This document shows, piece after piece, positions 1-64,000 of a DNA stretch of 64,000 bases (positions are counted from its first letter, which is position 1; each line of letters starts with the position of its first letter). The notes under the pieces are model-generated. The model did no database searches. It saw only the letters and a list, made by a program, of their open reading frames with translations, and was not told the origin of the DNA. The DNA comes from an uncultured Spirochaetales bacterium. GTDB taxonomy: Bacteria; Spirochaetota; Spirochaetia; Sphaerochaetales; Sphaerochaetaceae. The stretch lies in the NCBI GenBank assembly GCA_944388965.1, contig CALXKL010000002.1, positions 62,001 through 126,000 on the forward strand, read 5' to 3'. Both the position numbers and the translations under genes were made by a program.

Positions 1-300
1 GTGCCGACCTACATAACCTATATCGCCATCGAAATACTCTCCGGCGCCATCCGCGGCGCAGGCAAGGCCTTCGTCCCGACGGTCATCTGCATCACGGGAG
101 TGTGTCTGCTGAGGATCATCTGGCTGGAGGTCGCAGTGCCCATCTACAGGAGCGTGTACACGGTGTGCGCAGCCTACCCCGTCACCTGGACGGTCACCAG
201 CATCCTGTTCCTCATCTACTACAAGAAAGGTGCCTGGCTCGAGGACAGGCACCATGAACTGAAGCTGAAGTGGCTTAAGATGAAGCACCACAGAAGCTAG
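1..300 (+). CDS. MATE family efflux transporter, C-terminal fragment (cut by window edge)
   Basis: Reading is open from the first base and stops with TAG at 298-300, so this is the 3' end of a longer gene. The 99 residues contain two hydrophobic segments (about residues 25-50 and 55-75) and the phrase SGAIRGAGKAFVPTV, which resembles the conserved loop near the end of NorM/MATE cation- or sodium-coupled drug exporters, followed by a basic tail. A MATE protein has about 450 residues, so roughly three quarters lie upstream. Its stop overlaps the stop of the convergent thrC gene by two bases. Substrate cannot be inferred. Confidence 0.8.
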   Translation: MPTYITYIAIEILSGAIRGAGKAFVPTVICITGVCLLRIIWLEVAVPIYRSVYTVCAAYPVTWTVTSILFLIYYKKGAWLEDRHHELKLKWLKMKHHRS

Positions 301-1559
301 AACAGCTCGTGGTAGTCGGCTTCGATCGACCTGTATTCGCTCGGCCTTCCCATCAGCTCTTCAAGCGCCTTCGGCATTGGGACACTGGTTCCGACCAGAG
401 GCTCGACTACCGTGTCGAACTTTGCAGGATGCGCCGTCGAGACCAGCATGACGTCGTCCCTGTCGGAAAAGCGGGTCGCCCTGACGTATTCACCGCATGC
501 GGTATGGGGGCACATGACGTAGCCTTCCCGCTCGTAGACCGCCCTTATCGTGGATCTTATCTCGTCGTCCGATACGGACCATGACGACAGGTTCGCCTTG
601 ACCTCGTCGAATGTCGGAAACAGGTCGAATATCCTCTCCATGTTGGAAGGGGCGCCCACGTCCATGGCGTTGGCAAGCGTCCTCACGGAAGATCTCGGCT
701 CGTACTTCCCGCTCTCGAGGTAGTCGGGTATCGTCCTGTTGGCGTTGACCGCAAGCACGATCCTCTCTATCGGGGCCCCCATGGCCTTGGCCCAGTAGGC
801 GCCGGTGCAGTTGCCCACGTTCCCCGATGGGATGATGATCACGGGCCTCCTGCCCTTGTCCTTCACGTAGCGCATGGATGCATACACGTAGTACACCATC
901 TGGGGAAGCAGACGGCCGAGGTTGATCGAGTTGGCGGATGACAGGAGAGACGAATACTGCGGATCGACGAAGGCGCTCTTGACCATCCTCTGGCAGTCGT
1001 CGAACGAACCGTCGACCTCGTATGAGGACACGTTGTCACCCCAGCATGTGAGCTGCTGCTTCTGCCGCCTGGCGACACGTCCCTTGGGGAAGAGGACCTT
1101 GACCGAGAGGTTGCGTCTCTTCCAGAAGGCGGATGCGACCGCCCCACCCGTGTCGCCGCTCGTGGCGACGAGGATGCACAATCTCCTGTCCCTCTTTACC
1201 AGCATCCTCTCCATGGAGAAGGCAAGAAAGCGCGCACCGAAGTCCTTGAAGGCGCTCGTCGGACCATGGAACAGCTCCAGGACCGTGGAGTCGGCAAGAT
1301 CGTGCAGCGGAATCGGGAAGTCGAACGCCGCACTGCAAATCTCCTCAAGACAGTCCTCGAGTTCATCGCCCTCGAAGAAGGGCTCAAGCACCTTCGCGGC
1401 AAAAAGGCCGTATGGGGCGTCCACATCCAGTCCTTCCGGAAGAGCCGGAATCGAATCGGGAACGAAGAGCCCTCCGTCTTCCGCAAGACCCTTGAGTATG
1501 GCCTCTCCTGCACTCAGCTCTACCTTCCTCTCCATGTCGCGTGTCGAATGGTATTTCAC
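297..1559 (-). CDS. thrC: Threonine synthase
   Basis: This PLP-dependent fold-II enzyme converts O-phosphohomoserine to threonine and phosphate, the last step of threonine synthesis. The 420-residue length suits the ThrC family. The PLP lysine lies in HGPTSAFKDFGARF (about residues 97-110), and IIIPSGNVGNCTGAYWAK carries the glycine-rich phosphate-binding loop. The start is a GTG at 1557-1559 with GGAGG about eight bases upstream; the next ATG is eight codons inside. It lies 15 bases downstream of the thrA-like gene, so the two form an operon ending at a convergent overlap with the MATE gene. A second threonine-synthase-like gene lies at 41433-42638, but this one is the canonical ThrC. Confidence 0.95.
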   Translation of the reverse strand: MKYHSTRDMERKVELSAGEAILKGLAEDGGLFVPDSIPALPEGLDVDAPYGLFAAKVLEPFFEGDELEDCLEEICSAAFDFPIPLHDLADSTVLELFHGPTSAFKDFGARFLAFSMERMLVKRDRRLCILVATSGDTGGAVASAFWKRRNLSVKVLFPKGRVARRQKQQLTCWGDNVSSYEVDGSFDDCQRMVKSAFVDPQYSSLLSSANSINLGRLLPQMVYYVYASMRYVKDKGRRPVIIIPSGNVGNCTGAYWAKAMGAPIERIVLAVNANRTIPDYLESGKYEPRSSVRTLANAMDVGAPSNMERIFDLFPTFDEVKANLSSWSVSDDEIRSTIRAVYEREGYVMCPHTACGEYVRATRFSDRDDVMLVSTAHPAKFDTVVEPLVGTSVPMPKALEELMGRPSEYRSIEADYHELF

Positions 1560-1574
1560 TTCTCTGCCCTCCTG

Positions 1575-3962
1575 TCAGATGAGTCCCGCCCCGAGGTATA
1601 CGGACAGGCGGATGAGATCGCTGAACACGCCACCGGCCGTCACCTGCGGACCGGCGCCCGGTCCCTTGATGACCAGCGGCTGCTGAAAATAGCGGGCAGT
1701 GGTGAACGCTATGATGTTGTCACTTCCACCGGCCTGGGCGAATGGATGCGACATCGGCAGCGCCGAAAGCGACACCGAACATCTTCCGTTCTCCACACAG
1801 CCGATGTACCTGAGCACCTTGCCTTCCCTCTTCGCCTCGTCGTAGCGCCTCTTCATGTCCTCGTCGATCTCGCCGATGCGCGAGAGGAACTCCTCCTTGG
1901 AGACGTTCCTCAGGCTCTCCGGAACGAGCGACTGGACGGCGAAGTCGCCAAGCTCCACCCGGCTTCCGATTTCGCGGGCGAGGATGACCGTCTTTCTCGC
2001 GACGTCCATTCCGGACAGATCGTCCCTCGGATCGGGCTCCGTGTATCCCATGCCCTTGGCATCCAGCACCAGCTGGCTGAATGGTGTCGTCCCGTCGTAA
2101 TGGGCGAAGAGCCAGGCAAGCGTTCCGGACACGATGCCTTCTATCCTCTTCACCTCGTCTCCGGTCTGGATCAGGTCGTTGAGCGTGTTTATTATCGGCA
2201 GACCGGCTCCGACTGTCGTCTCATACAGGAAGCGTCTTCCGCTCTCCTGGCTGGTCTGCATCATCTTCTGGTAGTACTCGTAGCTGGCGGTGCATGCCTT
2301 CTTGTTCGGGGTTATGACATGGAAGTGCCTGAGCCAGGAGGCGTACTGCATGGCAAGAGCGTTGCTCGTGGTGCAGTCGATCAGCACCGCATGGGGATAG
2401 TACGAGGCGCCGACATGCCTGAGGAAGACATCCATGTCCAGAGGCACGGCTGCAAGCTGGAACGTATCACGCCAGCTGGACAGGTCCACACCCTCCTCTG
2501 ACAGGAGCATCTTCGTCGAATTGGCGATTCCACGAACCCTTATGTCCAGCTCGAACTGGCCACGTAGCCTCTCCTGCTCCTGTGCAAGCTGGTCCAGGAG
2601 CGTGCCGCCGATGTTGCCAGGTCCGAAGAGACCGACGGAAAGGGTCTGGGCCGAAAGGAAGAAGGATGAATGCAGGGCGCTGAGCGCCTTGTGCGAATCC
2701 TCCTCGCGGATGACGGCCGAGATGTTCCTCTCGGACGAACCCTGGGCGATCGCGCTGACGTTCACGCCCGCCCTGGCAAGGGCGGAGAAGAACTTGCCCG
2801 ACACGCCCACCTGGCCGCTCATCATCTCGCCGACGGCGGCGATGATTGCCATGCCGCCTACTGCGGATATCGATGCGATCTGATGGCTGTCCAGCTCGCT
2901 CTTGAACTCGTAGCGGGCACAGGAGGCCGCCTGTGTCATCTGGGAAGCCGGAACCGCGAAGCAGATCGAGTATTCGCTGGAGGCCTGCGAGATCAGGATG
3001 ACGCTGATTCCCTCCTCCCTCAGCGCGCTGAAGAGTCTGGATGAGATTCCTATCACGCCCGACATTCCGGCGCCTTCGACGTTTATTATCGCGATGGAGC
3101 GCATCACGGAGAACGCCTTTACAGGGCATCTCCTGTCGCGTGCACTGGTCATGCCGGTTATCAAGGTGCCGCTGTTGGTGTAATCGCCCCAGTAGCGGAG
3201 CTCTATCTCGATGCCTCTGCTCTGTGCCGGGATGAAGGCATGCGGATGGACGATCGGGGCTCCGAAGAAGCTCAGCTCGGTCGCCTCGGCGTATGTCAGG
3301 CGCTCTATCACACGGGCGGACGGGATGTCCCTGCTGCTTGCCGAACAGAAGAGGGAGCGGCTGTTCCAGAACGTGAGTTCTCCGTCGCATGATGCGGCGA
3401 TCAGGGATGCGCTGTATTCGCTCTCCCCCTCACCCTGGTAGGCATGGGACGAGTTCTGTCTCAGCTGGCCGTGGACTATGGTGACACCCTTGACGAAGCT
3501 TCTCGTCCTGAGCGCCGTCTCCACGTCCATCACCGTGGCCGTCATGCCCCGTCTCTCCAGATAGCACGATGCAAGATGTGAAAGGAAGCGGCTCGTGAGG
3601 CAGCTGAAGTAGTTCTCCGTGTTGCGCGATACGTCGCAAAGGAGCCAGACGGAACGCAGCAGGTCCTCCATGTCCTCGAAGTCGCCCCTGAGCATGTCCT
3701 CCATCCTGTCTGCGGCTCCAGCCTGACAGACGAAGGACTGCCAGGTGGACTCGCTCTTCTCCAGCATGGACCACAGCTTCTCGTCCTTCCTTGCGGCGCT
3801 CGAGAGGAGGTCATGGAACGACAGCTCGCCGCTTCTCAGCGGAGAGACCACGACGACCTGGCACGGATTGTCGTGAAGAGCCACGATGCTGCACAGCCTG
3901 TCCAGTCCGTCCAGGGACGCTATCATCGCCCCTTCGATCGCATGAATTCTGGTCGTCTCCAT
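1575..3962 (-). CDS. thrA: Homoserine dehydrogenase fused to a degenerate aspartokinase domain
   Basis: The 795-residue protein aligns end to end with bifunctional ThrA. The homoserine dehydrogenase half is intact: Rossmann motif GLFGPGNIGG (444-453), TPNKKA (551-556), ETTVGAGLP (581-589) and GYTEPDPRDDLSGMDVARK (639-657). Two ACT domains (about 290-430) retain the SSEYSI- and GSSERNIS-type loops. The aspartokinase half lacks its signatures: no KFGGTS at the start (IHAIEGA instead), GEGESEYSAS at 177-186 where E. coli ThrA has GRNGSDYSAA, and NSRSLFCSASSR where it has TDVDGVYTCDPR. I infer that kinase activity is lost and the domain serves structure or threonine feedback. A GGAGGAAGGGGG ribosome site precedes the ATG. 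A separate aspartokinase would be needed elsewhere. Confidence 0.88.
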   Translation of the reverse strand: METTRIHAIEGAMIASLDGLDRLCSIVALHDNPCQVVVVSPLRSGELSFHDLLSSAARKDEKLWSMLEKSESTWQSFVCQAGAADRMEDMLRGDFEDMEDLLRSVWLLCDVSRNTENYFSCLTSRFLSHLASCYLERRGMTATVMDVETALRTRSFVKGVTIVHGQLRQNSSHAYQGEGESEYSASLIAASCDGELTFWNSRSLFCSASSRDIPSARVIERLTYAEATELSFFGAPIVHPHAFIPAQSRGIEIELRYWGDYTNSGTLITGMTSARDRRCPVKAFSVMRSIAIINVEGAGMSGVIGISSRLFSALREEGISVILISQASSEYSICFAVPASQMTQAASCARYEFKSELDSHQIASISAVGGMAIIAAVGEMMSGQVGVSGKFFSALARAGVNVSAIAQGSSERNISAVIREEDSHKALSALHSSFFLSAQTLSVGLFGPGNIGGTLLDQLAQEQERLRGQFELDIRVRGIANSTKMLLSEEGVDLSSWRDTFQLAAVPLDMDVFLRHVGASYYPHAVLIDCTTSNALAMQYASWLRHFHVITPNKKACTASYEYYQKMMQTSQESGRRFLYETTVGAGLPIINTLNDLIQTGDEVKRIEGIVSGTLAWLFAHYDGTTPFSQLVLDAKGMGYTEPDPRDDLSGMDVARKTVILAREIGSRVELGDFAVQSLVPESLRNVSKEEFLSRIGEIDEDMKRRYDEAKREGKVLRYIGCVENGRCSVSLSALPMSHPFAQAGGSDNIIAFTTARYFQQPLVIKGPGAGPQVTAGGVFSDLIRLSVYLGAGLI

Positions 3963-4011
3963 TCACTACCCCCTTCCTCCGAGTTTTTTTTGCCTTCGTC
4001 TGGATACAGAA

Positions 4012-4032
4012 AGAGCCCGCAGAGGGGCCCTT
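4012..4032 (-). terminator. GC-rich stem-loop upstream of thrA
   Basis: On the minus strand AAGGGCCC and GGGCTCTT pair (one G-U) around a CTCTGC loop, followed by TTTCTGT. It lies between rpmB and thrA and could be a second terminator after rpmB or an attenuator for the threonine operon. No leader peptide rich in Thr codons was found, so attenuation is speculative. Confidence 0.35.
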
Positions 4033-4042
4033 CTTCAGAAAC

Positions 4043-4073
4043 GAAAAATGTCGTATGCAGATTGTTATACGAC
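4043..4073 (-). terminator. Rho-independent terminator at the end of rpmB
   Basis: The minus strand reads GTCGTAT, a ten-base loop, ATACGAC, then ATTTTTCG. The seven-base-pair stem begins across the rpmB stop codon and is followed by a T run. Confidence 0.55.
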
Positions 4074-4295
4074 CTTCTGGATCTTTCCGCTTCTGAGACA
4101 GCGCGTGCAGATCTTGATCGTCTTGGGTGTTCCATCGATGATGGTCCTGACCGTGACAAGGTTGGGTCTGAACTCCCTCTTCTTGGTCACGCCGATATGC
4201 TGTCCGACACCACCCTCTCTCTTGGGCTTACCCTTACGGGGAACGATCTGTCCGGAGACTGTACCCTTTCCGCAAATCTCACATCTTCTAGCCAT
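4065..4295 (-). CDS. rpmB: 50S ribosomal protein L28
   Basis: A small basic ribosomal large-subunit protein of 76 residues, starting MARRCEICGKG, the standard L28 N-terminus. Two CxxC pairs (CEIC near the start, CTRC near the end) would form a zinc ribbon, the C+ type of L28. An in-frame GTG four codons upstream is open, but the ATG at 4293-4295 has AAGGTGG at good spacing and matches the family start. It is monocistronic, with a terminator hairpin overlapping its stop and the thrA-thrC operon following on the same strand. Confidence 0.95.
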   Translation of the reverse strand: MARRCEICGKGTVSGQIVPRKGKPKREGGVGQHIGVTKKREFRPNLVTVRTIIDGTPKTIKICTRCLRSGKIQKVV

Positions 4296-4553
4296 GATTA
4301 TATCCACCTTGCCTTTGCTTTGATGTTTCCATGGCGGCCGAACCGGCTTCTCTGTACGGAATTCCTACGCACTCCGTGAGCATGAACAGATGGGACGGAT
4401 CGCCGCAACGCCTAAGACTTTATCAAAAAAGCCCGTCCTATGTAAATACCGTATCTGCCTTATTCCGAGTGAATTCATATAATATGGGATGGCAATCCAT
4501 CCACATCCGTGATCAAGTCATCGATCTAGGACGGATGACGGTCGCAAAAGGAT

Positions 4554-4582
4554 TTGTCAAAACACTCCCATTGGCCTATCCT
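4554..4582 (+). promoter_or_regulatory. Sigma-70-type promoter for the gene at 4596
   Basis: TTGTCA (4554-4559), 17 bases, then TATCCT (4577-4582). The predicted transcription start lies only a few bases before the ATG at 4596, which has no Shine-Dalgarno sequence. Confidence 0.5.
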
Positions 4583-4595
4583 TGTGCATGAATCC

Positions 4596-5006
4596 ATGAC
4601 CCAGGACAATCTGCTCGTCCTTCTGCCTCCACCCGATGTCGCAAGACAGGTGCGCAGACTGCAGAAGGCCCATTATGAGAGAAGCGGCGACTTCAGCCCC
4701 TATTCCACCCCGGTCGCGCTGATCCTCGGCCGGTGCGCCTCGACGCGCTTCGACAGGAGGACGCTACACATCACGGCCACGTTCTCGAGCGATGATGTCA
4801 TAAAGACCGGCTTCGGCCATGTACTGCGCTGCAGCGCGGACCTGTCGCAACTGCAGCGTGAGATGGATCTCCCCCAGACGGAGTGCGGCATCCTCTTCTC
4901 GAAGGAGAAGCCGGTGTTCGACGAGGACTTCTCATTCAGCGCCGACAGGTTCACCCTGGCACTCCTCAGGAGGGAGAAGGACGGAAGCTATCTGCTCCTG
5001 CAGTAG
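4596..5006 (+). CDS. Conserved-looking hypothetical protein, 136 aa
   Basis: Not recognised. The protein starts MTQDNLLVLLPPPDVARQ and is soluble, with mixed alpha/beta character and no signal peptide or membrane segment. The opening LLVLLPPPDVARQVRRLQ vaguely recalls 2'-5' RNA-ligase-like proteins, but the paired HxT/S motifs of that family are not seen, so no function is assigned. In-frame codons upstream (to 4554) overlap the promoter, so the ATG at 4596 is preferred. Its last 19 bases overlap the 3' end of the convergent nth gene. Confidence 0.6.
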   Translation: MTQDNLLVLLPPPDVARQVRRLQKAHYERSGDFSPYSTPVALILGRCASTRFDRRTLHITATFSSDDVIKTGFGHVLRCSADLSQLQREMDLPQTECGILFSKEKPVFDEDFSFSADRFTLALLRREKDGSYLLLQ

Positions 5007-5590
5007 TCCCTGACCGGACAGATGCCGCATTCGGGATTCCTGGCATGGCAGTACTTCCGGCCATGGAGATTGAGCACCATCGACAGTCTTGACCAGTCGC
5101 TGTCGGGAAAGGAGGACCTGATCTGCATCTCCACCTCGCCAGGGTCGGTGGCGTCGGTATAGCCCAGCCTTCTCGCCACACGGGAGAAGTGGGTGTCGAC
5201 TATGACGGCAGGTTCCTTCAGCACATGGTTGATGTAGCAGTTGGCGGTCTTCCTGCCCACGCCTGGCAGCCTGACCAGCTCCTCCATCGTGTCGGGGACA
5301 CGCCCGAGCCTTGCGACCTCTCCCGCCAAGGCCTTCAGATTGCGCGCCTTGGCCCGGTAGAAACCCAGGGAATGGATTATCCTCTCGATGTCCTCCAGCC
5401 TGGCGCCGGACAGGTCCTCAGGCGTCGGATAGCATCGCCACAGCTCGGGCGTGACGGCGTTCACATAGTCGTCTCTGGTCTGTGCGGACAGCATTACGCT
5501 TGCCAGAAAGCGGAACGGTTCATCCTCCTTCAGGAAGGAGATCTCCTGAGGATAGGTCCTTGAAAGTATATCGAATGCACTCCTGTCCAT
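4988..5590 (-). CDS. nth: Endonuclease III (DNA glycosylase/AP lyase)
   Basis: Base-excision repair enzyme that removes oxidised pyrimidines and cleaves the abasic site. The helix-hairpin-helix LPGVGRKTAN contains the catalytic lysine, VDTH holds the catalytic aspartate, and the C-terminal CHARNPECGICPVRDYC gives the four-cysteine [4Fe-4S] pattern. About 200 residues is typical. The frame is open four codons further, to 5602, but a TATGAT box at 5598-5603 overlaps that ATG and lies 7 bases before the ATG at 5588-5590, with TTCATC 17 bases further upstream. I therefore choose the inner ATG, giving a leaderless message. Confidence 0.93.
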   Translation of the reverse strand: MDRSAFDILSRTYPQEISFLKEDEPFRFLASVMLSAQTRDDYVNAVTPELWRCYPTPEDLSGARLEDIERIIHSLGFYRAKARNLKALAGEVARLGRVPDTMEELVRLPGVGRKTANCYINHVLKEPAVIVDTHFSRVARRLGYTDATDPGEVEMQIRSSFPDSDWSRLSMVLNLHGRKYCHARNPECGICPVRDYCRSR

Positions 5591-5638
5591 ATGCGCAATC
5601 ATAGCAGAAAGGCAAGCCGGGATGAACGCCTGTGCGGC

Positions 5639-5667
5639 TTGACACTTTCCCTGACTTGGGCAAGAAT
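5639..5667 (+). promoter_or_regulatory. Promoter of the tRNA-Pro gene
   Basis: TTGACA (5639-5644), a 17-base spacer and AAGAAT (5662-5667). The expected start of transcription is a few bases before the tRNA acceptor stem at 5682. Confidence 0.6.
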
Positions 5668-5681
5668 TGGCCTCGTTGCCT

Positions 5682-5754
5682 CGGGATGTCGCCTAGCGGC
5701 TATGGCGTCTGCTTTGGGAGCAGAATATCGATGGTTCGAGTCCATTCATCCCGA
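5682..5754 (+). tRNA. tRNA-Pro (anticodon UGG)
   Basis: A full cloverleaf can be drawn: acceptor CGGGATG/CATCCCG with discriminator A, D arm GCC/GGC around AGCGG, anticodon stem TCTGC/GCAGA with loop TTTGGGA (anticodon TGG at 5715-5717), and T arm GATGG/CCATT around TTCGAGT. The CCA tail is not encoded and must be added by the CCA-adding enzyme. It stands alone with its own promoter and terminator. Confidence 0.95.
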
Positions 5755-5760
5755 CTTCAC

Positions 5761-5796
5761 AGGACAGCGCGGAGAACGCTCTGCGCTGTCCTTTTC
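5761..5796 (+). terminator. Rho-independent terminator after tRNA-Pro
   Basis: AGGACAGCGC (5761-5770) and GCGCTGTCCT (5783-5792) form a perfect ten-base-pair stem followed by TTTT. Confidence 0.85.
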
Positions 5797-5812
5797 ATTT
5801 ACTTCCTGTCCC

Positions 5813-5841
5813 TTGTCCACAATCGGCCTGACGACTATCAT
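5813..5841 (+). promoter_or_regulatory. Promoter with -10 box seven bases before the start codon
   Basis: TTGTCC (5813-5818), 17 bases, TATCAT (5836-5841), then seven bases to the ATG at 5849. No Shine-Dalgarno sequence lies between, so the transcript is predicted to be leaderless. Confidence 0.6.
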
Positions 5842-5848
5842 TTGCCCT

Positions 5849-6766
5849 ATGGGAAGATTCGCCAGGGCCTTGTCGACGACGCTCATACTCGCATGCATCT
5901 GCCAGAGCGCTCTGGCCGACTCCGTCTTCTCCGACTACGACTTCACGTTCTACGAGACCGTCTCCGAGTCGCTGGCGATCATGGACAGCTCCACAATAGG
6001 CTTCGACTACACCGGATTCGGCTTCGTGGGAGGCGGAAACACCCATGGCCTGTTCGTGCGCTTCGGCCTCCAGATGCCCTACTCGTCGCTCGCGAACCTC
6101 TTCGTCCGCCGGGACGCTCCGGGTCAGGACGCCTCCGGCGGGACCACGACCCCTGAGACGGGAGGCGGAGGACAGGATGCAGATCCGGGTAGCACGGCTC
6201 CTCCGACAGGGTCCACGCAGGACACGCCGGCCCAGGGCGGCGACATCGAGCTGGTCACGGGATCGTCGTCGCAGGAGAGTCTCAAGAGCGAATACAGGCT
6301 CACCTTCATCCTCGGCCCCGCATTGAGACATGTGTTCACCCCCTACCTCGACCTGTATGCAGGCATAGGTCCGAAGCTTGAGGAGTACATCACCGTCGAC
6401 TCGGACAGGCTATCCACAGCCAGGGTGACCACCTATGACACGGTGCTCGCCCTCGACTTCGACATCGGAGTCAAGTTCAACCTTGGCGACAACACATCAT
6501 GCCGCATAGGCGTGTACTCGACATACGAGCTGCTGAGCTACACGTACTCCACCACCGACGATGCGGATGGAAGACGGATGACGAGCACCTCAGACATCCA
6601 TCTGAACGCAATCGCCACCGGAGAGTCGAGAATCCCCCTGTCCGCAATCGGCTACATATCCATGGGCACGACGTTCTCGAGCTCCATGAGGACAAGAATA
6701 TACCGCTACGAGACCACCTCGCCCGAAATCGGCCAGGGGGAGAGCGTCATCATCGGCCAGGAGTGA
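5849..6766 (+). CDS. Exported outer-membrane beta-barrel-like protein
   Basis: The 305-residue protein has a signal peptide (MGRFARALSTTLILACICQSALA, cleavage expected before DSVFSD). The mature part alternates short amphipathic strands with glycines and aromatic residues, as in spirochaete outer-membrane beta-barrel proteins. A long low-complexity Gly/Thr/Pro/Asp loop (about residues 90-130) looks like a surface-exposed insert. The frame is open upstream to 5591, but that part overlaps the tRNA and its terminator, so the ATG at 5849 is chosen; it agrees with the signal peptide and the promoter. No named family is recognised. Confidence 0.7.
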   Translation: MGRFARALSTTLILACICQSALADSVFSDYDFTFYETVSESLAIMDSSTIGFDYTGFGFVGGGNTHGLFVRFGLQMPYSSLANLFVRRDAPGQDASGGTTTPETGGGGQDADPGSTAPPTGSTQDTPAQGGDIELVTGSSSQESLKSEYRLTFILGPALRHVFTPYLDLYAGIGPKLEEYITVDSDRLSTARVTTYDTVLALDFDIGVKFNLGDNTSCRIGVYSTYELLSYTYSTTDDADGRRMTSTSDIHLNAIATGESRIPLSAIGYISMGTTFSSSMRTRIYRYETTSPEIGQGESVIIGQE

Positions 6767-6829
6767 GCCGCTTGCCAGGTGCATGGACATAAACGATGAA
6801 GAATCGCTCCCTGTGTGCACACTTGACAT

Positions 6830-6858
6830 TTGTCTTTCCTTCTTCTTTGCCTTACAAT
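6830..6858 (+). promoter_or_regulatory. Candidate promoter for the small gene at 6894
   Basis: TTGTCT (6830-6835), 17 bases, TACAAT (6853-6858). The leader would be about 29 bases with AAGGAGGAG before the ATG. A perfect TTGACA at 6823-6828 is also present but too far from TACAAT. Confidence 0.5.
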
Positions 6859-6893
6859 TCCAGACAGGAGAAAGTCTTATCAAGGAGGAGAAC

Positions 6894-7181
6894 ATGGCCG
6901 AAACCATGACTAACGAGGAGGTCTACGACTTCATCGGTGAACTTGCGATTGCATTGTATTCGAAGAAGATCCGCATCTCGCTGGGTGCGCTGAGGGTCAT
7001 TCTCGCGGACAAGGGCCGCGACTACAATAACAACAGAGGTATGGCCACAGGTGTCAGCGCGGCATACAGGAGGTGGAAGGACAAGGACCCCGTCGTCTAC
7101 CACGCGATCGCCTACACCTACACCGACAAGGACGGCAACCTCGCCTGGGACAAGGGAAGCGGAGAGGTTCCGACCCGCTGA
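6894..7181 (+). CDS. Small hypothetical protein, 95 aa
   Basis: A soluble protein beginning MAETMTNEEVYDFIGELA. The start has an excellent AAGGAGGAG ribosome site; the frame is open upstream to 6783 but that part overlaps the promoter. It contains a basic middle (SKKIRISLGALRVILADKG) and an aromatic C-terminal half (AAYRRWKDKDPVVYHAIAY). No family is recognised. The strong translation signals and a following stem-loop at 7191 suggest a well-expressed, separately transcribed gene. Confidence 0.75.
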   Translation: MAETMTNEEVYDFIGELAIALYSKKIRISLGALRVILADKGRDYNNNRGMATGVSAAYRRWKDKDPVVYHAIAYTYTDKDGNLAWDKGSGEVPTR

Positions 7182-7190
7182 GATGCATGA

Positions 7191-7214
7191 TGCAGGGCCG
7201 ATGCCGGCCCTGCA
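7191..7214 (+). terminator. Perfect GC-rich stem-loop after the small gene
   Basis: TGCAGGGCCG and CGGCCCTGCA form a ten-base-pair stem with loop ATGC, ten bases after the stop codon. There is no T run, so it may instead stabilise the 3' end or be a weak terminator between the genes at 6894 and 7242. Confidence 0.45.
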
Positions 7215-7241
7215 CTGCGCTTCGACGGACAGGAGGTCGAA

Positions 7242-7457
7242 ATGTCGAATGAACATGTCACGGCAGGACTCGTCATCCTACTGATCGCTCTGGGAATCTT
7301 CCTGCTGCTGAGGGCCTTGATGTGCTGGTACTGGAAGATCGGACGGAGAATCGAGCTGATGGAGGAGCACAACGCCCTGCTGGAAAGACAGCTCAAGGTG
7401 CTTGAGGCGATCAGGGACAAGGGCTCAGGGGTTGAACCGCATCGAGACGGTGAATGA
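7242..7457 (+). CDS. Small single-pass membrane protein, 71 aa
   Basis: One hydrophobic helix (VTAGLVILLIALGIFLLLRA, residues 6-25) is followed by a tryptophan/arginine boundary and a charged, probably coiled-coil segment (RRIELMEEHNALLERQLKVL). CAGGAGG lies at good spacing before the ATG. It resembles small inner-membrane anchored proteins of unknown role; no family name is assigned. Its last 33 bases overlap the 3' end of the convergent beta-barrel gene. Confidence 0.6.
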   Translation: MSNEHVTAGLVILLIALGIFLLLRALMCWYWKIGRRIELMEEHNALLERQLKVLEAIRDKGSGVEPHRDGE

Positions 7458-8447
7458 CGAGGGGCGCGAGTCGTCCCCTTTGTAGTACTCCATGGGAAGA
7501 GTGTACTCGAAGCCGATGAACCAGCGTCCGAACTCGATGCCAAGGCTCATCAGCTGGTCGTTGCGTATCGCCTTCATGTAGTTCTCACGCGCGTTCCTGT
7601 AGCTCACCATGGCAATCTCGAACGAGAGGTTCGTGTCGGGCAGCAGCTGCAGGCAGATGTTCAGACCACCCATCAGGTAGCTGTCGGTGGACGACGTGAT
7701 GTCTCCGGCCTGCAGGAGCAGCGTCGGGCGCACCAGGCGCAGCTCCCCGTCCCTGGTGTAGCGCGGAAGATAAACCGAAAGCCCGACGGAGAGGGAGTCG
7801 GTCAGCCGGGATGGGGTGAACATGACCTCCCCATCCTGAGTATAGAGCAGCCTGTCCAGATACACGCCGATTGTGAAGTGGTCCTCGTCGTACCACATCA
7901 GGCCGGCTCCGACCTGGAAGTACTCGCTCCCCGGATTCTCGTAGAACTGCGAGAAGAACATGTTCGTCGCGAAGTCGAGCATCGAGTCCACAGAGCGGCC
8001 GGAACGTATCATGGAGTTGCCGCCCTGCAGCCGTGCCGCGAACGAGAAGGGGCCGAAACCGTATGCAAGATCCATCTGGAAGTACATTCTGAAGAGCATG
8101 TCGTAGACGGGCACCTGCTCCTGCAGCCGGTCCAGTCCATAACCGACACCGAGGGTGAACATCGCGTTCCTTCCGCCGAAGGAGAGCGTCAGCGAGCTCT
8201 CGCTGTCCTGGAAGAAGCCGAGCCTGTCGTCATACAGCGCGTGATCCGCCTCGTCGCCATAGCCCGTGGCCAGCATGAAGGCCCCGTCGCCCGAGCTTCT
8301 GAAAGGCAGCGCGGCTGGATTCGAGAAGCTGTTGACATAGCGTCCGGCACGTGCGACCGACATGCCTGACGAGGGCATGCGGATCGAGCAGAACACGGGT
8401 GCGCATATGAAAAGGAGTGCGACCAGCACGGTAAGTGGCTTCTTCAC
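7425..8447 (-). CDS. Exported beta-barrel-like outer-membrane protein
   Basis: Begins with a signal peptide (KKPLTVLVALLFICAPVFCS) and continues with repeated amphipathic strands rich in Gly, Tyr, Phe and Asp, ending SFTVSMRFNP. This fits the outer-membrane proteins of spirochaetes, though a named family is not recognised. Two GTG starts are possible, at 8456 and 8447. A TATAGT box at 8455-8460 overlaps the first and lies exactly seven bases before the second, so the inner GTG is chosen. It is divergent from murE. Confidence 0.7.
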   Translation of the reverse strand: MKKPLTVLVALLFICAPVFCSIRMPSSGMSVARAGRYVNSFSNPAALPFRSSGDGAFMLATGYGDEADHALYDDRLGFFQDSESSLTLSFGGRNAMFTLGVGYGLDRLQEQVPVYDMLFRMYFQMDLAYGFGPFSFAARLQGGNSMIRSGRSVDSMLDFATNMFFSQFYENPGSEYFQVGAGLMWYDEDHFTIGVYLDRLLYTQDGEVMFTPSRLTDSLSVGLSVYLPRYTRDGELRLVRPTLLLQAGDITSSTDSYLMGGLNICLQLLPDTNLSFEIAMVSYRNARENYMKAIRNDQLMSLGIEFGRWFIGFEYTLPMEYYKGDDSRPSSFTVSMRFNP

Positions 8448-8518
8448 ACAGCACACTATAGCACAGCGGGACGCATGTGAGGTAGCACCACAACACCGTT
8501 GAGGTGTATCATCATCTT

Positions 8519-9958
8519 ATGCTGACAAGCCGGCTGGCCCAGCATCTGGGCGGGACGCTCCTTCTAGGGAGCGACGATGACATCGTGACACTGTGCCATG
8601 ACTCCAGGGCATGCGCTCCCGGATGCGCCTATTTCGCCTTCAAGGGGATCCACTTCGACGGAGAGGACTTCATCGGAGAGGCGATAGCGCGCGGCGCAAG
8701 CCTGGTCGTGTGCTCCACAAGAAACCCTGATCTGGAGTCCTCCGCCTCGTTCATCATCCTCGCCGATGGAGACGTGAGGCATGCCTATGCCGTTGCCTCT
8801 GACGCACTGTTTTCCCATCCAAGCGGAAGGATATCGCTCATCGGAGTCACCGGCACCGACGGCAAGACCTCGACATGCCACTACATCCATCAGCTACTCA
8901 GGAAAAGGGGGAAGCGGTGCGGTCTTCTGTCCACGACGAGCGTCGACGAAGGGGACGGCATGATGCCCTCCCCTTATGCGAACACGACACCGGAGGCCTT
9001 CGATGTCCAGAGGACTATCGCGAAGGCGGCGGACGGAGGCGCAGGACACTTCGTGCTGGAATGCTCGAGCCATGCACTCGACAGACGCTACGACCGGCTT
9101 GCAGGCTGCATCTTCAGCTCATCCTGCTTCACGCGGATCACAAGCGAGCACCTCGAGTTCCACGGCACCTGGGACGACTACGTCGACTCGAAGCTCAACC
9201 TTGCCCGCCGCACGAGGGGACCTGTCTTCGTCTATGATGACAACCCCGTGCTTGAACGGCTGAAGACCATCTGCCCCCACTCGCTTGTCGTGCTCACCCG
9301 TCCAGAGGTGGTGGACAGGGACGGTGACGGCCTTGATTTCGTCCATGAGGGTCACAGGTACCACTTGCCGTTCTTCCCGGACTTTGCGCTTGAGAACGCC
9401 TGGATGGCGGCCCTGCTGGTCTCCACTCTCACCCATACGCCTCCGGCTCTGGTGCTCTGTGACCTGGCCAATCTGGTCAACCCGCCTGGACGGCAGGAGA
9501 TGATGTCGATCGCCGGGCGATTGGTCGTCATCGACTTCGCCCACACTCCGGACGCCTTCGACCGCCTGATGACATCGCTGCGTCTCGTGCATCCGTCGGG
9601 CTCGTTCATCGCCCTCTTCGGCGCATCCGGAAACAGGGACAGGAGCAAGAGACGCCTCATGGGAGATGTCGCGGCCAGGCATTGCTCCACGGTCATACTG
9701 ACAGAGGACGACCCCAGGCAGGAGGACGTGATGGACATCTGCAACGACATCGCCGACGGCATCGAGCCTGGGCGCTGCCGGCTCCGGATATGTCCACAGC
9801 GCAGCAAGGCCGTCGAGGAGGCGGTCCGCCTGTCAAGATCCGGCGATGTGATACTTCTTCTCGGCGTCGGGCCGCAGAAGGCGCTGGACCACTACACCTA
9901 TCATATGCCGTGGAACGAGAGGCAGGCGGTGCTGGACGCCTTCAAGGAGGTCCTCTGA
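8519..9958 (+). CDS. murE: UDP-N-acetylmuramoyl-tripeptide synthetase (MurE family)
   Basis: ATP-dependent cytoplasmic ligase adding the third amino acid to the peptidoglycan precursor UDP-MurNAc-L-Ala-D-Glu. The 479 residues carry the Mur P-loop GVTGTDGKTSTCHY, the central ECSSHAL box and FGASGNRDRSKR. The substrate motif is EDDPRQED: DDPR rather than the DNPR of meso-DAP enzymes. Because spirochaetes may use ornithine, and Thermotoga MurE has a similar DDPR, the diamino acid should not be assumed to be DAP. A GTG at 8504 is in frame, but TATCAT (8507-8512) ends six bases before the ATG at 8519. It is translationally coupled to ddl. Confidence 0.9.
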   Translation: MLTSRLAQHLGGTLLLGSDDDIVTLCHDSRACAPGCAYFAFKGIHFDGEDFIGEAIARGASLVVCSTRNPDLESSASFIILADGDVRHAYAVASDALFSHPSGRISLIGVTGTDGKTSTCHYIHQLLRKRGKRCGLLSTTSVDEGDGMMPSPYANTTPEAFDVQRTIAKAADGGAGHFVLECSSHALDRRYDRLAGCIFSSSCFTRITSEHLEFHGTWDDYVDSKLNLARRTRGPVFVYDDNPVLERLKTICPHSLVVLTRPEVVDRDGDGLDFVHEGHRYHLPFFPDFALENAWMAALLVSTLTHTPPALVLCDLANLVNPPGRQEMMSIAGRLVVIDFAHTPDAFDRLMTSLRLVHPSGSFIALFGASGNRDRSKRRLMGDVAARHCSTVILTEDDPRQEDVMDICNDIADGIEPGRCRLRICPQRSKAVEEAVRLSRSGDVILLLGVGPQKALDHYTYHMPWNERQAVLDAFKEVL

Positions 9959-10911
9959 TGCGTGTGCTCGTACTGGAAGGAGGCCGCTCTCTGGAGCATG
10001 ACGTGTCGCTTCGCAGCGCCGGGACGATCGTGGAGTCACTGACCCGTCTAGGCCATGAGGTTTCGCTGATGGAGATCGGCATGGACGGAAGGATCCCGCC
10101 ATCTCTGCTCGAACCGGATGCCGACATCATCTACCCCGTCATGCACGGCCACCAGGGTGAGGATGGAATCATCCAGGCCGTGGCGGAATGCACAGGGCTT
10201 GCCTATGTCAGCGAGGACGTCGCCACAAGCGCAATCGGCATGGACAAGGCACTGCAGGCGGCGATCTTCCGGGATGCAGGCATACAAGGGGCCAGAAGCT
10301 GCGTTCTCACACGCTCAGAGAAGATACCGGACGACCTCTTCGACTGCCCGCACTACATCGTGAAGATGTCGGGAGGCGGCTCCTCTATCGGCATCGTGCG
10401 TTGCGACAGGAGCCATCTGGAAGAGGCACTGGACGAGGTCTTCACCTATGATGAACGCCTGCTGGTGCAGGAGGAGGTCACACCGCTCAGGGAGCTCGAG
10501 ACGCTGGTCGTGTGCGACAACAGGGACATGGGCATACACGTGGCCGGTCCTGTGGAGATCCTGCCCTCCTCCCCGTTCTACGTCTACGAGAACAAGTACC
10601 GCGACTCGAACAGGGTCGTCGCAAGAGCAAAGCTCGATCTGGACGAGGAGATGCAGGAGCGGATCCGCAGGACCGCCATCAGGGCCTTCAGGGCCGTCCA
10701 TGGGTCGCTGTACATGCGAATCGACTTCTTCCTGACGCCCGGCAGACTGCTGCTGAACGAGATCAACACCATACCAGGCTCCACCCCCACCAGCCATTTC
10801 ATATATCTGGCCGAAGAGCTGGGAGGCCTGGATGCCCTCGTTCAGCTCCTCTTGGACAGCGCGCTGGCAAGGCATGAGCGACGAGGCGGGTTGAGGAGAA
10901 GCCATGGCTGA
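9958..10911 (+). CDS. ddl: D-alanine--D-alanine ligase
   Basis: ATP-grasp enzyme making the D-Ala-D-Ala dipeptide for cell-wall precursors. The N-terminus MRVLVLEGGRSLEHDVSLRS has the conserved EHDVS, the central lid includes KMSGGGSSIG, and the metal/ATP site NEINTIPGSTPTSHF is present. Its ATG shares one base with the murE stop (TGATG), with AAGGAGG inside murE, so it is translationally coupled. The frame is open further upstream, but inside murE, and is discounted. The last eight bases overlap dinB. Length (317 residues) is normal. Confidence 0.93.
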   Translation: MRVLVLEGGRSLEHDVSLRSAGTIVESLTRLGHEVSLMEIGMDGRIPPSLLEPDADIIYPVMHGHQGEDGIIQAVAECTGLAYVSEDVATSAIGMDKALQAAIFRDAGIQGARSCVLTRSEKIPDDLFDCPHYIVKMSGGGSSIGIVRCDRSHLEEALDEVFTYDERLLVQEEVTPLRELETLVVCDNRDMGIHVAGPVEILPSSPFYVYENKYRDSNRVVARAKLDLDEEMQERIRRTAIRAFRAVHGSLYMRIDFFLTPGRLLLNEINTIPGSTPTSHFIYLAEELGGLDALVQLLLDSALARHERRGGLRRSHG

Positions 10912-12079
10912 CCCCCTGTTCTTCCATGTCGACCTGGATGCCTTCTTCGCGGCGGTGGAGGTCCTCGACGACCCCTCTCTGAAGGGAAAGCCGCTCATCA
11001 TCGGCCACAAGGGGCCCAGAAGCGTCGTGTCGACGTGCTCGTACGAGGCCAGACGCTTCGGTGTTCATTCGGCCATGCCCATGACCACCGCGCTCCGGCT
11101 GTGTCCGCAGGCGGTCTGCGTACCGGGAAACATGAGACGCTACAGCGAGAAGTCGAAGCAGGTCATGGCGATCATCCGCGACATTGCCCCCAGCTACATA
11201 CAGGCCTCGATAGACGAGGCGTATCTGGACATGACCGGAACCGAGACGCTTTACGGAGGACAGCGCGAGGCGGCCCTGCTGCTCAAGGACCGCGTAAGAC
11301 AGGAGACGGGGCTGACGATATCCGTAGGCGTCGCCTCGTCGCGCTTCATAGCCAAGCTTGCTTCGGACTACAGGAAACCGGACGGCCTCACGATAGTGCC
11401 GCGCGGTCTGGAGACGGAGTTCGTGGACGCCGTAGGACTGAGGAAGCTGTGGGGAGTCGGACGTGCCACGATGGAGAAGCTCGAGCGCTACAACATAAGA
11501 AGCACCGCCGACCTGAGGTCCTACTCGCTGCAGCGTCTGGAGCAGCTCTTCGGACGGTCCGGCGGAGGCTATCTGTACAAGGTGTGCAGAGGACAGGACC
11601 CGGGGATCTACAGCGGCGAGAACAAGTCGCATTCGATCTCGGCCGAGCGTACGTTCTTCCCTGACCTGGTCGAGAAGGAGGCCATAGACCTGTATCTTCT
11701 CGAGCTGAGCCAGGAGGTCGTCTTCCGCTCGCTGGACGAACACTTCGTCGCCCGGACCATCGGCATCAAGATACGCTACCCCGACTTCACCACCATCTCG
11801 GTCCAGACGACTCCGCAGGAGGGAATATACAACACGGACGACGTATACGAGGCGGCCAGGAGGCTCTTCTGGTCGAAATACGCAGGAGGCGGAGTCAGAC
11901 TGCTCGGCGTCGGGCTGTACCAGATGTACAGCGGCGACGAGATCGAACAGGGGGAGCTGTTCAGGCAGGACAGCCAGAAGCGGCGCGACCTCGAGCGTGC
12001 CATACTGGACATGAACCGCCGCGGTGCGGCCCTCAAGCGCGCCAGCAGCCTGATCAGGGATCAGAAGAAGCCGAAATAG
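10904..12079 (+). CDS. dinB: DNA polymerase IV (Y-family)
   Basis: Error-prone translesion polymerase. MADPLFFHVDLDAFFAAVE is the standard N-terminus with the first catalytic aspartate, and SIDEAYLDMTG carries the second acidic pair. The little-finger domain occupies about residues 240-350. Length is 391. It is third in the murE-ddl-dinB transcription unit, overlapping ddl by eight bases, and ends 19 bases into the convergent uppP gene. No LexA-like box was recognised nearby. Confidence 0.93.
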   Translation: MADPLFFHVDLDAFFAAVEVLDDPSLKGKPLIIGHKGPRSVVSTCSYEARRFGVHSAMPMTTALRLCPQAVCVPGNMRRYSEKSKQVMAIIRDIAPSYIQASIDEAYLDMTGTETLYGGQREAALLLKDRVRQETGLTISVGVASSRFIAKLASDYRKPDGLTIVPRGLETEFVDAVGLRKLWGVGRATMEKLERYNIRSTADLRSYSLQRLEQLFGRSGGGYLYKVCRGQDPGIYSGENKSHSISAERTFFPDLVEKEAIDLYLLELSQEVVFRSLDEHFVARTIGIKIRYPDFTTISVQTTPQEGIYNTDDVYEAARRLFWSKYAGGGVRLLGVGLYQMYSGDEIEQGELFRQDSQKRRDLERAILDMNRRGAALKRASSLIRDQKKPK

Positions 12080-12864
12080 AGCACGACAACGGCGGCAAGG
12101 ACGATCCTGTAGACTCCGAACACGGAGAAATCGTGACGCCTCACATAGCCCATCAGCCCCCTGATAGCGACAAGAGAGACGACGAAGGCGACAGCCGAGC
12201 CCAGAGCCAGATATCCCCACTCGGCTGCAGTGAAGCCGAATCCGCTCTTGACCAGGCGAAGAAGACTCGCTCCGGCCATCACGGGCAATGCCATGAAGAA
12301 GCTGAACTCGGCCGCGACGGGACGGCTTATGCCGCCGATCATGCCGCCAAGGATCGTGGAACCCGAGCGCGATGTTCCGGGAATCAGCGCAAGCATCTGG
12401 AAAAGCCCCATGAAGAGGCTGTCGCGTATCGTGATGTCCTCAAGCGACTCCACCCTGGTGCGTATCCTCACCTTCTTCTCCAGGATGATGTAGAGCACGC
12501 CGTAGACGAACAGGGCGGCGGCGATCACGGGCCAGGTCGACAGCTTCTCGTCGATGATGTCGTCCAGGAGCAGGCCGACTACGGCGGCCGGGATGGTGGC
12601 GATCAGGACCTTGCCCCACAGCGTCAGCGTCCTGACCCGCTGCACCCTGTCGCGTCTGAAGGGCCACAGCTTGTCGAAGTACAGCACGACGACCGCCAGG
12701 ATGGACCCCAGCTGGACGACGACCATGAAGACGGAGACGAAGCGCGGGCTCATGTCCAGAGGCATCAGCTCGTCGAACAGGAGCATATGGCCTGTGGAGG
12801 ATACGGGCAGCCATTCGGTTATCCCCTGTATGATTCCAAGTATGACGACTTTCAAGGCTTCCAT
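12061..12864 (-). CDS. uppP: Undecaprenyl-diphosphatase
   Basis: Integral membrane phosphatase that recycles undecaprenyl pyrophosphate for peptidoglycan synthesis. The 267 residues have about eight hydrophobic helices and both family signatures: ITEWLPVSSTGHM near the N-terminus and ALIPGTSRSGSTI in the second half. The frame is open 50 codons upstream, but MEALKVVILGIIQG is the family start; the upstream part overlaps the divergent trmL promoter. It pairs functionally with the nearby murE-ddl genes. Confidence 0.93.
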   Translation of the reverse strand: MEALKVVILGIIQGITEWLPVSSTGHMLLFDELMPLDMSPRFVSVFMVVVQLGSILAVVVLYFDKLWPFRRDRVQRVRTLTLWGKVLIATIPAAVVGLLLDDIIDEKLSTWPVIAAALFVYGVLYIILEKKVRIRTRVESLEDITIRDSLFMGLFQMLALIPGTSRSGSTILGGMIGGISRPVAAEFSFFMALPVMAGASLLRLVKSGFGFTAAEWGYLALGSAVAFVVSLVAIRGLMGYVRRHDFSVFGVYRIVLAAVVVLYFGFF

Positions 12865-12904
12865 GGAAAAGGAGTCTAACCTGTTTGCCGAATTGTTTGA
12901 AGGC

Positions 12905-12934
12905 TTGACAGCCTGGCGCGTTGAAGCCGATGCT
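12905..12934 (+). promoter_or_regulatory. Candidate promoter of trmL
   Basis: A perfect TTGACA (12905-12910), an 18-base spacer and GATGCT (12929-12934, a poor -10), then six bases to the ATG at 12941. There is no Shine-Dalgarno site. Confidence 0.4.
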
Positions 12935-12940
12935 TCCAGC

Positions 12941-13429
12941 ATGCTGAACATAGTCCTGGTCGAGCCCGAGATACCGCAGAACACCGGAAACATCTCGCGC
13001 ACCTGCAGTGCCACCGCAACCCGCCTGATACTCGTCCACCCGCTCGGCTTCAGCCTCGACGAGAGGCATCTCAGACGTGCCGGACTGGACTACTGGGACA
13101 GGCTGGACCTCGTCCAGTACCCGTCCAGGGAGGCGTTCCTCGAGGAGCATGGGAAGGACCGTCTGGTGCTTTTCAGCGCACGCTGCGACAGGAGCTTCTT
13201 CGACCTGGATCTCGCGGTGCGGGGCGAGGAGGACGTCTACTTCGTCTTCGGGCGCGAGTCGTGCGGTCTGGGCCGGGACATGACGGAGCGTTTTCACGAC
13301 TCATGTGTCCGTCTTCCCATGATCGCGGGCACAAGGAGCCTCAACCTCTCCAACACGGTCGCCGTGGCGACGTATGAATACTACAGACAGCAGGGCTTCC
13401 CGCCACCAATGAGCTGCGCCGACGGCTAG
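12941..13429 (+). CDS. trmL: tRNA (cytidine/uridine-2'-O-)-methyltransferase, TrmL type
   Basis: SPOUT-fold methyltransferase expected to 2'-O-methylate the wobble base of tRNA-Leu. MLNIVLVEPEIPQNTGNISRTC is the hallmark N-terminus, FGRESCGLG the cofactor loop, and LNLSNTVAVATYEYYRQ the C-terminal knot motif. Length is 162 residues. Two in-frame ATGs lie upstream (e.g. 12863), but the family begins exactly at MLNIVL and a TTGACA promoter element sits just before. It is divergent from uppP. Confidence 0.93.
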   Translation: MLNIVLVEPEIPQNTGNISRTCSATATRLILVHPLGFSLDERHLRRAGLDYWDRLDLVQYPSREAFLEEHGKDRLVLFSARCDRSFFDLDLAVRGEEDVYFVFGRESCGLGRDMTERFHDSCVRLPMIAGTRSLNLSNTVAVATYEYYRQQGFPPPMSCADG

Positions 13430-13462
13430 CCAGAGGACGGGAAGGAGTGCTACCCTCCCTCC

Positions 13463-14002
13463 ATGAAGATTCTCATAGTATCCGACATACACGGCTCGCT
13501 GGATGCGGCGCACAGGATAGTCGCCCTGGCGGCCTCGTACGACATGGTGTTCTGCCTTGGCGACGTGCTCTACCATGGCCCGCGCAACGACCTTCCCCGC
13601 TCCTACGCCCCCAAGAGCGTGATTCCTCTGATGAACAGTCTTTCCGACAGGATACTCGCCGTAAGGGGCAACTGCGAGGCGGAAGTGGACCAGATGGTGC
13701 TGTCCTTCCCCGTGATGAGCACCACCGCCATGGCCATGGTCGACGGCAGACGCATGGTCCTGTCGCACGGCCACATCTTCAACGAGGACTCGCTTCCACC
13801 CGCAGCCGACATCTTCCTTTACGGCCACACCCACATCCCCGTGGCACACAGGAAAGACGGCGTCATATGCTTCAATCCGGGATCGGCCGGCATTCCCAAA
13901 GGCGGGTTCCCGGCCTCCTACGGCGAGTACGTCGACGGCGTGCTGAACGTGAGGAGCCTGGATGATGACGAAGTCCTGATGTCCATCGGCATCAGGAGCT
14001 GA
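13463..14002 (+). CDS. yfcE: YfcE/MJ0936-type metallophosphoesterase
   Basis: Calcineurin-like phosphodiesterase of about 180 residues with the di-metal motifs in order: VSDIHGS (D-x-H), CLGDVLYHG (GD), RGNCE (GN-C/H-E), HGH and YGHTHIP (GHTH). The E. coli relative hydrolyses phosphodiesters in vitro; the natural substrate is unknown. It lies 33 bases after trmL and may share its transcript. GGGAAGGAG sits 15 bases before the ATG, too far to be a normal ribosome site. The last bases overlap the end of the convergent histidine kinase gene. Confidence 0.88.
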   Translation: MKILIVSDIHGSLDAAHRIVALAASYDMVFCLGDVLYHGPRNDLPRSYAPKSVIPLMNSLSDRILAVRGNCEAEVDQMVLSFPVMSTTAMAMVDGRRMVLSHGHIFNEDSLPPAADIFLYGHTHIPVAHRKDGVICFNPGSAGIPKGGFPASYGEYVDGVLNVRSLDDDEVLMSIGIRS

Positions 14003-15467
14003 AGTCCAGGGTGACGACCACTTCGTCGCCCTCCTGTGCGATGTCCACGGTGCCGCCGGAAAGACGCATGATCTGACCGGTTATAGGAAGACCGAGCCCA
14101 GAGCCGCCCTCGCTACGGCTTCGGTCGCCCCTGGACCAGGGTTCGAACAGGTCGGGGTGGTCCTCGGGAAGATGACCGGTGTTCCTGACGACCACCTTTC
14201 CATGACGAACCTCAAGCTTGACTCTCCCCTCGCCCTGGGCATGCAGCGCGTTGTCCAGCACCTCCTTCATCGCCCGGCAGAAGAGCTGGCGGTCCACATG
14301 CAGCACAAGACCGTCCTCCACGTCCACATCCACGCGACAGCCGGCCGTGTAGCCCGAAAGGAAGTCTTCGACAAGCCCGGCGGCATTCTCGTCGTGCGCT
14401 TCGGCAGAGGCGTCGGGAGAGAGCAGATTCGAATAGAAGCGGACCGCGGCGACGCGAGATGAGAGGGTGTCCACCTCCTTCCTCAGGGCGGCGATGAACG
14501 GCTGGTCGGCCTGATACACTCCGTCCTCCAGACCTTCGACCATGACGGTTATTCCGGTGATCGGGGTGTTGAGGTCATGCGCGATGGAGCGTATCCACTC
14601 CTCGCGGGCGATCCTGTTGCGTTTCAGGTTCTGGCCCAGCTCCTTCACCATCGAGGATATCTCCTCGAGCTCATAGGCCTTCTGCTGGGGGATGTCCACG
14701 TCATAGCGTCCCACGGAGATGCCGGACAGGGCCCTCGAGATGTCCGTGATGTTGCGGCTGTCGCGCCTTGACATGAGAAGAGACGCAATCACCGACACCA
14801 GAAGCGATACAGGCACCATCCAGGCCATGGTCAGTATGGCCGCGTCCTGCATGAAGCGCGTGGACTCGAAGCTCCTTATGTCGACGATCAGCAGGTCGAT
14901 GCTGCCGACGACCTCGCCGTCCACGGCGATGAATACCGTCCCGGCGACATCCTGCTCCCTTATGGAGGACGGGACGGCATATGTGACGGACGATGGCATC
15001 CTGCCGCCATCCAGGCGCATCATCGACAGTACGGCCTCTCCATCTTCATCGGACTCGACGCCTATGCCGAAGACGGGCACGTTCTTCGTGAACGTCCTCA
15101 TCTGCTCCATGTCAATTTCATGCATTGCGTTCCCGTTTCCGATGCCGCCCTCCAGCTGCTCGGATGGCACCCTGCCGTAGAGTCTCACACCGCCTTGCAC
15201 ATCGCGGATCAGAAGCCCGAAGATCCTCTCGTCCATCGCGCCGGTGAAGGCGTCGACGATCCGGGAGACATCACAGATCTCCTGTGTGGACAGGTTCTCC
15301 ATCACCTTGACGACATAGTCCTCGGCGACGAACACGGGCCACTGACGGTCGGTATCCCACATCGCCCACAGCATGAAGGCGGTCTCGATACAGATGGTCG
15401 CGGCGAAGACCAGCAGCAGCGGTATGAAGATCCTGAAGAAGTAGCGGCGCAGCGGACGCCTCTTCAC
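13992..15467 (-). CDS. Membrane sensor histidine kinase
   Basis: Two-component sensor of 491 residues. An N-terminal transmembrane helix (about 10-35), an extracytoplasmic sensing region of some 170 residues, and a second helix (about 205-230) are followed by a HAMP-like linker, the H-box SIAHDLNTPITGI, the N-box EVLDNALHA and the G-boxes GGSGLGLPI. It overlaps its response-regulator gene by four bases (ATGA), so the pair is translationally coupled. The sensed signal is unknown. The proximity of cell-wall genes would allow an envelope role, but nothing in the sequence proves it. Confidence 0.92.
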   Translation of the reverse strand: MKRRPLRRYFFRIFIPLLLVFAATICIETAFMLWAMWDTDRQWPVFVAEDYVVKVMENLSTQEICDVSRIVDAFTGAMDERIFGLLIRDVQGGVRLYGRVPSEQLEGGIGNGNAMHEIDMEQMRTFTKNVPVFGIGVESDEDGEAVLSMMRLDGGRMPSSVTYAVPSSIREQDVAGTVFIAVDGEVVGSIDLLIVDIRSFESTRFMQDAAILTMAWMVPVSLLVSVIASLLMSRRDSRNITDISRALSGISVGRYDVDIPQQKAYELEEISSMVKELGQNLKRNRIAREEWIRSIAHDLNTPITGITVMVEGLEDGVYQADQPFIAALRKEVDTLSSRVAAVRFYSNLLSPDASAEAHDENAAGLVEDFLSGYTAGCRVDVDVEDGLVLHVDRQLFCRAMKEVLDNALHAQGEGRVKLEVRHGKVVVRNTGHLPEDHPDLFEPWSRGDRSRSEGGSGLGLPITGQIMRLSGGTVDIAQEGDEVVVTLDFSS

Positions 15468-16171
15468 TCGTCATCCTCCCCATACGGACAGAAGCGGTAA
15501 CCGTAGCCGCGCACCGTCTCTATCCAGGCACCTGGCCTGAGCTTCGCCCTGATGTTCTTGATGTGCGTATCCACCACGCGCTCATAGCTGTCCAGGGCGT
15601 AGTCGAAGCACTTCTCCAGTATCTCGGAACGGGACACGAGCCTACCCTCGTTTCCCGCCAGGTATGTGAGGATGCGCCACTCGGCCGCGGTCAGAGGCCT
15701 CTCCTCGTCGTCGATCGTGACGCGGTGGGCGCCGATGTCTATCACCAGACGGTCGGGGCCGGAGGAGAAGGACATCCTCTGCTCGGGGCGTGTCTCCACG
15801 AATCCGTGCTCCATCCGCCTGAAGAGGGCTCCCACGCGCAGCACCAGCTCCTTGGGGCTGAACGGCTTCGAGATGTAGTCGTCGGCACCAAGTTCGAAGC
15901 CGAGTATCCTGTCGGACTCCTCGCTGCGGGCCGTCATGAAGATGACGGGGACGTCCACGCCCCTGCTCCTGAGCTCCTTGACGAACAGGAAGCCGTCTCC
16001 ATCGGGGAGCATCACGTCCTGTATCACGAGGTCCGGCAGATTCTCGTCCATGGCCTTGCGCTCCTCGGCCACGGTGGCCATGCCGACGGCCTCATAGCCC
16101 GATATCTCCAGATAGCGGACCACGCCGTCCCTGATGGCATCGTGGTCCTCGACTACATATATCCTTTTCAT
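15464..16171 (-). CDS. OmpR/PhoB-family response regulator
   Basis: The 235 residues begin MKRIYVVEDHDAIRDG with the acidic pocket. The phospho-acceptor aspartate lies in LVIQDVMLPDGDGF, the switch threonine in VIFMTARSEE and the lysine in YISKPFSPKEL. A winged-helix DNA-binding domain follows (about 135-230). The frame is open to 16276, but MKRIYVV is the family start. A TTGTCG/GAATAT pair ends nine bases before this ATG, again without a Shine-Dalgarno site. It precedes the histidine kinase in the operon. Confidence 0.93.
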   Translation of the reverse strand: MKRIYVVEDHDAIRDGVVRYLEISGYEAVGMATVAEERKAMDENLPDLVIQDVMLPDGDGFLFVKELRSRGVDVPVIFMTARSEESDRILGFELGADDYISKPFSPKELVLRVGALFRRMEHGFVETRPEQRMSFSSGPDRLVIDIGAHRVTIDDEERPLTAAEWRILTYLAGNEGRLVSRSEILEKCFDYALDSYERVVDTHIKNIRAKLRPGAWIETVRGYGYRFCPYGEDDE

Positions 16172-16230
16172 GTCAATGGAATATTCACATCTGAAAAGCT
16201 TCGCGACAAGGACAGGAGGGCCTGCTTCAC

Positions 16231-16264
16231 GAAAAATACAAAAACGGGACGGCATCCCGTCCCG
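16231..16264 (-). terminator. Rho-independent terminator after rsfS
   Basis: The minus strand reads CGGGACG, a six-base loop, CGTCCCG, then TTTTTGTATTTTTC. It ends the long rplU-to-rsfS transcription unit and separates it from the two-component genes. Confidence 0.85.
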
Positions 16265-16291
16265 CATCGACATCAAGCCCGTCAGAAGGAC

Positions 16292-16642
16292 TCACTCCTG
16301 GGGTGTGCTCTCCATGCCCATCCTCCACAGCTTCTCGAGGGAGTAGAAGTCCCTGAGCTCCTGGCTCATGAGATGGATCACGATGTCGCCGGTGTCGATC
16401 AGCGTCCAGCCGTCCTCCCCCGGGTTCTTGTGGCGGTTCGCGACACTCAGGCCCAGCTCGTTGAGCAGGTCCCAGATCTGGTGCACGACACCCTTCAGAT
16501 GTCCGACGGAGTTCACCGTCCCTATCACGAAGCAGTCCGTCCACGAGCACTCGTCAAGCGGAAGGACGACGACGTCCCTGCAGCTGTGCTCCTCCAGGAA
16601 GGCCGCGATTCTCTCACTGTTCTTCTTGACCGTATCGTTCAT
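16292..16642 (-). CDS. rsfS: Ribosomal silencing factor RsfS
   Basis: Binds L14 on the large subunit and blocks subunit joining when nutrients are scarce. The 116 residues show the DUF143 core: a CSWTDCFVIGTVNSVGHL-type segment and GEDGWTLIDTGDIVIHLMS, ending with a tyrosine/leucine-rich helix (FYSLEKLW). It is last in the rplU-rpmA-obgE-nadD-yqeK-lipoprotein-rsfS series; nadD-yqeK-rsfS is a widespread gene order. A terminator follows. Confidence 0.93.
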   Translation of the reverse strand: MNDTVKKNSERIAAFLEEHSCRDVVVLPLDECSWTDCFVIGTVNSVGHLKGVVHQIWDLLNELGLSVANRHKNPGEDGWTLIDTGDIVIHLMSQELRDFYSLEKLWRMGMESTPQE

Positions 16643-16660
16643 AGGTCCTCCGATTCTCCT

Positions 16661-17173
16661 CTAGTTCAGGGCCGATGTCAACCACAGCTGCATGAAGGAC
16701 TCCAGAGCGTCCTGTGATACATGCTCCAGCACTTCGGCCAGGTCGTATGTGTAATGCCTGCGCATCCCTTCCAGGCTCTTTGCAAAGAGCCTCTCGTCGA
16801 AGACGGGCGTAAGTGCGTCCACGGTGTCGATGAACGCCGACAGATCCCTCCTGTCTTCGGCGTAGGCGACGTATGGATCGTCCAATCCCATGACCCAGGC
16901 CAGGTCCTCGTAGTAGCCGAGCCTCTGCCTGTAGGCCGCAACAGGTATCGTGTCGCCGCTTGCAGCCTGTATGCCGAAAAGATCCTCCAACGTACCCTCG
17001 ATTCGTGGTAGCACGTCGGATCCGGCGACGACCTCCACGAGGGTGCCCGAGCGGAAGAAGAGCGCCCTTGCCTCCTGGTCGCAGGAGATGTAGAACGCAT
17101 CCACTTCATCGTCGGTGCACGAGACGAGGAACAGGAAGAGAGTGAGGACCAGCACAAGGCATCTAGCGCGCAA
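16661..17173 (-). CDS. Predicted lipoprotein, 170 aa
   Basis: The N-terminus MRARCLVLVLTLFLFLVSC is a lipoprotein signal peptide with lipobox FLVSC (cysteine 19). The mature part is acidic and helical, with no recognised domain. It sits inside the yqeK-rsfS operon where many bacteria have a LytR-CpsA-Psr gene; no such domain is visible here, so it is not a truncated version of it. It overlaps the yqeK end by 11 bases. Function unknown, probably periplasmic or surface-exposed. Confidence 0.75.
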   Translation of the reverse strand: MRARCLVLVLTLFLFLVSCTDDEVDAFYISCDQEARALFFRSGTLVEVVAGSDVLPRIEGTLEDLFGIQAASGDTIPVAAYRQRLGYYEDLAWVMGLDDPYVAYAEDRRDLSAFIDTVDALTPVFDERLFAKSLEGMRRHYTYDLAEVLEHVSQDALESFMQLWLTSALN

Positions 17174-17741
17174 ATCTTCCTCCTGACTCCAGGTATTCCA
17201 TGCATTCGCTGCTGACGCGGGCGAACTTCCTGTTCACGTCGTACGAGTACTCCCGTTCGCGGGAGAGCACGTCCAGCACCATATGCTCCAGATCAGGCTG
17301 CCCCCATATCTCCAGACGGTCGTTGTCGTCCAGATGCCTCCTGCCCTTCTCGGAGTAGTCCGCGACATACAGCACCGCACCCAGCGCACCCATGTGGCGG
17401 CTGGCGAGAGTATGATGACGGATCGCCAGGAACGCCCTCTCGTCCCAGATGTTCGTGATGCGTGGAAAGTACCAGGCTGCGACGGCTCCATGCAGCAGCA
17501 TCGGACTCTGCCTCTCCTCCTCCTCGACGTCGATGCGGTGTAGAAGGCAGAAGTCCAGCATCGCCTGGGCGTCCATGTACCTCGAGTAGTCATGGAACAC
17601 CGCGACCATCCTGGCAAGCTCGACGTCCAGGCGGAAACGGCGCGCAAGCACATCGCTGACCTCCACGACGCCGAGCGAATGCTCGAAGCGGGAGGCCTTC
17701 TCAGTCTCCCTGACGATTCCTTCCAGCGTGATATAGTCCAT
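17163..17741 (-). CDS. yqeK: HD-domain protein YqeK (probable symmetrical Ap4A hydrolase)
   Basis: The 192 residues carry an HD metal site in order: FEHSLGVVEVS, VFHDYSR, LLHGAVAAWY, AIRHHTL and YVADYSEKGR. YqeK proteins with this pattern cleave diadenosine tetraphosphate to two ADP. It follows nadD as in many bacteria, overlapping it by 41 bases. AGAGGAAC precedes the ATG. The region before the HD motif starts at MDYITLEGIV, the usual family length. Confidence 0.9.
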   Translation of the reverse strand: MDYITLEGIVRETEKASRFEHSLGVVEVSDVLARRFRLDVELARMVAVFHDYSRYMDAQAMLDFCLLHRIDVEEEERQSPMLLHGAVAAWYFPRITNIWDERAFLAIRHHTLASRHMGALGAVLYVADYSEKGRRHLDDNDRLEIWGQPDLEHMVLDVLSREREYSYDVNRKFARVSSECMEYLESGGRFAR

Positions 17742-18318
17742 GTTCCTCTATATACCTTGCGACCTCTGGCGGAAGACCCGTCATGTCCCCAGAGCGCACA
17801 TCAGTGCTCGAGGCATGGAAAGGCTCCACGGAGAAGAATCTTACAGCCGCACCCTCGGGACAATCAAGATTCACCCCGTCCCTGGTGAAGCAGACGAAGT
17901 CGACCAGAGCGCACAGGTCATCGTAGCGGTACCAGCGCGACAGGTCCGCCAGCAGGTCGTCGCCCATGAGGAAGCCGAGCCGCCCCGCGATGCCGAATCT
18001 CCTGTACATCTCGCATACGGTATCATATGTGTAGCTCACACCGCTCTTGTCGATCTCATATGAAGACAGGACAATCTCCCGTCCTCGGGCATCGACATGC
18101 TCAAGTGCAAGCGAGAGCATTGCCAGGCGGTCGGCGCCTCCTGCAGGGTGCGTGCCAGGCTTGAAGTTCGAAATCGATGCCGGCATCACGACGATGCGTT
18201 CGTAGTCGGTCAGCTCGATCGCCTTCGAGATTATGTACAGATGTCCGTAGTGGACAGGGTCGAACGTCCCTCCGAACAGGAGGGTTCTCCTGTCAGTACT
18301 CGTCCCTGTAGAAGGCAT
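17701..18318 (-). CDS. nadD: Nicotinate-nucleotide adenylyltransferase
   Basis: NAD biosynthesis: adenylates nicotinate mononucleotide. TLLFGGTFDPVHYGHLYI is the nucleotidyltransferase GxFDPxHxGH motif and the C-terminal SSTDVRSG corresponds to the ISxTxIR motif. The frame extends to 18357; I take the ATG at 18318 because it gives the shortest N-terminal tail, although it overlaps obgE by 26 bases and has no clear ribosome site. It is overlapped by yqeK at its 3' end. Confidence 0.92.
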   Translation of the reverse strand: MPSTGTSTDRRTLLFGGTFDPVHYGHLYIISKAIELTDYERIVVMPASISNFKPGTHPAGGADRLAMLSLALEHVDARGREIVLSSYEIDKSGVSYTYDTVCEMYRRFGIAGRLGFLMGDDLLADLSRWYRYDDLCALVDFVCFTRDGVNLDCPEGAAVRFFSVEPFHASSTDVRSGDMTGLPPEVARYIEEHGLYHAGRNRQGD

Positions 18319-19351
18319 CGTTGTCCACTCTGGTGGTGAAGCCGCCACCCTCCTCATCCTCCACGATGCCGCTGGTGGCGACCAGGTGGATGAAGGCCTG
18401 CTTCACGTCCTCCACCGTCTCGTCCATGTAGATGGACAGCGGATGGATATCCTTGCCTGCAAGACGGGCTCTCAGCGCTTCGAGACGCTCCTGGGCCCCG
18501 TCTTCGTCCAGCTTGCTGGCGATGATGACCTGGGGCTTCTCCAGAAGGGCCGGAGCATATGTGCCCAGTTCGCCGCAAAGGATGTCGTAGCTGTCGAGAC
18601 ACGACTCGTCCGAAAGATCTATGAAGAACGCCAGCCCCTTCGTGCGCGATATGTGTCGCAGGAACTTGAATCCCATGCCCGCACCTCTGCTGGCACCTTC
18701 TATGATGCCGGGGATGTCGGCAAGTATGATGTCCTGATCGTCGTAGCGCATCGCGCCCAGCTGGGGTATCTTCGTCGTGAACGGATAGCCGGCGACCTTG
18801 CTTCTTGCGTTCGTCAGCATGTTCAGAAGCGAGCTCTTGCCCGCATTGGGAAAGCCGACGAATCCTATGTCGGCGATGACAAGAAGCTCCACGCCCACGC
18901 GCATATCCTGCCCCTTCTCGCCCGGCTGTGCGAAGCGCGGCGTCTGCCGGGTAGCACTGCGGAAGTGCCAGTTGCCCAGTCCTCCGCGTCCGCCCTTGAG
19001 GAAGACCCAGCGGGTCTCTCCGGTCAGGTCCTTGATGATCTCGCCTGTCTGGGCGTCCTTGATCACGGTTCCGGGAGGGACCGGGATCTCGATGTCGGCG
19101 CCGTTGCGTCCGAAGCATCTGTCGCCCTGACCGGGCCGGCCGTTCTCCGCCCTGTAGGTCCTGACCATCTTCAGATGGCCCAGCGTCCTGAGGTTGTCGC
19201 GCACGACGAAGACGACGTCTCCGCCCTTGCCTCCGTCACCTCCGTCCGGGCCGCCCTTGGGAACAAACTTCTCACGATGGAACGAAACACAGCCGTTGCC
19301 TCCGTTTCCGGAGGCAACGTCGATGTAGGTCTCGTCTGAAAAGCCGAACAT
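18293..19351 (-). CDS. obgE: Obg GTPase (ribosome assembly)
   Basis: The glycine-rich OBG fold occupies residues 1-158 (DVASGNGGNGCVSFHREK, GGPDGGDGGKGG). The G domain shows G1 GFPNAGKSS, G2 switch with PFTT and G3 DIPGI. The G4 position reads IASKLD instead of the usual NKxD, a change in the guanine-specificity motif. The frame is open 35 codons upstream, but inside rpmA; the ATG at 19351 has AAGGAT before it and the family start. It sits in the classic rplU-rpmA-obg order. Confidence 0.93.
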   Translation of the reverse strand: MFGFSDETYIDVASGNGGNGCVSFHREKFVPKGGPDGGDGGKGGDVVFVVRDNLRTLGHLKMVRTYRAENGRPGQGDRCFGRNGADIEIPVPPGTVIKDAQTGEIIKDLTGETRWVFLKGGRGGLGNWHFRSATRQTPRFAQPGEKGQDMRVGVELLVIADIGFVGFPNAGKSSLLNMLTNARSKVAGYPFTTKIPQLGAMRYDDQDIILADIPGIIEGASRGAGMGFKFLRHISRTKGLAFFIDLSDESCLDSYDILCGELGTYAPALLEKPQVIIASKLDEDGAQERLEALRARLAGKDIHPLSIYMDETVEDVKQAFIHLVATSGIVEDEEGGGFTTRVDNDAFYRDEY

Positions 19352-19358
19352 CTGATCC

Positions 19359-19613
19359 TTACTCGGCTTCGACGATCGTCGCGTACTTCCTGTTCTTCCT
19401 GACGATGTACTGGACAGTACCGGCGACCAGGGCGAAGAGCGTGTAGTCGGTTCCAAGTCCGACGTTCTTGCCCGGATGGATCTTCGTACCCCTCTGGCGG
19501 ACCAGGATCTCGCCAGCCTTCACGACCTGACCACCATAGCGCTTGACACCCAGGTACTGAGCATTTGAATCGCGTCCGTTGCGTGATGAACCACCACCTT
19601 TCTTATGTGCCAT
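19359..19613 (-). CDS. rpmA: 50S ribosomal protein L27
   Basis: The 84 residues start [17 protein letters not shown], the conserved N-terminal arm that reaches the peptidyl-transferase centre. There is no Firmicutes-type N-terminal extension, and no prp protease gene between rplU and rpmA (a 12-base gap), so N-terminal processing is not expected. Confidence 0.97.
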
Positions 19614-19625
19614 TCCTGCGCCTCC

Positions 19626-19937
19626 TTATGCGTTGATCTTGTCGATCGTGATCATGGTGTACTGCTGCCTGTGGCCCTGGGTCCTTCTGTAGCCCTTTCT
19701 CCTGTGGAACTTGTAGACCTTGATCTTTTCGCCCTTGACTTCGCTGCCGACGGTTGCCTTGATGGAGGCACCGGCGACGTAGGGAGTGCCGAACCTGGCA
19801 TTGTCTCCGTCGACGACAGCGAGAACCTTTTCCGTCTCATAGGAAGAACCCTCTTCCATGTTGAGAAGATCGACCTGCAGTGTCTCACCTTCTACAGCTT
19901 TGTACTGCTTGCCGAGAATTTCAACGAGTGCGTACAT
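19626..19937 (-). CDS. rplU: 50S ribosomal protein L21
   Basis: The 103 residues start MYALVEILGKQYKAVEGE and end with the basic HRRKGYRRTQGHRQQYTMI signature of L21. The frame is open upstream to 20015, but the family start is at 19937 with AGAGGAC before it. It is the first gene of a seven-gene operon running to rsfS. Confidence 0.97.
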   Translation of the reverse strand: MYALVEILGKQYKAVEGETLQVDLLNMEEGSSYETEKVLAVVDGDNARFGTPYVAGASIKATVGSEVKGEKIKVYKFHRRKGYRRTQGHRQQYTMITIDKINA

Positions 19938-19973
19938 GTTTTGTCCTCTGTCAGTTTTGGTTTTCCACTGCAT

Positions 19974-20003
19974 CCTATACACAAGGACGGACCTCATCAA
20001 CAA
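19974..20003 (-). promoter_or_regulatory. Candidate promoter of the rplU-rsfS operon
   Basis: On the minus strand TTGTTG, 18 bases, TATAGG. The leader of about 30 bases carries the AGAGGAC ribosome site. Confidence 0.4.
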
Positions 20004-20045
20004 CATCCGGCGCAAAAACGGGAACCGAAGTGGAGATTGTAATGA

Positions 20046-20069
20046 ATTCTACCTAACGACAGGTAGAAT
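20046..20069 (+). promoter_or_regulatory. Palindromic operator upstream of tetR
   Basis: ATTCTACCT and AGGTAGAAT form a perfect nine-base-pair dyad around AACGAC. It covers the expected -35 region of the tetR promoter (TACAAT at 20087-20092), suiting autorepression. It also lies upstream of the divergent rplU operon, about 110 bases from that start codon. Confidence 0.6.
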
Positions 20070-20098
20070 ACCCTTGAGTTTGATGCTACAATCGGGAC

Positions 20099-20638
20099 AT
20101 GACGAAGCAGGAGATCATAACCGCGGCTGCACACATCATCCAGAGCGAAGGATACGACATGCTGACCATGTCGTCGCTGGCACAGGCGCTGGACGTCAGG
20201 AAGGCGAGCCTGTACTACCACTTCGATGGCAAGGAGAAGCTCATCGATGCGATATACGACCACTACGAGAGGGAATGCCTCCATCTGGGCTTCAGCGTCG
20301 ACTTCTCCAAGGACGTCAGAACGGTCTTCTCAACGGCCCTGGCACACTGGAAGAGCATCTTCATGGCCCCTTCCCGCTCCCCGTTCATATCCCTGATCCA
20401 GCAGCGCAGGGAGATCGATGAGCGCGCATGGGACGATTCGAACAGCTTCCGTCTGATGATCGCCGGCCAGTGCGAGGCCATTCTGGACAATCTGGCCGCA
20501 TCTGGAAGGCTGAGGATCACATCGGCCAGGCTCATGTCGCTGATGCTATCCACGACTCTTTACGAAGGTCTGGTATCCCAGACGATAGACGTCGATGCAT
20601 TCGTAGAGGAGTTCATCCGCACGTACGAAGCGTCATGA
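20099..20638 (+). CDS. TetR-family transcriptional regulator
   Basis: The 179 residues begin with a TetR helix-turn-helix (about 5-50; TMSSLAQALDVRKASLYYHF is the recognition region, followed by DGKEKL). The ligand-binding C-terminal half is unassigned. A palindromic operator is just upstream. TACAAT ends six bases before the ATG and there is no good ribosome site, so the message may be leaderless. No co-oriented target gene follows; argS converges from the right. Its regulon is therefore unknown apart from probable autoregulation. Confidence 0.9.
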   Translation: MTKQEIITAAAHIIQSEGYDMLTMSSLAQALDVRKASLYYHFDGKEKLIDAIYDHYERECLHLGFSVDFSKDVRTVFSTALAHWKSIFMAPSRSPFISLIQQRREIDERAWDDSNSFRLMIAGQCEAILDNLAASGRLRITSARLMSLMLSTTLYEGLVSQTIDVDAFVEEFIRTYEAS

Positions 20639-20673
20639 CGGAGGCCTCCCGGGGCATTTCCTGAAGACGACGA

Positions 20674-20702
20674 GGCCGCTGCCGGCAAATGCGACAGCGG
20701 CC
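20674..20702. terminator. Stem-loop between convergent tetR and argS
   Basis: GGCCGCTG and CAGCGGCC form an eight-base-pair stem with a 13-base loop, symmetrical for both strands. There is no T run, so this is at best a weak bidirectional terminator. Confidence 0.35.
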
Positions 20703-20728
20703 ATATGAATGAAAGCCTCCGAGAAATC

Positions 20729-22558
20729 TCACATGGCGCTCAGGAACGGGATGCCGACTATGGCAAAGGCGTTCTTCAGCGTCTGCAGCACCATGCGCGA
20801 CAGTTCGACCCTGGCGACCACGAGCTCCTTCGTCTCGGCCTTGAGGATCTGGTTGTCATGATAGAAGTGGCTGAAGGTCTTCGCAATCTCGTACAGCAGA
20901 GCGCAAACCTCTGATGGATCGTAGGCCATGGCCGCCTTCCTCAGCGTCTCCGGGTAGAGTGCGATCAGCTTGACCAGCGTCTGCTCGTCCTGCGTGGAAA
21001 GAAGCGAACCGTCGAACGGAATGCCGTCGTAGCTCTCCTTCACCTCGTCGAACTTCGCCAGCATCGAGCAGATCCTTGCCCCCATGTACTGCAGGTATGG
21101 TCCGGTGTTGCCGTTGAAGCTGATGGACTCGGCCGGGTTGAAGATCATGTCACGATCCGGCGTGACCTGGAGCAGATAGTAGTTGAGAGCGCCAAGCGCG
21201 ATGTCGTGGCTCGTCCTCTCGACGTCCTCCAGTGCACTCTCCCTCTCCTTCTTCACGATCTCATCTTTCGCCAGAGCAGAAAGATTGGCAAGCAGGTCGT
21301 CGGCGTCGACGACGGTGCCCTCGCGGCTCTTCATCCTTCCCGAAGGCAGGTTGACCATGCCGTAGCTGAGATGGTGAAGCTCGTCGGCCCAGGAGTAGCC
21401 CAACACCTTCAGACAGTGGAAGAGGACCTTGAAGTGGTACTGCTGCTCGCTTGCCACGACGTAGATCATGCTGTCGAATGGCCAGTCCTCATGCCGGCTG
21501 ACAGCCGTTCCGAGGTCCTGGGTGATATAGATGGAGGTGCCGTCTTTTCTCAGAAGGACCTTCCTGTCCAGGCCGATGTCTTCAAGATCGATCTGAACCG
21601 AACCGTCATCGGCGCGGAAGAAGACGCCCATGTCCAGACCCTTCATGACCTCGCTCTTGCCGAGCTTGTATGTGTCGGACTCGTAGTAGAACCTGTCGAA
21701 GCTGATGCCCATGTCGCGGTAGCTTCTCTCCAGGCCTTCAAGCGTCCAGTCGTTCATCTTCCGCCACAGCGCGACCGTCTCCGGATCCCCCTGCTCCCAC
21801 TTGACGAGCATCTCCTGGGGCTCCCTGTTGGCCTCGGCCTCGCCCTGGGCCTTGAGGGCCTCCTTCTGCTTCTCGTCGGCCTCCGGATGCTGTTCGAGAA
21901 GGCGCTTGATGCACTCCTTCTCGTAATCGGCATAGCGCACGTAGTAGCGGCCGACGAAATGGTCGCCCTTCTCGCCTGTGGATTCGGGTGTCTCGCCGCC
22001 GCCGAATGTCTTGTAGGCCCACATGCTCTTGCAGATGTGCACACCGCGGTTGTTGATCAGGTTGACCTTCATCACATCGGCCCCCTGGCTCTTCATCAGT
22101 CCGGTCACGGCCATGCCGAGGCTGTCGTTCCTCATGTGTCCCAGGTGGAGCGGCTTGTTGGTGTTCGGGCAGGAGAACTCGATCATGATGCGACGGCCCG
22201 CCATCGCATCACCCTTTCCGTAGTCGTCGCCCTGGGCAAGGACGACGTCGTGAAGCCTGTCGGCCAGAGCGCCCGAGTCGAGCTTCACGTTGAGATACGG
22301 TCCAAGCACGAGCATCCGTCCCATCGGAAGGTCCCCACGTAACTCGAGACGCGCCTTGAGGTCCGCGGCGATCCCGGCCGGAGCGCATTTCATCGCCTTG
22401 GCATATGCGAACATGGGGAATGCCAGGTCACCCTGCTCCGCCTTAGGCGGCTTTCCCACTGTGATTTCAGGTATCTCTCCGGCACCCTTGTCGGCTGCCA
22501 TCGAGGAGAGAACGTCCATGACGACTCTCCTCCAGTCTTCTCTTATCTGGTCGATCAT
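20729..22558 (-). CDS. argS: Arginyl-tRNA synthetase
   Basis: Class I synthetase of 609 residues. The N-terminal Add1 domain (about 1-120) is followed by the HIGH-type motif SCPNTNKPLHLGHMRN. A GRMKSREGTVV region corresponds to the KMSKR-like loop. The C-terminal anticodon-binding domain ends VGIPFLSAM instead of the frequent PERM tail. TTGATA, 18 bases, TAAGAT and only seven bases lie before the ATG, with no ribosome site, predicting a leaderless mRNA for this essential gene. Confidence 0.95.
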   Translation of the reverse strand: MIDQIREDWRRVVMDVLSSMAADKGAGEIPEITVGKPPKAEQGDLAFPMFAYAKAMKCAPAGIAADLKARLELRGDLPMGRMLVLGPYLNVKLDSGALADRLHDVVLAQGDDYGKGDAMAGRRIMIEFSCPNTNKPLHLGHMRNDSLGMAVTGLMKSQGADVMKVNLINNRGVHICKSMWAYKTFGGGETPESTGEKGDHFVGRYYVRYADYEKECIKRLLEQHPEADEKQKEALKAQGEAEANREPQEMLVKWEQGDPETVALWRKMNDWTLEGLERSYRDMGISFDRFYYESDTYKLGKSEVMKGLDMGVFFRADDGSVQIDLEDIGLDRKVLLRKDGTSIYITQDLGTAVSRHEDWPFDSMIYVVASEQQYHFKVLFHCLKVLGYSWADELHHLSYGMVNLPSGRMKSREGTVVDADDLLANLSALAKDEIVKKERESALEDVERTSHDIALGALNYYLLQVTPDRDMIFNPAESISFNGNTGPYLQYMGARICSMLAKFDEVKESYDGIPFDGSLLSTQDEQTLVKLIALYPETLRKAAMAYDPSEVCALLYEIAKTFSHFYHDNQILKAETKELVVARVELSRMVLQTLKNAFAIVGIPFLSAM

Positions 22559-22565
22559 GGGTGCA

Positions 22566-22595
22566 ATCTTAGTGAAAGAGGGTGCCTCTTATCAA
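22566..22595 (-). promoter_or_regulatory. argS promoter adjoining the start codon
   Basis: Minus strand: TTGATA (22590-22595), 18 bases, TAAGAT (22566-22571), seven bases, ATG at 22558. Confidence 0.6.
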
Positions 22596-22740
22596 GCAGA
22601 GAGGCGGCTTGAACCAAACGGTGATTAGCAGCAGGGTCACAGATCCACAGAGGGCAATGGGCCAAGGTCGGGAATCCGATGGCCATCTCCACCATGATGT
22701 TCTCATGGCCTCCTGCCCTTTCTCTTCCTGTTTCACTCAA

Positions 22741-22781
22741 ATACGGAAACAAACGGTACAGGCCGAAGCCCATTTCCGTAT
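22741..22781 (-). terminator. Inverted repeat immediately after birA
   Basis: ATACGGAAA (22741-22749) and TTTCCGTAT (22773-22781) form a perfect nine-base-pair stem with a 23-base loop; the right arm touches the birA stop codon. It is followed on the minus strand by TTGAG, without a strong T run. The rest of the birA-argS gap (22596-22740) shows no gene I can support. Confidence 0.4.
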
Positions 22782-23713
22782 CAGGCCTTGCGGATCGAGA
22801 CCTCTCCGGATGACAGATGCTCCACGCTTCCGTCCTCGTATCGCACCACGAGATGCGCATGGTCGTCCACGTCCAGCGCACGGGCCCGTCTCGTGCCTGA
22901 CGGAGTGATGACATCCACATCGAGTCCCAGGACTAAGCATCTTCTCCTGTATTCGTCTATGTATCCAGGCTCCTCGAGCGCCTTCATGACCTCGTGTATC
23001 TGACGTGCCGCATAGCGTGCCGGGGAAACGGGTGCATTCCCGTCGGCAAACAGCGAGGTAGCGATGGAGGATACATCGTCCGGGAAGGAAGGAGTCGTGT
23101 AGTTCACCCCGATGCCGATGACGACCTCATGCAGGGCATGGTCCTCCATCGACATCACGCCTTCGCACAGGATCCCCACGGCCTTGCGCGAGTCCACATA
23201 TATGTCGTTGACCCACTTTATAGCGCATTCCACGCCAAGGCTCTCGACCGCCCTCGCGACTCCCAGGGCGGTGCGTGTCGTGATGCTCTCGATGCTGCCG
23301 CTGACAGTCGATGGTACCACGATGGACATGTAGATGCCGCCATCCGGAGATGCGAACGACCGCCCTCTCCTGCCCTTGCCACCGCTCTGTCTTCCGGCGA
23401 CGACGACGAAAGGAGCCTTGCGACCGGACGAGACCAGCCGTCTGGCCTCGTCGTTGGTCGACGCCACCTCGTCCAGAAAGACGACGTCCATACCGCTGAG
23501 GGCCGAGATGGTCGCCCCGTCATATGAATCCGCGACGATTCTGTAGCCATGGTGTCTGACCGCCTCCAGCGCGACGCCGGAGTCCATCAGAGCCCTGACG
23601 GCCTTCCAGACCGCGGCACGGGTGATCCCCAGCCCCTCGGCCAGCTCCTGGCCGGAGACGAATGCCCCGTCAGCCTTCAAAAGCGTCTCGTATACCAGAT
23701 CCTTGGTGTTCAC
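22781..23713 (-). CDS. birA: Bifunctional biotin ligase / biotin operon repressor
   Basis: Attaches biotin to carrier proteins and, with its N-terminal helix-turn-helix (about 15-60, GLGITRAAVWKAVRALMDSG), may repress biotin genes. The catalytic domain shows GRQSGGKGRRGRSF (biotinyl-AMP loop), KWVNDIYV and KAVGILCEG. The C-terminal SH3-like domain is present (about 265-310). The start is GTG at 23713; TATAAT at 23722-23727 ends eight bases before it and TTGCAC lies 18 bases further upstream. It is divergent from cysE. Confidence 0.93.
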   Translation of the reverse strand: MNTKDLVYETLLKADGAFVSGQELAEGLGITRAAVWKAVRALMDSGVALEAVRHHGYRIVADSYDGATISALSGMDVVFLDEVASTNDEARRLVSSGRKAPFVVVAGRQSGGKGRRGRSFASPDGGIYMSIVVPSTVSGSIESITTRTALGVARAVESLGVECAIKWVNDIYVDSRKAVGILCEGVMSMEDHALHEVVIGIGVNYTTPSFPDDVSSIATSLFADGNAPVSPARYAARQIHEVMKALEEPGYIDEYRRRCLVLGLDVDVITPSGTRRARALDVDDHAHLVVRYEDGSVEHLSSGEVSIRKA

Positions 23714-23721
23714 GTCTTTGC

Positions 23722-23751
23722 ATTATATTTCCACACGCCGCACCGGTGCAA
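23722..23751 (-). promoter_or_regulatory. birA promoter
   Basis: Minus strand TTGCAC (23746-23751), 18 bases, TATAAT (23722-23727), eight bases, GTG start. No BirA-type palindrome was recognised here. Confidence 0.55.
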
Positions 23752-23791
23752 TCGCCGTCCGGGGTGCTGGCGCATGTGCACCCTCAGGCAA

Positions 23792-23797
23792 TATAAT
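23792..23797 (+). promoter_or_regulatory. -10 box of cysE
   Basis: TATAAT ends seven bases before the cysE ATG. No good -35 box is seen 16-18 bases upstream, so activator dependence is possible. Confidence 0.5.
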
Positions 23798-23804
23798 CCA
23801 CAGC

Positions 23805-24683
23805 ATGGAAAGCGACAGATACATAGACGACTATCTCTCGTCGTTCAGCCGTCTGGGCGACGTCCAGAGAATGTACAGGGGACTTGCGGACCTTCCCACG
23901 TACGATGAGATCGTCCGCCTCGAGACGAGTCTGCTCAATCTGCTTCATCCCGGCATCGGCATGGCGAAGGGCAATGGAAGCCTGGAGGATGCCGTGCGCT
24001 TCGAGATGGAGTTCTTCATCTCCCTGGCAAAGAGCATCGTGAGGAAGGCCTTCGCCTACCAGGACAGTGCGGGCGTGGATGCACAGGAAAGGACGGACGA
24101 GGTGGTCGACGACCTGATGAGGAACATGGGCCGGATCAGACAGCTTCTGAAGAAGGACGCCCAGGCCGGACTGGACGGGGACCCCGCCGCAACTAGCCTG
24201 GCCGAGATCATCATCTGCTACCCCGCCTTCAGGGCGCTTGCCGTCCATAGAATCGCCCATCATCTGTTCGTTCTGGGCGTACCTCTTGTACCGAGGATGC
24301 TCAGCGAACTCGTCCACAGCCAGACCGGCATCGACATCCACCCTGGAGCAAGCATCGGCGAAAGCTTCTTCATCGACCATGGCACCGGAGTCGTCATAGG
24401 CCAGACCTGCGTCATCGGAGACAGGGTGAAGCTCTACCAGGGCGTGACACTCGGCGCCCTGTCCTTCCCGCGCAACGCATGCGGCCAGCTTCTCAAGGGG
24501 GCCAAGAGGCATCCGACGATCGAGGACGACGTCACGATATACGCAAACGCGACGATTCTTGGAGACATCACGATAGGCAGAGGTTCCACAATCGGCTCCT
24601 CATGCTGGATCAAGACGGACATCCCGGCCCACATGAGGGTTCTCAACCGCGAACCGGAGATGGTGCTGGTCAGCAAACGCTGA
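23805..24683 (+). CDS. cysE: Serine O-acetyltransferase
   Basis: First committed step of cysteine synthesis: acetylates serine with acetyl-CoA. The 292 residues have an alpha-helical N-terminal domain (about 1-165) and a left-handed beta-helix of hexapeptide repeats (about 180-280), including GIDIHPGASIGESFFIDHGTG with the catalytic Asp/His. The frame runs upstream to 23622, but the ATG at 23805 follows the TATAAT box by seven bases. The end overlaps the convergent mtaB gene by 14 bases. Confidence 0.93.
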   Translation: MESDRYIDDYLSSFSRLGDVQRMYRGLADLPTYDEIVRLETSLLNLLHPGIGMAKGNGSLEDAVRFEMEFFISLAKSIVRKAFAYQDSAGVDAQERTDEVVDDLMRNMGRIRQLLKKDAQAGLDGDPAATSLAEIIICYPAFRALAVHRIAHHLFVLGVPLVPRMLSELVHSQTGIDIHPGASIGESFFIDHGTGVVIGQTCVIGDRVKLYQGVTLGALSFPRNACGQLLKGAKRHPTIEDDVTIYANATILGDITIGRGSTIGSSCWIKTDIPAHMRVLNREPEMVLVSKR

Positions 24684-25956
24684 GCATGTCCTTTGCAGTG
24701 ATGATGCCGGAGACGATCTGGCCACGTGACGAGAACGCGGGGGCTCCGGACACGGCAAGCTTGAGGTAGTTGCCGCTGGTGCCATGCCAGAGTCCACCCC
24801 TGCGCGTCTCCAGCAGGACCTCCTGTCTCCGTCCGATCTGGCGTGCGACATAGGCCGAATGAAGACTCTCGGAAAGCTGCCTCAACGATGCCGCCCTCTC
24901 GTCGCGAACGCGCTCGGAAACCTTGTCACGTGCCTTGTACAGCGCGGTGTCGGGACGTGGCGAGAACGGGAAGACGTGGAGTGCGGCGAATCCCGTGTCC
25001 TTCAGAAAGTCGTACGTCTGCCTGAACTCCTCCTCGCCCTCCGCGGGAAGCCCCGCGATGACATCGCATGCGATGAAGGGGTCGTCCTTCACCTTGCGCA
25101 GCTGCTCTATGACCCATTCCAGATGGCTTGCCGAGTATTTCCGGCTGCTGCGCTCGAGCACCTTGTCGCTGGCGCTCTGCAGCGGGATGTGGAAATGAGG
25201 ATGCACCTTGTGGCTTGAGCACGCCTCGATGAGACGTTCGTCGATATGATCCGGCTCCATAGACGACAGACGAAGTCTGGTGGTGTCCTTGAGGCGCGGG
25301 ATAAGAGCAAGCATCATGCCGCCCAGGCCCTCTCCCTCATGGTCGTACATCGTCAGGTTGACTCCGGTGAGGACGATCTCGTTGAAGCCCTCCTCCTCGA
25401 GCTGGAGCGCACGGGCGACCACCTCGTCCCTGCCAAGGCTCGTCGAAGGACCGCGTGCTATGTGGACACGGCAGTAGCCGCATTCGTTGTCGCAGCCGTC
25501 CTGCACCTTCAGGTATGCCCTTGAATGATAGGAGAAGGACGAGGCGGCGTAGTCGAAGACGCTCGTCTCAGGCTCTGCGAACGATCTGACGGCATCAAGC
25601 AGGTCCATGCCGGCATTGGTCGTCTCGTCGATGTGGGCACAAAGACCCAGCAGTCCCGCCTTCTTCACGAGGGGCACGACCACGATGTTTTCTCCGAGCT
25701 CCTCGAGCTCGGCCTGGGCCATCTGGGCATAGCAGCCGGTGACGACCACCGCCTGTCCCTCAGTCGAGAAGAGCCTGATCATCCGTCTGGCCTTCTGCTC
25801 GGCCTTGGCGGTGACGGTGCATGTGTTGACTATGTAGAGGTCGGCTCCTCTCCTGGCGTCCACGACCTCATGGCCGTTCCTGGAGAAGGAATCGGCGATC
25901 GCCTCGCTCTCGCACTGGTTCAGCCGGCAGCCGAGAGTGTATACGCAGACCTTCAA
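24670..25956 (-). CDS. mtaB: tRNA t6A37 methylthiotransferase, MtaB type
   Basis: Radical-SAM enzyme that adds a methylthio group to t6A37 of tRNA. The N-terminal UPF0004 domain has the three cluster cysteines (TLGCRLNQCES, NTCTVTAKAE, VVTGCYAQ). The radical-SAM motif is CDNECGYC (CxxxCxxC), and the HFHIPLQSASD and VIAGLPAEGEEEF motifs follow. A short C-terminal TRAM-like region is present. Length is 428. It overlaps tyrA by four bases, an unusual partner. Confidence 0.92.
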   Translation of the reverse strand: MKVCVYTLGCRLNQCESEAIADSFSRNGHEVVDARRGADLYIVNTCTVTAKAEQKARRMIRLFSTEGQAVVVTGCYAQMAQAELEELGENIVVVPLVKKAGLLGLCAHIDETTNAGMDLLDAVRSFAEPETSVFDYAASSFSYHSRAYLKVQDGCDNECGYCRVHIARGPSTSLGRDEVVARALQLEEEGFNEIVLTGVNLTMYDHEGEGLGGMMLALIPRLKDTTRLRLSSMEPDHIDERLIEACSSHKVHPHFHIPLQSASDKVLERSSRKYSASHLEWVIEQLRKVKDDPFIACDVIAGLPAEGEEEFRQTYDFLKDTGFAALHVFPFSPRPDTALYKARDKVSERVRDERAASLRQLSESLHSAYVARQIGRRQEVLLETRRGGLWHGTSGNYLKLAVSGAPAFSSRGQIVSGIITAKDMLSVC

Positions 25957-26708
25957 CGCATGCCCTCCTCGCTCTCGCGCAGCCTGTTGAGCGTCTTCTC
26001 CACTGCGACCTGGAGCGAAAGCCTCATTTCGCGGGCGTAGGGATTGTAATGCTGCAGGTCGTAGAACAGCTGCACCGGGTCGTTGCAGGTCTGGTCCACG
26101 ATCGTCATGAGGGCCTTGTAGCCACGGGTCGCTATGTCGGTGTCGTGGAGCCCCATCTCGCGAAGCGTACGTCCGACGAAGTGCGTCACGCCCTGGGAAT
26201 AGGCGGCCTCCTTGTCATGCATCAGGGGTGTCATCCTGAGGACCTTGAGACCCCAGGAGGTGAAGACGGACTCGAGACGGCTCATCGTCTCGTCATCGAC
26301 CTTCACAGGACAGATCACCACAGGCAGGCCGGCAAGACCGTCACGTGCGCTGTCGGGACCGAACATGGGGTGCGTCGCGACGATCCGGCATCCTGATGAG
26401 GACAGATGCCTCTCCATCCACTGTGCGGGATACGCCTTGACCGAGCAGGTGTCCATCACCAGCGAACCGGGGCGGACCATAGGGGCAACGCGCTCGAGAA
26501 CGGCCTCCAGGGAGGAGATCGCGACGCAGAAGAAGACGACGTCGCACCTGGCGAAGAAGTCCTCCTCGTCGACGAAGGCCACCCCCTGCGGCGGCTCGTG
26601 GCGATGTCTGCTGGTGGCGATGACGTCCACGTCATCACCCGACATGCGTCTTATGGTGTCGGCCCAGAACCAGCCGAAGCGTCCAAGGCCGTATGTTCCG
26701 ACTGTCAT
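25953..26708 (-). CDS. tyrA: Prephenate dehydrogenase
   Basis: NAD(P)-dependent oxidative decarboxylation of prephenate towards tyrosine. The Rossmann start is GTYGLGRFGWFWADTI; the central VATHPMFGPDSARDG contains the catalytic histidine (HPMFGP). The 251 residues lack a chorismate mutase or ACT domain, so this is the short monofunctional type. GATAAT ends nine bases before the ATG and there is no ribosome site. First gene of a tyrA-mtaB pair. Confidence 0.88.
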   Translation of the reverse strand: MTVGTYGLGRFGWFWADTIRRMSGDDVDVIATSRHRHEPPQGVAFVDEEDFFARCDVVFFCVAISSLEAVLERVAPMVRPGSLVMDTCSVKAYPAQWMERHLSSSGCRIVATHPMFGPDSARDGLAGLPVVICPVKVDDETMSRLESVFTSWGLKVLRMTPLMHDKEAAYSQGVTHFVGRTLREMGLHDTDIATRGYKALMTIVDQTCNDPVQLFYDLQHYNPYAREMRLSLQVAVEKTLNRLRESEEGMR

Positions 26709-26765
26709 GCGACAGAGATTATCGTTTTAATGTCTATTTTTCAATCGAGAAGGCTGCATGGGACT

Positions 26766-26793
26766 TTGAAAAATCCCCCTATGGGGATATTAT
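26766..26793 (+). promoter_or_regulatory. pta promoter with a dyad between -35 and -10
   Basis: TTGAAA (26766-26771), 16 bases, TATTAT (26788-26793). The spacer holds ATCCCC-CTAT-GGGGAT (26773-26788), a perfect six-base-pair dyad placed where a repressor would block RNA polymerase. Confidence 0.65.
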
Positions 26794-26803
26794 TCCTCCA
26801 GTA

Positions 26804-26818
26804 GGGGCCATAGGCCCC
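26804..26818 (+). promoter_or_regulatory. Hairpin in the pta leader
   Basis: GGGGCC-ATA-GGCCCC near the 5' end of the transcript, about ten bases downstream of the -10 box. It probably protects the mRNA 5' end; TAAGGAGATAT follows before the ATG. Confidence 0.5.
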
Positions 26819-26838
26819 GTTTAAGGAGATATCTCGAT

Positions 26839-27840
26839 ATGACATTCGCTGAGAAGATGAAGGGACTGGCAAAGGCCGCGGGCAAGTCGCTCGTGCTCGC
26901 CGAGGGACTCGAGAAGAGGACACTCAAGGCTGCAAGGATCATCATGGACGAGGGACTGGCCTCATCCGTCACGCTGGTAGGACCTGTGGACAAGGTCAAG
27001 GCCGCGGCTGCTGCGGAAGGCGTAGACCTGACGGGCATCAGGATCGAGGATCCCGCAACCGATTCCAAGAAGGCCGAGTTCGCCAACGAATACTACGAGC
27101 TGCGCAAGCACAAGGGCATGACGCCCGAGCAGGCCGAGACCGACATCGTCGACCAGCTGCGTTGGGGTGCGATGCTGGTGCACCTGGGCTATGCCGACAG
27201 CATGGTCGCCGGTGCCGAGAGCACGACCGCCAACGTCCTCAGGGCCGCGTTCAACATCATAAAGTGCAAGCCGGGCATCAAGAGCGCTTCAAGCTGCTTC
27301 GTCATGGCCACCGACAAGACCCAGTACGGCGTGAACGGATCGTTCATCTTCGCCGACTGTGCCACCATACCCAACCCGACTGCGGAACAGCTTGCCGAGA
27401 TCGCCGAGGCCAGTGCACAGAGCTGCCGCACCTTCCTCGAGGCGGAGCCTGTCGTCTCGCTGCTCAGCTACTCCACCAAGGGTTCTGCCAAGGGTGATCT
27501 CGTCGACAAGGTCCAGCAGGCGACCGCCCTGGTCAAGGCCAAGTGCCCCGACCTCCAGGTCGACGGCGAGCTGCAGCTCGATGCATCGATCGTCCCGTCC
27601 GTCGCGGCCCAGAAGGCACCCGGCTCCAACGTCGCAGGAAAGGCCAACGTCCTGGTCTTCCCCGACCTGCAGGCCGGAAACATCGGCTACAAGCTCGTGC
27701 AGCGCCTTGCCGGAGCAGAGGCCTACGGTCCCATCCTCCAGGGCTTCGCGAAGCCGATCAGTGATCTTTCACGCGGCTGCTCCGTCGAGGACATCGTCGT
27801 CACCGCAGCCATCACGCTGGCACAGGCTGCCGCCAATTGA
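26839..27840 (+). CDS. pta: Phosphate acetyltransferase
   Basis: Converts acetyl-CoA and phosphate to acetyl phosphate, feeding acetate kinase for ATP in fermentation. The 333 residues match the short Pta type: [20 protein letters not shown] near the start, the [19 protein letters not shown] core, and [19 protein letters not shown] with [17 protein letters not shown] at the end. It is monocistronic, with a strong promoter, a leader hairpin, an AAGGAG ribosome site and a terminator, as expected for a highly expressed central-metabolism gene. No ack gene is in the window. Confidence 0.95.
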
Positions 27841-27862
27841 GCTGACGCGACATTCAGACACG

Positions 27863-27899
27863 GAAAAAAAAGCGGGAGGATGCAGGCGACTGCATCCTC
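27863..27899. terminator. Bidirectional terminator between pta and the ABC operon
   Basis: GAGGATGCAG-GCGA-CTGCATCCTC is a perfect ten-base-pair stem. On the plus strand it ends pta with TCTTCAT; on the minus strand it is followed by CCGC and eight T residues, a strong terminator for the ABC operon. Confidence 0.85.
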
Positions 27900-27931
27900 T
27901 CTTCATATTCATCCGGCTCCCATGTGTGTTC

Positions 27932-28564
27932 TCATTCCGGCTTCGTGCTGCCAAGCGGACAGCGCCTCTTCACGAAGAGGAACCAGTCCAGGCCGAATGC
28001 GATGATGCCGACGACCAGGGCCGGAATGATCTCCTCATCCAGAAGTGCAAGTATGAGGAAGGCGGCAAGCGCAATCGAGATGCCTGCCACGACCTTGGAT
28101 GGAATGGTGTATGCCATCATCGCGAACAGCTGACCGATCGCATTGACCAGAAGGCCGGCGATGACGGTTCCGATGAAGGCCACGGGCATGATCAGGACCG
28201 AATGGGGGTCATCGATCGCCAGGGCAAGCGGACACGCGACAGCGGCAATGACGAGTCCCGCGAACAGGAATGATGCAAACGAATACAGCCACACGCGGCG
28301 AAACGACTCCTTCCGCCCCAGTCCTCCCAGATGATAAAGGCGCAGGAACTGATGCGTGTGGATTCCGTTCACAAGCGCCCAGATCAGGAAAGAGATGAAC
28401 GTGATCGCGCTGCACATGGCCGAAGCGATGGCGAATAGAGGAAGGCCGACACTTGTTCCGTCCCTTAGAATGAATGCGACGAAAAGCCCGACTGCAATGG
28501 TGATCGCGAAGCTCAAGCCCAGTCCCCTGAGCGAGTCGAACAACTGGAAATGGTCCCTTCTCAT
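27932..28564 (-). CDS. ABC-transporter-associated membrane protein, 210 aa
   Basis: About six hydrophobic segments (for example residues 17-37, 42-62, 100-120, 130-150, 160-185) with short charged loops and no signal peptide. It overlaps the ATPase gene by four bases (ATGA), with GGAGG before its start, so it is the probable permease of the GntR-ATPase-permease operon. The frame extends upstream, but inside the ATPase gene. The arrangement resembles YtrA-type operons. The substrate is unknown. Confidence 0.75.
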   Translation of the reverse strand: MRRDHFQLFDSLRGLGLSFAITIAVGLFVAFILRDGTSVGLPLFAIASAMCSAITFISFLIWALVNGIHTHQFLRLYHLGGLGRKESFRRVWLYSFASFLFAGLVIAAVACPLALAIDDPHSVLIMPVAFIGTVIAGLLVNAIGQLFAMMAYTIPSKVVAGISIALAAFLILALLDEEIIPALVVGIIAFGLDWFLFVKRRCPLGSTKPE

Positions 28565-29397
28565 TTTGCCTCCTCCCTCGTCATCTCGATGAACAGCCGC
28601 TGCAGATCCACCCTCTCGTCCCTGACGTCGTCGCCGATGGATTCCACATCCCCTATCACGCACATGTACGGCACACCCAGCCGCAGCCCCTTCGACACGA
28701 GCCTCCAGTCACCGGCGACTTTGGACAACGCCTCCTGGCTGCCGGACAGCATATGAGCCCTGTCGGCGATCTCATCGCTGGGCATCGAGAGCGTCACTCG
28801 TCCATTCTGCAGGAACATGACATGGGAGGCGAATGATGCCACCTCGTCTATGATGTGGCTGGAGATGACGAGACATCTGTCATCCCCGAAGTCCTCGAGA
28901 AGCCGTGTGTAGAGCGCATCGCGGTTCAGTGCATCCAGACCCAGCACCGGTTCGTCCAGCAGGATGAACGGACAAGCCGAATTGATCGCCAGAGCGTTCA
29001 TGAGCATCGTTCTGCCTCCGGTGGACAGCTTCTCCCACTTCCGCCTTGCATCCACGCCCCAGCTGTCGAGGTCCCTCAGGACAGGCTCCTCGTCGATGTC
29101 GCGAAGCGATGCGAAGGAGCGCACGATGTCACGGACAAGCATGTCCGAAGGGAACATGTTGTCATCGTTGGCGAGTGCGACCAGGCCTGAACCGTCCCTG
29201 GCATCCACTCCATCGACCTCGATCGACCCCTCCTCGAAGGGGATGCGGTCGTCGATGCACCTGAAGAACGTGCTCTTTCCCACTCCGTTACGCCCGAACA
29301 GCCCATATATGTTCCCCGTCTCGAAAACCGCACGGACACCATCAAGAACCCTTCTGCCCCCGAAGGTCTTGACCAGATTCTTCACCTCAAGCTTCAT
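28561..29397 (-). CDS. ABC transporter ATP-binding protein
   Basis: The 278 residues have Walker A GRNGVGKST, Walker B FILLDEPVLGLD and the switch histidine in VISSHIIDEV. The signature reads LSTGGRTML rather than LSGGQ, a variation seen in some YtrB-like ATPases. The C-terminal 70 residues are extra and unassigned. It is encoded between a GntR regulator (11-base overlap) and a membrane protein (4-base overlap). Efflux of a cell-envelope-active compound is typical for this operon type; here it is an inference only. Confidence 0.9.
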   Translation of the reverse strand: MKLEVKNLVKTFGGRRVLDGVRAVFETGNIYGLFGRNGVGKSTFFRCIDDRIPFEEGSIEVDGVDARDGSGLVALANDDNMFPSDMLVRDIVRSFASLRDIDEEPVLRDLDSWGVDARRKWEKLSTGGRTMLMNALAINSACPFILLDEPVLGLDALNRDALYTRLLEDFGDDRCLVISSHIIDEVASFASHVMFLQNGRVTLSMPSDEIADRAHMLSGSQEALSKVAGDWRLVSKGLRLGVPYMCVIGDVESIGDDVRDERVDLQRLFIEMTREEAK

Positions 29398-29758
29398 CGA
29401 AAGCCTCCATGACGAACGAGACGACCTCGTCCCGCCCTATGCCGAGCTTGTCGGCCTCCCTCTTCATCGGTGCGACATATGATGCACCGAAGTCCTCCAG
29501 CCTCCGGGCACGGATGCTCTCCCGCGCCCCCTGGCACACGAACATGCCCAGTCCCCTTCTCTTCTCGATCCAACCCCTGTCCACGAGGATGTTCATTCCC
29601 TTGAGCACCGTCGCGGGATTGATATGCTCCTGGGCGCTGATCTCCGTCGTCGAAGGAATCTGCCCTCCCTCCGGGTACAGTCCGGTGAAGATGGCATCCT
29701 CCAGATACTCTGCTATCTGGAGGAAAAGCGGAGTCTGGTTGGAAGAACTGAAGTCCAT
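29387..29758 (-). CDS. GntR-family regulator, YtrA subfamily
   Basis: The short 123-residue protein has an N-terminal winged helix (IAEYLEDAIFTGLYPEGGQI, IPSTTEISAQEHINPATVLK) and only a short C-terminal tail, as in YtrA-type repressors that control adjacent ABC genes. An AGGAGAG ribosome site precedes the ATG. A palindromic operator and a TTGACA promoter lie just upstream, so autoregulation of the three-gene operon is likely. Confidence 0.92.
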   Translation of the reverse strand: MDFSSSNQTPLFLQIAEYLEDAIFTGLYPEGGQIPSTTEISAQEHINPATVLKGMNILVDRGWIEKRRGLGMFVCQGARESIRARRLEDFGASYVAPMKREADKLGIGRDEVVSFVMEAFDEA

Positions 29759-29766
29759 CTTCTCTC

Positions 29767-29826
29767 CTTAGTCAGTTAGTTACTTGACTAACTAAGTATA
29801 TAACACAGCAGATCAGAGTCTGTCAA
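29767..29826 (-). promoter_or_regulatory. Promoter and operator of the GntR-ABC operon
   Basis: Minus strand TTGACA (29821-29826), 18 bases, TATATA (29797-29802). Just downstream lies a dyad with arms AGTTAGT/ACTAACT around TACTTG (29774-29793), extended by outer CTTAG/CTAAG at 29767 and 29796. The dyad covers the transcription start, a classic repressor position. Confidence 0.75.
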
Positions 29827-29887
29827 CATGAAGCGGCATGCCACCCCTTCCACCCGGTGGTAGAGAGTGAAAGGAGATGTCGGCAAG

Positions 29888-29930
29888 GCAGTAAAAGACG
29901 GGGCCCGCACTCCCGTGCGGGCCTCTGTCT
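29888..29930 (-). terminator. Terminator after the low-GC lipoprotein gene
   Basis: GGCCCGCAC-TCCC-GTGCGGGCC with flanking AGAC/GTCT pairing, followed on the minus strand by GTCTTTTAC. It closely resembles the hairpin at 31674-31694 on the other side of the gene. Confidence 0.75.
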
Positions 29931-29952
29931 TCAAAACTGATCGAAGAAGGAA

Positions 29953-31563
29953 TCAGAAAGACGAACCGACGAAATGCGGAACGATTCTGTTCACATAATC
30001 GATCTCATAGTCCTCGCACCTACCTCCATGACTGGAGAAATCGGCACTGGAATAGTTCGGCTTGCCATCCGAAAGCGATCCGGCAGCTGTGAACTCGATT
30101 GTCTTGGCGTCTTTCTCCGCAATCGAGAAATCACTGACGACAAAAGAATTACCCGAAATCTCTATGCTTCCATTGAGAGTGAAACTGGAGACTTCTTCTT
30201 GGTTGCCATCGTAATCTGTGCTGTTCGCGGGTTCCACATCTTTAAAATCATATTTTCCACCTGACACGATTACACCGGGGAACTCCGTTGATACCTTCTG
30301 GTCTGCAATCGCCTCGAAAATCGATGGCATATACGATGACAGGGTGAACATCCTGATCATCGCAAGATACGTCTCGTCCTTGAGATGCATATAGCTTGCA
30401 CCTCCCACTGTGAATGCATAGACGTTTCCACCTGTTGTAGTCTCGCTGCCATCACTTCCAATCTCGATATATATGCCCTCGATTCCATCGAAGCTGTCCA
30501 TGTCGAAGCAGAATACCTGTCCAGATGCTGGCCTGAATGCGCCTGTGACCTTCACAGGGCGACCGAAGAAGAGCGGCTCTTCATAGTTTTTGAATTCAAC
30601 GCCTCCAGATTCAAGGATAGTCATTCCTCCGTATGAAGTAGTTCCATCGACAGAGATGACCAGACGCATCAAGTACTGAATATACCCGAACAAGGTGCTT
30701 GCAAGTTCCACAGCCTCATCGTCAGTGATTGGCCCGTTGTCACCCTTTACTGCCGGGTTCTCGGCAACAGCCACTTCACCGGAACTGGACTTCTCGCACC
30801 AACCATCAAGCGTGTACTCGCTTATCGAATTATCTGAAGCGAGCGTGAAATTGAGCTTGTGCCAGCTGCCATCAATGGTCTGAGAGCGGAAGACCACCCA
30901 TCCCATCTTCTTTTGCAAATCGTAATATGACGCGTCCTCATCGACTTCACATCCCTGGGCGGAATTCGATTGCACAAAGGATCTTATGATCGACTCAAGA
31001 GTCGAATCATATGAAGTGGCGAGGAATACGCCAGGTGTGCTGTCAAACGATGTCTGTTCATTGGAAGAATCGATCACGACAAAGGAATCGGTCTTCAGAT
31101 TCGACATATCCGCATCAGCACTTCCCTTGAACGAGATCGACATCACATCAGATGGCCTGTCGACAGGAGCAACCTTCATATCGACCTCGATGCTTGTGGT
31201 GCCGGCAGCTCTGGATGATACAGACCTGGCGACCGATGATGGCATCAGACCTGTGTAATATGATCCGGCCTTGATTATCACGTCGCCTGATGTGACATCC
31301 TTTGAAAAGACGTACTTTCCACCTGACTCCTGGACCGAGTCACCATCACGCAAGGCAGAATACCCAGCAAGCAGTGCCTTCTCCGCCTCGAACTGGCTTT
31401 GAGTGATTGTGAAAGCCGCTGCACTCTGGTCGACAGGCGGACGTACAGGCGTCTGAGGACTGCCGCCATTGGTCGACTCAGGACTCTTGTTGTCATTGCT
31501 GCATGATGCAAGCATCGCAAGCATCACAATCAATGATATGACCAGTATTCTCTTCATCATCAT
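29953..31563 (-). CDS. Large lipoprotein of unknown function, 536 aa
   Basis: Three consecutive ATG codons begin the protein; a GAAGGGGG site lies just before. MMMKRILVISLIVMLAMLASC is a lipoprotein signal with lipobox MLASC, followed by a Ser/Asn/Pro-rich linker. The mature protein is rich in Ser, Asp, Tyr and Gly and has beta-strand character (repeated VSGGKYDF- and SIEISGNSFVV-like strands). No family is recognised. Codons are visibly richer in A and T than the neighbours, suggesting transfer or surface-protein bias. Two similar hairpin terminators flank it. Confidence 0.75.
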   Translation of the reverse strand: MMMKRILVISLIVMLAMLASCSNDNKSPESTNGGSPQTPVRPPVDQSAAAFTITQSQFEAEKALLAGYSALRDGDSVQESGGKYVFSKDVTSGDVIIKAGSYYTGLMPSSVARSVSSRAAGTTSIEVDMKVAPVDRPSDVMSISFKGSADADMSNLKTDSFVVIDSSNEQTSFDSTPGVFLATSYDSTLESIIRSFVQSNSAQGCEVDEDASYYDLQKKMGWVVFRSQTIDGSWHKLNFTLASDNSISEYTLDGWCEKSSSGEVAVAENPAVKGDNGPITDDEAVELASTLFGYIQYLMRLVISVDGTTSYGGMTILESGGVEFKNYEEPLFFGRPVKVTGAFRPASGQVFCFDMDSFDGIEGIYIEIGSDGSETTTGGNVYAFTVGGASYMHLKDETYLAMIRMFTLSSYMPSIFEAIADQKVSTEFPGVIVSGGKYDFKDVEPANSTDYDGNQEEVSSFTLNGSIEISGNSFVVSDFSIAEKDAKTIEFTAAGSLSDGKPNYSSADFSSHGGRCEDYEIDYVNRIVPHFVGSSF

Positions 31564-31663
31564 ACCCCCTTCACAATCCACCTTAACTGCAAAACGGGGG
31601 GGGATCAAGCCTTATCAAAAGGCTGAACAGGTTTATTCCCTGCTCGCATGGAAATGACCTAGG

Positions 31664-31694
31664 AAAAGACGGAGCCCGCACTTTCTGTGCGGGC
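31664..31694 (-). terminator. Terminator after the serA-serC-lrp operon
   Basis: GCCCGCAC-TTTCT-GTGCGGGC, then TCCGTCTTTTCC on the minus strand. Its stem matches the hairpin at 29902-29923. Confidence 0.75.
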
Positions 31695-31725
31695 CCACAT
31701 CATCAGCGCAAATGGAGAAACCCTG

Positions 31726-32178
31726 CTACAGGAGGTACGGAACCTCCAGATTATGGCTCTGGTACACGACGAAGGTTTCGACACCGGCGATCTCGTCGAC
31801 CTTCACCAGCTCGTTCTTGAAGAAGTTGAGCAACGAGCAGTCCTCATCCTCGCTCAGCTCGAGCTGGAGGATCAGGTCGTATCGGCCGGTCACGACCGCG
31901 CAGCTGATCACGCCATGCAGGGAGGAAAGCTCCCTGGCCTTCCTCTCCAGGTCCATCGTGGTGACCTTTATGCCCATGATCGCGACCTGGAGGGACGGCA
32001 TGTTCTGCGGATTCACCAGCCCCTTTATCGTGAGCACCCTGTCCTCGATGAGCCTGTTGACACGGCTGCGAACCGTGTTCTCGGTGATGCCGAGCTCCTC
32101 GGCGATCGCCGAGAAGCTCCTGCGTCCGTCCTGGAGCAGGCGTATGATCGCCTTGCTGGTCTCGTCAACCTTCGCCAT
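31726..32178 (-). CDS. Lrp/AsnC-family regulator
   Basis: The 150 residues have an N-terminal helix-turn-helix (AIAEELGITENTVRSRVNRL) and a C-terminal RAM ligand-binding domain (VAIMGIKVTTMDLERKAREL, VVTGRYDLILQLE). It is third in the serA-serC-lrp operon; its start shares one base with the serC stop (TGATG). Such regulators sense amino acids, and placement with serine-synthesis genes suggests serine or a related amino acid as effector, an inference from context. Confidence 0.9.
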   Translation of the reverse strand: MAKVDETSKAIIRLLQDGRRSFSAIAEELGITENTVRSRVNRLIEDRVLTIKGLVNPQNMPSLQVAIMGIKVTTMDLERKARELSSLHGVISCAVVTGRYDLILQLELSEDEDCSLLNFFKNELVKVDEIAGVETFVVYQSHNLEVPYLL

Positions 32179-33257
32179 CAGCCGTTCTTCCTCTCGAATT
32201 CCTTCATGAAATCGGCAAGCGCCATTACATCATCGACAGGCAGTGCGTTGTAGAGGGATGCCCTGAGTCCGCCAACGGACCTGTGCCCCTTCAGTCCAAG
32301 CATGCCCTCGGCCTTGGCCTCGCTGACGAACTTCGCCTCGAGCTCCTCGCTCGGGAGGCGGAAGACGATGTTCATGCGCGAGCGCACAGCCTTGTCGACG
32401 GGGGAGCGGAAGAAGTCGGAGGAGTCGATCACGGAGTAGATCATGCCGCTCTTCTCGTCGGCCCTCCTGTCCATGCCCTCGACACCGCCATTGCGCTCGA
32501 TCCACTCGAGCACCAGCTTCACCGCCCATATCGAGAAGACGGGTGGAGTGTTGTACAGGCCCTTGTCCTTGGAATGCAGCGCGTAGTCCATGTATGCCGT
32601 GAGGTTTCCGTTGCGCCTCTCCAGCATGTCACGTCGCATGATGATGAACGTGGCACCGGCAGGTCCCATGTTCTTCTGCACGCCGCCGTAGATCATGGCA
32701 AAGCGGGACACGTCCACAGGGCGGGAGAGTATGTCGGACGACATGTCGCAGATCAGCGGCACTTCACCCGTGTCGGGGAAGCTCTTCCACTCGATTCCAC
32801 CTATCGTCTCGTTCGCACACAGGTACAGGTACGAACTGTCCTCGCAAGGATGGATCGACGCCGGATCGGGAAGCGTCGAATAGTTCGACTCCTTGCCATC
32901 CCACACCACGTTGACCCTGCCAAGCTTCTGGGCGTCCTTGGTGGCCTTGTTGGACCAGGATCCGGTCATCACGTAGTCGGCGCACCTGCCTTCCAGAAGG
33001 AAGTTCATCGGAATCATGGTGAACTGCAGCGTCGCACCTCCACCAAGGAAGTACACGTCGTAGTCCTCCGGGATTCCCAGCAGCTTCCTGAACAGATCCA
33101 GGCACTGGTCGTACATCTCCTCGAACATGCCCCCGCGATGGCTGGCCTCGATCATGCTCAGCCCCTGTCCCTCGTAGTCGACGATGTTGTCGCGGATCTG
33201 CTCCAGCACTTCCACGGGAAGCACGGAAGGTCCGGCGAAGAAGTTCCTCTTTCTCAT
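32178..33257 (-). CDS. serC: Phosphoserine aminotransferase
   Basis: PLP enzyme converting 3-phosphohydroxypyruvate to phosphoserine. The 359 residues start MRKRNFFAGPSVLPVEVLEQI and have the PLP lysine in YGGVQKNMGPAGAT and the C-terminal SVGGLRASLYNALP that binds phosphate. It overlaps serA by four bases. No serB is present in the window. Confidence 0.95.
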   Translation of the reverse strand: MRKRNFFAGPSVLPVEVLEQIRDNIVDYEGQGLSMIEASHRGGMFEEMYDQCLDLFRKLLGIPEDYDVYFLGGGATLQFTMIPMNFLLEGRCADYVMTGSWSNKATKDAQKLGRVNVVWDGKESNYSTLPDPASIHPCEDSSYLYLCANETIGGIEWKSFPDTGEVPLICDMSSDILSRPVDVSRFAMIYGGVQKNMGPAGATFIIMRRDMLERRNGNLTAYMDYALHSKDKGLYNTPPVFSIWAVKLVLEWIERNGGVEGMDRRADEKSGMIYSVIDSSDFFRSPVDKAVRSRMNIVFRLPSEELEAKFVSEAKAEGMLGLKGHRSVGGLRASLYNALPVDDVMALADFMKEFERKNG

Positions 33258-34144
33258 GCGATCCTGCCCTCCTCTACAAGCCTTGCGATCGTATCGTACA
33301 CCTCCTGTCCGATTCTCAGGAGGTTCTCCGTGCTGTTCGCTCCGACGTGGGGCGAAAGCGTGACATTGCTGCAGTCCAGAAGCGGGTTCTCGCCCTTCAC
33401 CGGCGGCTCCGTGGAATACACGTCAGTGCAGAACCATGCTATCTTCCCGCTGTTGAGCGCATCGGCCACGGCCTGCTCGTCCACGGTCTTTCCGCGTCCC
33501 GTGTTTATGATCACGGGGCACTTCTCCATTTTCGCAATCAGAGCGGCGTCCAGCAGCTTGTCGGTGTCCTGCGTGTACGGAAGGTGCATCGAGATGTAGT
33601 CGGCCTCACGCACCGCCTCGCCGAGGTCCGCTATGAGCGTGGCGTTCTCGGCCTCCTTCACATACGGGTCGTAGGCCTGCACATTCATGCCGAAGGCCTT
33701 TGCGCGGACGGCCAGCTGCCGCGGGATGTTCCCGTAGCCCAGAAGCGTCAGCGTCTTGCCGCAAAGCTCGCTCCTCTTGGTCTTCTTGGCCCACTCACCC
33801 TCCTTCATCGTCCTGTCGTAGAAGCAGATTCTGCTTGCGGTGGACAGCATGAAGGCGAAGGCCATCTCGGCAACCGCGATCGCGGACGAGCGCGGCGTGT
33901 TGACCGCGATGATGCCCTTGGCCTCGCAGTATGCGCGGTCGATGTTGTCCATGCCCACGCCGCCGCGGATGATCAGGCGGCAGTTCTTCGCCTGGTCTAT
34001 GTATTCCTTCGTGCACTTGGTCTTCGAACGGACCAGGATGACATCCGCCTCCGGAAGACGTGTCGTGTCGTCGGTTACCTCGCCGAACACGGAGAGCTTG
34101 TCAGGCAGACTCCTGTCGAAGGCGTCAGAGATCAGAATCAGCAT
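33254..34144 (-). CDS. serA: D-3-phosphoglycerate dehydrogenase-like oxidoreductase
   Basis: D-2-hydroxyacid dehydrogenase family, 296 residues, without the ACT or intervening domains of long SerA. The NAD loop reads LLGYGNIPRQLA, with proline where the third glycine of GxGxxG is expected. The catalytic set is present: NTGRGKTVDE (Arg), TDVYSTEPP (Glu) and LSPHVGANS (His). Its place ahead of serC in a coupled operon argues for phosphoglycerate as substrate. It has a strong TTGACA promoter and a GGAGG ribosome site. Confidence 0.9.
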   Translation of the reverse strand: MLILISDAFDRSLPDKLSVFGEVTDDTTRLPEADVILVRSKTKCTKEYIDQAKNCRLIIRGGVGMDNIDRAYCEAKGIIAVNTPRSSAIAVAEMAFAFMLSTASRICFYDRTMKEGEWAKKTKRSELCGKTLTLLGYGNIPRQLAVRAKAFGMNVQAYDPYVKEAENATLIADLGEAVREADYISMHLPYTQDTDKLLDAALIAKMEKCPVIINTGRGKTVDEQAVADALNSGKIAWFCTDVYSTEPPVKGENPLLDCSNVTLSPHVGANSTENLLRIGQEVYDTIARLVEEGRIA

Positions 34145-34182
34145 ATGGTGGCCTCCTTCCGTTTTGGTTCTCTTTCAAGTCC

Positions 34183-34211
34183 AGTATCGGATGGTTTTAG
34201 CACCATGTCAA
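34183..34211 (-). promoter_or_regulatory. Promoter of the serA-serC-lrp operon
   Basis: Minus strand TTGACA (34206-34211), 17 bases, GATACT (34183-34188), and a leader of about 35 bases with AAGGAGG. A second TTGACA further upstream (about 34230-34235) is a possible tandem element. A 14-base perfect palindrome TCAGCCATGGCTGA (34273-34286) follows the preceding gene. Confidence 0.7.
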
Positions 34212-34288
34212 ATTGAAAATGCCGTTTTTAGGGAAATGTCAATTCAAAGCGCGGTTTTTCCAGAATTTCGCATCAGCCATGGCTGACC

Positions 34289-34825
34289 TTACATGTAGTC
34301 CCGCCATGTTCCATGGACGTAGTAGTCGAACTTGAAGAGACTGAAGAAGAACGCGAAGCGGTTCTCAGCCCAGTTGTAGGCCACGCCCACCTCGAACATC
34401 CTCTCGCGGCGACCCAGCACCGAGCTTCCAAGCGTAAGCGGCGTGAAGCTGACATAGCCTGTCGTGGGCATGAAGACGTCCCACGGGTTGTGCATGGTGA
34501 ACATGAGACCGGCGTTGACGAACATGTTGATCGCGCTGCCCGGCACGCTGGTGCCCGTGCTCCTGTCGCCCATCACGGCATAGCTCAGCGACAGGCCGAG
34601 GGCGTTGTCCTGGAAGAAGCCAGGTGTGAGCGAGGATTCGCCCCACAATGACGTCTCGAGCCTCTTCGTCAGGCCGACGTTGAGGCCATAGGTGACGTTC
34701 AGCCCCTCCAGATTCTGCAACCCGCTCTGGTGTCCGAAGGTGAGCGACACATCGTTGTACGCTCCGGCCACGAGTCCGGACAGGGCCGATGTGATGACAA
34801 GTATCAGAGCTATCGTCCTTCTCAT
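34289..34825 (-). CDS. Exported beta-barrel-like protein, 178 aa
   Basis: The signal peptide MRRTIALILVITSALSGLVAG is followed by amphipathic strands (YNDVSLTFGHQSGLQN, LNVTYGLNVGLTKRLETS, FAFFFSLFKFDYYVHG). GGAGGGC precedes the ATG. It follows another small exported beta-barrel-like protein by 11 bases, so both are translated from the minus operon that begins with the dihydropyrimidinase-like gene. No named family is recognised. The frame upstream overlaps its neighbour and is discounted. Confidence 0.65.
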   Translation of the reverse strand: MRRTIALILVITSALSGLVAGAYNDVSLTFGHQSGLQNLEGLNVTYGLNVGLTKRLETSLWGESSLTPGFFQDNALGLSLSYAVMGDRSTGTSVPGSAINMFVNAGLMFTMHNPWDVFMPTTGYVSFTPLTLGSSVLGRRERMFEVGVAYNWAENRFAFFFSLFKFDYYVHGTWRDYM

Positions 34826-34836
34826 TGCAGCCCTCC

Positions 34837-35331
34837 TCAGAAATAGTACGAGACGCGGATCAGGTCCATGCCCCATCCGGCGTAGTCGAACGTACCGTCG
34901 AACAGGACGAACGGCCGGAGGAACTCGTAGTTGAAATGCACGTCGATGAAGTTGAGCATGCTGAAGCCGAAACACCAGGCGAAGTCCATGTCGGCGTCCC
35001 ACATCGCCCCCGCGCTCACCTTGGGTGACCATATTGTCGGGTTTGCGAACATGAAGGAGAAGATGTGGTCGACGAGACCGAACGTCCTGAGCGACAGGTC
35101 CACGTCGAGTCCGGTGAAGACCATGGACCAGCCCCTGAAGCCGACGCCGGCTCCGGCCTCCAGCACAAGATACCGGCTGTCGGTGAAGTCGAACATCAGC
35201 GAGAACCTGGACGATGAGCTCTGGTTGAAGCCGCTGTAGCCCTCCATCGACCAGCCGTAGCCGAATGCGACGGCGAAAAGCGAAGAGCATGCCACGACGA
35301 GCAGCAGAAAGACCACAAGCAACCTTCTCAT
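34837..35331 (-). CDS. Exported beta-barrel-like protein, 164 aa
   Basis: The signal peptide MRRLLVVFLLLVVACSSLFA is followed by strands rich in Phe/Tyr/Gly. The protein ends LIRVSYYF, with a C-terminal phenylalanine as in outer-membrane proteins recognised by the BAM complex. A GGAGG inside the end of the phospholipase D gene serves as ribosome site. Size suits an eight-strand barrel. Function unknown. Confidence 0.65.
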   Translation of the reverse strand: MRRLLVVFLLLVVACSSLFAVAFGYGWSMEGYSGFNQSSSSRFSLMFDFTDSRYLVLEAGAGVGFRGWSMVFTGLDVDLSLRTFGLVDHIFSFMFANPTIWSPKVSAGAMWDADMDFAWCFGFSMLNFIDVHFNYEFLRPFVLFDGTFDYAGWGMDLIRVSYYF

Positions 35332-35335
35332 GCCG

Positions 35336-36619
35336 TCAACCTCCGAAATAGGAGAACAGGAAGGACATGAGGCTGCCCTTCTCTTCCTTCAGCGCCAATG
35401 CACTCTCCAGATCGAGAGTGTGCATCTCCTTTGCGATCGACGCCACCTGTTCGAGACTGGAGCGGGCGAAGCCCTCGTCATCCAGCACCAGGGCGATCTC
35501 GTGGGACAGGCCCATCGAGCGGTAGTTGATATTGCTCGAGCCGATGACCGTGTAGCGCCTGTCGACGACGCACAGCTTCTGGTGCAGCAATGACAGCCCC
35601 GTCTCCTCTCCTGCGTACTCGATGTTCACGTCGAAGCCGGCCTCGACGAGGTTGTGGTAGTCGTAGAAGAGCGCCCCCTGCACGTATTCGCGCGAATCGA
35701 TCGGCAGATATATCTTCACCTCGACGCCGCGCTCCAGAGCCGCCTCGAGGCACTGGTACATGTTGTCGTCGAAGAAGGCAAGATACGGAAGCATGACTAT
35801 CTCCTCCTTTGCAGAGGAGAACAGGGCGGCGTACATGTCGGCCATGGACACGTCGCTTCCCGGCCCCTGGTTGAACAGGTATGCGTCAATCGAGCCGTGC
35901 GAGAGGCTCTTTCCCGTGGCGAAGTCGTCCCTGGACACCTTCTCCACGCTGGACTCGTTCCAGATGGTGACGAACTCGTCGACAAGGGCATCCGCCAGGG
36001 CCGGGGAGTCGAAGACGTACATGCTGTCACGCTGCAGGTCGATGTCGTCGGCCCCCAGCGAGATGTAGTTCATGTTCATGCCGCCCAGAGTGCACCAGCG
36101 TCCGTCCACGACGACGATCTTCCTGTGTTCGCGCACTAGAAGCGTGCCGGGCTGGAGTATGCTCATGGCTGAAAGCGGATTGTATTCGATCATGTGCACC
36201 CCGGCGTCCCTGAGGAAGTACAGAGGGAACATGTGGTCCGCACTGGCCGTCATGTCGTAGCTCGACACGGCGTCGATGATCATGTAGACGTCCACCCCGC
36301 TTTCCGCCTTGGCCGCGATCGCGTCGTACAGCGGCTCGAGCCCGTGGCATGAGCTTCCGAGGAACGTGGTGATGATCATGTAGTCCTGTGCGCCCTCGAC
36401 AAGCTCCATGAAGCGCTCCAGATAGAGGGAGGCGTCGAAGTACATCTCCGGGTACGGCACCTCGACATGCACACCGCCTCCTGCAAGCAGCTTCTCATGT
36501 GCCGGCAGGTCTGCATTGGCAAGCAACTGCGTGTCGACGAAGGGCTTCGTCATGCCGCACGACGAGAGCATCAGACATGACAGCAGGAGCAACACGATTG
36601 TCGTCGTTCTGTTTCTCAT
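35336..36619 (-). CDS. Phospholipase D-family lipoprotein
   Basis: The N-terminus MRNRTTTIVLLLLSCLMLSSC is a lipoprotein signal (lipobox LSSC), so the enzyme is anchored outside the cytoplasm. Two HKD motifs are intact: HRKIVVVDG followed by GGMNMN, and HQKLCVVDR followed by GSSNIN. Two-HKD proteins of this type include cardiolipin synthases, phospholipases and nucleases; the lipoprotein anchor and absence of N-terminal membrane helices argue against a classical cardiolipin synthase. It overlaps the upstream fusion gene by four bases. Confidence 0.85.
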   Translation of the reverse strand: MRNRTTTIVLLLLSCLMLSSCGMTKPFVDTQLLANADLPAHEKLLAGGGVHVEVPYPEMYFDASLYLERFMELVEGAQDYMIITTFLGSSCHGLEPLYDAIAAKAESGVDVYMIIDAVSSYDMTASADHMFPLYFLRDAGVHMIEYNPLSAMSILQPGTLLVREHRKIVVVDGRWCTLGGMNMNYISLGADDIDLQRDSMYVFDSPALADALVDEFVTIWNESSVEKVSRDDFATGKSLSHGSIDAYLFNQGPGSDVSMADMYAALFSSAKEEIVMLPYLAFFDDNMYQCLEAALERGVEVKIYLPIDSREYVQGALFYDYHNLVEAGFDVNIEYAGEETGLSLLHQKLCVVDRRYTVIGSSNINYRSMGLSHEIALVLDDEGFARSSLEQVASIAKEMHTLDLESALALKEEKGSLMSFLFSYFGG

Positions 36620-37767
36620 TCCTTCCTCTGGCTCGGGAATATGAAGGGCTTCGGAAGAAGCTCCGAGAAGACGTATGTGTGCACGTCGCCCTTCAGGGAA
36701 GAGAGTATAACAGGCGTATCGGGAGCTGTAAACTCCGCCAGGACCTGCAGACACATGGCGCACGGCGGAGCCGGCGGGTCGTCGTCCGACACGACCACCA
36801 TGGCATCGATGCCTATCGTACCCTCCTCGGCGATGGCATGGAGAAGCGCGTTGCGCTCGGCGCAGACGGTCGCCCCGAAGGACGAGTTCTCCACATTGCA
36901 TCCCGTGTAGATCCGTCCAGTGGCGGCTGAGCGCACGCAGGCGCCGACCTTGAAGTCCGAATAAGGGGTGTATGCATGCTCGCGGGTCCGCTTCGCCGCC
37001 TCGATCATCTCCTGTATGTCCGCTACCGGCGCATCCGGCCTCCTGACGCGGATCATGTTCGCTCCGAAGAGCCTCGTCTCATCGCCCTGCCGGGCCAGAA
37101 TGTCCACGGTCTGTTCCATTGTGGATCCGCCAAGAAGTATCCCTATGTCCTCCGATGCCGCACAGGCCCCCCATGAGCACAGCGTGGAGACATCCACGGT
37201 GCCTGCGATGCCCAGCACCTTCATGCCGGCATCCAGTCCTGCCATGACACCAGCCCTGCTGTCCTCGACGACGATGCAGGAGGCCGGATCGCTGCCCAGC
37301 CTCGCGGCCGCCTTGCGGTAGATCTCGCCGTCCGGCTTGTTGTTCACGATCTCCTCGCCGCTGAGGACGAGGTCGAAGTCGTCCTCGTCAAGGCCGATCA
37401 CCCTGATGTTGGCCAGCACCTTCCAGTGCGGGGCGGAGGAGCACACCGCGACCTTGAAGCCCAACGCCCTCAGGTGTCTGACGAGGGCACAGGAAAGCGC
37501 CTTGGCGCAATCGTCCAGGGACGCCGCCATCAGCGATGGATAGTGCTCCTTGAAGTACAGCGAGGCCTCGGCCAGGTCCACGTCCATGCCGCGCTCTCCG
37601 GCCGGTCCGGTGAAGAAGACCTCCTCGCCCGCTCCAAGATACGGTTCGACGTCCTTGCGTGTCAGCCTGACGCCCTTGAGGAGGAACCAGTCCATCAGTA
37701 TGCGGATGGAGACGGGTTCGCTGTCGATCAGCACGCCGTCCATGTCGAAGAGGAAGGTGTCCGTCAT
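36616..37767 (-). CDS. HAD phosphatase - cytidine deaminase fusion protein
   Basis: One uninterrupted 383-residue frame with two enzymes. Residues 1-220: HAD hydrolase of the beta-phosphoglucomutase subgroup (FDMDGVLIDSEP at 7-18, VAVCSSAP at 107-114, NNKPDGE at 142-148, VVEDSRAG at 166-173). Residues 245-360: cytidine deaminase with AYTPYSDFKVGACV, zinc/proton-shuttle motif VCAERNAL (C302, E304) and PPCAMC (C336, C339). I infer that the HAD half dephosphorylates CMP or dCMP and hands cytidine to the deaminase; this is untested. The frame is open 55 codons further but inside the dihydropyrimidinase-like gene. It overlaps both neighbours by four bases. Confidence 0.88.
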   Translation of the reverse strand: MTDTFLFDMDGVLIDSEPVSIRILMDWFLLKGVRLTRKDVEPYLGAGEEVFFTGPAGERGMDVDLAEASLYFKEHYPSLMAASLDDCAKALSCALVRHLRALGFKVAVCSSAPHWKVLANIRVIGLDEDDFDLVLSGEEIVNNKPDGEIYRKAAARLGSDPASCIVVEDSRAGVMAGLDAGMKVLGIAGTVDVSTLCSWGACAASEDIGILLGGSTMEQTVDILARQGDETRLFGANMIRVRRPDAPVADIQEMIEAAKRTREHAYTPYSDFKVGACVRSAATGRIYTGCNVENSSFGATVCAERNALLHAIAEEGTIGIDAMVVVSDDDPPAPPCAMCLQVLAEFTAPDTPVILSSLKGDVHTYVFSELLPKPFIFPSQRKE

Positions 37768-39131
37768 GTCGCCTTGATGAACCGTCCGTCCCCGGGGATG
37801 CCCAGGTACATTCCGCTTCCCATGATGAGCCTTCCCCTGAGGTAGGTCATCACCGCCTTTCCGATGACGTTCATCCCCTCGTACGGGGTGTAGCCGCATT
37901 CCGAATGCGTGTTCTCGCTCGAGAGCGTCCATGAGACGTCGGGATTGAATATGACGATGTCGGCATCGCTTCCCTCTCTGAGCACGCCCTTGTGGGGATA
38001 CAGGCCGAAGTACTTCGCAGGACCTGTGGAGAGGACGTTGACCATCTCGTTGAGCGTCAGCAGCGCACCGTTGGCCACGAGGTTGTGGATCAACGGCAGC
38101 ATCTCCTCGCTTCCAGGGATGCCCGGATAAATCGTGCGCGTGTCATGGCTCTCGAGCTTCTGGGCACGGGTGAACGAACAGTGGTCCGTGGCGACGACCT
38201 GGATCTCGCCGTTGCACAGCGCCTCCTGTAACGCCAGGTTGTCCTTCTCCTCCCTCAGCGGAGGCGTCATGACGTACAGCGGGCCGTCGGGCCCCTCGAG
38301 CTTCGAGCGGTCGAGGAAGAGATAGTGCGGCGTCGTCTCGACGATGACCTCGAGCCCCCTGTCGCGCAGACTTCTGACAGTCTCCAGCCCCTCGGCGCTG
38401 GACAGGTGGACGACATACAGCGGGATGCCCACCTCGAGCGCAAGGGTGCCCATGTGCTCGATCGCCAGGGCCTCGGCCCTTGCCGGTCGGAGCACTGGAT
38501 GGTCCTTGGGCCGATAGTCGCCATGGTATGCCGATGCGACCTGCTGGAGATATTCGTCGTCCTCGCAGTGCACGCAGACCATGAGGCCCAGGTCGCGGCA
38601 CATGTGGAAGATGCGTCTCAGCTCCTCCCTGTTCTCGATCAGGTAGCCCACGTCCTTGTATGTGGTGAAGAGCTTTATGGCCCTGCATCCGGCCTTCTTC
38701 ACCTGGGCAAGCTCCTCCTCCAGGCCCGGCCTGAAGGCGTACACGCCCTGGTGGATGGCGAAGTCGATGGCCATCTCCTCGCCCATCGCGTCCACTCTGG
38801 AGCGGAAGCATGAGGGAAGCGAGACGTGGTCGTCGTCCGCGAAGTCGACGACTGTCGTCACACCTCCGAAGGCGGCGGCCTTGCTGCCTTCCTTGAAGCT
38901 GTCGGCGGTCACCGTACCACGAGAGACCAGATGATAATGGGTGTGCGCATCGATGATGCCGGGCAGGACCAGCAGTCCATCGGCATGGACCAGCGTGACG
39001 TTGTCGTGGATCGATGCGGGATCTATGTGCGGAGAGATCCTGACGATCTTCGAGCCGCGCACAAGTATATCCGCGCGTCTCTTCCATTCCGTGTCTATGA
39101 GAAGTCCGTTTTGAATGAGAATACAGCTCAT
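37764..39131 (-). CDS. Dihydropyrimidinase/hydantoinase-like amidohydrolase
   Basis: Cyclic amidohydrolase of 455 residues. The metal site is intact: DAHTHYHL (HxH), AIKLFTTYK (carboxylated lysine), VHLSSAEG (His), ETTPHYL and ATDHCSF (Asp). It opens the ring of dihydropyrimidines, hydantoins or allantoin-like ureides; which one cannot be read from sequence. It is first in a five-gene operon with the HAD-deaminase fusion, and a cytidine/uracil connection favours a pyrimidine substrate. The ATG lies seven bases after TATCAT with no ribosome site. Confidence 0.88.
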   Translation of the reverse strand: MSCILIQNGLLIDTEWKRRADILVRGSKIVRISPHIDPASIHDNVTLVHADGLLVLPGIIDAHTHYHLVSRGTVTADSFKEGSKAAAFGGVTTVVDFADDDHVSLPSCFRSRVDAMGEEMAIDFAIHQGVYAFRPGLEEELAQVKKAGCRAIKLFTTYKDVGYLIENREELRRIFHMCRDLGLMVCVHCEDDEYLQQVASAYHGDYRPKDHPVLRPARAEALAIEHMGTLALEVGIPLYVVHLSSAEGLETVRSLRDRGLEVIVETTPHYLFLDRSKLEGPDGPLYVMTPPLREEKDNLALQEALCNGEIQVVATDHCSFTRAQKLESHDTRTIYPGIPGSEEMLPLIHNLVANGALLTLNEMVNVLSTGPAKYFGLYPHKGVLREGSDADIVIFNPDVSWTLSSENTHSECGYTPYEGMNVIGKAVMTYLRGRLIMGSGMYLGIPGDGRFIKAT

Positions 39132-39138
39132 ATGATGA

Positions 39139-39144
39139 ATGATA
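39139..39144 (-). promoter_or_regulatory. -10 box of the dihydropyrimidinase operon
   Basis: TATCAT on the minus strand, ending seven bases before the ATG. A weak TTTCCC lies about 17 bases upstream. Confidence 0.45.
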
Positions 39145-39231
39145 ATTCAAAATCCACGGTAGGGAAACATGAAATCCGTCATTGCCAGGGCCGGCATACT
39201 GATGCTAGGCTTCAGACAGGGGAATGACCAT

Positions 39232-39795
39232 ATGATCGAGAAGAGAGAGTACATCGTGGCGCTGTTCGAGACCGTCCCTCTGACGACGAAGGACCTGCTT
39301 GGAGGGACGTATGACGAGCTTGTGCGCCAGCGCATCGCGAAGACGATAGAGATCGAGGCCCCGATCACGCGTTCGCTGCTTCTCAAGAGAGTCGCGAACT
39401 CCCTCTCGATCCAGAAGGTGGGCTGTCGGCTCGAGGAGTACTTCGGCCGCATGCTCGAGGACTTCTCCGCCCTCAGGGACGACGAGGACGGGATCGAGGT
39501 CTACCACAGGAGCGGTACAGACGTAGAGCCGTTCTACCGTGGAGACAGCCGCACGATACGCTATTCGGTCCAGATTCCGCCATGCGAGGCGGCCTTCGCC
39601 CTGATGGACTCGCTGTATCTTGCCGGAGGCAGGCAGAAGCGGGCGGCAGCCTACGCCGCATTCCTCGATGAGCTGGGCTACCAGAAGTCGGGCAAGGACC
39701 TCAAGAGACTGTTCGCGAGAGCGTTGAAGTGGGCCGTGGACAACCAGTGCATAAGGCGCATGTCCAACGGAACGCTCATGCTGACGTCTTTTTAG
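39232..39795 (+). CDS. Stand-alone DUF3320-like protein, 187 aa
   Basis: The segment RQRIAKTIEIEAPITRSLLLKRVANSLSIQKVGCRLEEYFGR resembles the DUF3320 domain usually found at the C-terminus of large DNA helicase/nuclease proteins; here it stands alone. The rest (about 90-187) is unassigned, ending with a basic helical region. Starts at 39169 or 39232 are possible. The inner ATG has ACAGGGGAA before it and is preferred. It is divergent from the dihydropyrimidinase gene and upstream of the PLP enzyme. No helicase is adjacent. Confidence 0.55.
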   Translation: MIEKREYIVALFETVPLTTKDLLGGTYDELVRQRIAKTIEIEAPITRSLLLKRVANSLSIQKVGCRLEEYFGRMLEDFSALRDDEDGIEVYHRSGTDVEPFYRGDSRTIRYSVQIPPCEAAFALMDSLYLAGGRQKRAAAYAAFLDELGYQKSGKDLKRLFARALKWAVDNQCIRRMSNGTLMLTSF

Positions 39796-39845
39796 CGATT
39801 CTCAAGTTTTTCATCCAGGGTTTTACGTTTACCGCTGTTTTTCTG

Positions 39846-39875
39846 TTTACAGTTTGGCGATTTCCATCTTATCCT
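39846..39875 (+). promoter_or_regulatory. Promoter of the PLP-enzyme gene
   Basis: TTTACA (39846-39851), 18 bases, TATCCT (39870-39875). A GTTTAC motif occurs twice just upstream. AAGGAGGAG precedes the ATG at 39897. Confidence 0.55.
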
Positions 39876-39896
39876 TTCTGAAGGAGGAGATCGTAT

Positions 39897-41360
39897 ATGC
39901 TGATCAATCTCGAGCGACATGAAGACATCATCGAAAAGAACGTGGAGCGCTGCCGTCAGAAGGGCATAACGCTTCCGACCTTCCGCGAGATGATGGATCC
40001 GCGCCTCATCGGCGATGATGTGAAGAAGCGCCTGAAGAACGTCGGGCTTTGGGATGTGGACCCTGTCAACCTCTACAGAATCACGTGGCACAACGAGCCG
40101 AAGGAGAAAGGCGGACTGTACGGAGGGGTCAACTTCATCGAGATCCCGCGCACGATCACCGGGACGAAGGCCCGAATCCTGGCCCTGGTCGGCAAGTGGT
40201 TCCCCTGCGGAGTGCACAAGGTCGGCGCCACGTACGCCTGTCTCGCCCCCGCCCTGGTCACAGGCAACTTCGATGCATCCAGCCAGCAGGCCGTCTGGCC
40301 CAGCACGGGAAACTACTGCCGTGGAGGCGCCTACAACAGCGCGCTTCTGGGCTGCGACAGCATAGCGATTCTGCCGGAGGACATGTCGCAGGAGCGCTTC
40401 AACTGGCTCAAGAGCGTGGCCGGGGAGGTCATCGCCACACCCGGATGCGAGTCCAACGTCAAGGAGATCTTCGACAAGTGCCATGAGCTGGACGCCACAC
40501 GCGGCAGCCACATCGTCATCTTCAACCAGTTCGAGCAGTTCGAGAACTATCTGTGGCACTACGAGGTCACCGGAAGGGCGATTCTCGAAGTACTGGAGAA
40601 TCTCGGCATCAAGGCCGACAACGTGCGCGCCTACGCCTCCAGCACCGGAAGCGGCGGCACGCTTGCCGCAGGCGACCACCTGAAGGACGTCTATCCAGGC
40701 ATCAGGATCGGAGCCGGAGAGGCGCTGCAGTGCCCCACACTGCTGCGAAACGGATTCGGAGCCCACAGGATCGAGGGCATCGGCGACAAGCACGTGCCGT
40801 GGATCCACAACGTGAAGAACACCGACATGGTCCTCTCGATCGACGACCAGGACTGCATGGACATCTACAGGCTGTTCAACGAGCCCGCCGGAAAGGACTA
40901 CCTGTCATCGATCGGCGTGAAGGACGAGGACATCGGAAACCTCGAACTGTTCGGCATCTCGGGAATCGGCAATCTGCTGAGCGCCATCAAGATGGCGAAG
41001 TTCTACGAGATGGACGAGGACGACGTCGTCTTCACGATCCTCACCGACAGCAGCTCGATGTACACCAGCCGCCTTGCGGAGCTCACACAGCAGCAGGGTC
41101 CCTTCAACGCCATGGAGGCGGCGAAGGTCCATGCGGCGAGTCTGCTGCATCAGGGCATCGACAACGCCCTGGAGCTGGGCTACTACGACAGGCTTCGCAT
41201 ACACAACCTGAAGTACTACACCTGGGTCGAGCAGCAGGGCAAGACCTACGAGGAGCTCAACAGGCAGTGGTACGACAGGAACTACTGGAAGGAGCTGCCA
41301 AAGCTCACGGGACGCATCGACGAGCTCATCGACGAGTTCAACGCGCGCATAGCGAAGTAG
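39897..41360 (+). CDS. PLP-dependent fold-type II enzyme (cysteine synthase/TrpB-like), 487 aa
   Basis: The PLP lysine is probably K108 in WFPCGVHKVGATYACLA, comparable to the GAHK of tryptophan synthase beta, and STGSGGTLAAGDHLKD is the phosphate loop. Beyond the catalytic core there are about 140 extra C-terminal residues (KMAKFYEMDEDDVVFTILTD to the end). Expected chemistry is beta-elimination or beta-replacement on an amino acid. It precedes a second fold-II enzyme and the NifU-like/GGGtGRT pair on the same strand, so a joint amino-acid or ureide catabolic role is possible. Substrate unknown. Confidence 0.8.
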   Translation: MLINLERHEDIIEKNVERCRQKGITLPTFREMMDPRLIGDDVKKRLKNVGLWDVDPVNLYRITWHNEPKEKGGLYGGVNFIEIPRTITGTKARILALVGKWFPCGVHKVGATYACLAPALVTGNFDASSQQAVWPSTGNYCRGGAYNSALLGCDSIAILPEDMSQERFNWLKSVAGEVIATPGCESNVKEIFDKCHELDATRGSHIVIFNQFEQFENYLWHYEVTGRAILEVLENLGIKADNVRAYASSTGSGGTLAAGDHLKDVYPGIRIGAGEALQCPTLLRNGFGAHRIEGIGDKHVPWIHNVKNTDMVLSIDDQDCMDIYRLFNEPAGKDYLSSIGVKDEDIGNLELFGISGIGNLLSAIKMAKFYEMDEDDVVFTILTDSSSMYTSRLAELTQQQGPFNAMEAAKVHAASLLHQGIDNALELGYYDRLRIHNLKYYTWVEQQGKTYEELNRQWYDRNYWKELPKLTGRIDELIDEFNARIAK

Positions 41361-41380
41361 GACAAGGATTGGACCGGATA

Positions 41381-41410
41381 CCGACAGGAAGGCCGAACGA
41401 CCTTCCTGTC
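41381..41410 (+). terminator. Stem-loop between the two PLP genes
   Basis: GACAGGAAGG and CCTTCCTGTC form a perfect ten-base-pair stem followed by GTCTTG, about seven bases before the AAAGGAGA ribosome site of the next gene. It is either a leaky terminator or an mRNA-processing stem that tunes the second gene. Confidence 0.5.
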
Positions 41411-41432
41411 GTCTTGAAAGGAGACACCAGTG

Positions 41433-42638
41433 ATGAGATTCGCATACAAGTGCCATGACTGCGGTCATGAATTCGAGAGCGACGGAATCGTCTACCTGTG
41501 CCCGAAGTGCGGCGGCAGCACGGCACCAGGCGAGTTCAGGCGCGGCATCCTATCCGTCATCTACGACGATGACGAGCTGGGAAGGCTCAGAGACAGGAGG
41601 GATCTGTCGGTCGACGACTTCCTGCCCTACCCGATAGCATCCCCCGGCACCTTCCCCTGCGGCCCCACTGCGCTCGTGAAGCCGGGACGCATCAGGAAGG
41701 AGACCGGCGTGGACGTCACGCTGAAGATGGACAGCCAGCTGCTGTCCGGATCCTTCAAGGACCGTGCAAGCCTGCTTGTCGCAAGCCAGGCGATCCACCA
41801 TGGCCAGACGAGGATCGCCCTGGCCTCGACGGGAAACGCCGGTGCCGCCATGAGCGCCATCGGAGCGGCCTATGGACTGGACATAATCCTCTTCGTCCCC
41901 GCGACCGCTCCCGTGAACAAGCTGATGCAGAGCGTCCTGTACGGTGCGCATGTCGTGCCGGTCAGGGGGACCTACGACGACGCCTTCGCCCTGTCCATCG
42001 CCTACACGCAGAGCAAGGGGGGAGTCAACAGGAACACCGCGTACAACCCGATGACCATCGAGGGCAAGAAGGCCGCCTCCATAGAGCTCTTTCTGCAGAT
42101 GGGACGCGAGGTCCCGGACATCATCTATGTGCCCACAGGCGACGGCTGCATACTTGGAGGCATCTACAAAGGGTTCTATGACTTGCTGCACGCCGGCCTC
42201 ACCGAGGCCCTGCCCAGAATCGTCTGCTGCCAGAGCGACAGGTCGGATGCGATTGCAGGCGCATTCGAGACGGGCGTCTATGCCGACGTCAAGGCGACGA
42301 CACTCGCCGACAGCATCTCCGTCTCATCCCCTGCCAACGGCCGCATGGCCGTGCGTGCCATCAGGGAAAGCGGAGGTCATGTGGTCAGGGTCTCCGACGA
42401 CGAGATACTCCAGGCACAGAGGCTGTTGTGCTCCCAGGCCGGGCTCTTCGTGGAGCCTGCATCGGCATGCGCCTACGCCGCGTTCCTCAAGGACTGCGGC
42501 AGCATCGGCGGTGGAGAGAAGGCCACGGTCCTGCTCACCGGAACGGGTTTCAAGGACATGGCCGTCTTCCAGGGCAAGGTCGCACTGCCCGAGGCGATCG
42601 ACAACAGCGTAGAGGCCGTGCTGGCCCTTCCCTTCTAG
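41433..42638 (+). CDS. Threonine synthase-like PLP enzyme with N-terminal zinc ribbon
   Basis: The 401 residues begin with a zinc ribbon (CHDCGHEF, CPKCGG), then a fold-II PLP domain with lysine in LLSGSFKDRASLLVAS and phosphate loop LASTGNAGAAMSA. This layout is that of the archaeal/plant type threonine synthases, unlike the canonical ThrC at 297-1559. Since that ThrC is already coupled to thrA, this paralogue probably serves another reaction in the local cluster, such as an ammonia-lyase; this is inference. A GTG one codon earlier is possible; the ATG at 41433 fits the ribosome site. Confidence 0.8.
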   Translation: MRFAYKCHDCGHEFESDGIVYLCPKCGGSTAPGEFRRGILSVIYDDDELGRLRDRRDLSVDDFLPYPIASPGTFPCGPTALVKPGRIRKETGVDVTLKMDSQLLSGSFKDRASLLVASQAIHHGQTRIALASTGNAGAAMSAIGAAYGLDIILFVPATAPVNKLMQSVLYGAHVVPVRGTYDDAFALSIAYTQSKGGVNRNTAYNPMTIEGKKAASIELFLQMGREVPDIIYVPTGDGCILGGIYKGFYDLLHAGLTEALPRIVCCQSDRSDAIAGAFETGVYADVKATTLADSISVSSPANGRMAVRAIRESGGHVVRVSDDEILQAQRLLCSQAGLFVEPASACAYAAFLKDCGSIGGGEKATVLLTGTGFKDMAVFQGKVALPEAIDNSVEAVLALPF

Positions 42639-42651
42639 TCGAAAAATACGT

Positions 42652-42684
42652 TATCATGAAAGGGCCTTGCCGGAAGGCAGGGCC
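42652..42684 (+). promoter_or_regulatory. Promoter and 5' hairpin of the NifU-like/GGGtGRT operon
   Basis: TATCAT (42652-42657) with a weak TTCCCT 18 bases upstream. A hairpin GGCCTTGCC-GGAA-GGCAGGGCC begins at about the expected transcription start, with ACAAGGAGAA beyond it. It resembles the 5'-protecting hairpin of pta. Confidence 0.5.
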
Positions 42685-42704
42685 AATTTCACAAGGAGAA
42701 CCGC

Positions 42705-43397
42705 ATGAAATACTCTAAGGAAGTCGAGAACATGTGCACCGTCAGATGTGGTGCGCAGCACGGTTGTGCCCCTATTCCCGAGGAAGGGAAGTGGGTCTAT
42801 TCGAAGGAGATCAAGGACATCTCCGGACTCACCCATGGCGTAGGCTGGTGCGCTCCCCAGCAGGGTGCCTGCAAGCTCACGCTCAACGTCAAGAACGGAA
42901 TCATCGAGGAGGCCCTCATCGAGACCCTCGGATGCTCCGGAATGACCCACTCCGCGGCCATGGCTGCCGAGGCGATCGTCGGCAGGACGGTGCTCGAGGC
43001 CGTCAACACGGACCTGGTCTGTGACGCCATCAACACCGCAATGAGGGAGCTCTTCCTCCAGATCATCTACGGAAGGAGCCAGAGCGCGTTCAGCGAGGAC
43101 GGACTGGTCATCGGCGCCGGACTCGAGGACCTTGGAAAGGGAACCTGCTCCCAGGTCGGAACCGTCTACTCCACAAAGCTCAAGGGACCGCGCTACCTCA
43201 ACCTCGCCGAAGGCTACATCCTTCGCCAGGCACTGGACGAGAACGACGAGATCATCGGCTACGAGTATGTCAACATGGGCGTCTTCATGGAGAACGTGAA
43301 GAAGGGCGTCGATGCCAACGAGGCCCTCGAGAAGGCCAAGAAGACCTATGGCCGCTTCGCCGATGCAGCAAAGTACATCGACCCGAGACACGAGTAA
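42705..43397 (+). CDS. NifU-like iron-sulfur scaffold-type protein (partner of GGGtGRT protein)
   Basis: The 230 residues contain a NifU/IscU-like core: WCAPQQGACKLTLNVKNGIIEEALIETLGCSGMTHSAAMAAEAIVG, where the cysteines (C11, C16, C22, C50, C56, C77 region) could hold a cluster. Unlike true IscU, the protein has long extensions. It lies 11 bases before the GGGtGRT gene, a pairing known in many anaerobes without assigned function. Excellent AAGGAG ribosome site. Role in cluster assembly or in a cluster-dependent enzyme is inferred from the fold only. Confidence 0.8.
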   Translation: MKYSKEVENMCTVRCGAQHGCAPIPEEGKWVYSKEIKDISGLTHGVGWCAPQQGACKLTLNVKNGIIEEALIETLGCSGMTHSAAMAAEAIVGRTVLEAVNTDLVCDAINTAMRELFLQIIYGRSQSAFSEDGLVIGAGLEDLGKGTCSQVGTVYSTKLKGPRYLNLAEGYILRQALDENDEIIGYEYVNMGVFMENVKKGVDANEALEKAKKTYGRFADAAKYIDPRHE

Positions 43398-43408
43398 GGA
43401 GGTAGAGG

Positions 43409-44410
43409 ATGGCACTTTTCGAAGGATACGAAAGAAGAATCGACAAGATAAACGAGACACTGAAGAAGTACGGCATCTCCTCCATCGAGGAGGCCAAGGA
43501 CATCTGCGACAAGGCCGGCGTCGATGTGTACGGCATCGTCAAGGGCGTCCAGCCGATCTGCTTCGAGAACGCATGCTGGGCATACATCACCGGTGCCGCC
43601 ATCGCGATCAAGAAGGGCGACAAGACCGCCTATGAGGTCGCAAAGGATCTCGGAGAGGGTCTGCAGAGCTTCTGCATCCCCGGCTCCGTCGCCGACGACA
43701 GGAAGGTCGGACTTGGTCACGGCAACCTTGCCGCCATGCTCCTTAGCGACGAGACCAAGTGCTTCTGCTTCCTCGCCGGACACGAGTCCTTCGCAGCCGC
43801 AGAGGGCGCGATCGGAATCGCCAGGAACGCCAACAAGGCCCGCAAGGAGCCCCTCAGGGTCATCCTCAACGGTCTTGGAAAGGACGCCGCGAAGATCATC
43901 TCCAGAATCAACGGCTTCACCTATGTCGAGACGAAGTTCGACTACTTCACCGGCAAGCTCGAGGAGATCTCCCGCACGGCATACTCCAAGGGAGAGAGGG
44001 CCGCGGTCAACTGCTACGGAGTGGACGATGTGCGCGAGGGCGTGGCCGTCATGCATCATGAGGGCGTCGACGTCTCCATCACCGGAAACAGCACCAACCC
44101 CACCCGCTTCCAGCATCCTGTCGCCGGCACCTACAAGAAGGAGTGCTGGGAACTCGGCAAGAAGTACTTCTCCGTCGCATCCGGCGGTGGTACGGGTAGA
44201 ACGCTGCATCCGGACAACATGGCCGCAGGTCCCGCCAGCTACGGCATGACCGACACCATGGGCAGAATGCACTCCGATGCGCAGTTCGCCGGATCCTCCT
44301 CCGTGCCTGCACACGTCGAGATGATGGGCCTGATCGGAATGGGCAACAACCCGATGGTCGGTGCATCCGTCGCAGTCGCAGTCGCGGTCGCCGAGGCGAT
44401 GAACAAGTAA
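43409..44410 (+). CDS. GGGtGRT family protein
   Basis: The 333-residue protein has the motif that names the family, ASGGGTGRTLHPDNMAAGP, near residue 254, together with LGHGNLAAMLLSDETKCFCF and AGHESFAAAEGAIGIARN. It is predicted cytoplasmic, with no signal or membrane helix. The family is uncharacterised; the invariable NifU-like partner suggests an iron-sulfur dependent role, possibly as the enzyme half. GTAAGGAGGTAGAGG precedes the ATG. A hairpin terminator follows. The codon use is like that of strongly expressed genes. Confidence 0.85.
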   Translation: MALFEGYERRIDKINETLKKYGISSIEEAKDICDKAGVDVYGIVKGVQPICFENACWAYITGAAIAIKKGDKTAYEVAKDLGEGLQSFCIPGSVADDRKVGLGHGNLAAMLLSDETKCFCFLAGHESFAAAEGAIGIARNANKARKEPLRVILNGLGKDAAKIISRINGFTYVETKFDYFTGKLEEISRTAYSKGERAAVNCYGVDDVREGVAVMHHEGVDVSITGNSTNPTRFQHPVAGTYKKECWELGKKYFSVASGGGTGRTLHPDNMAAGPASYGMTDTMGRMHSDAQFAGSSSVPAHVEMMGLIGMGNNPMVGASVAVAVAVAEAMNK

Positions 44411-44434
44411 CAGGTCCTTCGACCTGACACTGGG

Positions 44435-44462
44435 CAGAAGGCATCCGGTAGGGTGCCTTCTG
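44435..44462 (+). terminator. Terminator-like hairpin after the GGGtGRT gene
   Basis: CAGAAGGCA (44435-44443) and TGCCTTCTG (44454-44462) form a perfect nine-base-pair stem, ten-base loop, followed by TCGTATCATT without a long T run. Confidence 0.55.
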
Positions 44463-44476
44463 TCGTATCATTGGAG

Positions 44477-45643
44477 ATGGAGATGACAAGAGACGTCGAT
44501 ACGGTATTCCTTCCGACATGGGCCGACGAGGCCTGCCGAGATGCCTCCGCCCTCGTGAATTCGGGTGGAGGCATGATGTGCATCGGCTTCACAGGCGACG
44601 GAAAGGCCGTCGGCGTCGAATCCCCGCAGGCTCTGGTGCAGACCATCAGAAACGATCTGCTGGAGAAGTGCAATTTCACAGAGGCCGTCATCACGACAAG
44701 ACGCGTCTGGATGAAGAGTGTGGTCGATGTCGTGCTCCCGAGTCATCCATACACCGTGCCATGCGACGGCGAGGTGTTCGTCAGAAAGGATTCACACACC
44801 ATCGTCGCACAGGGTGAGGCCAGGAACAGCCTCATGGCCAACCTCTACACGGGGCCGATGGACTCCTACCCCGTCTTCTCCGCATCCTTCGAGGATCTCG
44901 ACCAGGACCTGATCGAGGACTTCATCATAACAGCCGATCCCGATGCGGACTTCCACGACACCAGGGGTGCGCTGATGAAGCTGCTGGACTGGGACGGCAA
45001 GTCCGTCACCAGGGCTCTGGCCGCCCTCTTCCATCCAGCTCCTGCCAGCGTCGTGCCGGGCTGCATGACGATTCTTTCCTACGACAGGAATGCGTATGGA
45101 CGCACATTCATCTTCGACGGTCCTCTTGCAGACTACATTTTCACGCTCGTCGAAGACATTCCCGACTCCTTCGCCATCTTCAGGACGGTTGAACAGAGGA
45201 AGGAGGACTTCCTTGGCTACGAATACGACCCGGACTGCTATGACGAGCTGGTGATCAACGCCGTCATGCATCGCGACATGTCGCGCCCTCATCCGGTGAC
45301 GGTCACGATCACGGACTCTTGCATCGAGGTATGCAACGCCTGTGAAGGAGACCTCATGTCGGTCGAGCAGATCAGGGGCGGCATGATACCCCATGGCAGC
45401 ATCTGTCCGAATCCGACAGTCGCCAAGGCATTCAAGCTGATGGGGCTTTGCGCGCTCGATGGCATCTCGCTTGAGGTCATCGACGACACGCTGGACTTCA
45501 ACGGCCAGCCTCCCCTCGAGATCTCTGTGGACGACGATGGGATCATGACGGCCAGGATGGGCATAAGCGAGGATCCGGCGAACTTCGACAACACAGATGC
45601 CGACATACTGGCGGAGATCCCATGGTACGAGGACTATCTATAG
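44477..45643 (+). CDS. Schlafen AlbA_2-type putative DNA-binding/ATP-binding protein
   Basis: The N-terminal AlbA_2 signature is ALVNSGGGMMCIGFTGDGKAVGV (compare the usual FANTxGGxLxIGVxDxG). The C-terminal part has the associated GHKL-like region: YDELVINAVMHRDMSRPHP and NPTVAKAFKLMGL. Such proteins are often called transcriptional regulators or helicase-related; few are characterised. ATGs at 44477 and 44483 are possible; TATCAT (44466-44471) ends five bases before the first. It sits between the GGGtGRT gene and the convergent carbamate kinase and could regulate the local cluster. Confidence 0.8.
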   Translation: MEMTRDVDTVFLPTWADEACRDASALVNSGGGMMCIGFTGDGKAVGVESPQALVQTIRNDLLEKCNFTEAVITTRRVWMKSVVDVVLPSHPYTVPCDGEVFVRKDSHTIVAQGEARNSLMANLYTGPMDSYPVFSASFEDLDQDLIEDFIITADPDADFHDTRGALMKLLDWDGKSVTRALAALFHPAPASVVPGCMTILSYDRNAYGRTFIFDGPLADYIFTLVEDIPDSFAIFRTVEQRKEDFLGYEYDPDCYDELVINAVMHRDMSRPHPVTVTITDSCIEVCNACEGDLMSVEQIRGGMIPHGSICPNPTVAKAFKLMGLCALDGISLEVIDDTLDFNGQPPLEISVDDDGIMTARMGISEDPANFDNTDADILAEIPWYEDYL

Positions 45644-45736
45644 TCCGGGTCTTCTGAAGAGAAAACCCTCATGCAACACACGGTCACATGAGGGGCACAA
45701 AGGAGGATCTGCCAATGACTCGGCTTGAGTGCTTTT

Positions 45737-46681
45737 TCAGGGAACCACCTTGGTTCCGGCATCCGCATAGAGCGCATCGTACAGGTGGGCAGGATCTGTG
45801 ATCAGACCCATGTTGCCAGTGGTGTCGACGAAGTCGACGATCGCCTGGATCTTGGGAAGCATCGAACCGGGTGCGAAATGCCCCTGGGCCATGTAGGTCT
45901 TCGCCTCCTGGCTGGAGACCGTGTCCAGACGCTTCTCGTCCGGCTTGTTGTAGTTCAGACAGACCTTCTCCACAGCGGTGGAGATCACGAAGAGGTCGGC
46001 CTTCAGATCCTTTGCGAGGATGGCTGCGGCGAGGTCCTTGTCTACCACGGCCTCACGTCCATAGAGCAGTCCGTCATCGCCCCTGACCACGGGGATTCCA
46101 CCGCCACCGGCCGCGATGACGATAGAACCGCTGTCCAGGAGCTTCCTCACGGTCCCGCTCTCCACTATGGCAAGCGGCTTTGGAGAGGCCACCACTCTTC
46201 TGTATCCACGTCCCGCGTCCTCGACCACCGACCAGCCGTCATTGTCCCTGTGGTACTCGGCCTCCTCCTTCTGCATGAAGGAGCCGATCGGCTTGGTGGG
46301 ATTCGCGAACGAGGGGTCCCTGTCGTCGACAAGGACCTGCGTGACGACCGTGGCGACATCCCGGCGGAGCCCGAGCTTCTCCAGCTCGTTGTCGAGCGCC
46401 CTCTGCAACTGGTAGCCGATTGCTCCCTGAGTGTCGGCGACGCAGCTGTCAAGCGGGACCGCGTGCAGGATCTTGCGCGCATACTCCGCCCTCAGGAGGA
46501 TATAGCCGACCTGAGGTCCGTTTCCATGGACGATGACCACGCGGTGTCCTTCCCTGATCAGACGGGCGATGTGATACGCGGTCTTGCTTGCGGCCTCGTA
46601 CTGGGCGCTGACGGTGACGTGCTTCGAGTCCTCGATGAGGGAGTTGCCACCGATTGCGATTACGATCAGCTTGGAATCCAT
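45737..46681 (-). CDS. arcC: Carbamate kinase
   Basis: Transfers the phosphate of carbamoyl phosphate to ADP, giving ATP, CO2 and ammonia. The 314 residues have AIGGNSL at the N-terminus, VHGNGPQVG, TQVLVDDRDPSFANPTKPIG and AAGGGGIPV, all family hallmarks. No arginine deiminase or ornithine carbamoyltransferase is nearby. The local dihydropyrimidinase and PLP enzymes suggest carbamoyl phosphate could come from ureide or hydantoin breakdown, an inference. It has its own promoter and GGAGGAC ribosome site. A stem (CCCTCATG at 45666, CATGAGGG at 45687) lies past its end. Confidence 0.95.
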   Translation of the reverse strand: MDSKLIVIAIGGNSLIEDSKHVTVSAQYEAASKTAYHIARLIREGHRVVIVHGNGPQVGYILLRAEYARKILHAVPLDSCVADTQGAIGYQLQRALDNELEKLGLRRDVATVVTQVLVDDRDPSFANPTKPIGSFMQKEEAEYHRDNDGWSVVEDAGRGYRRVVASPKPLAIVESGTVRKLLDSGSIVIAAGGGGIPVVRGDDGLLYGREAVVDKDLAAAILAKDLKADLFVISTAVEKVCLNYNKPDEKRLDTVSSQEAKTYMAQGHFAPGSMLPKIQAIVDFVDTTGNMGLITDPAHLYDALYADAGTKVVP

Positions 46682-46699
46682 AAGATGTCCTCCAAGTCA

Positions 46700-46727
46700 A
46701 TCATAACACGGATGCAACAAAACGCAA
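46700..46727 (-). promoter_or_regulatory. Promoter of carbamate kinase
   Basis: Minus strand TTGCGT (46722-46727), 16 bases, TATGAT (46700-46705), with a leader of about 13 bases holding GGAGGAC. The AT-rich gap 46728-46914 holds no gene I can support. Confidence 0.6.
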
Positions 46728-46914
46728 CATAAAAAGGTATTTTAAGCCGATTTGTATCCTATTGTCCTGTAAGCACTTATTTTCTACACATTATTCATAT
46801 CATGTCAGGAATAAGCTTTTTTCTATCAGAATATATGATATGTGGAGATTCCAATACTGGAAACATATCCATCTGTTATCAGGCATCCATCAGTCATGAA
46901 CTGCTTTCACGTAA

Positions 46915-47790
46915 TCATATAAATGACGGAAGTGCTATCAGCAAGGTGCCTGCGATTATCCCAAGAAGCCCTATCAATGCCTTCCTTGACAGATGCTCAT
47001 GGAACACAATGCGGGAGAAAAGGATCGTGAATATGATACTGAGCTTATCGATAGGTACCACAACGCTTGCAGTGCCCTCTTGCAGAGCTCTGTAATAGCA
47101 GAGCCAGGAAGCTCCTGTGGCAAACCCTGAAATGATTATGAAGAAAAGTTCATTCCTGCGTATTCCCTTAAGCTTATCCTTCTTTCCCGTCATGAATATC
47201 ATGAGCCAGGACATTACAAGGACAACCGCTGTGCGTATCGCGGTACCGAGATTCGAGTCCACTCCTTCGATGCCGATCTTCCCAAGGATTGATGTCATGC
47301 TTGCAAACAGAGCGGAAAGAAGCGCATAGATAACCCAAGACAGGTCTCCTTCCTCAGAAGCAGCACCATCGGCCTTCTTCTCAATCATCAGGAACGTCCC
47401 GATTCCTATCAGGAATATCGCAATGACTCCTGCCGCACTGATACTCTCGCCGAGCAGCAGCATAGCCAGGATCATCGTCAGTATCGTGCTGGACTTGTCT
47501 ATAGGCACGACCTTGTTCACATCGCCCTTCTGAAGCGCATGGAAATAGCACAGCCATGACGCTCCTGTTGCAAGGCCGGAGAGTATGAGGAATACCCAGG
47601 TCTTCGCATCTATGGAATGAACTGCCGAAAGCGGTGATGTGATAGCCGCCATGATCCACGAGAAGATGAGTACAACTATTGTCCTGAGCGCAGTTGCAAC
47701 TGTTGAATCGGTCTCCCTTATTCCGCATTTTGCAAGTATCGCAGTCACACCCGCGAAAAAAGCCGAACCGCAGGCATAGAAAATCCACAT
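46915..47790 (-). CDS. EamA/DMT-superfamily transporter
   Basis: The 291 residues form about ten hydrophobic helices arranged as two EamA repeats: compare SGLATGASWLCYFHALQKGDVNKVVPIDK in the first with SGFATGASWLCYYRALQEG in the second. It is probably an inner-membrane metabolite or drug exporter. A GTG two codons upstream is open, but GGAGGTG fits the ATG at 47790. It follows marR by nine bases, so MarR likely represses it. Codons are richer in A/T than in the flanking regions. Confidence 0.88.
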   Translation of the reverse strand: MWIFYACGSAFFAGVTAILAKCGIRETDSTVATALRTIVVLIFSWIMAAITSPLSAVHSIDAKTWVFLILSGLATGASWLCYFHALQKGDVNKVVPIDKSSTILTMILAMLLLGESISAAGVIAIFLIGIGTFLMIEKKADGAASEEGDLSWVIYALLSALFASMTSILGKIGIEGVDSNLGTAIRTAVVLVMSWLMIFMTGKKDKLKGIRRNELFFIIISGFATGASWLCYYRALQEGTASVVVPIDKLSIIFTILFSRIVFHEHLSRKALIGLLGIIAGTLLIALPSFI

Positions 47791-47799
47791 AGGCACCTC

Positions 47800-48243
47800 C
47801 TACATAAGATGAGGGAAGCCTGCCCTGCTTTCCTCTTTCGCTCTCGCGTAAAGCCTTTCAAGTACAGAAAGAAATACATCAAGCTCATCCTGAGGTATTT
47901 CCTGTATAAGCCAGCTATAGAACTTTTCTTCCAGTGCAGTCCTGGAAGTTTTCACATCCTCGCACATCTGTGTAGCATAGAGATGCTGTTTTCTCCTGTC
48001 CTTGCTGTCCGCTATTCTTCTGAGAAAGCCTTTCGCTTCAAGATTTGCAGTACGCTTTGCTATGGCAGCTTTATCCATCACAAGAATACGGCTGACTTCA
48101 CCCGGTGTTATGCCGGGATTCTTCCTTACGATATGCAGGATATCGCACTCACCTGAGCCAACACCCTGGATCTTCATGCCATCCCTGACATAGGCCTGTA
48201 CTTCCCTTGCAATCTTCGTTATCCGCCGTTTCGTCAAATCCAT
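47800..48243 (-). CDS. MarR-family regulator
   Basis: The 147 residues carry a winged helix (ILHIVRKNPGITPGEVSRIL, VMDKAAIAKRTANLEAKGFL, wing with DSKDRRKQHLYAT). A start at 48279 would place a perfect operator inside the coding region; the ATG at 48243 has ATGGAGC before it and is preferred. It is first in a marR-eamA operon. The palindrome over its promoter suggests autoregulation lifted by a ligand that the EamA pump exports. Confidence 0.9.
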   Translation of the reverse strand: MDLTKRRITKIAREVQAYVRDGMKIQGVGSGECDILHIVRKNPGITPGEVSRILVMDKAAIAKRTANLEAKGFLRRIADSKDRRKQHLYATQMCEDVKTSRTALEEKFYSWLIQEIPQDELDVFLSVLERLYARAKEESRAGFPHLM

Positions 48244-48252
48244 ACAAGCTCC

Positions 48253-48274
48253 ATTAGTTGTACATACAACTAAT
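48253..48274 (-). promoter_or_regulatory. Perfect 22-bp palindromic MarR operator
   Basis: ATTAGTTGTA-CA-TACAACTAAT: ten-base arms with no mismatch, ten bases upstream of the marR ATG. Size and symmetry fit MarR dimers. Confidence 0.8.
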
Positions 48275-48320
48275 TTCATGGTAATCTTTTCACATCACAG
48301 CAGCAATATCCAGAAAAAGT

Positions 48321-48695
48321 TCATTTACTGTATATGGACAAAAACGAGACACCAAGGAAATCAAGAAGCGGCATGCGAAAGATATATGAGAAGACAGAGA
48401 AGACCAGCGTGACTGCAGCACCGCTCCAGATGCTGAATGAGGATACATATCTGATATCATTCTCCCGCTGAGCTCCCAACAACCGTGAGATAAGGCTGGA
48501 AGCACCAAGGCCGAAGAGATTTCCAAGAGCAGTGAGAAGATTGAACCAAGGCGAAACAAGAGAAACGGCGGCTACCATCTCAGGATCACCAAGCTGCCCG
48601 ATGAAGAATGTATCGGCAAGATTGTATATCATCGTGACAACCTGACTGATAATCGTAGGTATTGCCAGAGTCATGACAGCCCTAGGGACTGGCAT
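48321..48695 (-). pseudogene. Remnant of a MATE efflux gene
   Basis: The 124-residue frame is the N-terminal quarter of a MATE protein (MPVPRAVMTLAIPTIISQ, MIYNLADTFFIGQLGDPEMV, LFGLGASSLISRLLGA) and then stops after an unrelated tail, where about 330 residues are missing. At the start, upstream codons in the same frame continue as EQYLFEK, which looks like MATE sequence, but a TGA cuts them off and the only nearby GTG with a GAGGAG site is in another frame. I infer a frameshift near the start plus a 3' deletion. It lies next to marR-eamA in the AT-rich patch. Confidence 0.75.
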
Positions 48696-48785
48696 CTTCT
48701 CAAATAGATATTGCTCACTCTCCTCGAATCACATCGTCATTCACTGCCCTGCAGGTAATCGTTTCTATATGCTTTACACGCCGTG

Positions 48786-49307
48786 TCAGAAGCGTTCTCC
48801 GGTTTCAGCGATGACCTTCTCGATGAATCCGGCTTTCCCTTCCGTATAGGCTCTGCGGTTGTCCGGGAAAGCAGAAGCCAGCCTTTTCTTCAGCTTTTCA
48901 TATTCAACAGCTCTGTCTGGATGGGAATTCATATGGTCACGGAAGAATATATAGTCATTCCATGCCTTCCCATGCCATTTCACGATATGGATATGGTGAG
49001 TGCGCATGTCGCCCTCTCCCATGATGAAGAGAATCTGATCAGGAACATCACTTCCTCTGAACATGATTCCGCATCCAGCCAATTCATCGATATGGGAAAT
49101 GACGGACTGGACATCATCAAACGCTACTGCTATGTCCACAATGGGCTTTGCAGCTATTGATTTTATTGCAGTGCTTCCTACATGCTGGATATCCCTGGCC
49201 TCTGGAATGACTTTCCAAAGGACCCTTATCGTCTGGTCCGCCACAGCTTCCCATTCCTTGTCATGGGCAAGCAATTCGGTTTTTCCCCTCTCGAGTCCAA
49301 GATGCAT
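48786..49307 (-). CDS. GrpB-family protein
   Basis: The 173 residues match the GrpB/UPF0157 nucleotidyltransferase-like family: ELLAHDKEWEAVADQ at the start, IQHVGSTAIKSIAAKPIVDI in the middle, and THHIHIVKWHGKAWNDYIFFRDH. Related proteins occur alone or fused to CoaE; biochemical function is not established. GGAGAGG fits the ATG at 49307; a GTG four codons upstream is possible. It is in the AT-richer patch and seems to be transcribed alone. Confidence 0.85.
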   Translation of the reverse strand: MHLGLERGKTELLAHDKEWEAVADQTIRVLWKVIPEARDIQHVGSTAIKSIAAKPIVDIAVAFDDVQSVISHIDELAGCGIMFRGSDVPDQILFIMGEGDMRTHHIHIVKWHGKAWNDYIFFRDHMNSHPDRAVEYEKLKKRLASAFPDNRRAYTEGKAGFIEKVIAETGERF

Positions 49308-49655
49308 TGCCCTCTCCACAATTCACATTCTCTGCATACCCAAGGGAATATAGCAGAATCCAGCAATGAGGGACATGACCACCACTCCATTTTACTTCAC
49401 ACATCACTGAAATATGCACTGGAATCGACTATTTTTGCTGCCAACTTGACTAATGGAATTCCGCCGATTTGACTAATGGAACTCCGCCGACGGGACCAGT
49501 GCATCACCGTCTTTTGTCCGTGACCTGTTCCTTCATCATCAACTCCAAGACCGACAGTCCACAAATCAGACAACCGGAGGAAAACCTGATCCAAGCGCAA
49601 TCAGGACCTTTCCAAATCACCCGTCGGGGTCTACATTAGAACCAGGAGTACCACT
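49308..49655. other. Non-coding AT-rich gap with direct repeats
   Basis: No gene is supported in these 348 bases. The left half contains AT-rich sequence upstream of grpB. The centre holds two 22-base direct repeats (separate entry). The right end carries the CAGGAG ribosome site of the next gene. The composition change at about 49.5 kb back to GC-rich sequence suggests the edge of an inserted or decayed segment. Confidence 0.6.
49446..49490 (+). repeat. Tandem 22-bp direct repeat
   Basis: TTGACTAATGGAATTCCGCC plus GA (49446-49467) is repeated at 49469-49490 with one mismatch and one intervening base. Pairs of such about 20-base repeats occur at the ends of IS21-family elements; no transposase gene remains, so this can only be a remnant or an operator pair. 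Confidence 0.6.
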
Positions 49656-49895
49656 ATGGCCGACAATCTCATGGATGCATTCCTCATCTACGTTGACTCC
49701 GACGACTCGGTACGCGAGGAGCTTGACAGGCGCATCATGTCCTGGCAAGGAGATGCAAGAGACATCACAAGAGAAGTGCTCATCCCCTTCGCCCGCGAGC
49801 ATGGCTACGAGATGACCGAAGCCGACGTCGAGTACTACAACGGCCATGAGAACGATGGAAGCGAGGTTCCTTCGTTCCTCCTTGAAAACGGCTGA
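49656..49895 (+). CDS. Small acidic protein with Nif11-like character, 79 aa
   Basis: MADNLMDAFLIYVDSDDSVREEL and the later REHGYEMTEADVEYY follow the pattern of Nif11-type domains (short helix, DxxLRxxL, AxxxGYxxTxxDL), although spacing is longer than usual. The tail HENDGSEVPSFLLENG has no double-glycine cleavage site and no core of Cys/Ser/Thr, so a peptide-natural-product precursor is unlikely. CAGGAG precedes the ATG. No modification enzyme is near. Function unknown. Confidence 0.6.
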   Translation: MADNLMDAFLIYVDSDDSVREELDRRIMSWQGDARDITREVLIPFAREHGYEMTEADVEYYNGHENDGSEVPSFLLENG

Positions 49896-49977
49896 TCACA
49901 TCCTCCCCACCCTTTGATCATCACGGCAAAACACACCCGTTTCCCGATACCAGCCTGCTGCAATCTAAATATTATTC

Positions 49978-50006
49978 TTGACACCATATTATATTACATA
50001 TAATAT
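49978..50006 (+). promoter_or_regulatory. Promoter overlapped by a perfect palindrome (PadR operon)
   Basis: TTGACA (49978-49983) with -10 candidates TATAAT (49999-50004, 15-base spacer) or TAATAT (50001-50006, 17-base spacer). ATATTATAT-TAC-ATATAATAT (49986-50006) is a perfect nine-base-pair dyad covering the spacer and -10 box, as expected for PadR autorepression. Confidence 0.75.
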
Positions 50007-50025
50007 TCTAATCGAGGTAGAAGAA

Positions 50026-50343
50026 ATGAAGTTCCAGATCACCGCCACCCTGCTCGAAGCCTGCGTCTTGTCGCTGCTTGGAGACGGCCCGGCCTACGGC
50101 TACATCATCACACAGCGCCTGCAGGACAAGGTGGAATGCAGCGAATCGACCTTGTACCCGGTCCTCCGCCGTCTCGAGAAGGACGGTCTGCTCACCTCCT
50201 ACAACCGCGAGGCGAACGGAAGGAACAGGAAATTCTACAAGTTGACGGAGGAAGGCCGCCTCCAGCTTGCCGACATGCGTCGGGAATGGGAGCGGTACAA
50301 GACTCTGGTGGACGATCTCATCGGCAAGGAGGTAGGGACATGA
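50026..50343 (+). CDS. PadR-family regulator
   Basis: The 105 residues begin MKFQITATLLEACVLSLLGD and contain GPAYGYIITQRLQD, SESTLYPVLRRLEKDGLL and NGRNRKFYKLTEEG, the winged-helix and wing signatures of PadR. The frame is open upstream to 49978, but that part overlaps the promoter. It is first in a three-gene operon with four-base overlaps (ATGA) between all genes, and is probably autoregulated. Confidence 0.93.
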   Translation: MKFQITATLLEACVLSLLGDGPAYGYIITQRLQDKVECSESTLYPVLRRLEKDGLLTSYNREANGRNRKFYKLTEEGRLQLADMRREWERYKTLVDDLIGKEVGT

Positions 50344-50843
50344 GGAAGAAGGACTATCTTGAACAGCTCAGGAAGCTGTTGGAAGAGAATCTCGCCAAGG
50401 CGGATGCGGATGATGCCTATGCCTATTACACCGAACTCTTCGACGAGGAGGAGTTCGGCACACTGGTCGAGAGGATCGGCACGCCTGAAGACGTGGTGCA
50501 TAGGCTGATTGACGAGGAGATGGAAGTCTCGCTTTACAGCGCACGCCACAGCATCAGGCGTGGTGCCCGTCTGCTTGGCAGGATGCTGTCAGGTGGTGGA
50601 AAGGGTTGCATCCTTGCCGTCCTGGACATCCTGATGATGGTAGTCGTCATACTTCTATCGGCACTGGCGGCAATCATTCTGGCGATGAGGATAGGCACAT
50701 ACATGAAGCTCGGCACCCTTCTGATGCCGTACATGCTCGCCTACACGACCATGATGATCGCGCTTGTCATAGTCGTGATGATGACGCTCAGGCACCTGCC
50801 CTATCTTGCAGCGTTCATCGATGAAGGGAGGAAGAGGACATGA
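50340..50843 (+). CDS. DUF1700-like membrane protein, 167 aa
   Basis: The N-terminus MRKKDYLEQLRKLLEENL with YYTELFDEEE and RIGTPEDVVHRLIDEEM matches the helical DUF1700 start, commonly encoded after PadR regulators. Two hydrophobic helices follow (about 85-115 and 120-145). It is likely a small inner-membrane protein of the PadR operon; mechanism unknown. The frame upstream lies inside padR and is discounted. Confidence 0.8.
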   Translation: MRKKDYLEQLRKLLEENLAKADADDAYAYYTELFDEEEFGTLVERIGTPEDVVHRLIDEEMEVSLYSARHSIRRGARLLGRMLSGGGKGCILAVLDILMMVVVILLSALAAIILAMRIGTYMKLGTLLMPYMLAYTTMMIALVIVVMMTLRHLPYLAAFIDEGRKRT

Positions 50844-51712
50844 GAAGAGCAAGAAGATCGACGATCGTCCTTACGGCAGTGTTCGTCCTGTCTGCACTTG
50901 TCGCGATATCGGCCATGATGATGCTTTTGGCGTCACCTGCATCCGTCCAGAAGGAGATGATCCAGTACAAGGCGCTGATGGACAGCCAGGTCGCCTTCCG
51001 CCTGACCTGGTGGAGATGGCCTGCCAAGGCAAGGGAACTGTATGACGAGCTGGAGCCGCAGGTTGCCGATGTGGACTGGTCCATGCCCATGGCCACCTAC
51101 GACGAGGCCATGGCCAGACTCATGTTCCGTATGGACGACACCAGCGAGAGCCGCTTCTTCGAGCTCAGGGCCAAGGGCGCCGGGAATCTTACAGCGCTGG
51201 AGACGAGACAGCTTCTGGGCTTCACGGCAGGAAGCGGTGCCGGGTGGTTCCTCGACGATCCCGTCTACGAGGAGCTCGCATCACACCTCGGTTTCGAGTC
51301 GGTCGACGACATGCTCTGCTTCAGGAACATCTGGGTCGACTATGTGCCGCAGGATCTGATGGACAGACAGGTATTCGAATACTACTCGCTCAGGGAGCTA
51401 TACGACATGTGGGGGGATGGCTGCATATCCGTCGAAGGCACATCGATTCCGCTTGAGGAAGGCGTGCTGAAGTCGATGTCGACGCTGCCCGGATGGGCAC
51501 AGGATCCTTCCGCCGACCTGACCAGGGAGCAGACACAGGAGCTGGTCGACATCGCCATGGACAGCGAGACGATGATGAGAAAGCTCCTGCCCCAGCTTCG
51601 CCGCAACGCGGAGATGTACGGTATAGCCTACCCATGGAGGGAGAGTGCACAGGACCATGTGAAGGCGGCGTACATTGAAGAGAGATTCACCCAGATGGGT
51701 CTCATGGACTGA
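50840..51712 (+). CDS. Membrane-anchored protein of unknown function, 290 aa
   Basis: One N-terminal hydrophobic helix (about 8-33) anchors an acidic, mostly helical domain that is probably outside the cytoplasm (for example EALMDSQVAF-like helices and repeated aromatic/acidic stretches such as YDELEPQVADVDWS). No family is recognised. It is the third gene of the PadR-DUF1700 operon, overlapping by four bases; in related operons the third gene often encodes an envelope adhesin-like protein of the DUF4097 type, but the beta-helical repeats of that family are not visible here. Confidence 0.65.
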   Translation: MRRARRSTIVLTAVFVLSALVAISAMMMLLASPASVQKEMIQYKALMDSQVAFRLTWWRWPAKARELYDELEPQVADVDWSMPMATYDEAMARLMFRMDDTSESRFFELRAKGAGNLTALETRQLLGFTAGSGAGWFLDDPVYEELASHLGFESVDDMLCFRNIWVDYVPQDLMDRQVFEYYSLRELYDMWGDGCISVEGTSIPLEEGVLKSMSTLPGWAQDPSADLTREQTQELVDIAMDSETMMRKLLPQLRRNAEMYGIAYPWRESAQDHVKAAYIEERFTQMGLMD

Positions 51713-51730
51713 GAGCACGATCAGCGACGA

Positions 51731-51773
51731 AAAACCAATCGGCAGGGCGGCCTCATGCGTCAGCCCTGCCGAT
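51731..51773 (-). terminator. Terminator at the end of the flavin-binding protein gene
   Basis: Minus strand ATCGGCAGGGC, 14-base loop, GCCCTGCCGAT, then TGGTTTTTCG. The perfect 11-base-pair stem spans the stop codon of the gene at 51753-52238. Confidence 0.8.
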
Positions 51774-52238
51774 GTGCTCCTGCTCCTGGAGGGAATACGT
51801 TCCCAGGGTCGGATCGGCGATCTCGAGGAAGGGTCTGTCATCGATATATCTCCAGCGTTCGACCCTGGTGATCGTGACCTTGTACAGCCTCTCGCTTTCA
51901 AGAGCGGTGTATCTTTCGAATGCAGATGGATATAGTCGCTTGAATGCATTGCAAAAGGCATCATGCTCCATTGGCCGCCCGACCTGCTCGGCACTGCCCT
52001 CGATCTGGGTGTCGCCGAAGCAGAGGGCCACATGGGGATTCTCCTTCAGCTGCAGGTGCTTGCGCGATGACGAGAACGTCTGGAAATACAGATGTCCATC
52101 CAGGGCGACGACGCTCATCATCCGGGACGAGACAAGCCCATCCGACCGGGATGTGGAGAGCACCATGTGTCTGCCCTCCCCTATGTCGTTCCAAATGTTC
52201 TCCATCATCCGGATGCATCCGGTCCTGCAATCTTTCAT
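51753..52238 (-). CDS. Pyridoxamine 5'-phosphate oxidase-like flavin-binding protein
   Basis: The 161 residues show the split-barrel FMN-binding pattern: HMVLSTSRSDGLVSSRMMSV, LYFQTFSSSRKHLQLKENP and HVALCFGDTQIEGSAEQVG. These proteins reduce or bind small substrates with FMN or F420; true PdxH specificity is not implied. The chosen ATG (52238) overlaps the stop of the upstream hydrolase gene by four bases. It is last in a TIGR04076-hydrolase-flavoprotein series. Confidence 0.8.
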   Translation of the reverse strand: MKDCRTGCIRMMENIWNDIGEGRHMVLSTSRSDGLVSSRMMSVVALDGHLYFQTFSSSRKHLQLKENPHVALCFGDTQIEGSAEQVGRPMEHDAFCNAFKRLYPSAFERYTALESERLYKVTITRVERWRYIDDRPFLEIADPTLGTYSLQEQEHIGRADA

Positions 52239-52807
52239 TCCCATTTCCTCAGATCACATGCTTCAAGGCTGTCGATGACGAACGACACGATCTCTCCCGT
52301 GATGCGGTCCGTTGATTCTCCATCGCCGGTCTTGAGGCTGTGCCCAACCCCATCCACGACCATGACGGGAAAGCCATGATTCCGGCCATATGACACGAGG
52401 TCGGCGCTCTTCATCAACGGATCTGTGTCTCCGATGACGGCACATGTGACATCGGTTGATGACGAGATCCGGACAAGGGCATCCGGCGTAGGTGTAAGCA
52501 GGACATGCCTGGCGGCGATTGACATAAGGTCGGAATACTTCAGCGCACTGATGCAGCCCAGGCTCTTGGAGACGAAGAGCACCTCGTCGCATCCGTCATC
52601 AAGACCTTCGCTCTCGAGAGAGCATATGGCAAAGCCGAGAGCGATGGCTCCAGCCTCTTCCACAGTCTCTATCGGTGTGAAGGGAATCGAGGACCACTCG
52701 AGCGGAACGACCGTCCAGCCACGAGCCTCCAAAAGGGATTGCAGACGCAGGAACAGGGCCTCCCTGCATGTGTATCCCGTACCGGGAAAGAAAACGGCTT
52801 TTCTCAT
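52235..52807 (-). CDS. Small alpha/beta hydrolase, 190 aa
   Basis: The fold is suggested by MRKAVFFPGTGYTC (oxyanion strand), a nucleophile elbow-like VSKSLGCISAL (S-K-S-L-G in place of GxSxG), IGDTDPL (acid) and VDGVGHSLKTGD (histidine). No signal peptide. The frame extends upstream to 52894 but crosses the neighbouring gene end; the ATG at 52807 has AGAGGTGCC before it. Substrate unknown. Confidence 0.7.
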   Translation of the reverse strand: MRKAVFFPGTGYTCREALFLRLQSLLEARGWTVVPLEWSSIPFTPIETVEEAGAIALGFAICSLESEGLDDGCDEVLFVSKSLGCISALKYSDLMSIAARHVLLTPTPDALVRISSSTDVTCAVIGDTDPLMKSADLVSYGRNHGFPVMVVDGVGHSLKTGDGESTDRITGEIVSFVIDSLEACDLRKWE

Positions 52808-52829
52808 GGCTTCGGCACCTCTCTTCTTT

Positions 52830-53153
52830 TCATGAGGAGAAATCATCATCGATTCTGGTGATTTCGAACGACACGGGACGGATGCCGTCACCACAGCATC
52901 CTATGGTCTGTCCCTCTCTCCTGTTCCATGGAGTGTACGATGCTCCATTCGAAATCGCCGTAACGGCACGGCAGATGTCAAGCCAGGCGGCAGGGCACAA
53001 CCCCTCGGGCTTCTCATTATCTCCGGTGTATATGAAGACATCGCCCACAGAATGCATAGGGCATGGACCGACTGCGTCTCCATCGGACAGGTATTCCATT
53101 GCAAGATCCTGGTGGAGATCTACACGGATCACCTTGATGCCTACCTTGTACAT
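52830..53153 (-). CDS. TIGR04076-family protein
   Basis: The 107 residues match the pattern of this uncharacterised family: GPCPMHSVGDVFIYTG, PEGLCPAAWLDICRAVTAI and the C-terminal IGCCGDGIRPVSFEITRID. The conserved cysteines may bind metal. The frame extends to 53234, but TACAAT (53160-53165) ends six bases before the ATG at 53153, giving a leaderless message. It is divergent from pucR. Confidence 0.82.
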   Translation of the reverse strand: MYKVGIKVIRVDLHQDLAMEYLSDGDAVGPCPMHSVGDVFIYTGDNEKPEGLCPAAWLDICRAVTAISNGASYTPWNRREGQTIGCCGDGIRPVSFEITRIDDDFSS

Positions 53154-53159
53154 GAAGAC

Positions 53160-53165
53160 ATTGTA
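53160..53165 (-). promoter_or_regulatory. -10 box of the TIGR04076 gene
   Basis: TACAAT on the minus strand, six bases before the ATG; a TTGCAC lies about 19 bases upstream. Confidence 0.45.
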
Positions 53166-53245
53166 GCATGCGCAGAAAACAAATGTGCAACTTAGCTTCC
53201 TGACAGAACCCGGATTGAAAATCCTACGGCACATGTATGCACTTC

Positions 53246-53274
53246 TTCATTCAATTGCATGATTGGATTAGAAT
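53246..53274 (+). promoter_or_regulatory. pucR promoter
   Basis: TTCATT (53246-53251), 17 bases, TAGAAT (53269-53274), six bases, ATG at 53281. No ribosome site. Confidence 0.55.
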
Positions 53275-53280
53275 TTTTCC

Positions 53281-54813
53281 ATGAGCCTATCGATAAAAAG
53301 AATACTGGAACTTCCATCGATGAGAGGTGCCGAACTCGTCGCTGGAGCCGGCGCGCTTGACAGGACCGTCTCATCCGTCTCCGTACTGGAATACTCGAAT
53401 CCGGATGATGTCCAGAACGCCCTGTTCGAGGCTATAAGCTTCGAAGGAAACGAGGTCGTCATAACCGCATTCGCATCGATCGCCGACGACCCTGACGCGC
53501 AGATCAAGGCCGTCCAGCGGCTCATCAAGGCTGGAGAGGTCGGACTGATACTGTACTACGTAGGCATTTTGATGCCGGGAATAGACCAGAGGCTGATCAG
53601 GCTTGCCGACGAGAATGACTTTGCGATGATCAGGATGCCAAGTCTGAAGTCTCTGCGCTACAGCGATGCAATCAGCGACATCAGCGAGGCGATCATGAAG
53701 GAGGAACGGCAGGACGGGCTTATCGTCGAGATCCTCGAGGAGATGAGCCGCCTTCGCTCAGACGAGAGGACTGTCACGACTGTGCTGAAGATGTTGCGTG
53801 ACCGGCTCAGGGCAGGATTCATCCTGGGCGACCGCGATGGCAGAGTCCTGAACATCTCCACATATCCACATGGCAGGGAAGATGATGTAAGGACCATGTT
53901 CGAGAACGGTTCGCTCGACCACGCATGGGCCATCAGGCGCACATTCCTCGAGTCCCCGACCAGAGGCAAGCTGGTCCTGACCATGCTGAGGGAGAACGGG
54001 ATTCCTCTTTCAGATGAACAGGTGGAGACCGTGCGCGAGACGGTGCATCTGTTTCTCGCGATATGGTCGCCCGACCATGGCAAGGCCGTGATAAGCCAGC
54101 TGGTGAAGGCCATACTCCAGGACGAGAGCCTGAAGATGAGACGGCTGGGGGACATGTTCAGCATAGACGTCGGAAGTCTGGACACGATGTTCATGGTCAG
54201 ACCGAAGAAGGCAGGAGTGAACATTCTGGACGATTCCATGTCCAGGATCTCCGCATTCGTCTCGAGACCTGTGATGGACGAGTACGAGGACTACGTCGTC
54301 CTCTTCCTCGCCTCGTCGATGGGGCCGGACGTAATACAGGCGATCGCCGATGCTCTGACCGGCGATGACCGCATCCTCGTCACGATCTACAATCTGAAAG
54401 ACACCGGCGATGTGAGGAGAGCCTATCTCGAGGCCTCTGCGTCGGCGATGCAGGCCCATCTGACATTCGCTCGGGATGTCCTGTCACATGCACACATCAG
54501 GATGATCGACTACTGCATGAAGGCGATCGGGAAAGGAGAGGACGAGATCAGGGACATCCTATCGCTTCTCGATCCTCTGACAAGACAGAGCGACCACGAG
54601 GACCTTGTCAGAACTCTGGAGGTCTGGGCTCTGGATGCAGGCATGAGCACACTGCAGACATCAAAGATCCTCGACGTCCACAACAACACGGTGAAGTACC
54701 GTATAAGGAGGATCTCGAATCTGCTGGGCGATGACGTGACGAGGGCCCCGCTGAGCGTTCTGCTCTACAGGGCCCTCATGCTTACGAGGATCCTGAGACT
54801 GCAGTCAGGCTAA
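53281..54813 (+). CDS. PucR-family transcriptional regulator
   Basis: The 510 residues have an N-terminal PucR sensor domain (about 8-125, IKRILELPSMRGAELVAGAG), a middle GAF-like region, and a C-terminal helix-turn-helix (LEVWALDAGMSTLQTSKILD, VHNNTVKYRIRRISNLLG). Members activate purine, hydantoin or other nitrogen-compound catabolism in response to the substrate. It converges with and overlaps by nine bases the hyuA-like gene, so it is the natural candidate regulator of that operon. Confidence 0.9.
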   Translation: MSLSIKRILELPSMRGAELVAGAGALDRTVSSVSVLEYSNPDDVQNALFEAISFEGNEVVITAFASIADDPDAQIKAVQRLIKAGEVGLILYYVGILMPGIDQRLIRLADENDFAMIRMPSLKSLRYSDAISDISEAIMKEERQDGLIVEILEEMSRLRSDERTVTTVLKMLRDRLRAGFILGDRDGRVLNISTYPHGREDDVRTMFENGSLDHAWAIRRTFLESPTRGKLVLTMLRENGIPLSDEQVETVRETVHLFLAIWSPDHGKAVISQLVKAILQDESLKMRRLGDMFSIDVGSLDTMFMVRPKKAGVNILDDSMSRISAFVSRPVMDEYEDYVVLFLASSMGPDVIQAIADALTGDDRILVTIYNLKDTGDVRRAYLEASASAMQAHLTFARDVLSHAHIRMIDYCMKAIGKGEDEIRDILSLLDPLTRQSDHEDLVRTLEVWALDAGMSTLQTSKILDVHNNTVKYRIRRISNLLGDDVTRAPLSVLLYRALMLTRILRLQSG

Positions 54814-56367
54814 CTCCCCTGCCGCCTTTATCCTGATCCGGACCATATTGCCGGGATAATACTGCAAAGGCACGTCCTCCAGCTCGACTATCTCGACGCT
54901 GTCCATCAGTGCGCCGGAGCGGGACGCTTCGAGAATCGCCTCGTTCGATGCCAGTTGCAACGCCTTCTCGCGTTCGATCTCATCGTAGCTGACAAGCTTC
55001 TCGTAATAGCCGCTGACCTTGCTCATCGCGCTTCCTATGGCGTTTGCACATCCGAAGTGGGCAGGCATGACGACCTTGCGTGCACCCGCGATGCGTTGCG
55101 GGACGATGATCGAGCCACCTCCTGTCAGAACCACGTCCACATCATCGGCAGAGAGCTTCATGGAATCGATTGCATCCTCGATCATCTCTCTGATCACATC
55201 CATTGCATCGAGGGCAAGCTGCCTGTCCAGCGAAGCGACCAGGCTCCTGTCGCCGACGTCGGCCATGCCGAGGAACACGGCGATATCGGTCGCCGTGAGA
55301 GTATCGCCACCGAACACCAACGCCTTCGATGTAATCCTGTATCCGACGCTGTCAGGACCGACAGTGACGCTTCCATCCTCATGACGGCGGACGATACTAC
55401 CACCACCAAGACCTATCGAGATCACGTCCGGCATGCGGAAGTTGGTCCTCACACCGCCGATGGTCACAGCCACTCCGCTTTCCCTCGGGAAGCCGTTCTG
55501 GAGCGCACCGATGTCGGTCGTGGTCCCTCCGACGTCCACGATGATGGCGTTCTGGAGGTCCGACAGATAGCTCGCGCCCCTTATGCTGTTTGTAGGTCCG
55601 CAGGCTATTGTAAGCACCGGCCATCTGAGGGCGTCTTCGATGCTCATGAGCGTTCCATCGTTCTGTGAGAGATACAGGCGCACGTTCTCGAGCCCTTCGT
55701 CCTTCAGGCTCTTTGCAAAGCCCTGGGTGAAGGCCCGCGCCACCTTGTGGAGAGCGGCGTTGAGGATGGTCGCGTTCTCACGTTCGACAAGTCCCATGGA
55801 GCCGATCTCGCTCGACAGCGAGATGTGCACATCCACCCCGAGCACCTGGGTGGCGATCTCCCTCACCCTCTTCTCCTGGTCGTCGCGCAGTGTCGAGAAC
55901 ACGCCGGAGACCGCAAGTGCATCGACCTTGCCTTTCACGGATTCCAGAAAGTCTCTGAGTGCATCCTCATCAAGTTCGCTTAGGATCTTTCCGTCGTATT
56001 CGTAACCACCGCCTATGACCGTCCAGTGACGGCACACCTGTTTGAGTTCCATAGGCCAGTCCGTCATCGGATCTATGCCGGTGGTCGCAGGAGCACCAAG
56101 TCTGACCAGGGCAACCTGGGCCAGGCTCTTCCTCTCAACGATGGCATTAGTGCACTGGGTCGTTCCAAGCATGGCCTTGTCCACGTCGAGTGCATCGATT
56201 CCGGAGAGTCTGAGTACCGTCCTTACGGCCTCCATTATGCCGGTGTATACATCACCGCTTGTCGGGACCTTGGTCTCGGCCACGACATTGCGCTTCTCGT
56301 CGAGAATCACGGCATCGGTGTTTGTGCCGCCTACATCTATTCCCATTCTGTATTTCATGTCCTGCAC
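54805..56367 (-). CDS. Hydantoinase A/5-oxoprolinase family protein
   Basis: The 520 residues are an ASKHA-fold ATPase: MGIDVGGTNTDAVILDEKRN (phosphate 1), STLRDDQEKRVREIA, VDVGGTTTDIGALQNGFPRE (phosphate 2) and VLTGGGSIIVPQRIAGARKV. This matches the N-methylhydantoinase (ATP-hydrolysing) A subunit. No B subunit follows; instead a DUF917 protein is encoded just upstream with a 13-base overlap, a pairing seen in many genomes. Substrate is a lactam or hydantoin at best guess. Confidence 0.88.
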   Translation of the reverse strand: MQDMKYRMGIDVGGTNTDAVILDEKRNVVAETKVPTSGDVYTGIMEAVRTVLRLSGIDALDVDKAMLGTTQCTNAIVERKSLAQVALVRLGAPATTGIDPMTDWPMELKQVCRHWTVIGGGYEYDGKILSELDEDALRDFLESVKGKVDALAVSGVFSTLRDDQEKRVREIATQVLGVDVHISLSSEIGSMGLVERENATILNAALHKVARAFTQGFAKSLKDEGLENVRLYLSQNDGTLMSIEDALRWPVLTIACGPTNSIRGASYLSDLQNAIIVDVGGTTTDIGALQNGFPRESGVAVTIGGVRTNFRMPDVISIGLGGGSIVRRHEDGSVTVGPDSVGYRITSKALVFGGDTLTATDIAVFLGMADVGDRSLVASLDRQLALDAMDVIREMIEDAIDSMKLSADDVDVVLTGGGSIIVPQRIAGARKVVMPAHFGCANAIGSAMSKVSGYYEKLVSYDEIEREKALQLASNEAILEASRSGALMDSVEIVELEDVPLQYYPGNMVRIRIKAAGELA

Positions 56368-57440
56368 CTCTCCTCAAGCGGAATATAGTCGGTATCGAGA
56401 CCGAAATAGCGAGGCCCCACCAGGGCCAGCCCCTCTTCGGTCCTCCAGCGTTCGAAGCACTTCAGTCCGACTACGAGCACCCTCTTTCCATACCTCAATG
56501 CATCTGTCGGGACAGGAGTGAAGGAATTGCAATCAACCAGACAGATGAGGTCCGGGACGGTGGCAATGATTCTTGAATCGACCATTGCACACAGGTTCTC
56601 GTTCTGGAACTCAACGGCAGCCCTGTGGCCCTTGTCGTCTCCAATCCCTTCAAGGACCACCGTGCCGAAGTTGAAGGCACCTCGCACCTCCCTCTTCACG
56701 TCCACGATCTTGCCCTTGAAGAGGCGCAGCCCGTTCGTGATTTCCAGAAAGCGTTCCTCAGTGCTGTCCTGACTCGTCTCCTTGATCGTCCTGAGGGCTC
56801 TTCCGAGCACTTCGCTCCGTGTGACGATGTTCCTGACACCGTAAGTCTTCATCTCCTTTCCGCTCATCGTGTACAGACAGACCGAGACGGATCCACCGCA
56901 TGACATCGTCACACTCCTGGCAAGCTCCTCGGTCCACTTGTTCGTTATGGTGTTGAAGATGCAGCTGTTGCCTTTCTCGTCGGTGAGAGCCATGGGAGTG
57001 GCACTCATTCCACCAATCGTGAAGGTCACCATCTGCAGCTCCGGAAAGGCGCGTCCCATGCCGTCCACGTCGACCAGGGGCAGGCCGAGTCTTGCCGCCG
57101 CGGCGATGGGCAGCATGCTGTTGACACCTCCCGCCTCAATGGGCATGAAGGCGAATATCTTCCTGCCGAAATACGATTCCACCATCTTTGCAAGAGTCCT
57201 GTATTCGCCACCGTTGATGGCCTTCTCACAAAGGACGGTGGGTGCACCCATCATCGCTATCGGGACTATGAATGCGTCATCTGGGACCTCATCCGGATCC
57301 ATCAGCGTCACCGGGCCGCAGTCCTTCACCGCATTGAGCGCAATCAGACGTCCGATATACGGATCCCCGCCTCCTCCAGCTCCAAGCAATGCCGCACCGA
57401 GTGCGATGTCATCGATCTCCCTTTCACCTATCTTCCTCAT
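56355..57440 (-). CDS. DUF917 domain protein
   Basis: The 361 residues begin ALGAALLGAGGGGDPYIGRL, the glycine-rich start of DUF917, and include PIEAGGVNSMLPIAAAARLG and VDVDGMGRAFPELQM. The family is uncharacterised but almost always lies beside HyuA-type ATPases and CodB-like permeases, as here; it may be the catalytic partner of the ATPase. Four-base overlap with the permease gene. Confidence 0.88.
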   Translation of the reverse strand: MRKIGEREIDDIALGAALLGAGGGGDPYIGRLIALNAVKDCGPVTLMDPDEVPDDAFIVPIAMMGAPTVLCEKAINGGEYRTLAKMVESYFGRKIFAFMPIEAGGVNSMLPIAAAARLGLPLVDVDGMGRAFPELQMVTFTIGGMSATPMALTDEKGNSCIFNTITNKWTEELARSVTMSCGGSVSVCLYTMSGKEMKTYGVRNIVTRSEVLGRALRTIKETSQDSTEERFLEITNGLRLFKGKIVDVKREVRGAFNFGTVVLEGIGDDKGHRAAVEFQNENLCAMVDSRIIATVPDLICLVDCNSFTPVPTDALRYGKRVLVVGLKCFERWRTEEGLALVGPRYFGLDTDYIPLEERCRT

Positions 57441-58684
57441 CTCTTCACACTCCCTGCCTTCTCGAAAACGACTATGAGAAGCATCGAAACGACTATTCCA
57501 TTCACCGGACCTATCAGGACCGGGGCAACGTTTCCCGTGATGTATGCGACCACGGCACCAATGGCGAAAGCAACGATACCAGGCCAGTACCAGCCCTCCT
57601 TCGCGACGAGGTTCTCCCGTCTTCCCTTCCCGACTATCCAGTAGGATCCGATCATGACACCTGCAATCGGCGGAATGAGGGCGGACAGGATGTTCAGAAA
57701 TGCCTCGAACCGGCTGAGAAGGCCGACTGCAGCCAGTACGGTTCCGATTGCGCCCGCGATGACAGTCGTGATTCTGAACCTGTCCTCGCCGAACCCGAAC
57801 AGGTTCGACATCGAAAGACCTCCGCTGTATGCATTTGTGACGTTCGTCGTCCAGGTGGCAAGCACGAGGGCCACGAGACCGAGAGCCGGGACACCCACCG
57901 CCGCAAGCACGAGCGACACATCATATTGACCGGTCACGATGGACAGTATCGAACCGATCAGCATCATCACCATGCCAGAGGGGAAGACGCCAAGCAGCGT
58001 GCTGCGGACGACATCGCCCCTGCTCTTCGCATAGCGCGAATAATCTCCGCTTATGACTCCGCCGAGGGCGAACGAGGCGACGACCATGCTGACGGCAGGG
58101 ATGAATCCCATCCTGCTGGTCGGCTGGAACGAGACGACCGCCTCCAGACCACCTGAGAGGAACGCCAGGATCATGGCATATGCCAGAACGATTACAAGAG
58201 CAGGCACCGCTACATAGTTGAGTATCTTCAACCCTTTGTATCCGTATGCGGCGGTAAGCAGCATGACTATTCCCCAGAATATGCTGGAAGCCCAGACAGG
58301 TATGTCAATGCCGGACATCGATGACACCATTGTGGAGAACGATTCTCCGCATACGGCGCTCTGTATTCCGAACCACCCGATGCATGCAATTGCAAGCATG
58401 AGGCTGATAATGAACTGGGCACCTTTCGTTCCGAGCACACTGGAAGCCATCGAGACCGTCGGCAGCCCCGTGTCGCAGCTCTCCATCCCTACAAGGCACA
58501 TGTAGGCACACACTATCCCATAGCCAACAAGGACCGCCAGCACGACCTGTACCAGTGACAGCCCCGTCCCCAGCACACCACCGATCATCAGACAGGGTAT
58601 GCAGATCATGCTCCCTGTCCAGATCATTGCAAGAGACAGCCAGCTCTGTCTCTCATCATCCCTTATCTCGTAATTCCCGCTCAT
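57437..58684 (-). CDS. Cytosine permease-like NCS1 transporter
   Basis: The 415 residues have about twelve hydrophobic segments and the NCS1 pattern (SWLSLAMIWTGSMICIPCLMIGGVL, VSMASSVLGTKGAQF, GGVISGDYSRYAKSRGD). CodB-like proteins import cytosine, hydantoin or related heterocycles with a proton or sodium ion. It is first in the permease-DUF917-HyuA operon; GAGGAGGTGGCTT precedes the ATG. Substrate is probably that of the two enzymes that follow. Confidence 0.88.
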   Translation of the reverse strand: MSGNYEIRDDERQSWLSLAMIWTGSMICIPCLMIGGVLGTGLSLVQVVLAVLVGYGIVCAYMCLVGMESCDTGLPTVSMASSVLGTKGAQFIISLMLAIACIGWFGIQSAVCGESFSTMVSSMSGIDIPVWASSIFWGIVMLLTAAYGYKGLKILNYVAVPALVIVLAYAMILAFLSGGLEAVVSFQPTSRMGFIPAVSMVVASFALGGVISGDYSRYAKSRGDVVRSTLLGVFPSGMVMMLIGSILSIVTGQYDVSLVLAAVGVPALGLVALVLATWTTNVTNAYSGGLSMSNLFGFGEDRFRITTVIAGAIGTVLAAVGLLSRFEAFLNILSALIPPIAGVMIGSYWIVGKGRRENLVAKEGWYWPGIVAFAIGAVVAYITGNVAPVLIGPVNGIVVSMLLIVVFEKAGSVKR

Positions 58685-58774
58685 AAGCCACCTCCTCAGG
58701 CTTCATGGTCAGGATTCTATATTCATCTGCAGGGGCAATGCATTGGACATGACGACAATCAAGCACTCCGATCA

Positions 58775-58790
58775 TTGTCCATATGGACAA
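58775..58790. promoter_or_regulatory. Perfect 16-bp palindrome between divergent operons
   Basis: TTGTCCATATGGACAA, eight-base arms, no mismatch. It lies between the codB-like operon and the Old Yellow Enzyme gene and could let one regulator, perhaps PucR, control both. No copy was noticed elsewhere in the window. Confidence 0.65.
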
Positions 58791-58812
58791 GATGAATGCA
58801 TATTCTTTCATT

Positions 58813-58841
58813 TTGCGTTATTCCGTCTCATGGTTTAAGAT
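58813..58841 (+). promoter_or_regulatory. Promoter of the flavin oxidoreductase gene
   Basis: TTGCGT (58813-58818), 17 bases, TAAGAT (58836-58841), seven bases, ATG at 58849. No ribosome site. Confidence 0.6.
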
Positions 58842-58848
58842 TCCACTC

Positions 58849-60900
58849 ATGGACAAGAGACTTGAACCGCTCTTCACGCCGTGGAGGATCGGAAACTGCG
58901 AAATCAGAAACAGGATAGTGATGACCAGCATGGGAGGCACCGACCTCTTCGGCTGGATGGAGAAGAACCACTTCGACAAGGATGGCGCGCGCTTCATCAT
59001 GGAGGTGGCGAAGAACAACGTCGGGCTCGTGCTTCCCGGCTGTCAGCCGATATACAACCCGATGTTCGGACAGTGGCTGCACAGGAACAGGAAGATGTAC
59101 CGCGACCTTGCGGCGTGGATGCCGTCCTTCCATCAGACGGGAGCCAAGCTCTTCGTGCAGCTCACCGCAGGCTTCGGCCGCTCCTTCACGATCAGCAGCA
59201 TGATGGAGATGCTGTACACCACACCCGTCATCAGGACCCTCTCCAAGCCCGTCATGGACCTGGACAGGATCACGGCATCGGCCAGCCCCTCGCCCAACCG
59301 CTGGTCCGACAAGGTGCCATCCCGCGAGATGACGAAGGACGAGATACGCCAGATGGTAGACTCGTTCGCCCTCAGCTCGAAGATGCTCCAGGACGCCGGT
59401 GTCGACGGGGTCGAGATCCACGCGGTGCATGAAGGCTATCTTCTCGACCAGTTCACGTTGCCCTACGTCAACAGGCGCAGCGACGAATACGGCGGCAGCA
59501 TGGAGAACCGCTACCGCTTCGCCGTCGAGATCGTCCAGGCCATCAAGAAGGCCTGCGGAGACGACTACCCGGTCTCGCTGCGCTACAGCGTGGTGTCGAA
59601 GACGAAGGGCATGAGACAGGGCGCCCTTCCCGGCGAGGACTACGTCGAGGTCGGACGCGACATGGCCGAGTCCGAGAAGGCGGCGAAGCTGCTGCAGGAC
59701 GCCGGATACGACATGCTCAACTGCGACAACGGAACATACGACGCCTGGTACTGGGCCCACCCGCCCATCTACATGCCCGAGAACTGCAATCTTGAGGATG
59801 TGGAGCACATCAGGAAGTTCGTCGACATCCCGGTGGTCGCAGCAGGACGCCTGGACCCGTATGTCGCTGCAAACGAGATCGCTGCCGGAAGACTTGACGG
59901 TGCAGGCTTCGCCCGCCAGTTCCTCGCAGACCAGAGCTGGGTCACGAAGCTCATGGAGGGACACGAGGAGGATATCCGCCCGTGCATCCTTTGCCACAAC
60001 GGCTGCTTCAACATGTGTCATTACAAGGGCGTACCAAACGACCAGGACCTCATGGACAGTCTCCATCTGGCACGCTGTGCGGTCAACGCAGAGACCATGC
60101 AGTGGAAGAAGCACAGGATAGTGAAGACTGCCAGGCCGAAGACCGTGGCCATCGTCGGCGGCGGAATCGGAGGCATGGAGTGCGCCAGGGTGCTTGCACT
60201 GCGCGGACACAGGCCGGTCATATACGAGAAGGCTGACAGGCTCGGCGGAACCTTCATCGCCGCAAGCGCGGAGTCCTACAAGGGCAAGCTGAGGGACCTG
60301 CTTGCATGGTACGTCAGGCAGATGGACAGGCTCGGTGTCGACGTGAGGCTCTCGAGTGAAGTCAAGGACACATCATCATTGAAGGAGGATGAGATCGTCA
60401 TCGCCACGGGAGCCAAGGCCAGGACCCTTCCCGTCCCCGGCTTCGACAAGACGGTCGAGGCCTGTGACTACCTCACCGGCACGCCTGTTGGCGAACGTGT
60501 CGTCGTGGTCGGCGGAGGCCTTACCGGCTGCGAGGTCGCCTACGAGCTTGCACTGCAGGGCAAGGATGTCACGATAGTAGAGATGAAGGACGACCTCATC
60601 AGCCAGAAGGGAGTGTGCCTGGCCAACAGTTCCTACCTCAGGGAGTGGTTCGCGCTCAACGGGACGAAGGTGCACCTGGAATCCACACTGGAGAAGGTCG
60701 ACGACGGCTCGGTCACGATCCGCCTCAAGGATGGAAGCTCCATCGTCATCCCATGCGACAGCGTGATCAGCAGCGTGGGATACGTCCCCACCCCGCTGGA
60801 AAAGGGCTCTGGCAGGGTACACCTTGTCGGGGACTGCCTGAAGGTCGGCAACCTCCGTTCCGTCATCTGGCGGGCATACGAGGTAGCGATGAAGATCTGA
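58849..60900 (+). CDS. NADH:flavin oxidoreductase (2,4-dienoyl-CoA reductase type)
   Basis: The 683 residues have an Old Yellow Enzyme TIM barrel (about 1-370; LEPLFTPWRIGNCEIRNRIVM, DGVEIHAVHEGYLLDQF, YGGSMENRYRF), a [4Fe-4S] cysteine cluster (CILCHNGCFNMC) and a C-terminal FAD/NAD(P) Rossmann domain (VAIVGGGIGGMECARVLALRG, VVVGGGLTGCEVAYELA). Relatives reduce alpha/beta-unsaturated compounds such as enoyl-CoAs, enoates or bile-acid intermediates. Its start follows a leaderless-type promoter. Substrate is unknown; the neighbours suggest catabolism. Confidence 0.9.
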   Translation: MDKRLEPLFTPWRIGNCEIRNRIVMTSMGGTDLFGWMEKNHFDKDGARFIMEVAKNNVGLVLPGCQPIYNPMFGQWLHRNRKMYRDLAAWMPSFHQTGAKLFVQLTAGFGRSFTISSMMEMLYTTPVIRTLSKPVMDLDRITASASPSPNRWSDKVPSREMTKDEIRQMVDSFALSSKMLQDAGVDGVEIHAVHEGYLLDQFTLPYVNRRSDEYGGSMENRYRFAVEIVQAIKKACGDDYPVSLRYSVVSKTKGMRQGALPGEDYVEVGRDMAESEKAAKLLQDAGYDMLNCDNGTYDAWYWAHPPIYMPENCNLEDVEHIRKFVDIPVVAAGRLDPYVAANEIAAGRLDGAGFARQFLADQSWVTKLMEGHEEDIRPCILCHNGCFNMCHYKGVPNDQDLMDSLHLARCAVNAETMQWKKHRIVKTARPKTVAIVGGGIGGMECARVLALRGHRPVIYEKADRLGGTFIAASAESYKGKLRDLLAWYVRQMDRLGVDVRLSSEVKDTSSLKEDEIVIATGAKARTLPVPGFDKTVEACDYLTGTPVGERVVVVGGGLTGCEVAYELALQGKDVTIVEMKDDLISQKGVCLANSSYLREWFALNGTKVHLESTLEKVDDGSVTIRLKDGSSIVIPCDSVISSVGYVPTPLEKGSGRVHLVGDCLKVGNLRSVIWRAYEVAMKI

Positions 60901-60910
60901 CCGGAAAGAC

Positions 60911-60937
60911 GAATGGGTGCCGATGCGGCACCCATTC
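60911..60937. terminator. Perfect 12-bp hairpin between convergent genes
   Basis: GAATGGGTGCCG-ATG-CGGCACCCATTC, symmetric for both strands, ten bases past the oxidoreductase stop. The minus strand continues GTCTTTCC. Probable bidirectional terminator. Confidence 0.7.
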
Positions 60938-60959
60938 ACGTATCAGAACCCGATCGATG

Positions 60960-61409
60960 TCATCTCTCGACGGTGACCGTTCCGTCCTCGTCGACCGTTA
61001 TCCTGTCGCCGGTCTGGACGTAGGAGAGGAACTCCTCCCCAAGACCGTCGACGGTGGGCATCGAGTTGTCGGTCCACACGTCGGCAAGAATCGCCCCTGC
61101 GGCGGCAAGAGAGTCGATCTCCTTGGCAAACAGCAGACATGCCGGCTGACGCGACATGGCCGATGCGCAGTAGAGCACCAGACCTCCGGTGGTCGATCCG
61201 ATCGTCTGTGGCATGCACAGCGCCTTGCCGGCCATCGGCCTCTTGTAGAGATCCACGTTGTTCTGGTCGGAGCACTTTCCGCTCCTGTCGCCGAACATCA
61301 GCGAATGCTGGTAGCTTGCAAGCGTGTTGAAACCTCCCTTGGAGACCAGCGCCTCGGCCGTGACACGGCCCTTCACCACAACCCTTCCCTTGAAGACACG
61401 TGTACTCAT
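60960..61409 (-). CDS. Aconitase X swivel-domain protein (small subunit)
   Basis: The 149 residues match the DUF126 small subunit of split aconitase X: VFKGRVVVKGRVTAEALVSK at the start and the active-site-type loop GKALCMPQTIGSTTGGL. It overlaps the large-subunit gene by four bases. Known aconitase X enzymes dehydrate cis-3-hydroxy-L-proline (bacteria) or mevalonate 5-phosphate (archaea); substrate here is not decided by sequence. Confidence 0.88.
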   Translation of the reverse strand: MSTRVFKGRVVVKGRVTAEALVSKGGFNTLASYQHSLMFGDRSGKCSDQNNVDLYKRPMAGKALCMPQTIGSTTGGLVLYCASAMSRQPACLLFAKEIDSLAAAGAILADVWTDNSMPTVDGLGEEFLSYVQTGDRITVDEDGTVTVER

Positions 61410-62674
61410 CTCTCACCTCCCGTGACGATCCTGAGCAGATCGTCCTCCTTGTAGTAGCGCGCAGAGGTGTATGTCCTCAGCTTGTTCGAGCATGTGATCA
61501 CAGGCATCGATGCGCACTGCGGGTTGTTCATGTACATCAGCGGACAGATGTGGCTTAGAATGACGCCCTGTGAAAGCAGGCGACGGGCCCTGTCCGTCTT
61601 CTTGAAGGCCTCCATCACGGCAGGTGCCGCCGTCATGACGACAGGCACCGCGACCTTCTTCAGCCCTCTTTCACAAAGTGCCGAGTCAATCCTGTCGCTC
61701 CAGGACTCGAGCTGTGCCGGTGACAGATGCGGACAGCCGATGAAGGCGAGCTTCGGCCTTGCCGATGCATCCTTCCAGATCATCGGATAGTTCCTTTCGG
61801 TATCCTCAAGCACGGCATCGTCTATGACGAAGGTCCTGTAGCCCTCCCTCAGCAGACTCCTGCCCTGCTTCACCGCCTCCGGCGTTAGGTTCTCGATGTG
61901 GTACAGACCCACGGCACCGTTCGATGCCGTGGCGGCTCCGAAGTCCTTGAAGTAGGCCTTCGCCTCGTCGTCGAGACCTGTGAACCACCTGTCCATGCCG
62001 ATGACGTATGGCACGGCCTCCATGACCTTCATGCCGATTGCAGAGCCGAGCAGCTGGGCCTCCGGCCTCTTCGACGTCCTGACCTCTATCAGCCAGTCGG
62101 CCTTCCTGCCATCATCGGTGAGAAGACCGAAGTACGGCACACAGCCGACAATCGAACCGAAAAGGTCCAGGATGCCGCTGTTGCGGTTGCATCTGGCACC
62201 CAGGATGCTGTTGGCATACACGACGGCTGAGCTCTCCGCCCAGGACAGTATGTCACCTTCCTTCGGCGTATTGCCGACCTCGTCCATGTAGCAGGTGCAG
62301 GTGTATGCATCGTCGCTCATGATGCCCAGCCTCTTCAGCTGCCTGTCATAGTCGTCCTGCTTGGAGTACATGACGCGGAAGAATATCTTCTGTATCAGGT
62401 TGGCCGGGACGCACGACTCGAGCGGCCTCGGGTCGACCGAGAACTTCTGGCTCGAGACGGCACCGGCGTCAATCAGCGTGTCCATGAGATCGTACACGGG
62501 CTTCATTACAGACAGTCCGAAGCTGGTCACCAGATGGCCGTACTTTCCGGTGATGTCGACCATCCTGGTCGAGCCGAACGTCTCTCCATACATGACGAGG
62601 GTCTTCATGACCTTCGCCTTCACATCCCCCTCTTTCCCATCGAGGATGTCCTGTTGTCTCTTGGTGAGTTCCAT
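61406..62674 (-). CDS. Aconitase X catalytic subunit
   Basis: The 422 residues correspond to DUF521: MELTKRQQDILDGKEGDV start, YGETFGSTRMVDITGKYGHL, CTCYMDEVGNTPKEGDI, ARCNRNSGILDLFGSIVG and a C-terminal CPLMYMNNPQCASMPVITCS with cysteines that could ligate the iron-sulfur cluster. A start nine codons upstream overlaps the TATCAT promoter box, so ATG 62674 is used, with AGGAG 15 bases upstream (long spacing). Pairs with the small subunit as a type II (split) enzyme. Confidence 0.9.
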   Translation of the reverse strand: MELTKRQQDILDGKEGDVKAKVMKTLVMYGETFGSTRMVDITGKYGHLVTSFGLSVMKPVYDLMDTLIDAGAVSSQKFSVDPRPLESCVPANLIQKIFFRVMYSKQDDYDRQLKRLGIMSDDAYTCTCYMDEVGNTPKEGDILSWAESSAVVYANSILGARCNRNSGILDLFGSIVGCVPYFGLLTDDGRKADWLIEVRTSKRPEAQLLGSAIGMKVMEAVPYVIGMDRWFTGLDDEAKAYFKDFGAATASNGAVGLYHIENLTPEAVKQGRSLLREGYRTFVIDDAVLEDTERNYPMIWKDASARPKLAFIGCPHLSPAQLESWSDRIDSALCERGLKKVAVPVVMTAAPAVMEAFKKTDRARRLLSQGVILSHICPLMYMNNPQCASMPVITCSNKLRTYTSARYYKEDDLLRIVTGGER

Positions 62675-62699
62675 GGCTTGTCGGTTATCTCCTGATGGC

Positions 62700-62729
62700 A
62701 TGATAGCACGTACCGGGGTATGGAATGAA
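62700..62729 (-). promoter_or_regulatory. Promoter of the aconitase X operon
   Basis: Minus strand TTCATT (62724-62729), 18 bases, TATCAT (62700-62705). The same -35 hexamer occurs at pucR. Confidence 0.5.
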
Positions 62730-62779
62730 CTCGAAAGATGAAACCTTTTCGAACCACCTGGTGAAAAGCAGTCGATACA

Positions 62780-63040
62780 TCAGTAGCGTACCCCATCAGA
62801 TGCCGCGTATCCAGCCATCATCGTCCTCTTCACATCGTCTGCCGGGACCGTCCGGCCGGCCATCAGATCGGAACACCCCGATTCCAGCTCTGCAGCAAGC
62901 TCATGCGAAGACATGTCGGACATCGAGCGACGAGGCGGAATGGTCGCATCGAATGGAATGCCTCCTCTCAGGACCATCTGGGAGAAGAACATGTTGACTG
63001 CGTTTGATACGGATATGCCAAGTCGCGATCTGATATTCAT
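62780..63040 (-). CDS. RelB/DinJ-type antitoxin, shortened and without toxin
   Basis: The 86 residues contain LGISVSNAVNMFFSQMVLRGGIPFDA, closely like the RelB/DinJ core (LGxxxSxAxNxFxxQxVxxxGxPF), and a tail ADDVKRTMMAGY. The start reads MNIRSRLGIS, so the ten to twenty residues normally between the MNIRVDxxLK strand and LGIS are missing; I infer an internal deletion. No toxin gene lies on either side. The rest of the 62702-63224 gap contains no other gene I can support. Confidence 0.6.
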   Translation of the reverse strand: MNIRSRLGISVSNAVNMFFSQMVLRGGIPFDATIPPRRSMSDMSSHELAAELESGCSDLMAGRTVPADDVKRTMMAGYAASDGVRY

Positions 63041-63172
63041 CTGCAATGCATTGGATATCCATCCGCAAAAACGTGGGATGACGAAACGGCAACCGGGAGT
63101 TCCTGCAAGGAGGATGCGAATCGTTTCTGCGGGGCCATGGATGTCATCACATACGGCATTGATTCCTACGCC

Positions 63173-63201
63173 TTTCCTATTTCCACTTTTTCACTTATCT
63201 T
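63173..63201 (+). promoter_or_regulatory. Candidate lon promoter
   Basis: TTTCCT (63173-63178), 17 bases, TATCTT (63196-63201), with a leader of about 17 bases carrying AGAGAGGAAC. No CIRCE or CtsR-like heat-shock repeat was recognised. Confidence 0.4.
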
Positions 63202-63224
63202 TGGGACGGATAAGAGAGAGGAAC

Positions 63225-64000
63225 ATGAATCATATGGAAAACGACAATACATTCACGATCGAGGAGCCGTCGGAGCTCCCGTACAACCTGCTGATCCTCC
63301 CGCTTGGCACGAAGCCGCTGTTTCCCGGCATGTTCGCCCCGCTGTACATCACGGGCGAGAACGACATCACGATAGTCAACCAGGCCATGATGAAGGGAGG
63401 CATCTTCGGCGCCATCCTCGAGAAGCCGCACAAGGAGAACGAATCGTTCGTCAACGCCGCCGACAGGTTCTATCCTGTGGGCACGTCGTGCAAGATACTC
63501 AAGACGCTCAAGATGCCCGACGGCGGACTGAACATCTTCGTCTCGACGCTCTCGCGCTTCAGGGTGGAGAGCTTCTTCAGCACCACCAGCTACACCGCTG
63601 CCAGGGTCACCTACCTTGAGGACAAGGTCGACGACAACGACCAGCTCAAGGCCTGGGTGAGGAACCTGAACAACGAGTTCACGAAGATCAACGCCAAGAC
63701 GCCGATGTTCACCGACGAGAACAGGCTGAACATGGTCAACATCGAGAACCCGGGGCGCTTTGCAGACTATGTCGCCTCGATTCTGCCGATCGAAGGCGAG
63801 AAGCTTCAGAAGATCCTCGAGACTCTGGATGTCAGAAAGAGGATCGAGGAGGTCCTCTTCTACATCTCCCAGGAGAGGCGCATAGCCGAGATCCAGGCAG
63901 ACATCCAGACCACGATCAACAAGCGGCTGGAGAAGAACCAGAGGGACTACTTCCTGCGTGAGGAGATGAAGCAGATCCAGAAGCAGCTGGGCCTTGACGG
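63225..64000 (+). CDS. lon: ATP-dependent protease Lon, N-terminal part (cut by window edge)
   Basis: The open frame starts MNHMENDNTF with AGAGAGGAAC before it and runs to the window end without a stop (258 codons). The Lon N-terminal substrate-recognition domain is clear: LPYNLLILPLGTKPLFPGMF, GLNIFVSTLSRFRVESFF, and the helical linker EVLFYISQERRIAEIQADIQ followed by FLREEMKQIQKQLG, the hallmark just before the ATPase domain. ATPase and serine-lysine protease domains lie beyond the window. A second ATG three codons in is a possible start. Confidence 0.95.
   Translation, partial: MNHMENDNTFTIEEPSELPYNLLILPLGTKPLFPGMFAPLYITGENDITIVNQAMMKGGIFGAILEKPHKENESFVNAADRFYPVGTSCKILKTLKMPDGGLNIFVSTLSRFRVESFFSTTSYTAARVTYLEDKVDDNDQLKAWVRNLNNEFTKINAKTPMFTDENRLNMVNIENPGRFADYVASILPIEGEKLQKILETLDVRKRIEEVLFYISQERRIAEIQADIQTTINKRLEKNQRDYFLREEMKQIQKQLGLD

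Follow-up and report, generated by a model that had tools for sequence, protein, structure and literature searches.

Other HAD phosphatases are known to be fused to a metabolic partner, most clearly in MtlD of Acinetobacter (PMC6291793). In MtlD, an N-terminal HAD phosphatase is joined to the enzyme of a neighboring step, and the fusion is limited to one clade. The known bacterial HAD 5'-nucleotidases are broad in specificity (PMC8475336). The fusion described here resembles MtlD in its architecture and in its likely restriction to a clade, and MtlD appeared in the list of our fold search. It differs from MtlD in the partner and the pathway; the homology is confined to the HAD part, and here the phosphatase would catalyze the first of the two steps. 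The closest relatives of its two halves are the HAD-IA/beta-PGM-like C1-cap phosphatases (HxpB/YniC, TM1254, AlnB, CbbY, HDHD1A) and the tetrameric cytidine deaminases (Cdd; B. subtilis 1jtk, 2d30). The sequence-only reading knew of no characterized enzyme with both, and none was found in the PDB sequence and fold searches or in the literature searched; a search of open-licence papers found no published account of a HAD–cytidine deaminase fusion.

The locus lies in the window, which is the whole stretch of 64,000 nucleotides analyzed from an uncultured Spirochaetales bacterium. The features discussed below are:

36616..37767, minus strand: HAD phosphatase–cytidine deaminase fusion gene (383 aa, P0001), a single open frame whose homologues share its ATG
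37087..37767, minus strand: HAD-IA phosphatase domain with C1 cap, residues 1-227 (PF13419/PF00702; AlphaFold2 model)
37048..37077, minus strand: linker beta-hairpin, residues 231-240 (region LFGANMI), from the predicted model, with the (Y/F)G motif
36643..37023, minus strand: cytidine deaminase domain, residues 249-375 (TIGR01354; 2d30 fold match; C302, E304, C336, C339)
36619..36642, minus strand: conserved C-terminal tail beyond the deaminase, residues 376-383 (IFPSQRKE)
37764..39131, minus strand: dihydropyrimidinase/D-hydantoinase-like amidohydrolase gene, directly upstream of the fusion (TIGR02033; synteny)
35336..36619, minus strand: phospholipase-D-like lipoprotein gene, downstream (PF13091; synteny; ATGA overlap with the fusion)

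The sequence-only reading had placed the fusion at 36616-37767. These coordinates are exact, and the strand is minus; the plus strand of the interval is interrupted by stops. A longer frame from 37932 was rejected, since its extra codons are borrowed within the upstream gene and 37767 is the ATG from which the homologues start. Two complete enzymes had been predicted in the frame, and all of the HAD motifs and the zinc and catalytic residues of the deaminase were indeed found. A sequencing or assembly error, which had been named as one way in which the prediction could fail, is excluded by the same single frame in dozens of independent genomes. The frame is also present in contigs titled Bullifex porci NM-380-WT-3C1 and Sphaerochaeta halotolerans 4-11 and in several one-contig genomes. 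With named strains and one-contig assemblies among the carriers of the same frame, the probability that two genes were merged by an artefact is negligible. The HAD–cytidine deaminase fusion in Sphaerochaetaceae is a genuine, conserved single polypeptide.

The fusion occurs in 27 of the 37 sampled genomes of the Sphaerochaetaceae, the GTDB family of the window, isolates included, with 36-92% identity for full-length matches. These counts derive from open-frame lengths and match positions in a whole-protein search of 61 relatives, where 12 of 16 genomes of the genus and 15 further family members have a single two-domain frame. In a phylum-wide draw of 393 genomes, full-length matches were confined to the Sphaerochaetaceae. 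Among the best 80 loci from 84,980 species genomes (a pattern-based table), fusions came solely from Sphaerochaetaceae-type organisms, titled Sphaerochaeta, Bullifex porci, Ca. Ornithospirochaeta and uncultured Spirochaetales; the remaining loci, for example from Bdellovibrionota, Bacillota and Myxococcota, show the deaminase match alone. None of the best matches listed for 398 sampled genomes from the phylum of L118 (titled Clostridia) spans both HAD and deaminase, and no match in plasmids or phages reached 80% of the query. Outside the Sphaerochaetaceae, the searches could miss an independent fusion if its HAD were distant, and the fusion is likely restricted to this clade. The Sphaerochaetaceae that carry it are spirochaetes of guts and sediments. 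Frames of 305-332 aa in another phylum (G781:C1:574799, G648:C11:26635, G733:C1:2156628, G786:C10:116912 and G526:C3:233613) also contain cytidine deaminase matches; these may represent further deaminase fusions or no more than long open frames. In close pairs of the Sphaerochaetaceae fusion, the HAD half has a dN/dS of 0.08-0.15, the deaminase one of 0.01-0.05 and the linker one of no more than 0.09. The values for the two halves indicate that both are maintained by purifying selection, and the HAD half evolves faster than its partners.

Judged from residues and fold, the assignment of the C-terminal half as a cytidine deaminase is strong. It matches PF00383 over residues 251-351 with 64.5 bits (cut-off 25) and belongs to the tetrameric cytidine deaminases of NCBIfam (TIGR01354, 129.5 bits, cut-off 113.65); taken together, the family matches extend over residues 251-375. 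Residues 249-380 match the B. anthracis, B. subtilis and Burkholderia enzymes with an rmsd of 1.2-1.6 Å over 124-130 residues. For 2d30 (B. anthracis Cdd-2), Z is 23.1 and the rmsd is 1.2 over 124 residues, with 44% identity. The CAE/PCxxC zinc site, the NxE substrate motif and the Arg after CAE are common to tetrameric Cdd and the fusion. The zinc and catalytic residues C302, E304, C336 and C339 are invariant in 27 aligned fusions; together with N291 and E293, they are present in 41 of 41 rows of the larger alignment, and R305, the Arg after CAE, in 40 of 41. What the fusion adds to the known enzyme is the N-terminal HAD domain, the linker hairpin and the conserved C-terminal tail. The C-terminal half very probably deaminates cytidine/deoxycytidine and makes the protein tetrameric.

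The N-terminal half is a HAD-IA phosphatase domain. It matches PF00702 over residues 3-181 (79 bits, cut-off 26.4) and PF13419 over residues 6-186 (77 bits, cut-off 23.8), scores 62.3 with TIGR01509 (cut-off 29.4) and has the four catalytic motifs (D8/D10, S111, K144 and E168-D169). The HAD family matches as a whole cover residues 3-187. D8, D10, S111, K144 and D169 are invariant in the 27 aligned fusions and E168 is nearly so; in the 41-row alignment, 38 of the 39 rows that cover the motif I aspartates retain them. The C1 helical cap between motifs I and II is seen as helices at 17-83 of the model and in a Z of 23 to beta-PGM over residues 1-228. Over the same residues, the Z values to AlnB, beta-PGM, CbbY and YniC (21.8-24.0) are too close to rank, with AlnB (24.0) and beta-PGM (23.4) tied. 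The HAD half shares with these C1-cap phosphatases the fold (Z about 22-24), the four motifs and a DSEP-type loop past motif I. It differs from them in its low identity (20-25%), in scoring below every equivalog cut-off, in the lack of the mutase histidine and in its fusion to a deaminase. The structural neighbors from the fold search include AlnB and also human HDHD1A, a pseudouridine 5'-phosphatase; the PDB sequence match to pseudouridine phosphatase is only 2.6e-5.

The best specific model for the HAD half is that of the hexitol phosphatase HxpB (NF008087), which gives 71.1 bits against a cut-off of 191. None of the nucleotidase models reaches its cut-off for this half; the pyrimidine 5'-nucleotidase model TIGR01993 gives 29 bits against 142.9, which does not exclude the activity. 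A beta-phosphoglucomutase is disfavored by 58.8 bits with TIGR01990 (cut-off 189.4) and by the absence of the mutase His20. Position 20, which holds the catalytic His20 in the L. lactis enzyme, is occupied by Ser, Ile, Met or Ala wherever a row has a residue at this place, and by histidine in no fusion. Two free-standing HAD relatives (L169:3954-4817 and L177:3968-4612) adjoin FGGY-like sugar kinases and zinc alcohol dehydrogenases, with transketolase or SDR genes in the same neighborhoods; these genes were identified by reading their sequences. The two HADs are likely sugar or polyol phosphate phosphatases. In the HAD tree, the free-standing clade is well supported (100/99) and the HADs linked to a cytidine deaminase lie apart, with G335 as the one exception.

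A dihydropyrimidinase-like gene upstream in the operon had been noted from the sequence alone and is confirmed at 37764-39131. TIGR02033 is by far its best model, at 383.8 bits slightly below the cut-off of 393.25, and synteny shows the gene to be a conserved companion of the fusion. The stop codon of this gene and the start codon of the fusion overlap as ATGA. Downstream, the phospholipase-D-like gene, with its start codon at 36619, is syntenic in most relatives and is probably functionally unrelated to the fusion. Since ATGA overlaps lie on both sides, the translation of the fusion is probably coupled to that of its neighbors. Divergent from the operon, at 39897-42638 on the plus strand, are two adjacent genes for PLP-dependent enzymes (487 aa, cysteine-synthase-like, and 402 aa, threonine-synthase-like), which are also nearby in several congeners.

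Of the three PF00383 proteins encoded in the genome, the fusion alone is a cytidine deaminase. Besides it there are a ComEB-like dCMP deaminase homologue and one deaminase without assignment. With the separate ComEB-like protein, dCMP is less likely to need the fusion. A 201-aa fragment matches uridine phosphorylase with 277 bits (cut-off 280), and uridine from the deaminase could thus go to uracil and ribose-1-phosphate. Also encoded in the genome are a purine nucleoside phosphorylase, a UPRT-like protein and an operon for de novo pyrimidine synthesis. The UPRT-like domain (L157:120-1259, minus strand, C5) lies in a 380-aa frame with extra N-terminal sequence and scores below the uracil phosphoribosyltransferase cut-offs. 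The sampled members of the genus lack pyrimidine-nucleoside phosphorylase (PyNP, TIGR02644) and PsuG, and no TIGR01879 carbamoylase in the genus exceeds the cut-off. PreA is absent from the genus, so the dihydropyrimidinase neighbor cannot complete the classical uracil-reduction pathway. A PreA-type uracil reduction in the genome of the window was rejected because the one DHO_dh match of this type is a fusion of PyrD with a PyrK-like part. This 591-aa frame (L134:616-2391, minus strand, on contig C2 outside the window) has PyrD at the N terminus, followed by the PyrK-like electron-transfer part, and lies between pyrF/pyrE-like and pyrC-like genes.

Homologous HAD and CDA genes occur as separate frames in other Spirochaetia, behind a dihydropyrimidinase in two of three cases. 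In L088, the dihydropyrimidinase (6021-7364) is followed by the HAD (8001-8681) and the CDA (8662-9069), and the HAD and CDA frames overlap by 20 bases. L084/G052 has the same gene order, and in G038 the HAD and the deaminase are adjacent without a dihydropyrimidinase. These separate, overlapping or adjacent genes look like the pre-fusion state. The linkage of dihydropyrimidinase and deaminase is older still than the HAD–CDA adjacency, as it is present without the HAD in L086 and G039. The core fusion deaminases form one well-supported clade (98/90), and the deaminases of L088, L084/G052 and G038 are close to it. This closeness and the HAD–CDA adjacency suggest that the fusion most likely arose in an ancestor of the Sphaerochaetaceae when two neighboring genes entered one frame. 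The HAD tree does not reject one common origin for the fused HADs (p-AU 0.32). The deaminase tree does reject a single clade of all fused deaminases (p-AU 0.027); the probable cause is a set of five divergent fusions on long branches (L021, L022, L025, L032 and L047). The dihydropyrimidinase is directly upstream in four of these, and L032 ends at a contig end.

Either half may be given up. In L083:8016-8465 (Ca. Aphodenecus pullistercoris), the HAD is gone and the deaminase begins with the linker motif LYGAN and nests within the fusion clade, which points to loss of the HAD after fusion. A 137-aa deaminase stands alone behind the dihydropyrimidinase in G004 and G007. L085, from the same deaminase clade, also has the deaminase alone, with its upstream side cut off; these three may be older separate forms instead of cases of HAD loss. 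In L168:3300-4256 (G019:C5, same family), a reduced HAD without DxD, Lys and motif IV precedes an intact deaminase; its alignment to the HAD is still significant (score 89, against 50 for the best of 500 shuffles). It is a pseudo-phosphatase domain kept in frame. The reverse is seen in L176:3393-4400, minus strand (G349:C134, same family), where the HAD is intact and the deaminase has lost CAE, PCxxC and all zinc ligands. The deaminase remnant can still be aligned (score 52, best shuffle 41), and the gene still lies between the dihydropyrimidinase and phospholipase-D-like genes. Because some lines have a missing or decayed HAD and one has a decayed deaminase, the two activities can be separated, and neither requires the other for its retention. 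The clade thus keeps separate, overlapping and fused genes and the loss of either half, a compact natural series on why enzymes fuse and when a fusion is abandoned.

We tentatively propose, at slightly less than an even chance, that the fusion is a bifunctional enzyme of pyrimidine salvage in which the N-terminal half dephosphorylates a pyrimidine nucleoside 5'-monophosphate, CMP first, and that the protein runs from CMP through cytidine to uridine. The HAD half would convert CMP to cytidine, the deaminase half would convert cytidine to uridine, and uridine phosphorylase would yield uracil and ribose-1-phosphate. The conservation of the HAD–CDA adjacency before the fusion argues for a shared pathway. 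The fold neighbors AlnB and HDHD1A and the broad specificity of bacterial HAD 5'-nucleotidases also speak for this route. As a Rosetta stone, the fusion links to cytidine metabolism a HAD phosphatase that could not otherwise be assigned, and it offers a clean test of HAD specificity; the CMP route, if true, explains how these spirochaetes recycle RNA-derived CMP. Against it count the nucleotidase models, all below cut-off, the first place of HxpB and the sugar or polyol neighbors of the free-standing HADs, as does the loss or decay of the HAD (L083, G019) or the decay of the deaminase (G349) while the other half stays. The faster evolution of the HAD half and the lack of PreA in the genus also count against it. 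The conserved neighborhood favors a pyrimidine substrate and the family background favors a sugar phosphate, and a sugar-phosphate phosphatase is a close rival. It is possible, at a probability well short of even, that the HAD half acts on sugar or polyol phosphates, as a phosphatase of the HxpB/YniC, TM1254 or pentose-phosphate type, and was fused as a gene neighbor. The two reactions would then not be consecutive, or the HAD would remove ribose phosphates from later nucleoside breakdown. The best specific models and PDB sequence matches are sugar phosphatases (HxpB, TM1254 (3kbb), YniC (1te2) and CbbY), and the free-standing relatives and the independent loss of either half fit this reading. 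However, the HAD–CDA adjacency is older than the fusion and is retained in other families, the substrate of a HAD is not fixed by fold or family, and the separation of the CDA-linked HADs from the free-standing clade suggests that specificity may have changed.

It is unlikely that the protein serves in the house-cleaning of RNA-derived or modified pyrimidine nucleotides. The HAD would act on pseudouridine-5'-phosphate, dihydro-UMP or methylated CMP, the deaminase on cytidine and N4-modified cytidines, and the dihydropyrimidinase would open dihydrouracil from tRNA dihydrouridine. Prokaryotic tetrameric CDAs do accept N4-substituted cytidines (PMC9897663). The HAD half folds like AlnB and HDHD1A, but this match is unspecific, as the Z values of AlnB, beta-PGM and CbbY lie close together (22.5-24.0). 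In favor of this role, the dihydropyrimidinase lies directly upstream although the genus has no PreA; against it, neither the pseudouridine glycosidase PsuG nor a TIGR01879 carbamoylase above cut-off was found in the genus. The remnant in G019, fused to an intact deaminase, could suggest that the HAD half now serves the deaminase mainly in a structural or regulatory role. We consider this very improbable for the fusion at large, given the retention of the motif I aspartates and the purifying selection on the HAD.

Returning to the CMP route, the fusion probably gives chiefly equal dosage and proximity. The linker is more than a simple tether, since residues 231-240 are predicted to form an ordered hairpin. 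It spans 33-43 residues in the long-linker fusions, of which 30 of 30 have the (Y/F)G motif, and 13-23 residues in eleven fusions without it, measured over the same alignment columns. A linker of 13-43 residues and the loss of either half argue against an obligatory channel, and a true channel between the halves, which the sequence-only reading had suggested for CMP or dCMP to uridine, is not supported by the present evidence. It is rather unlikely that the protein is a tetrameric nucleotidase-deaminase in which four HAD sites hand cytidine to a central deaminase core, so that CMP becomes uridine in one particle. Such a particle would be an architecture without a characterized counterpart found. 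Its evolution would have been stepwise, starting from overlapping genes, with dismantling from either end in descendants. The AlphaFold2 model of the fusion has a mean pLDDT of 91.9, with each domain confident, and a pTM of 0.65. F377 and P378 of the tail are conserved in 33 of 41 relatives. Both the (Y/F)G motif of the linker hairpin and the IFPxxR tail are kept in most Sphaerochaetaceae fusions.
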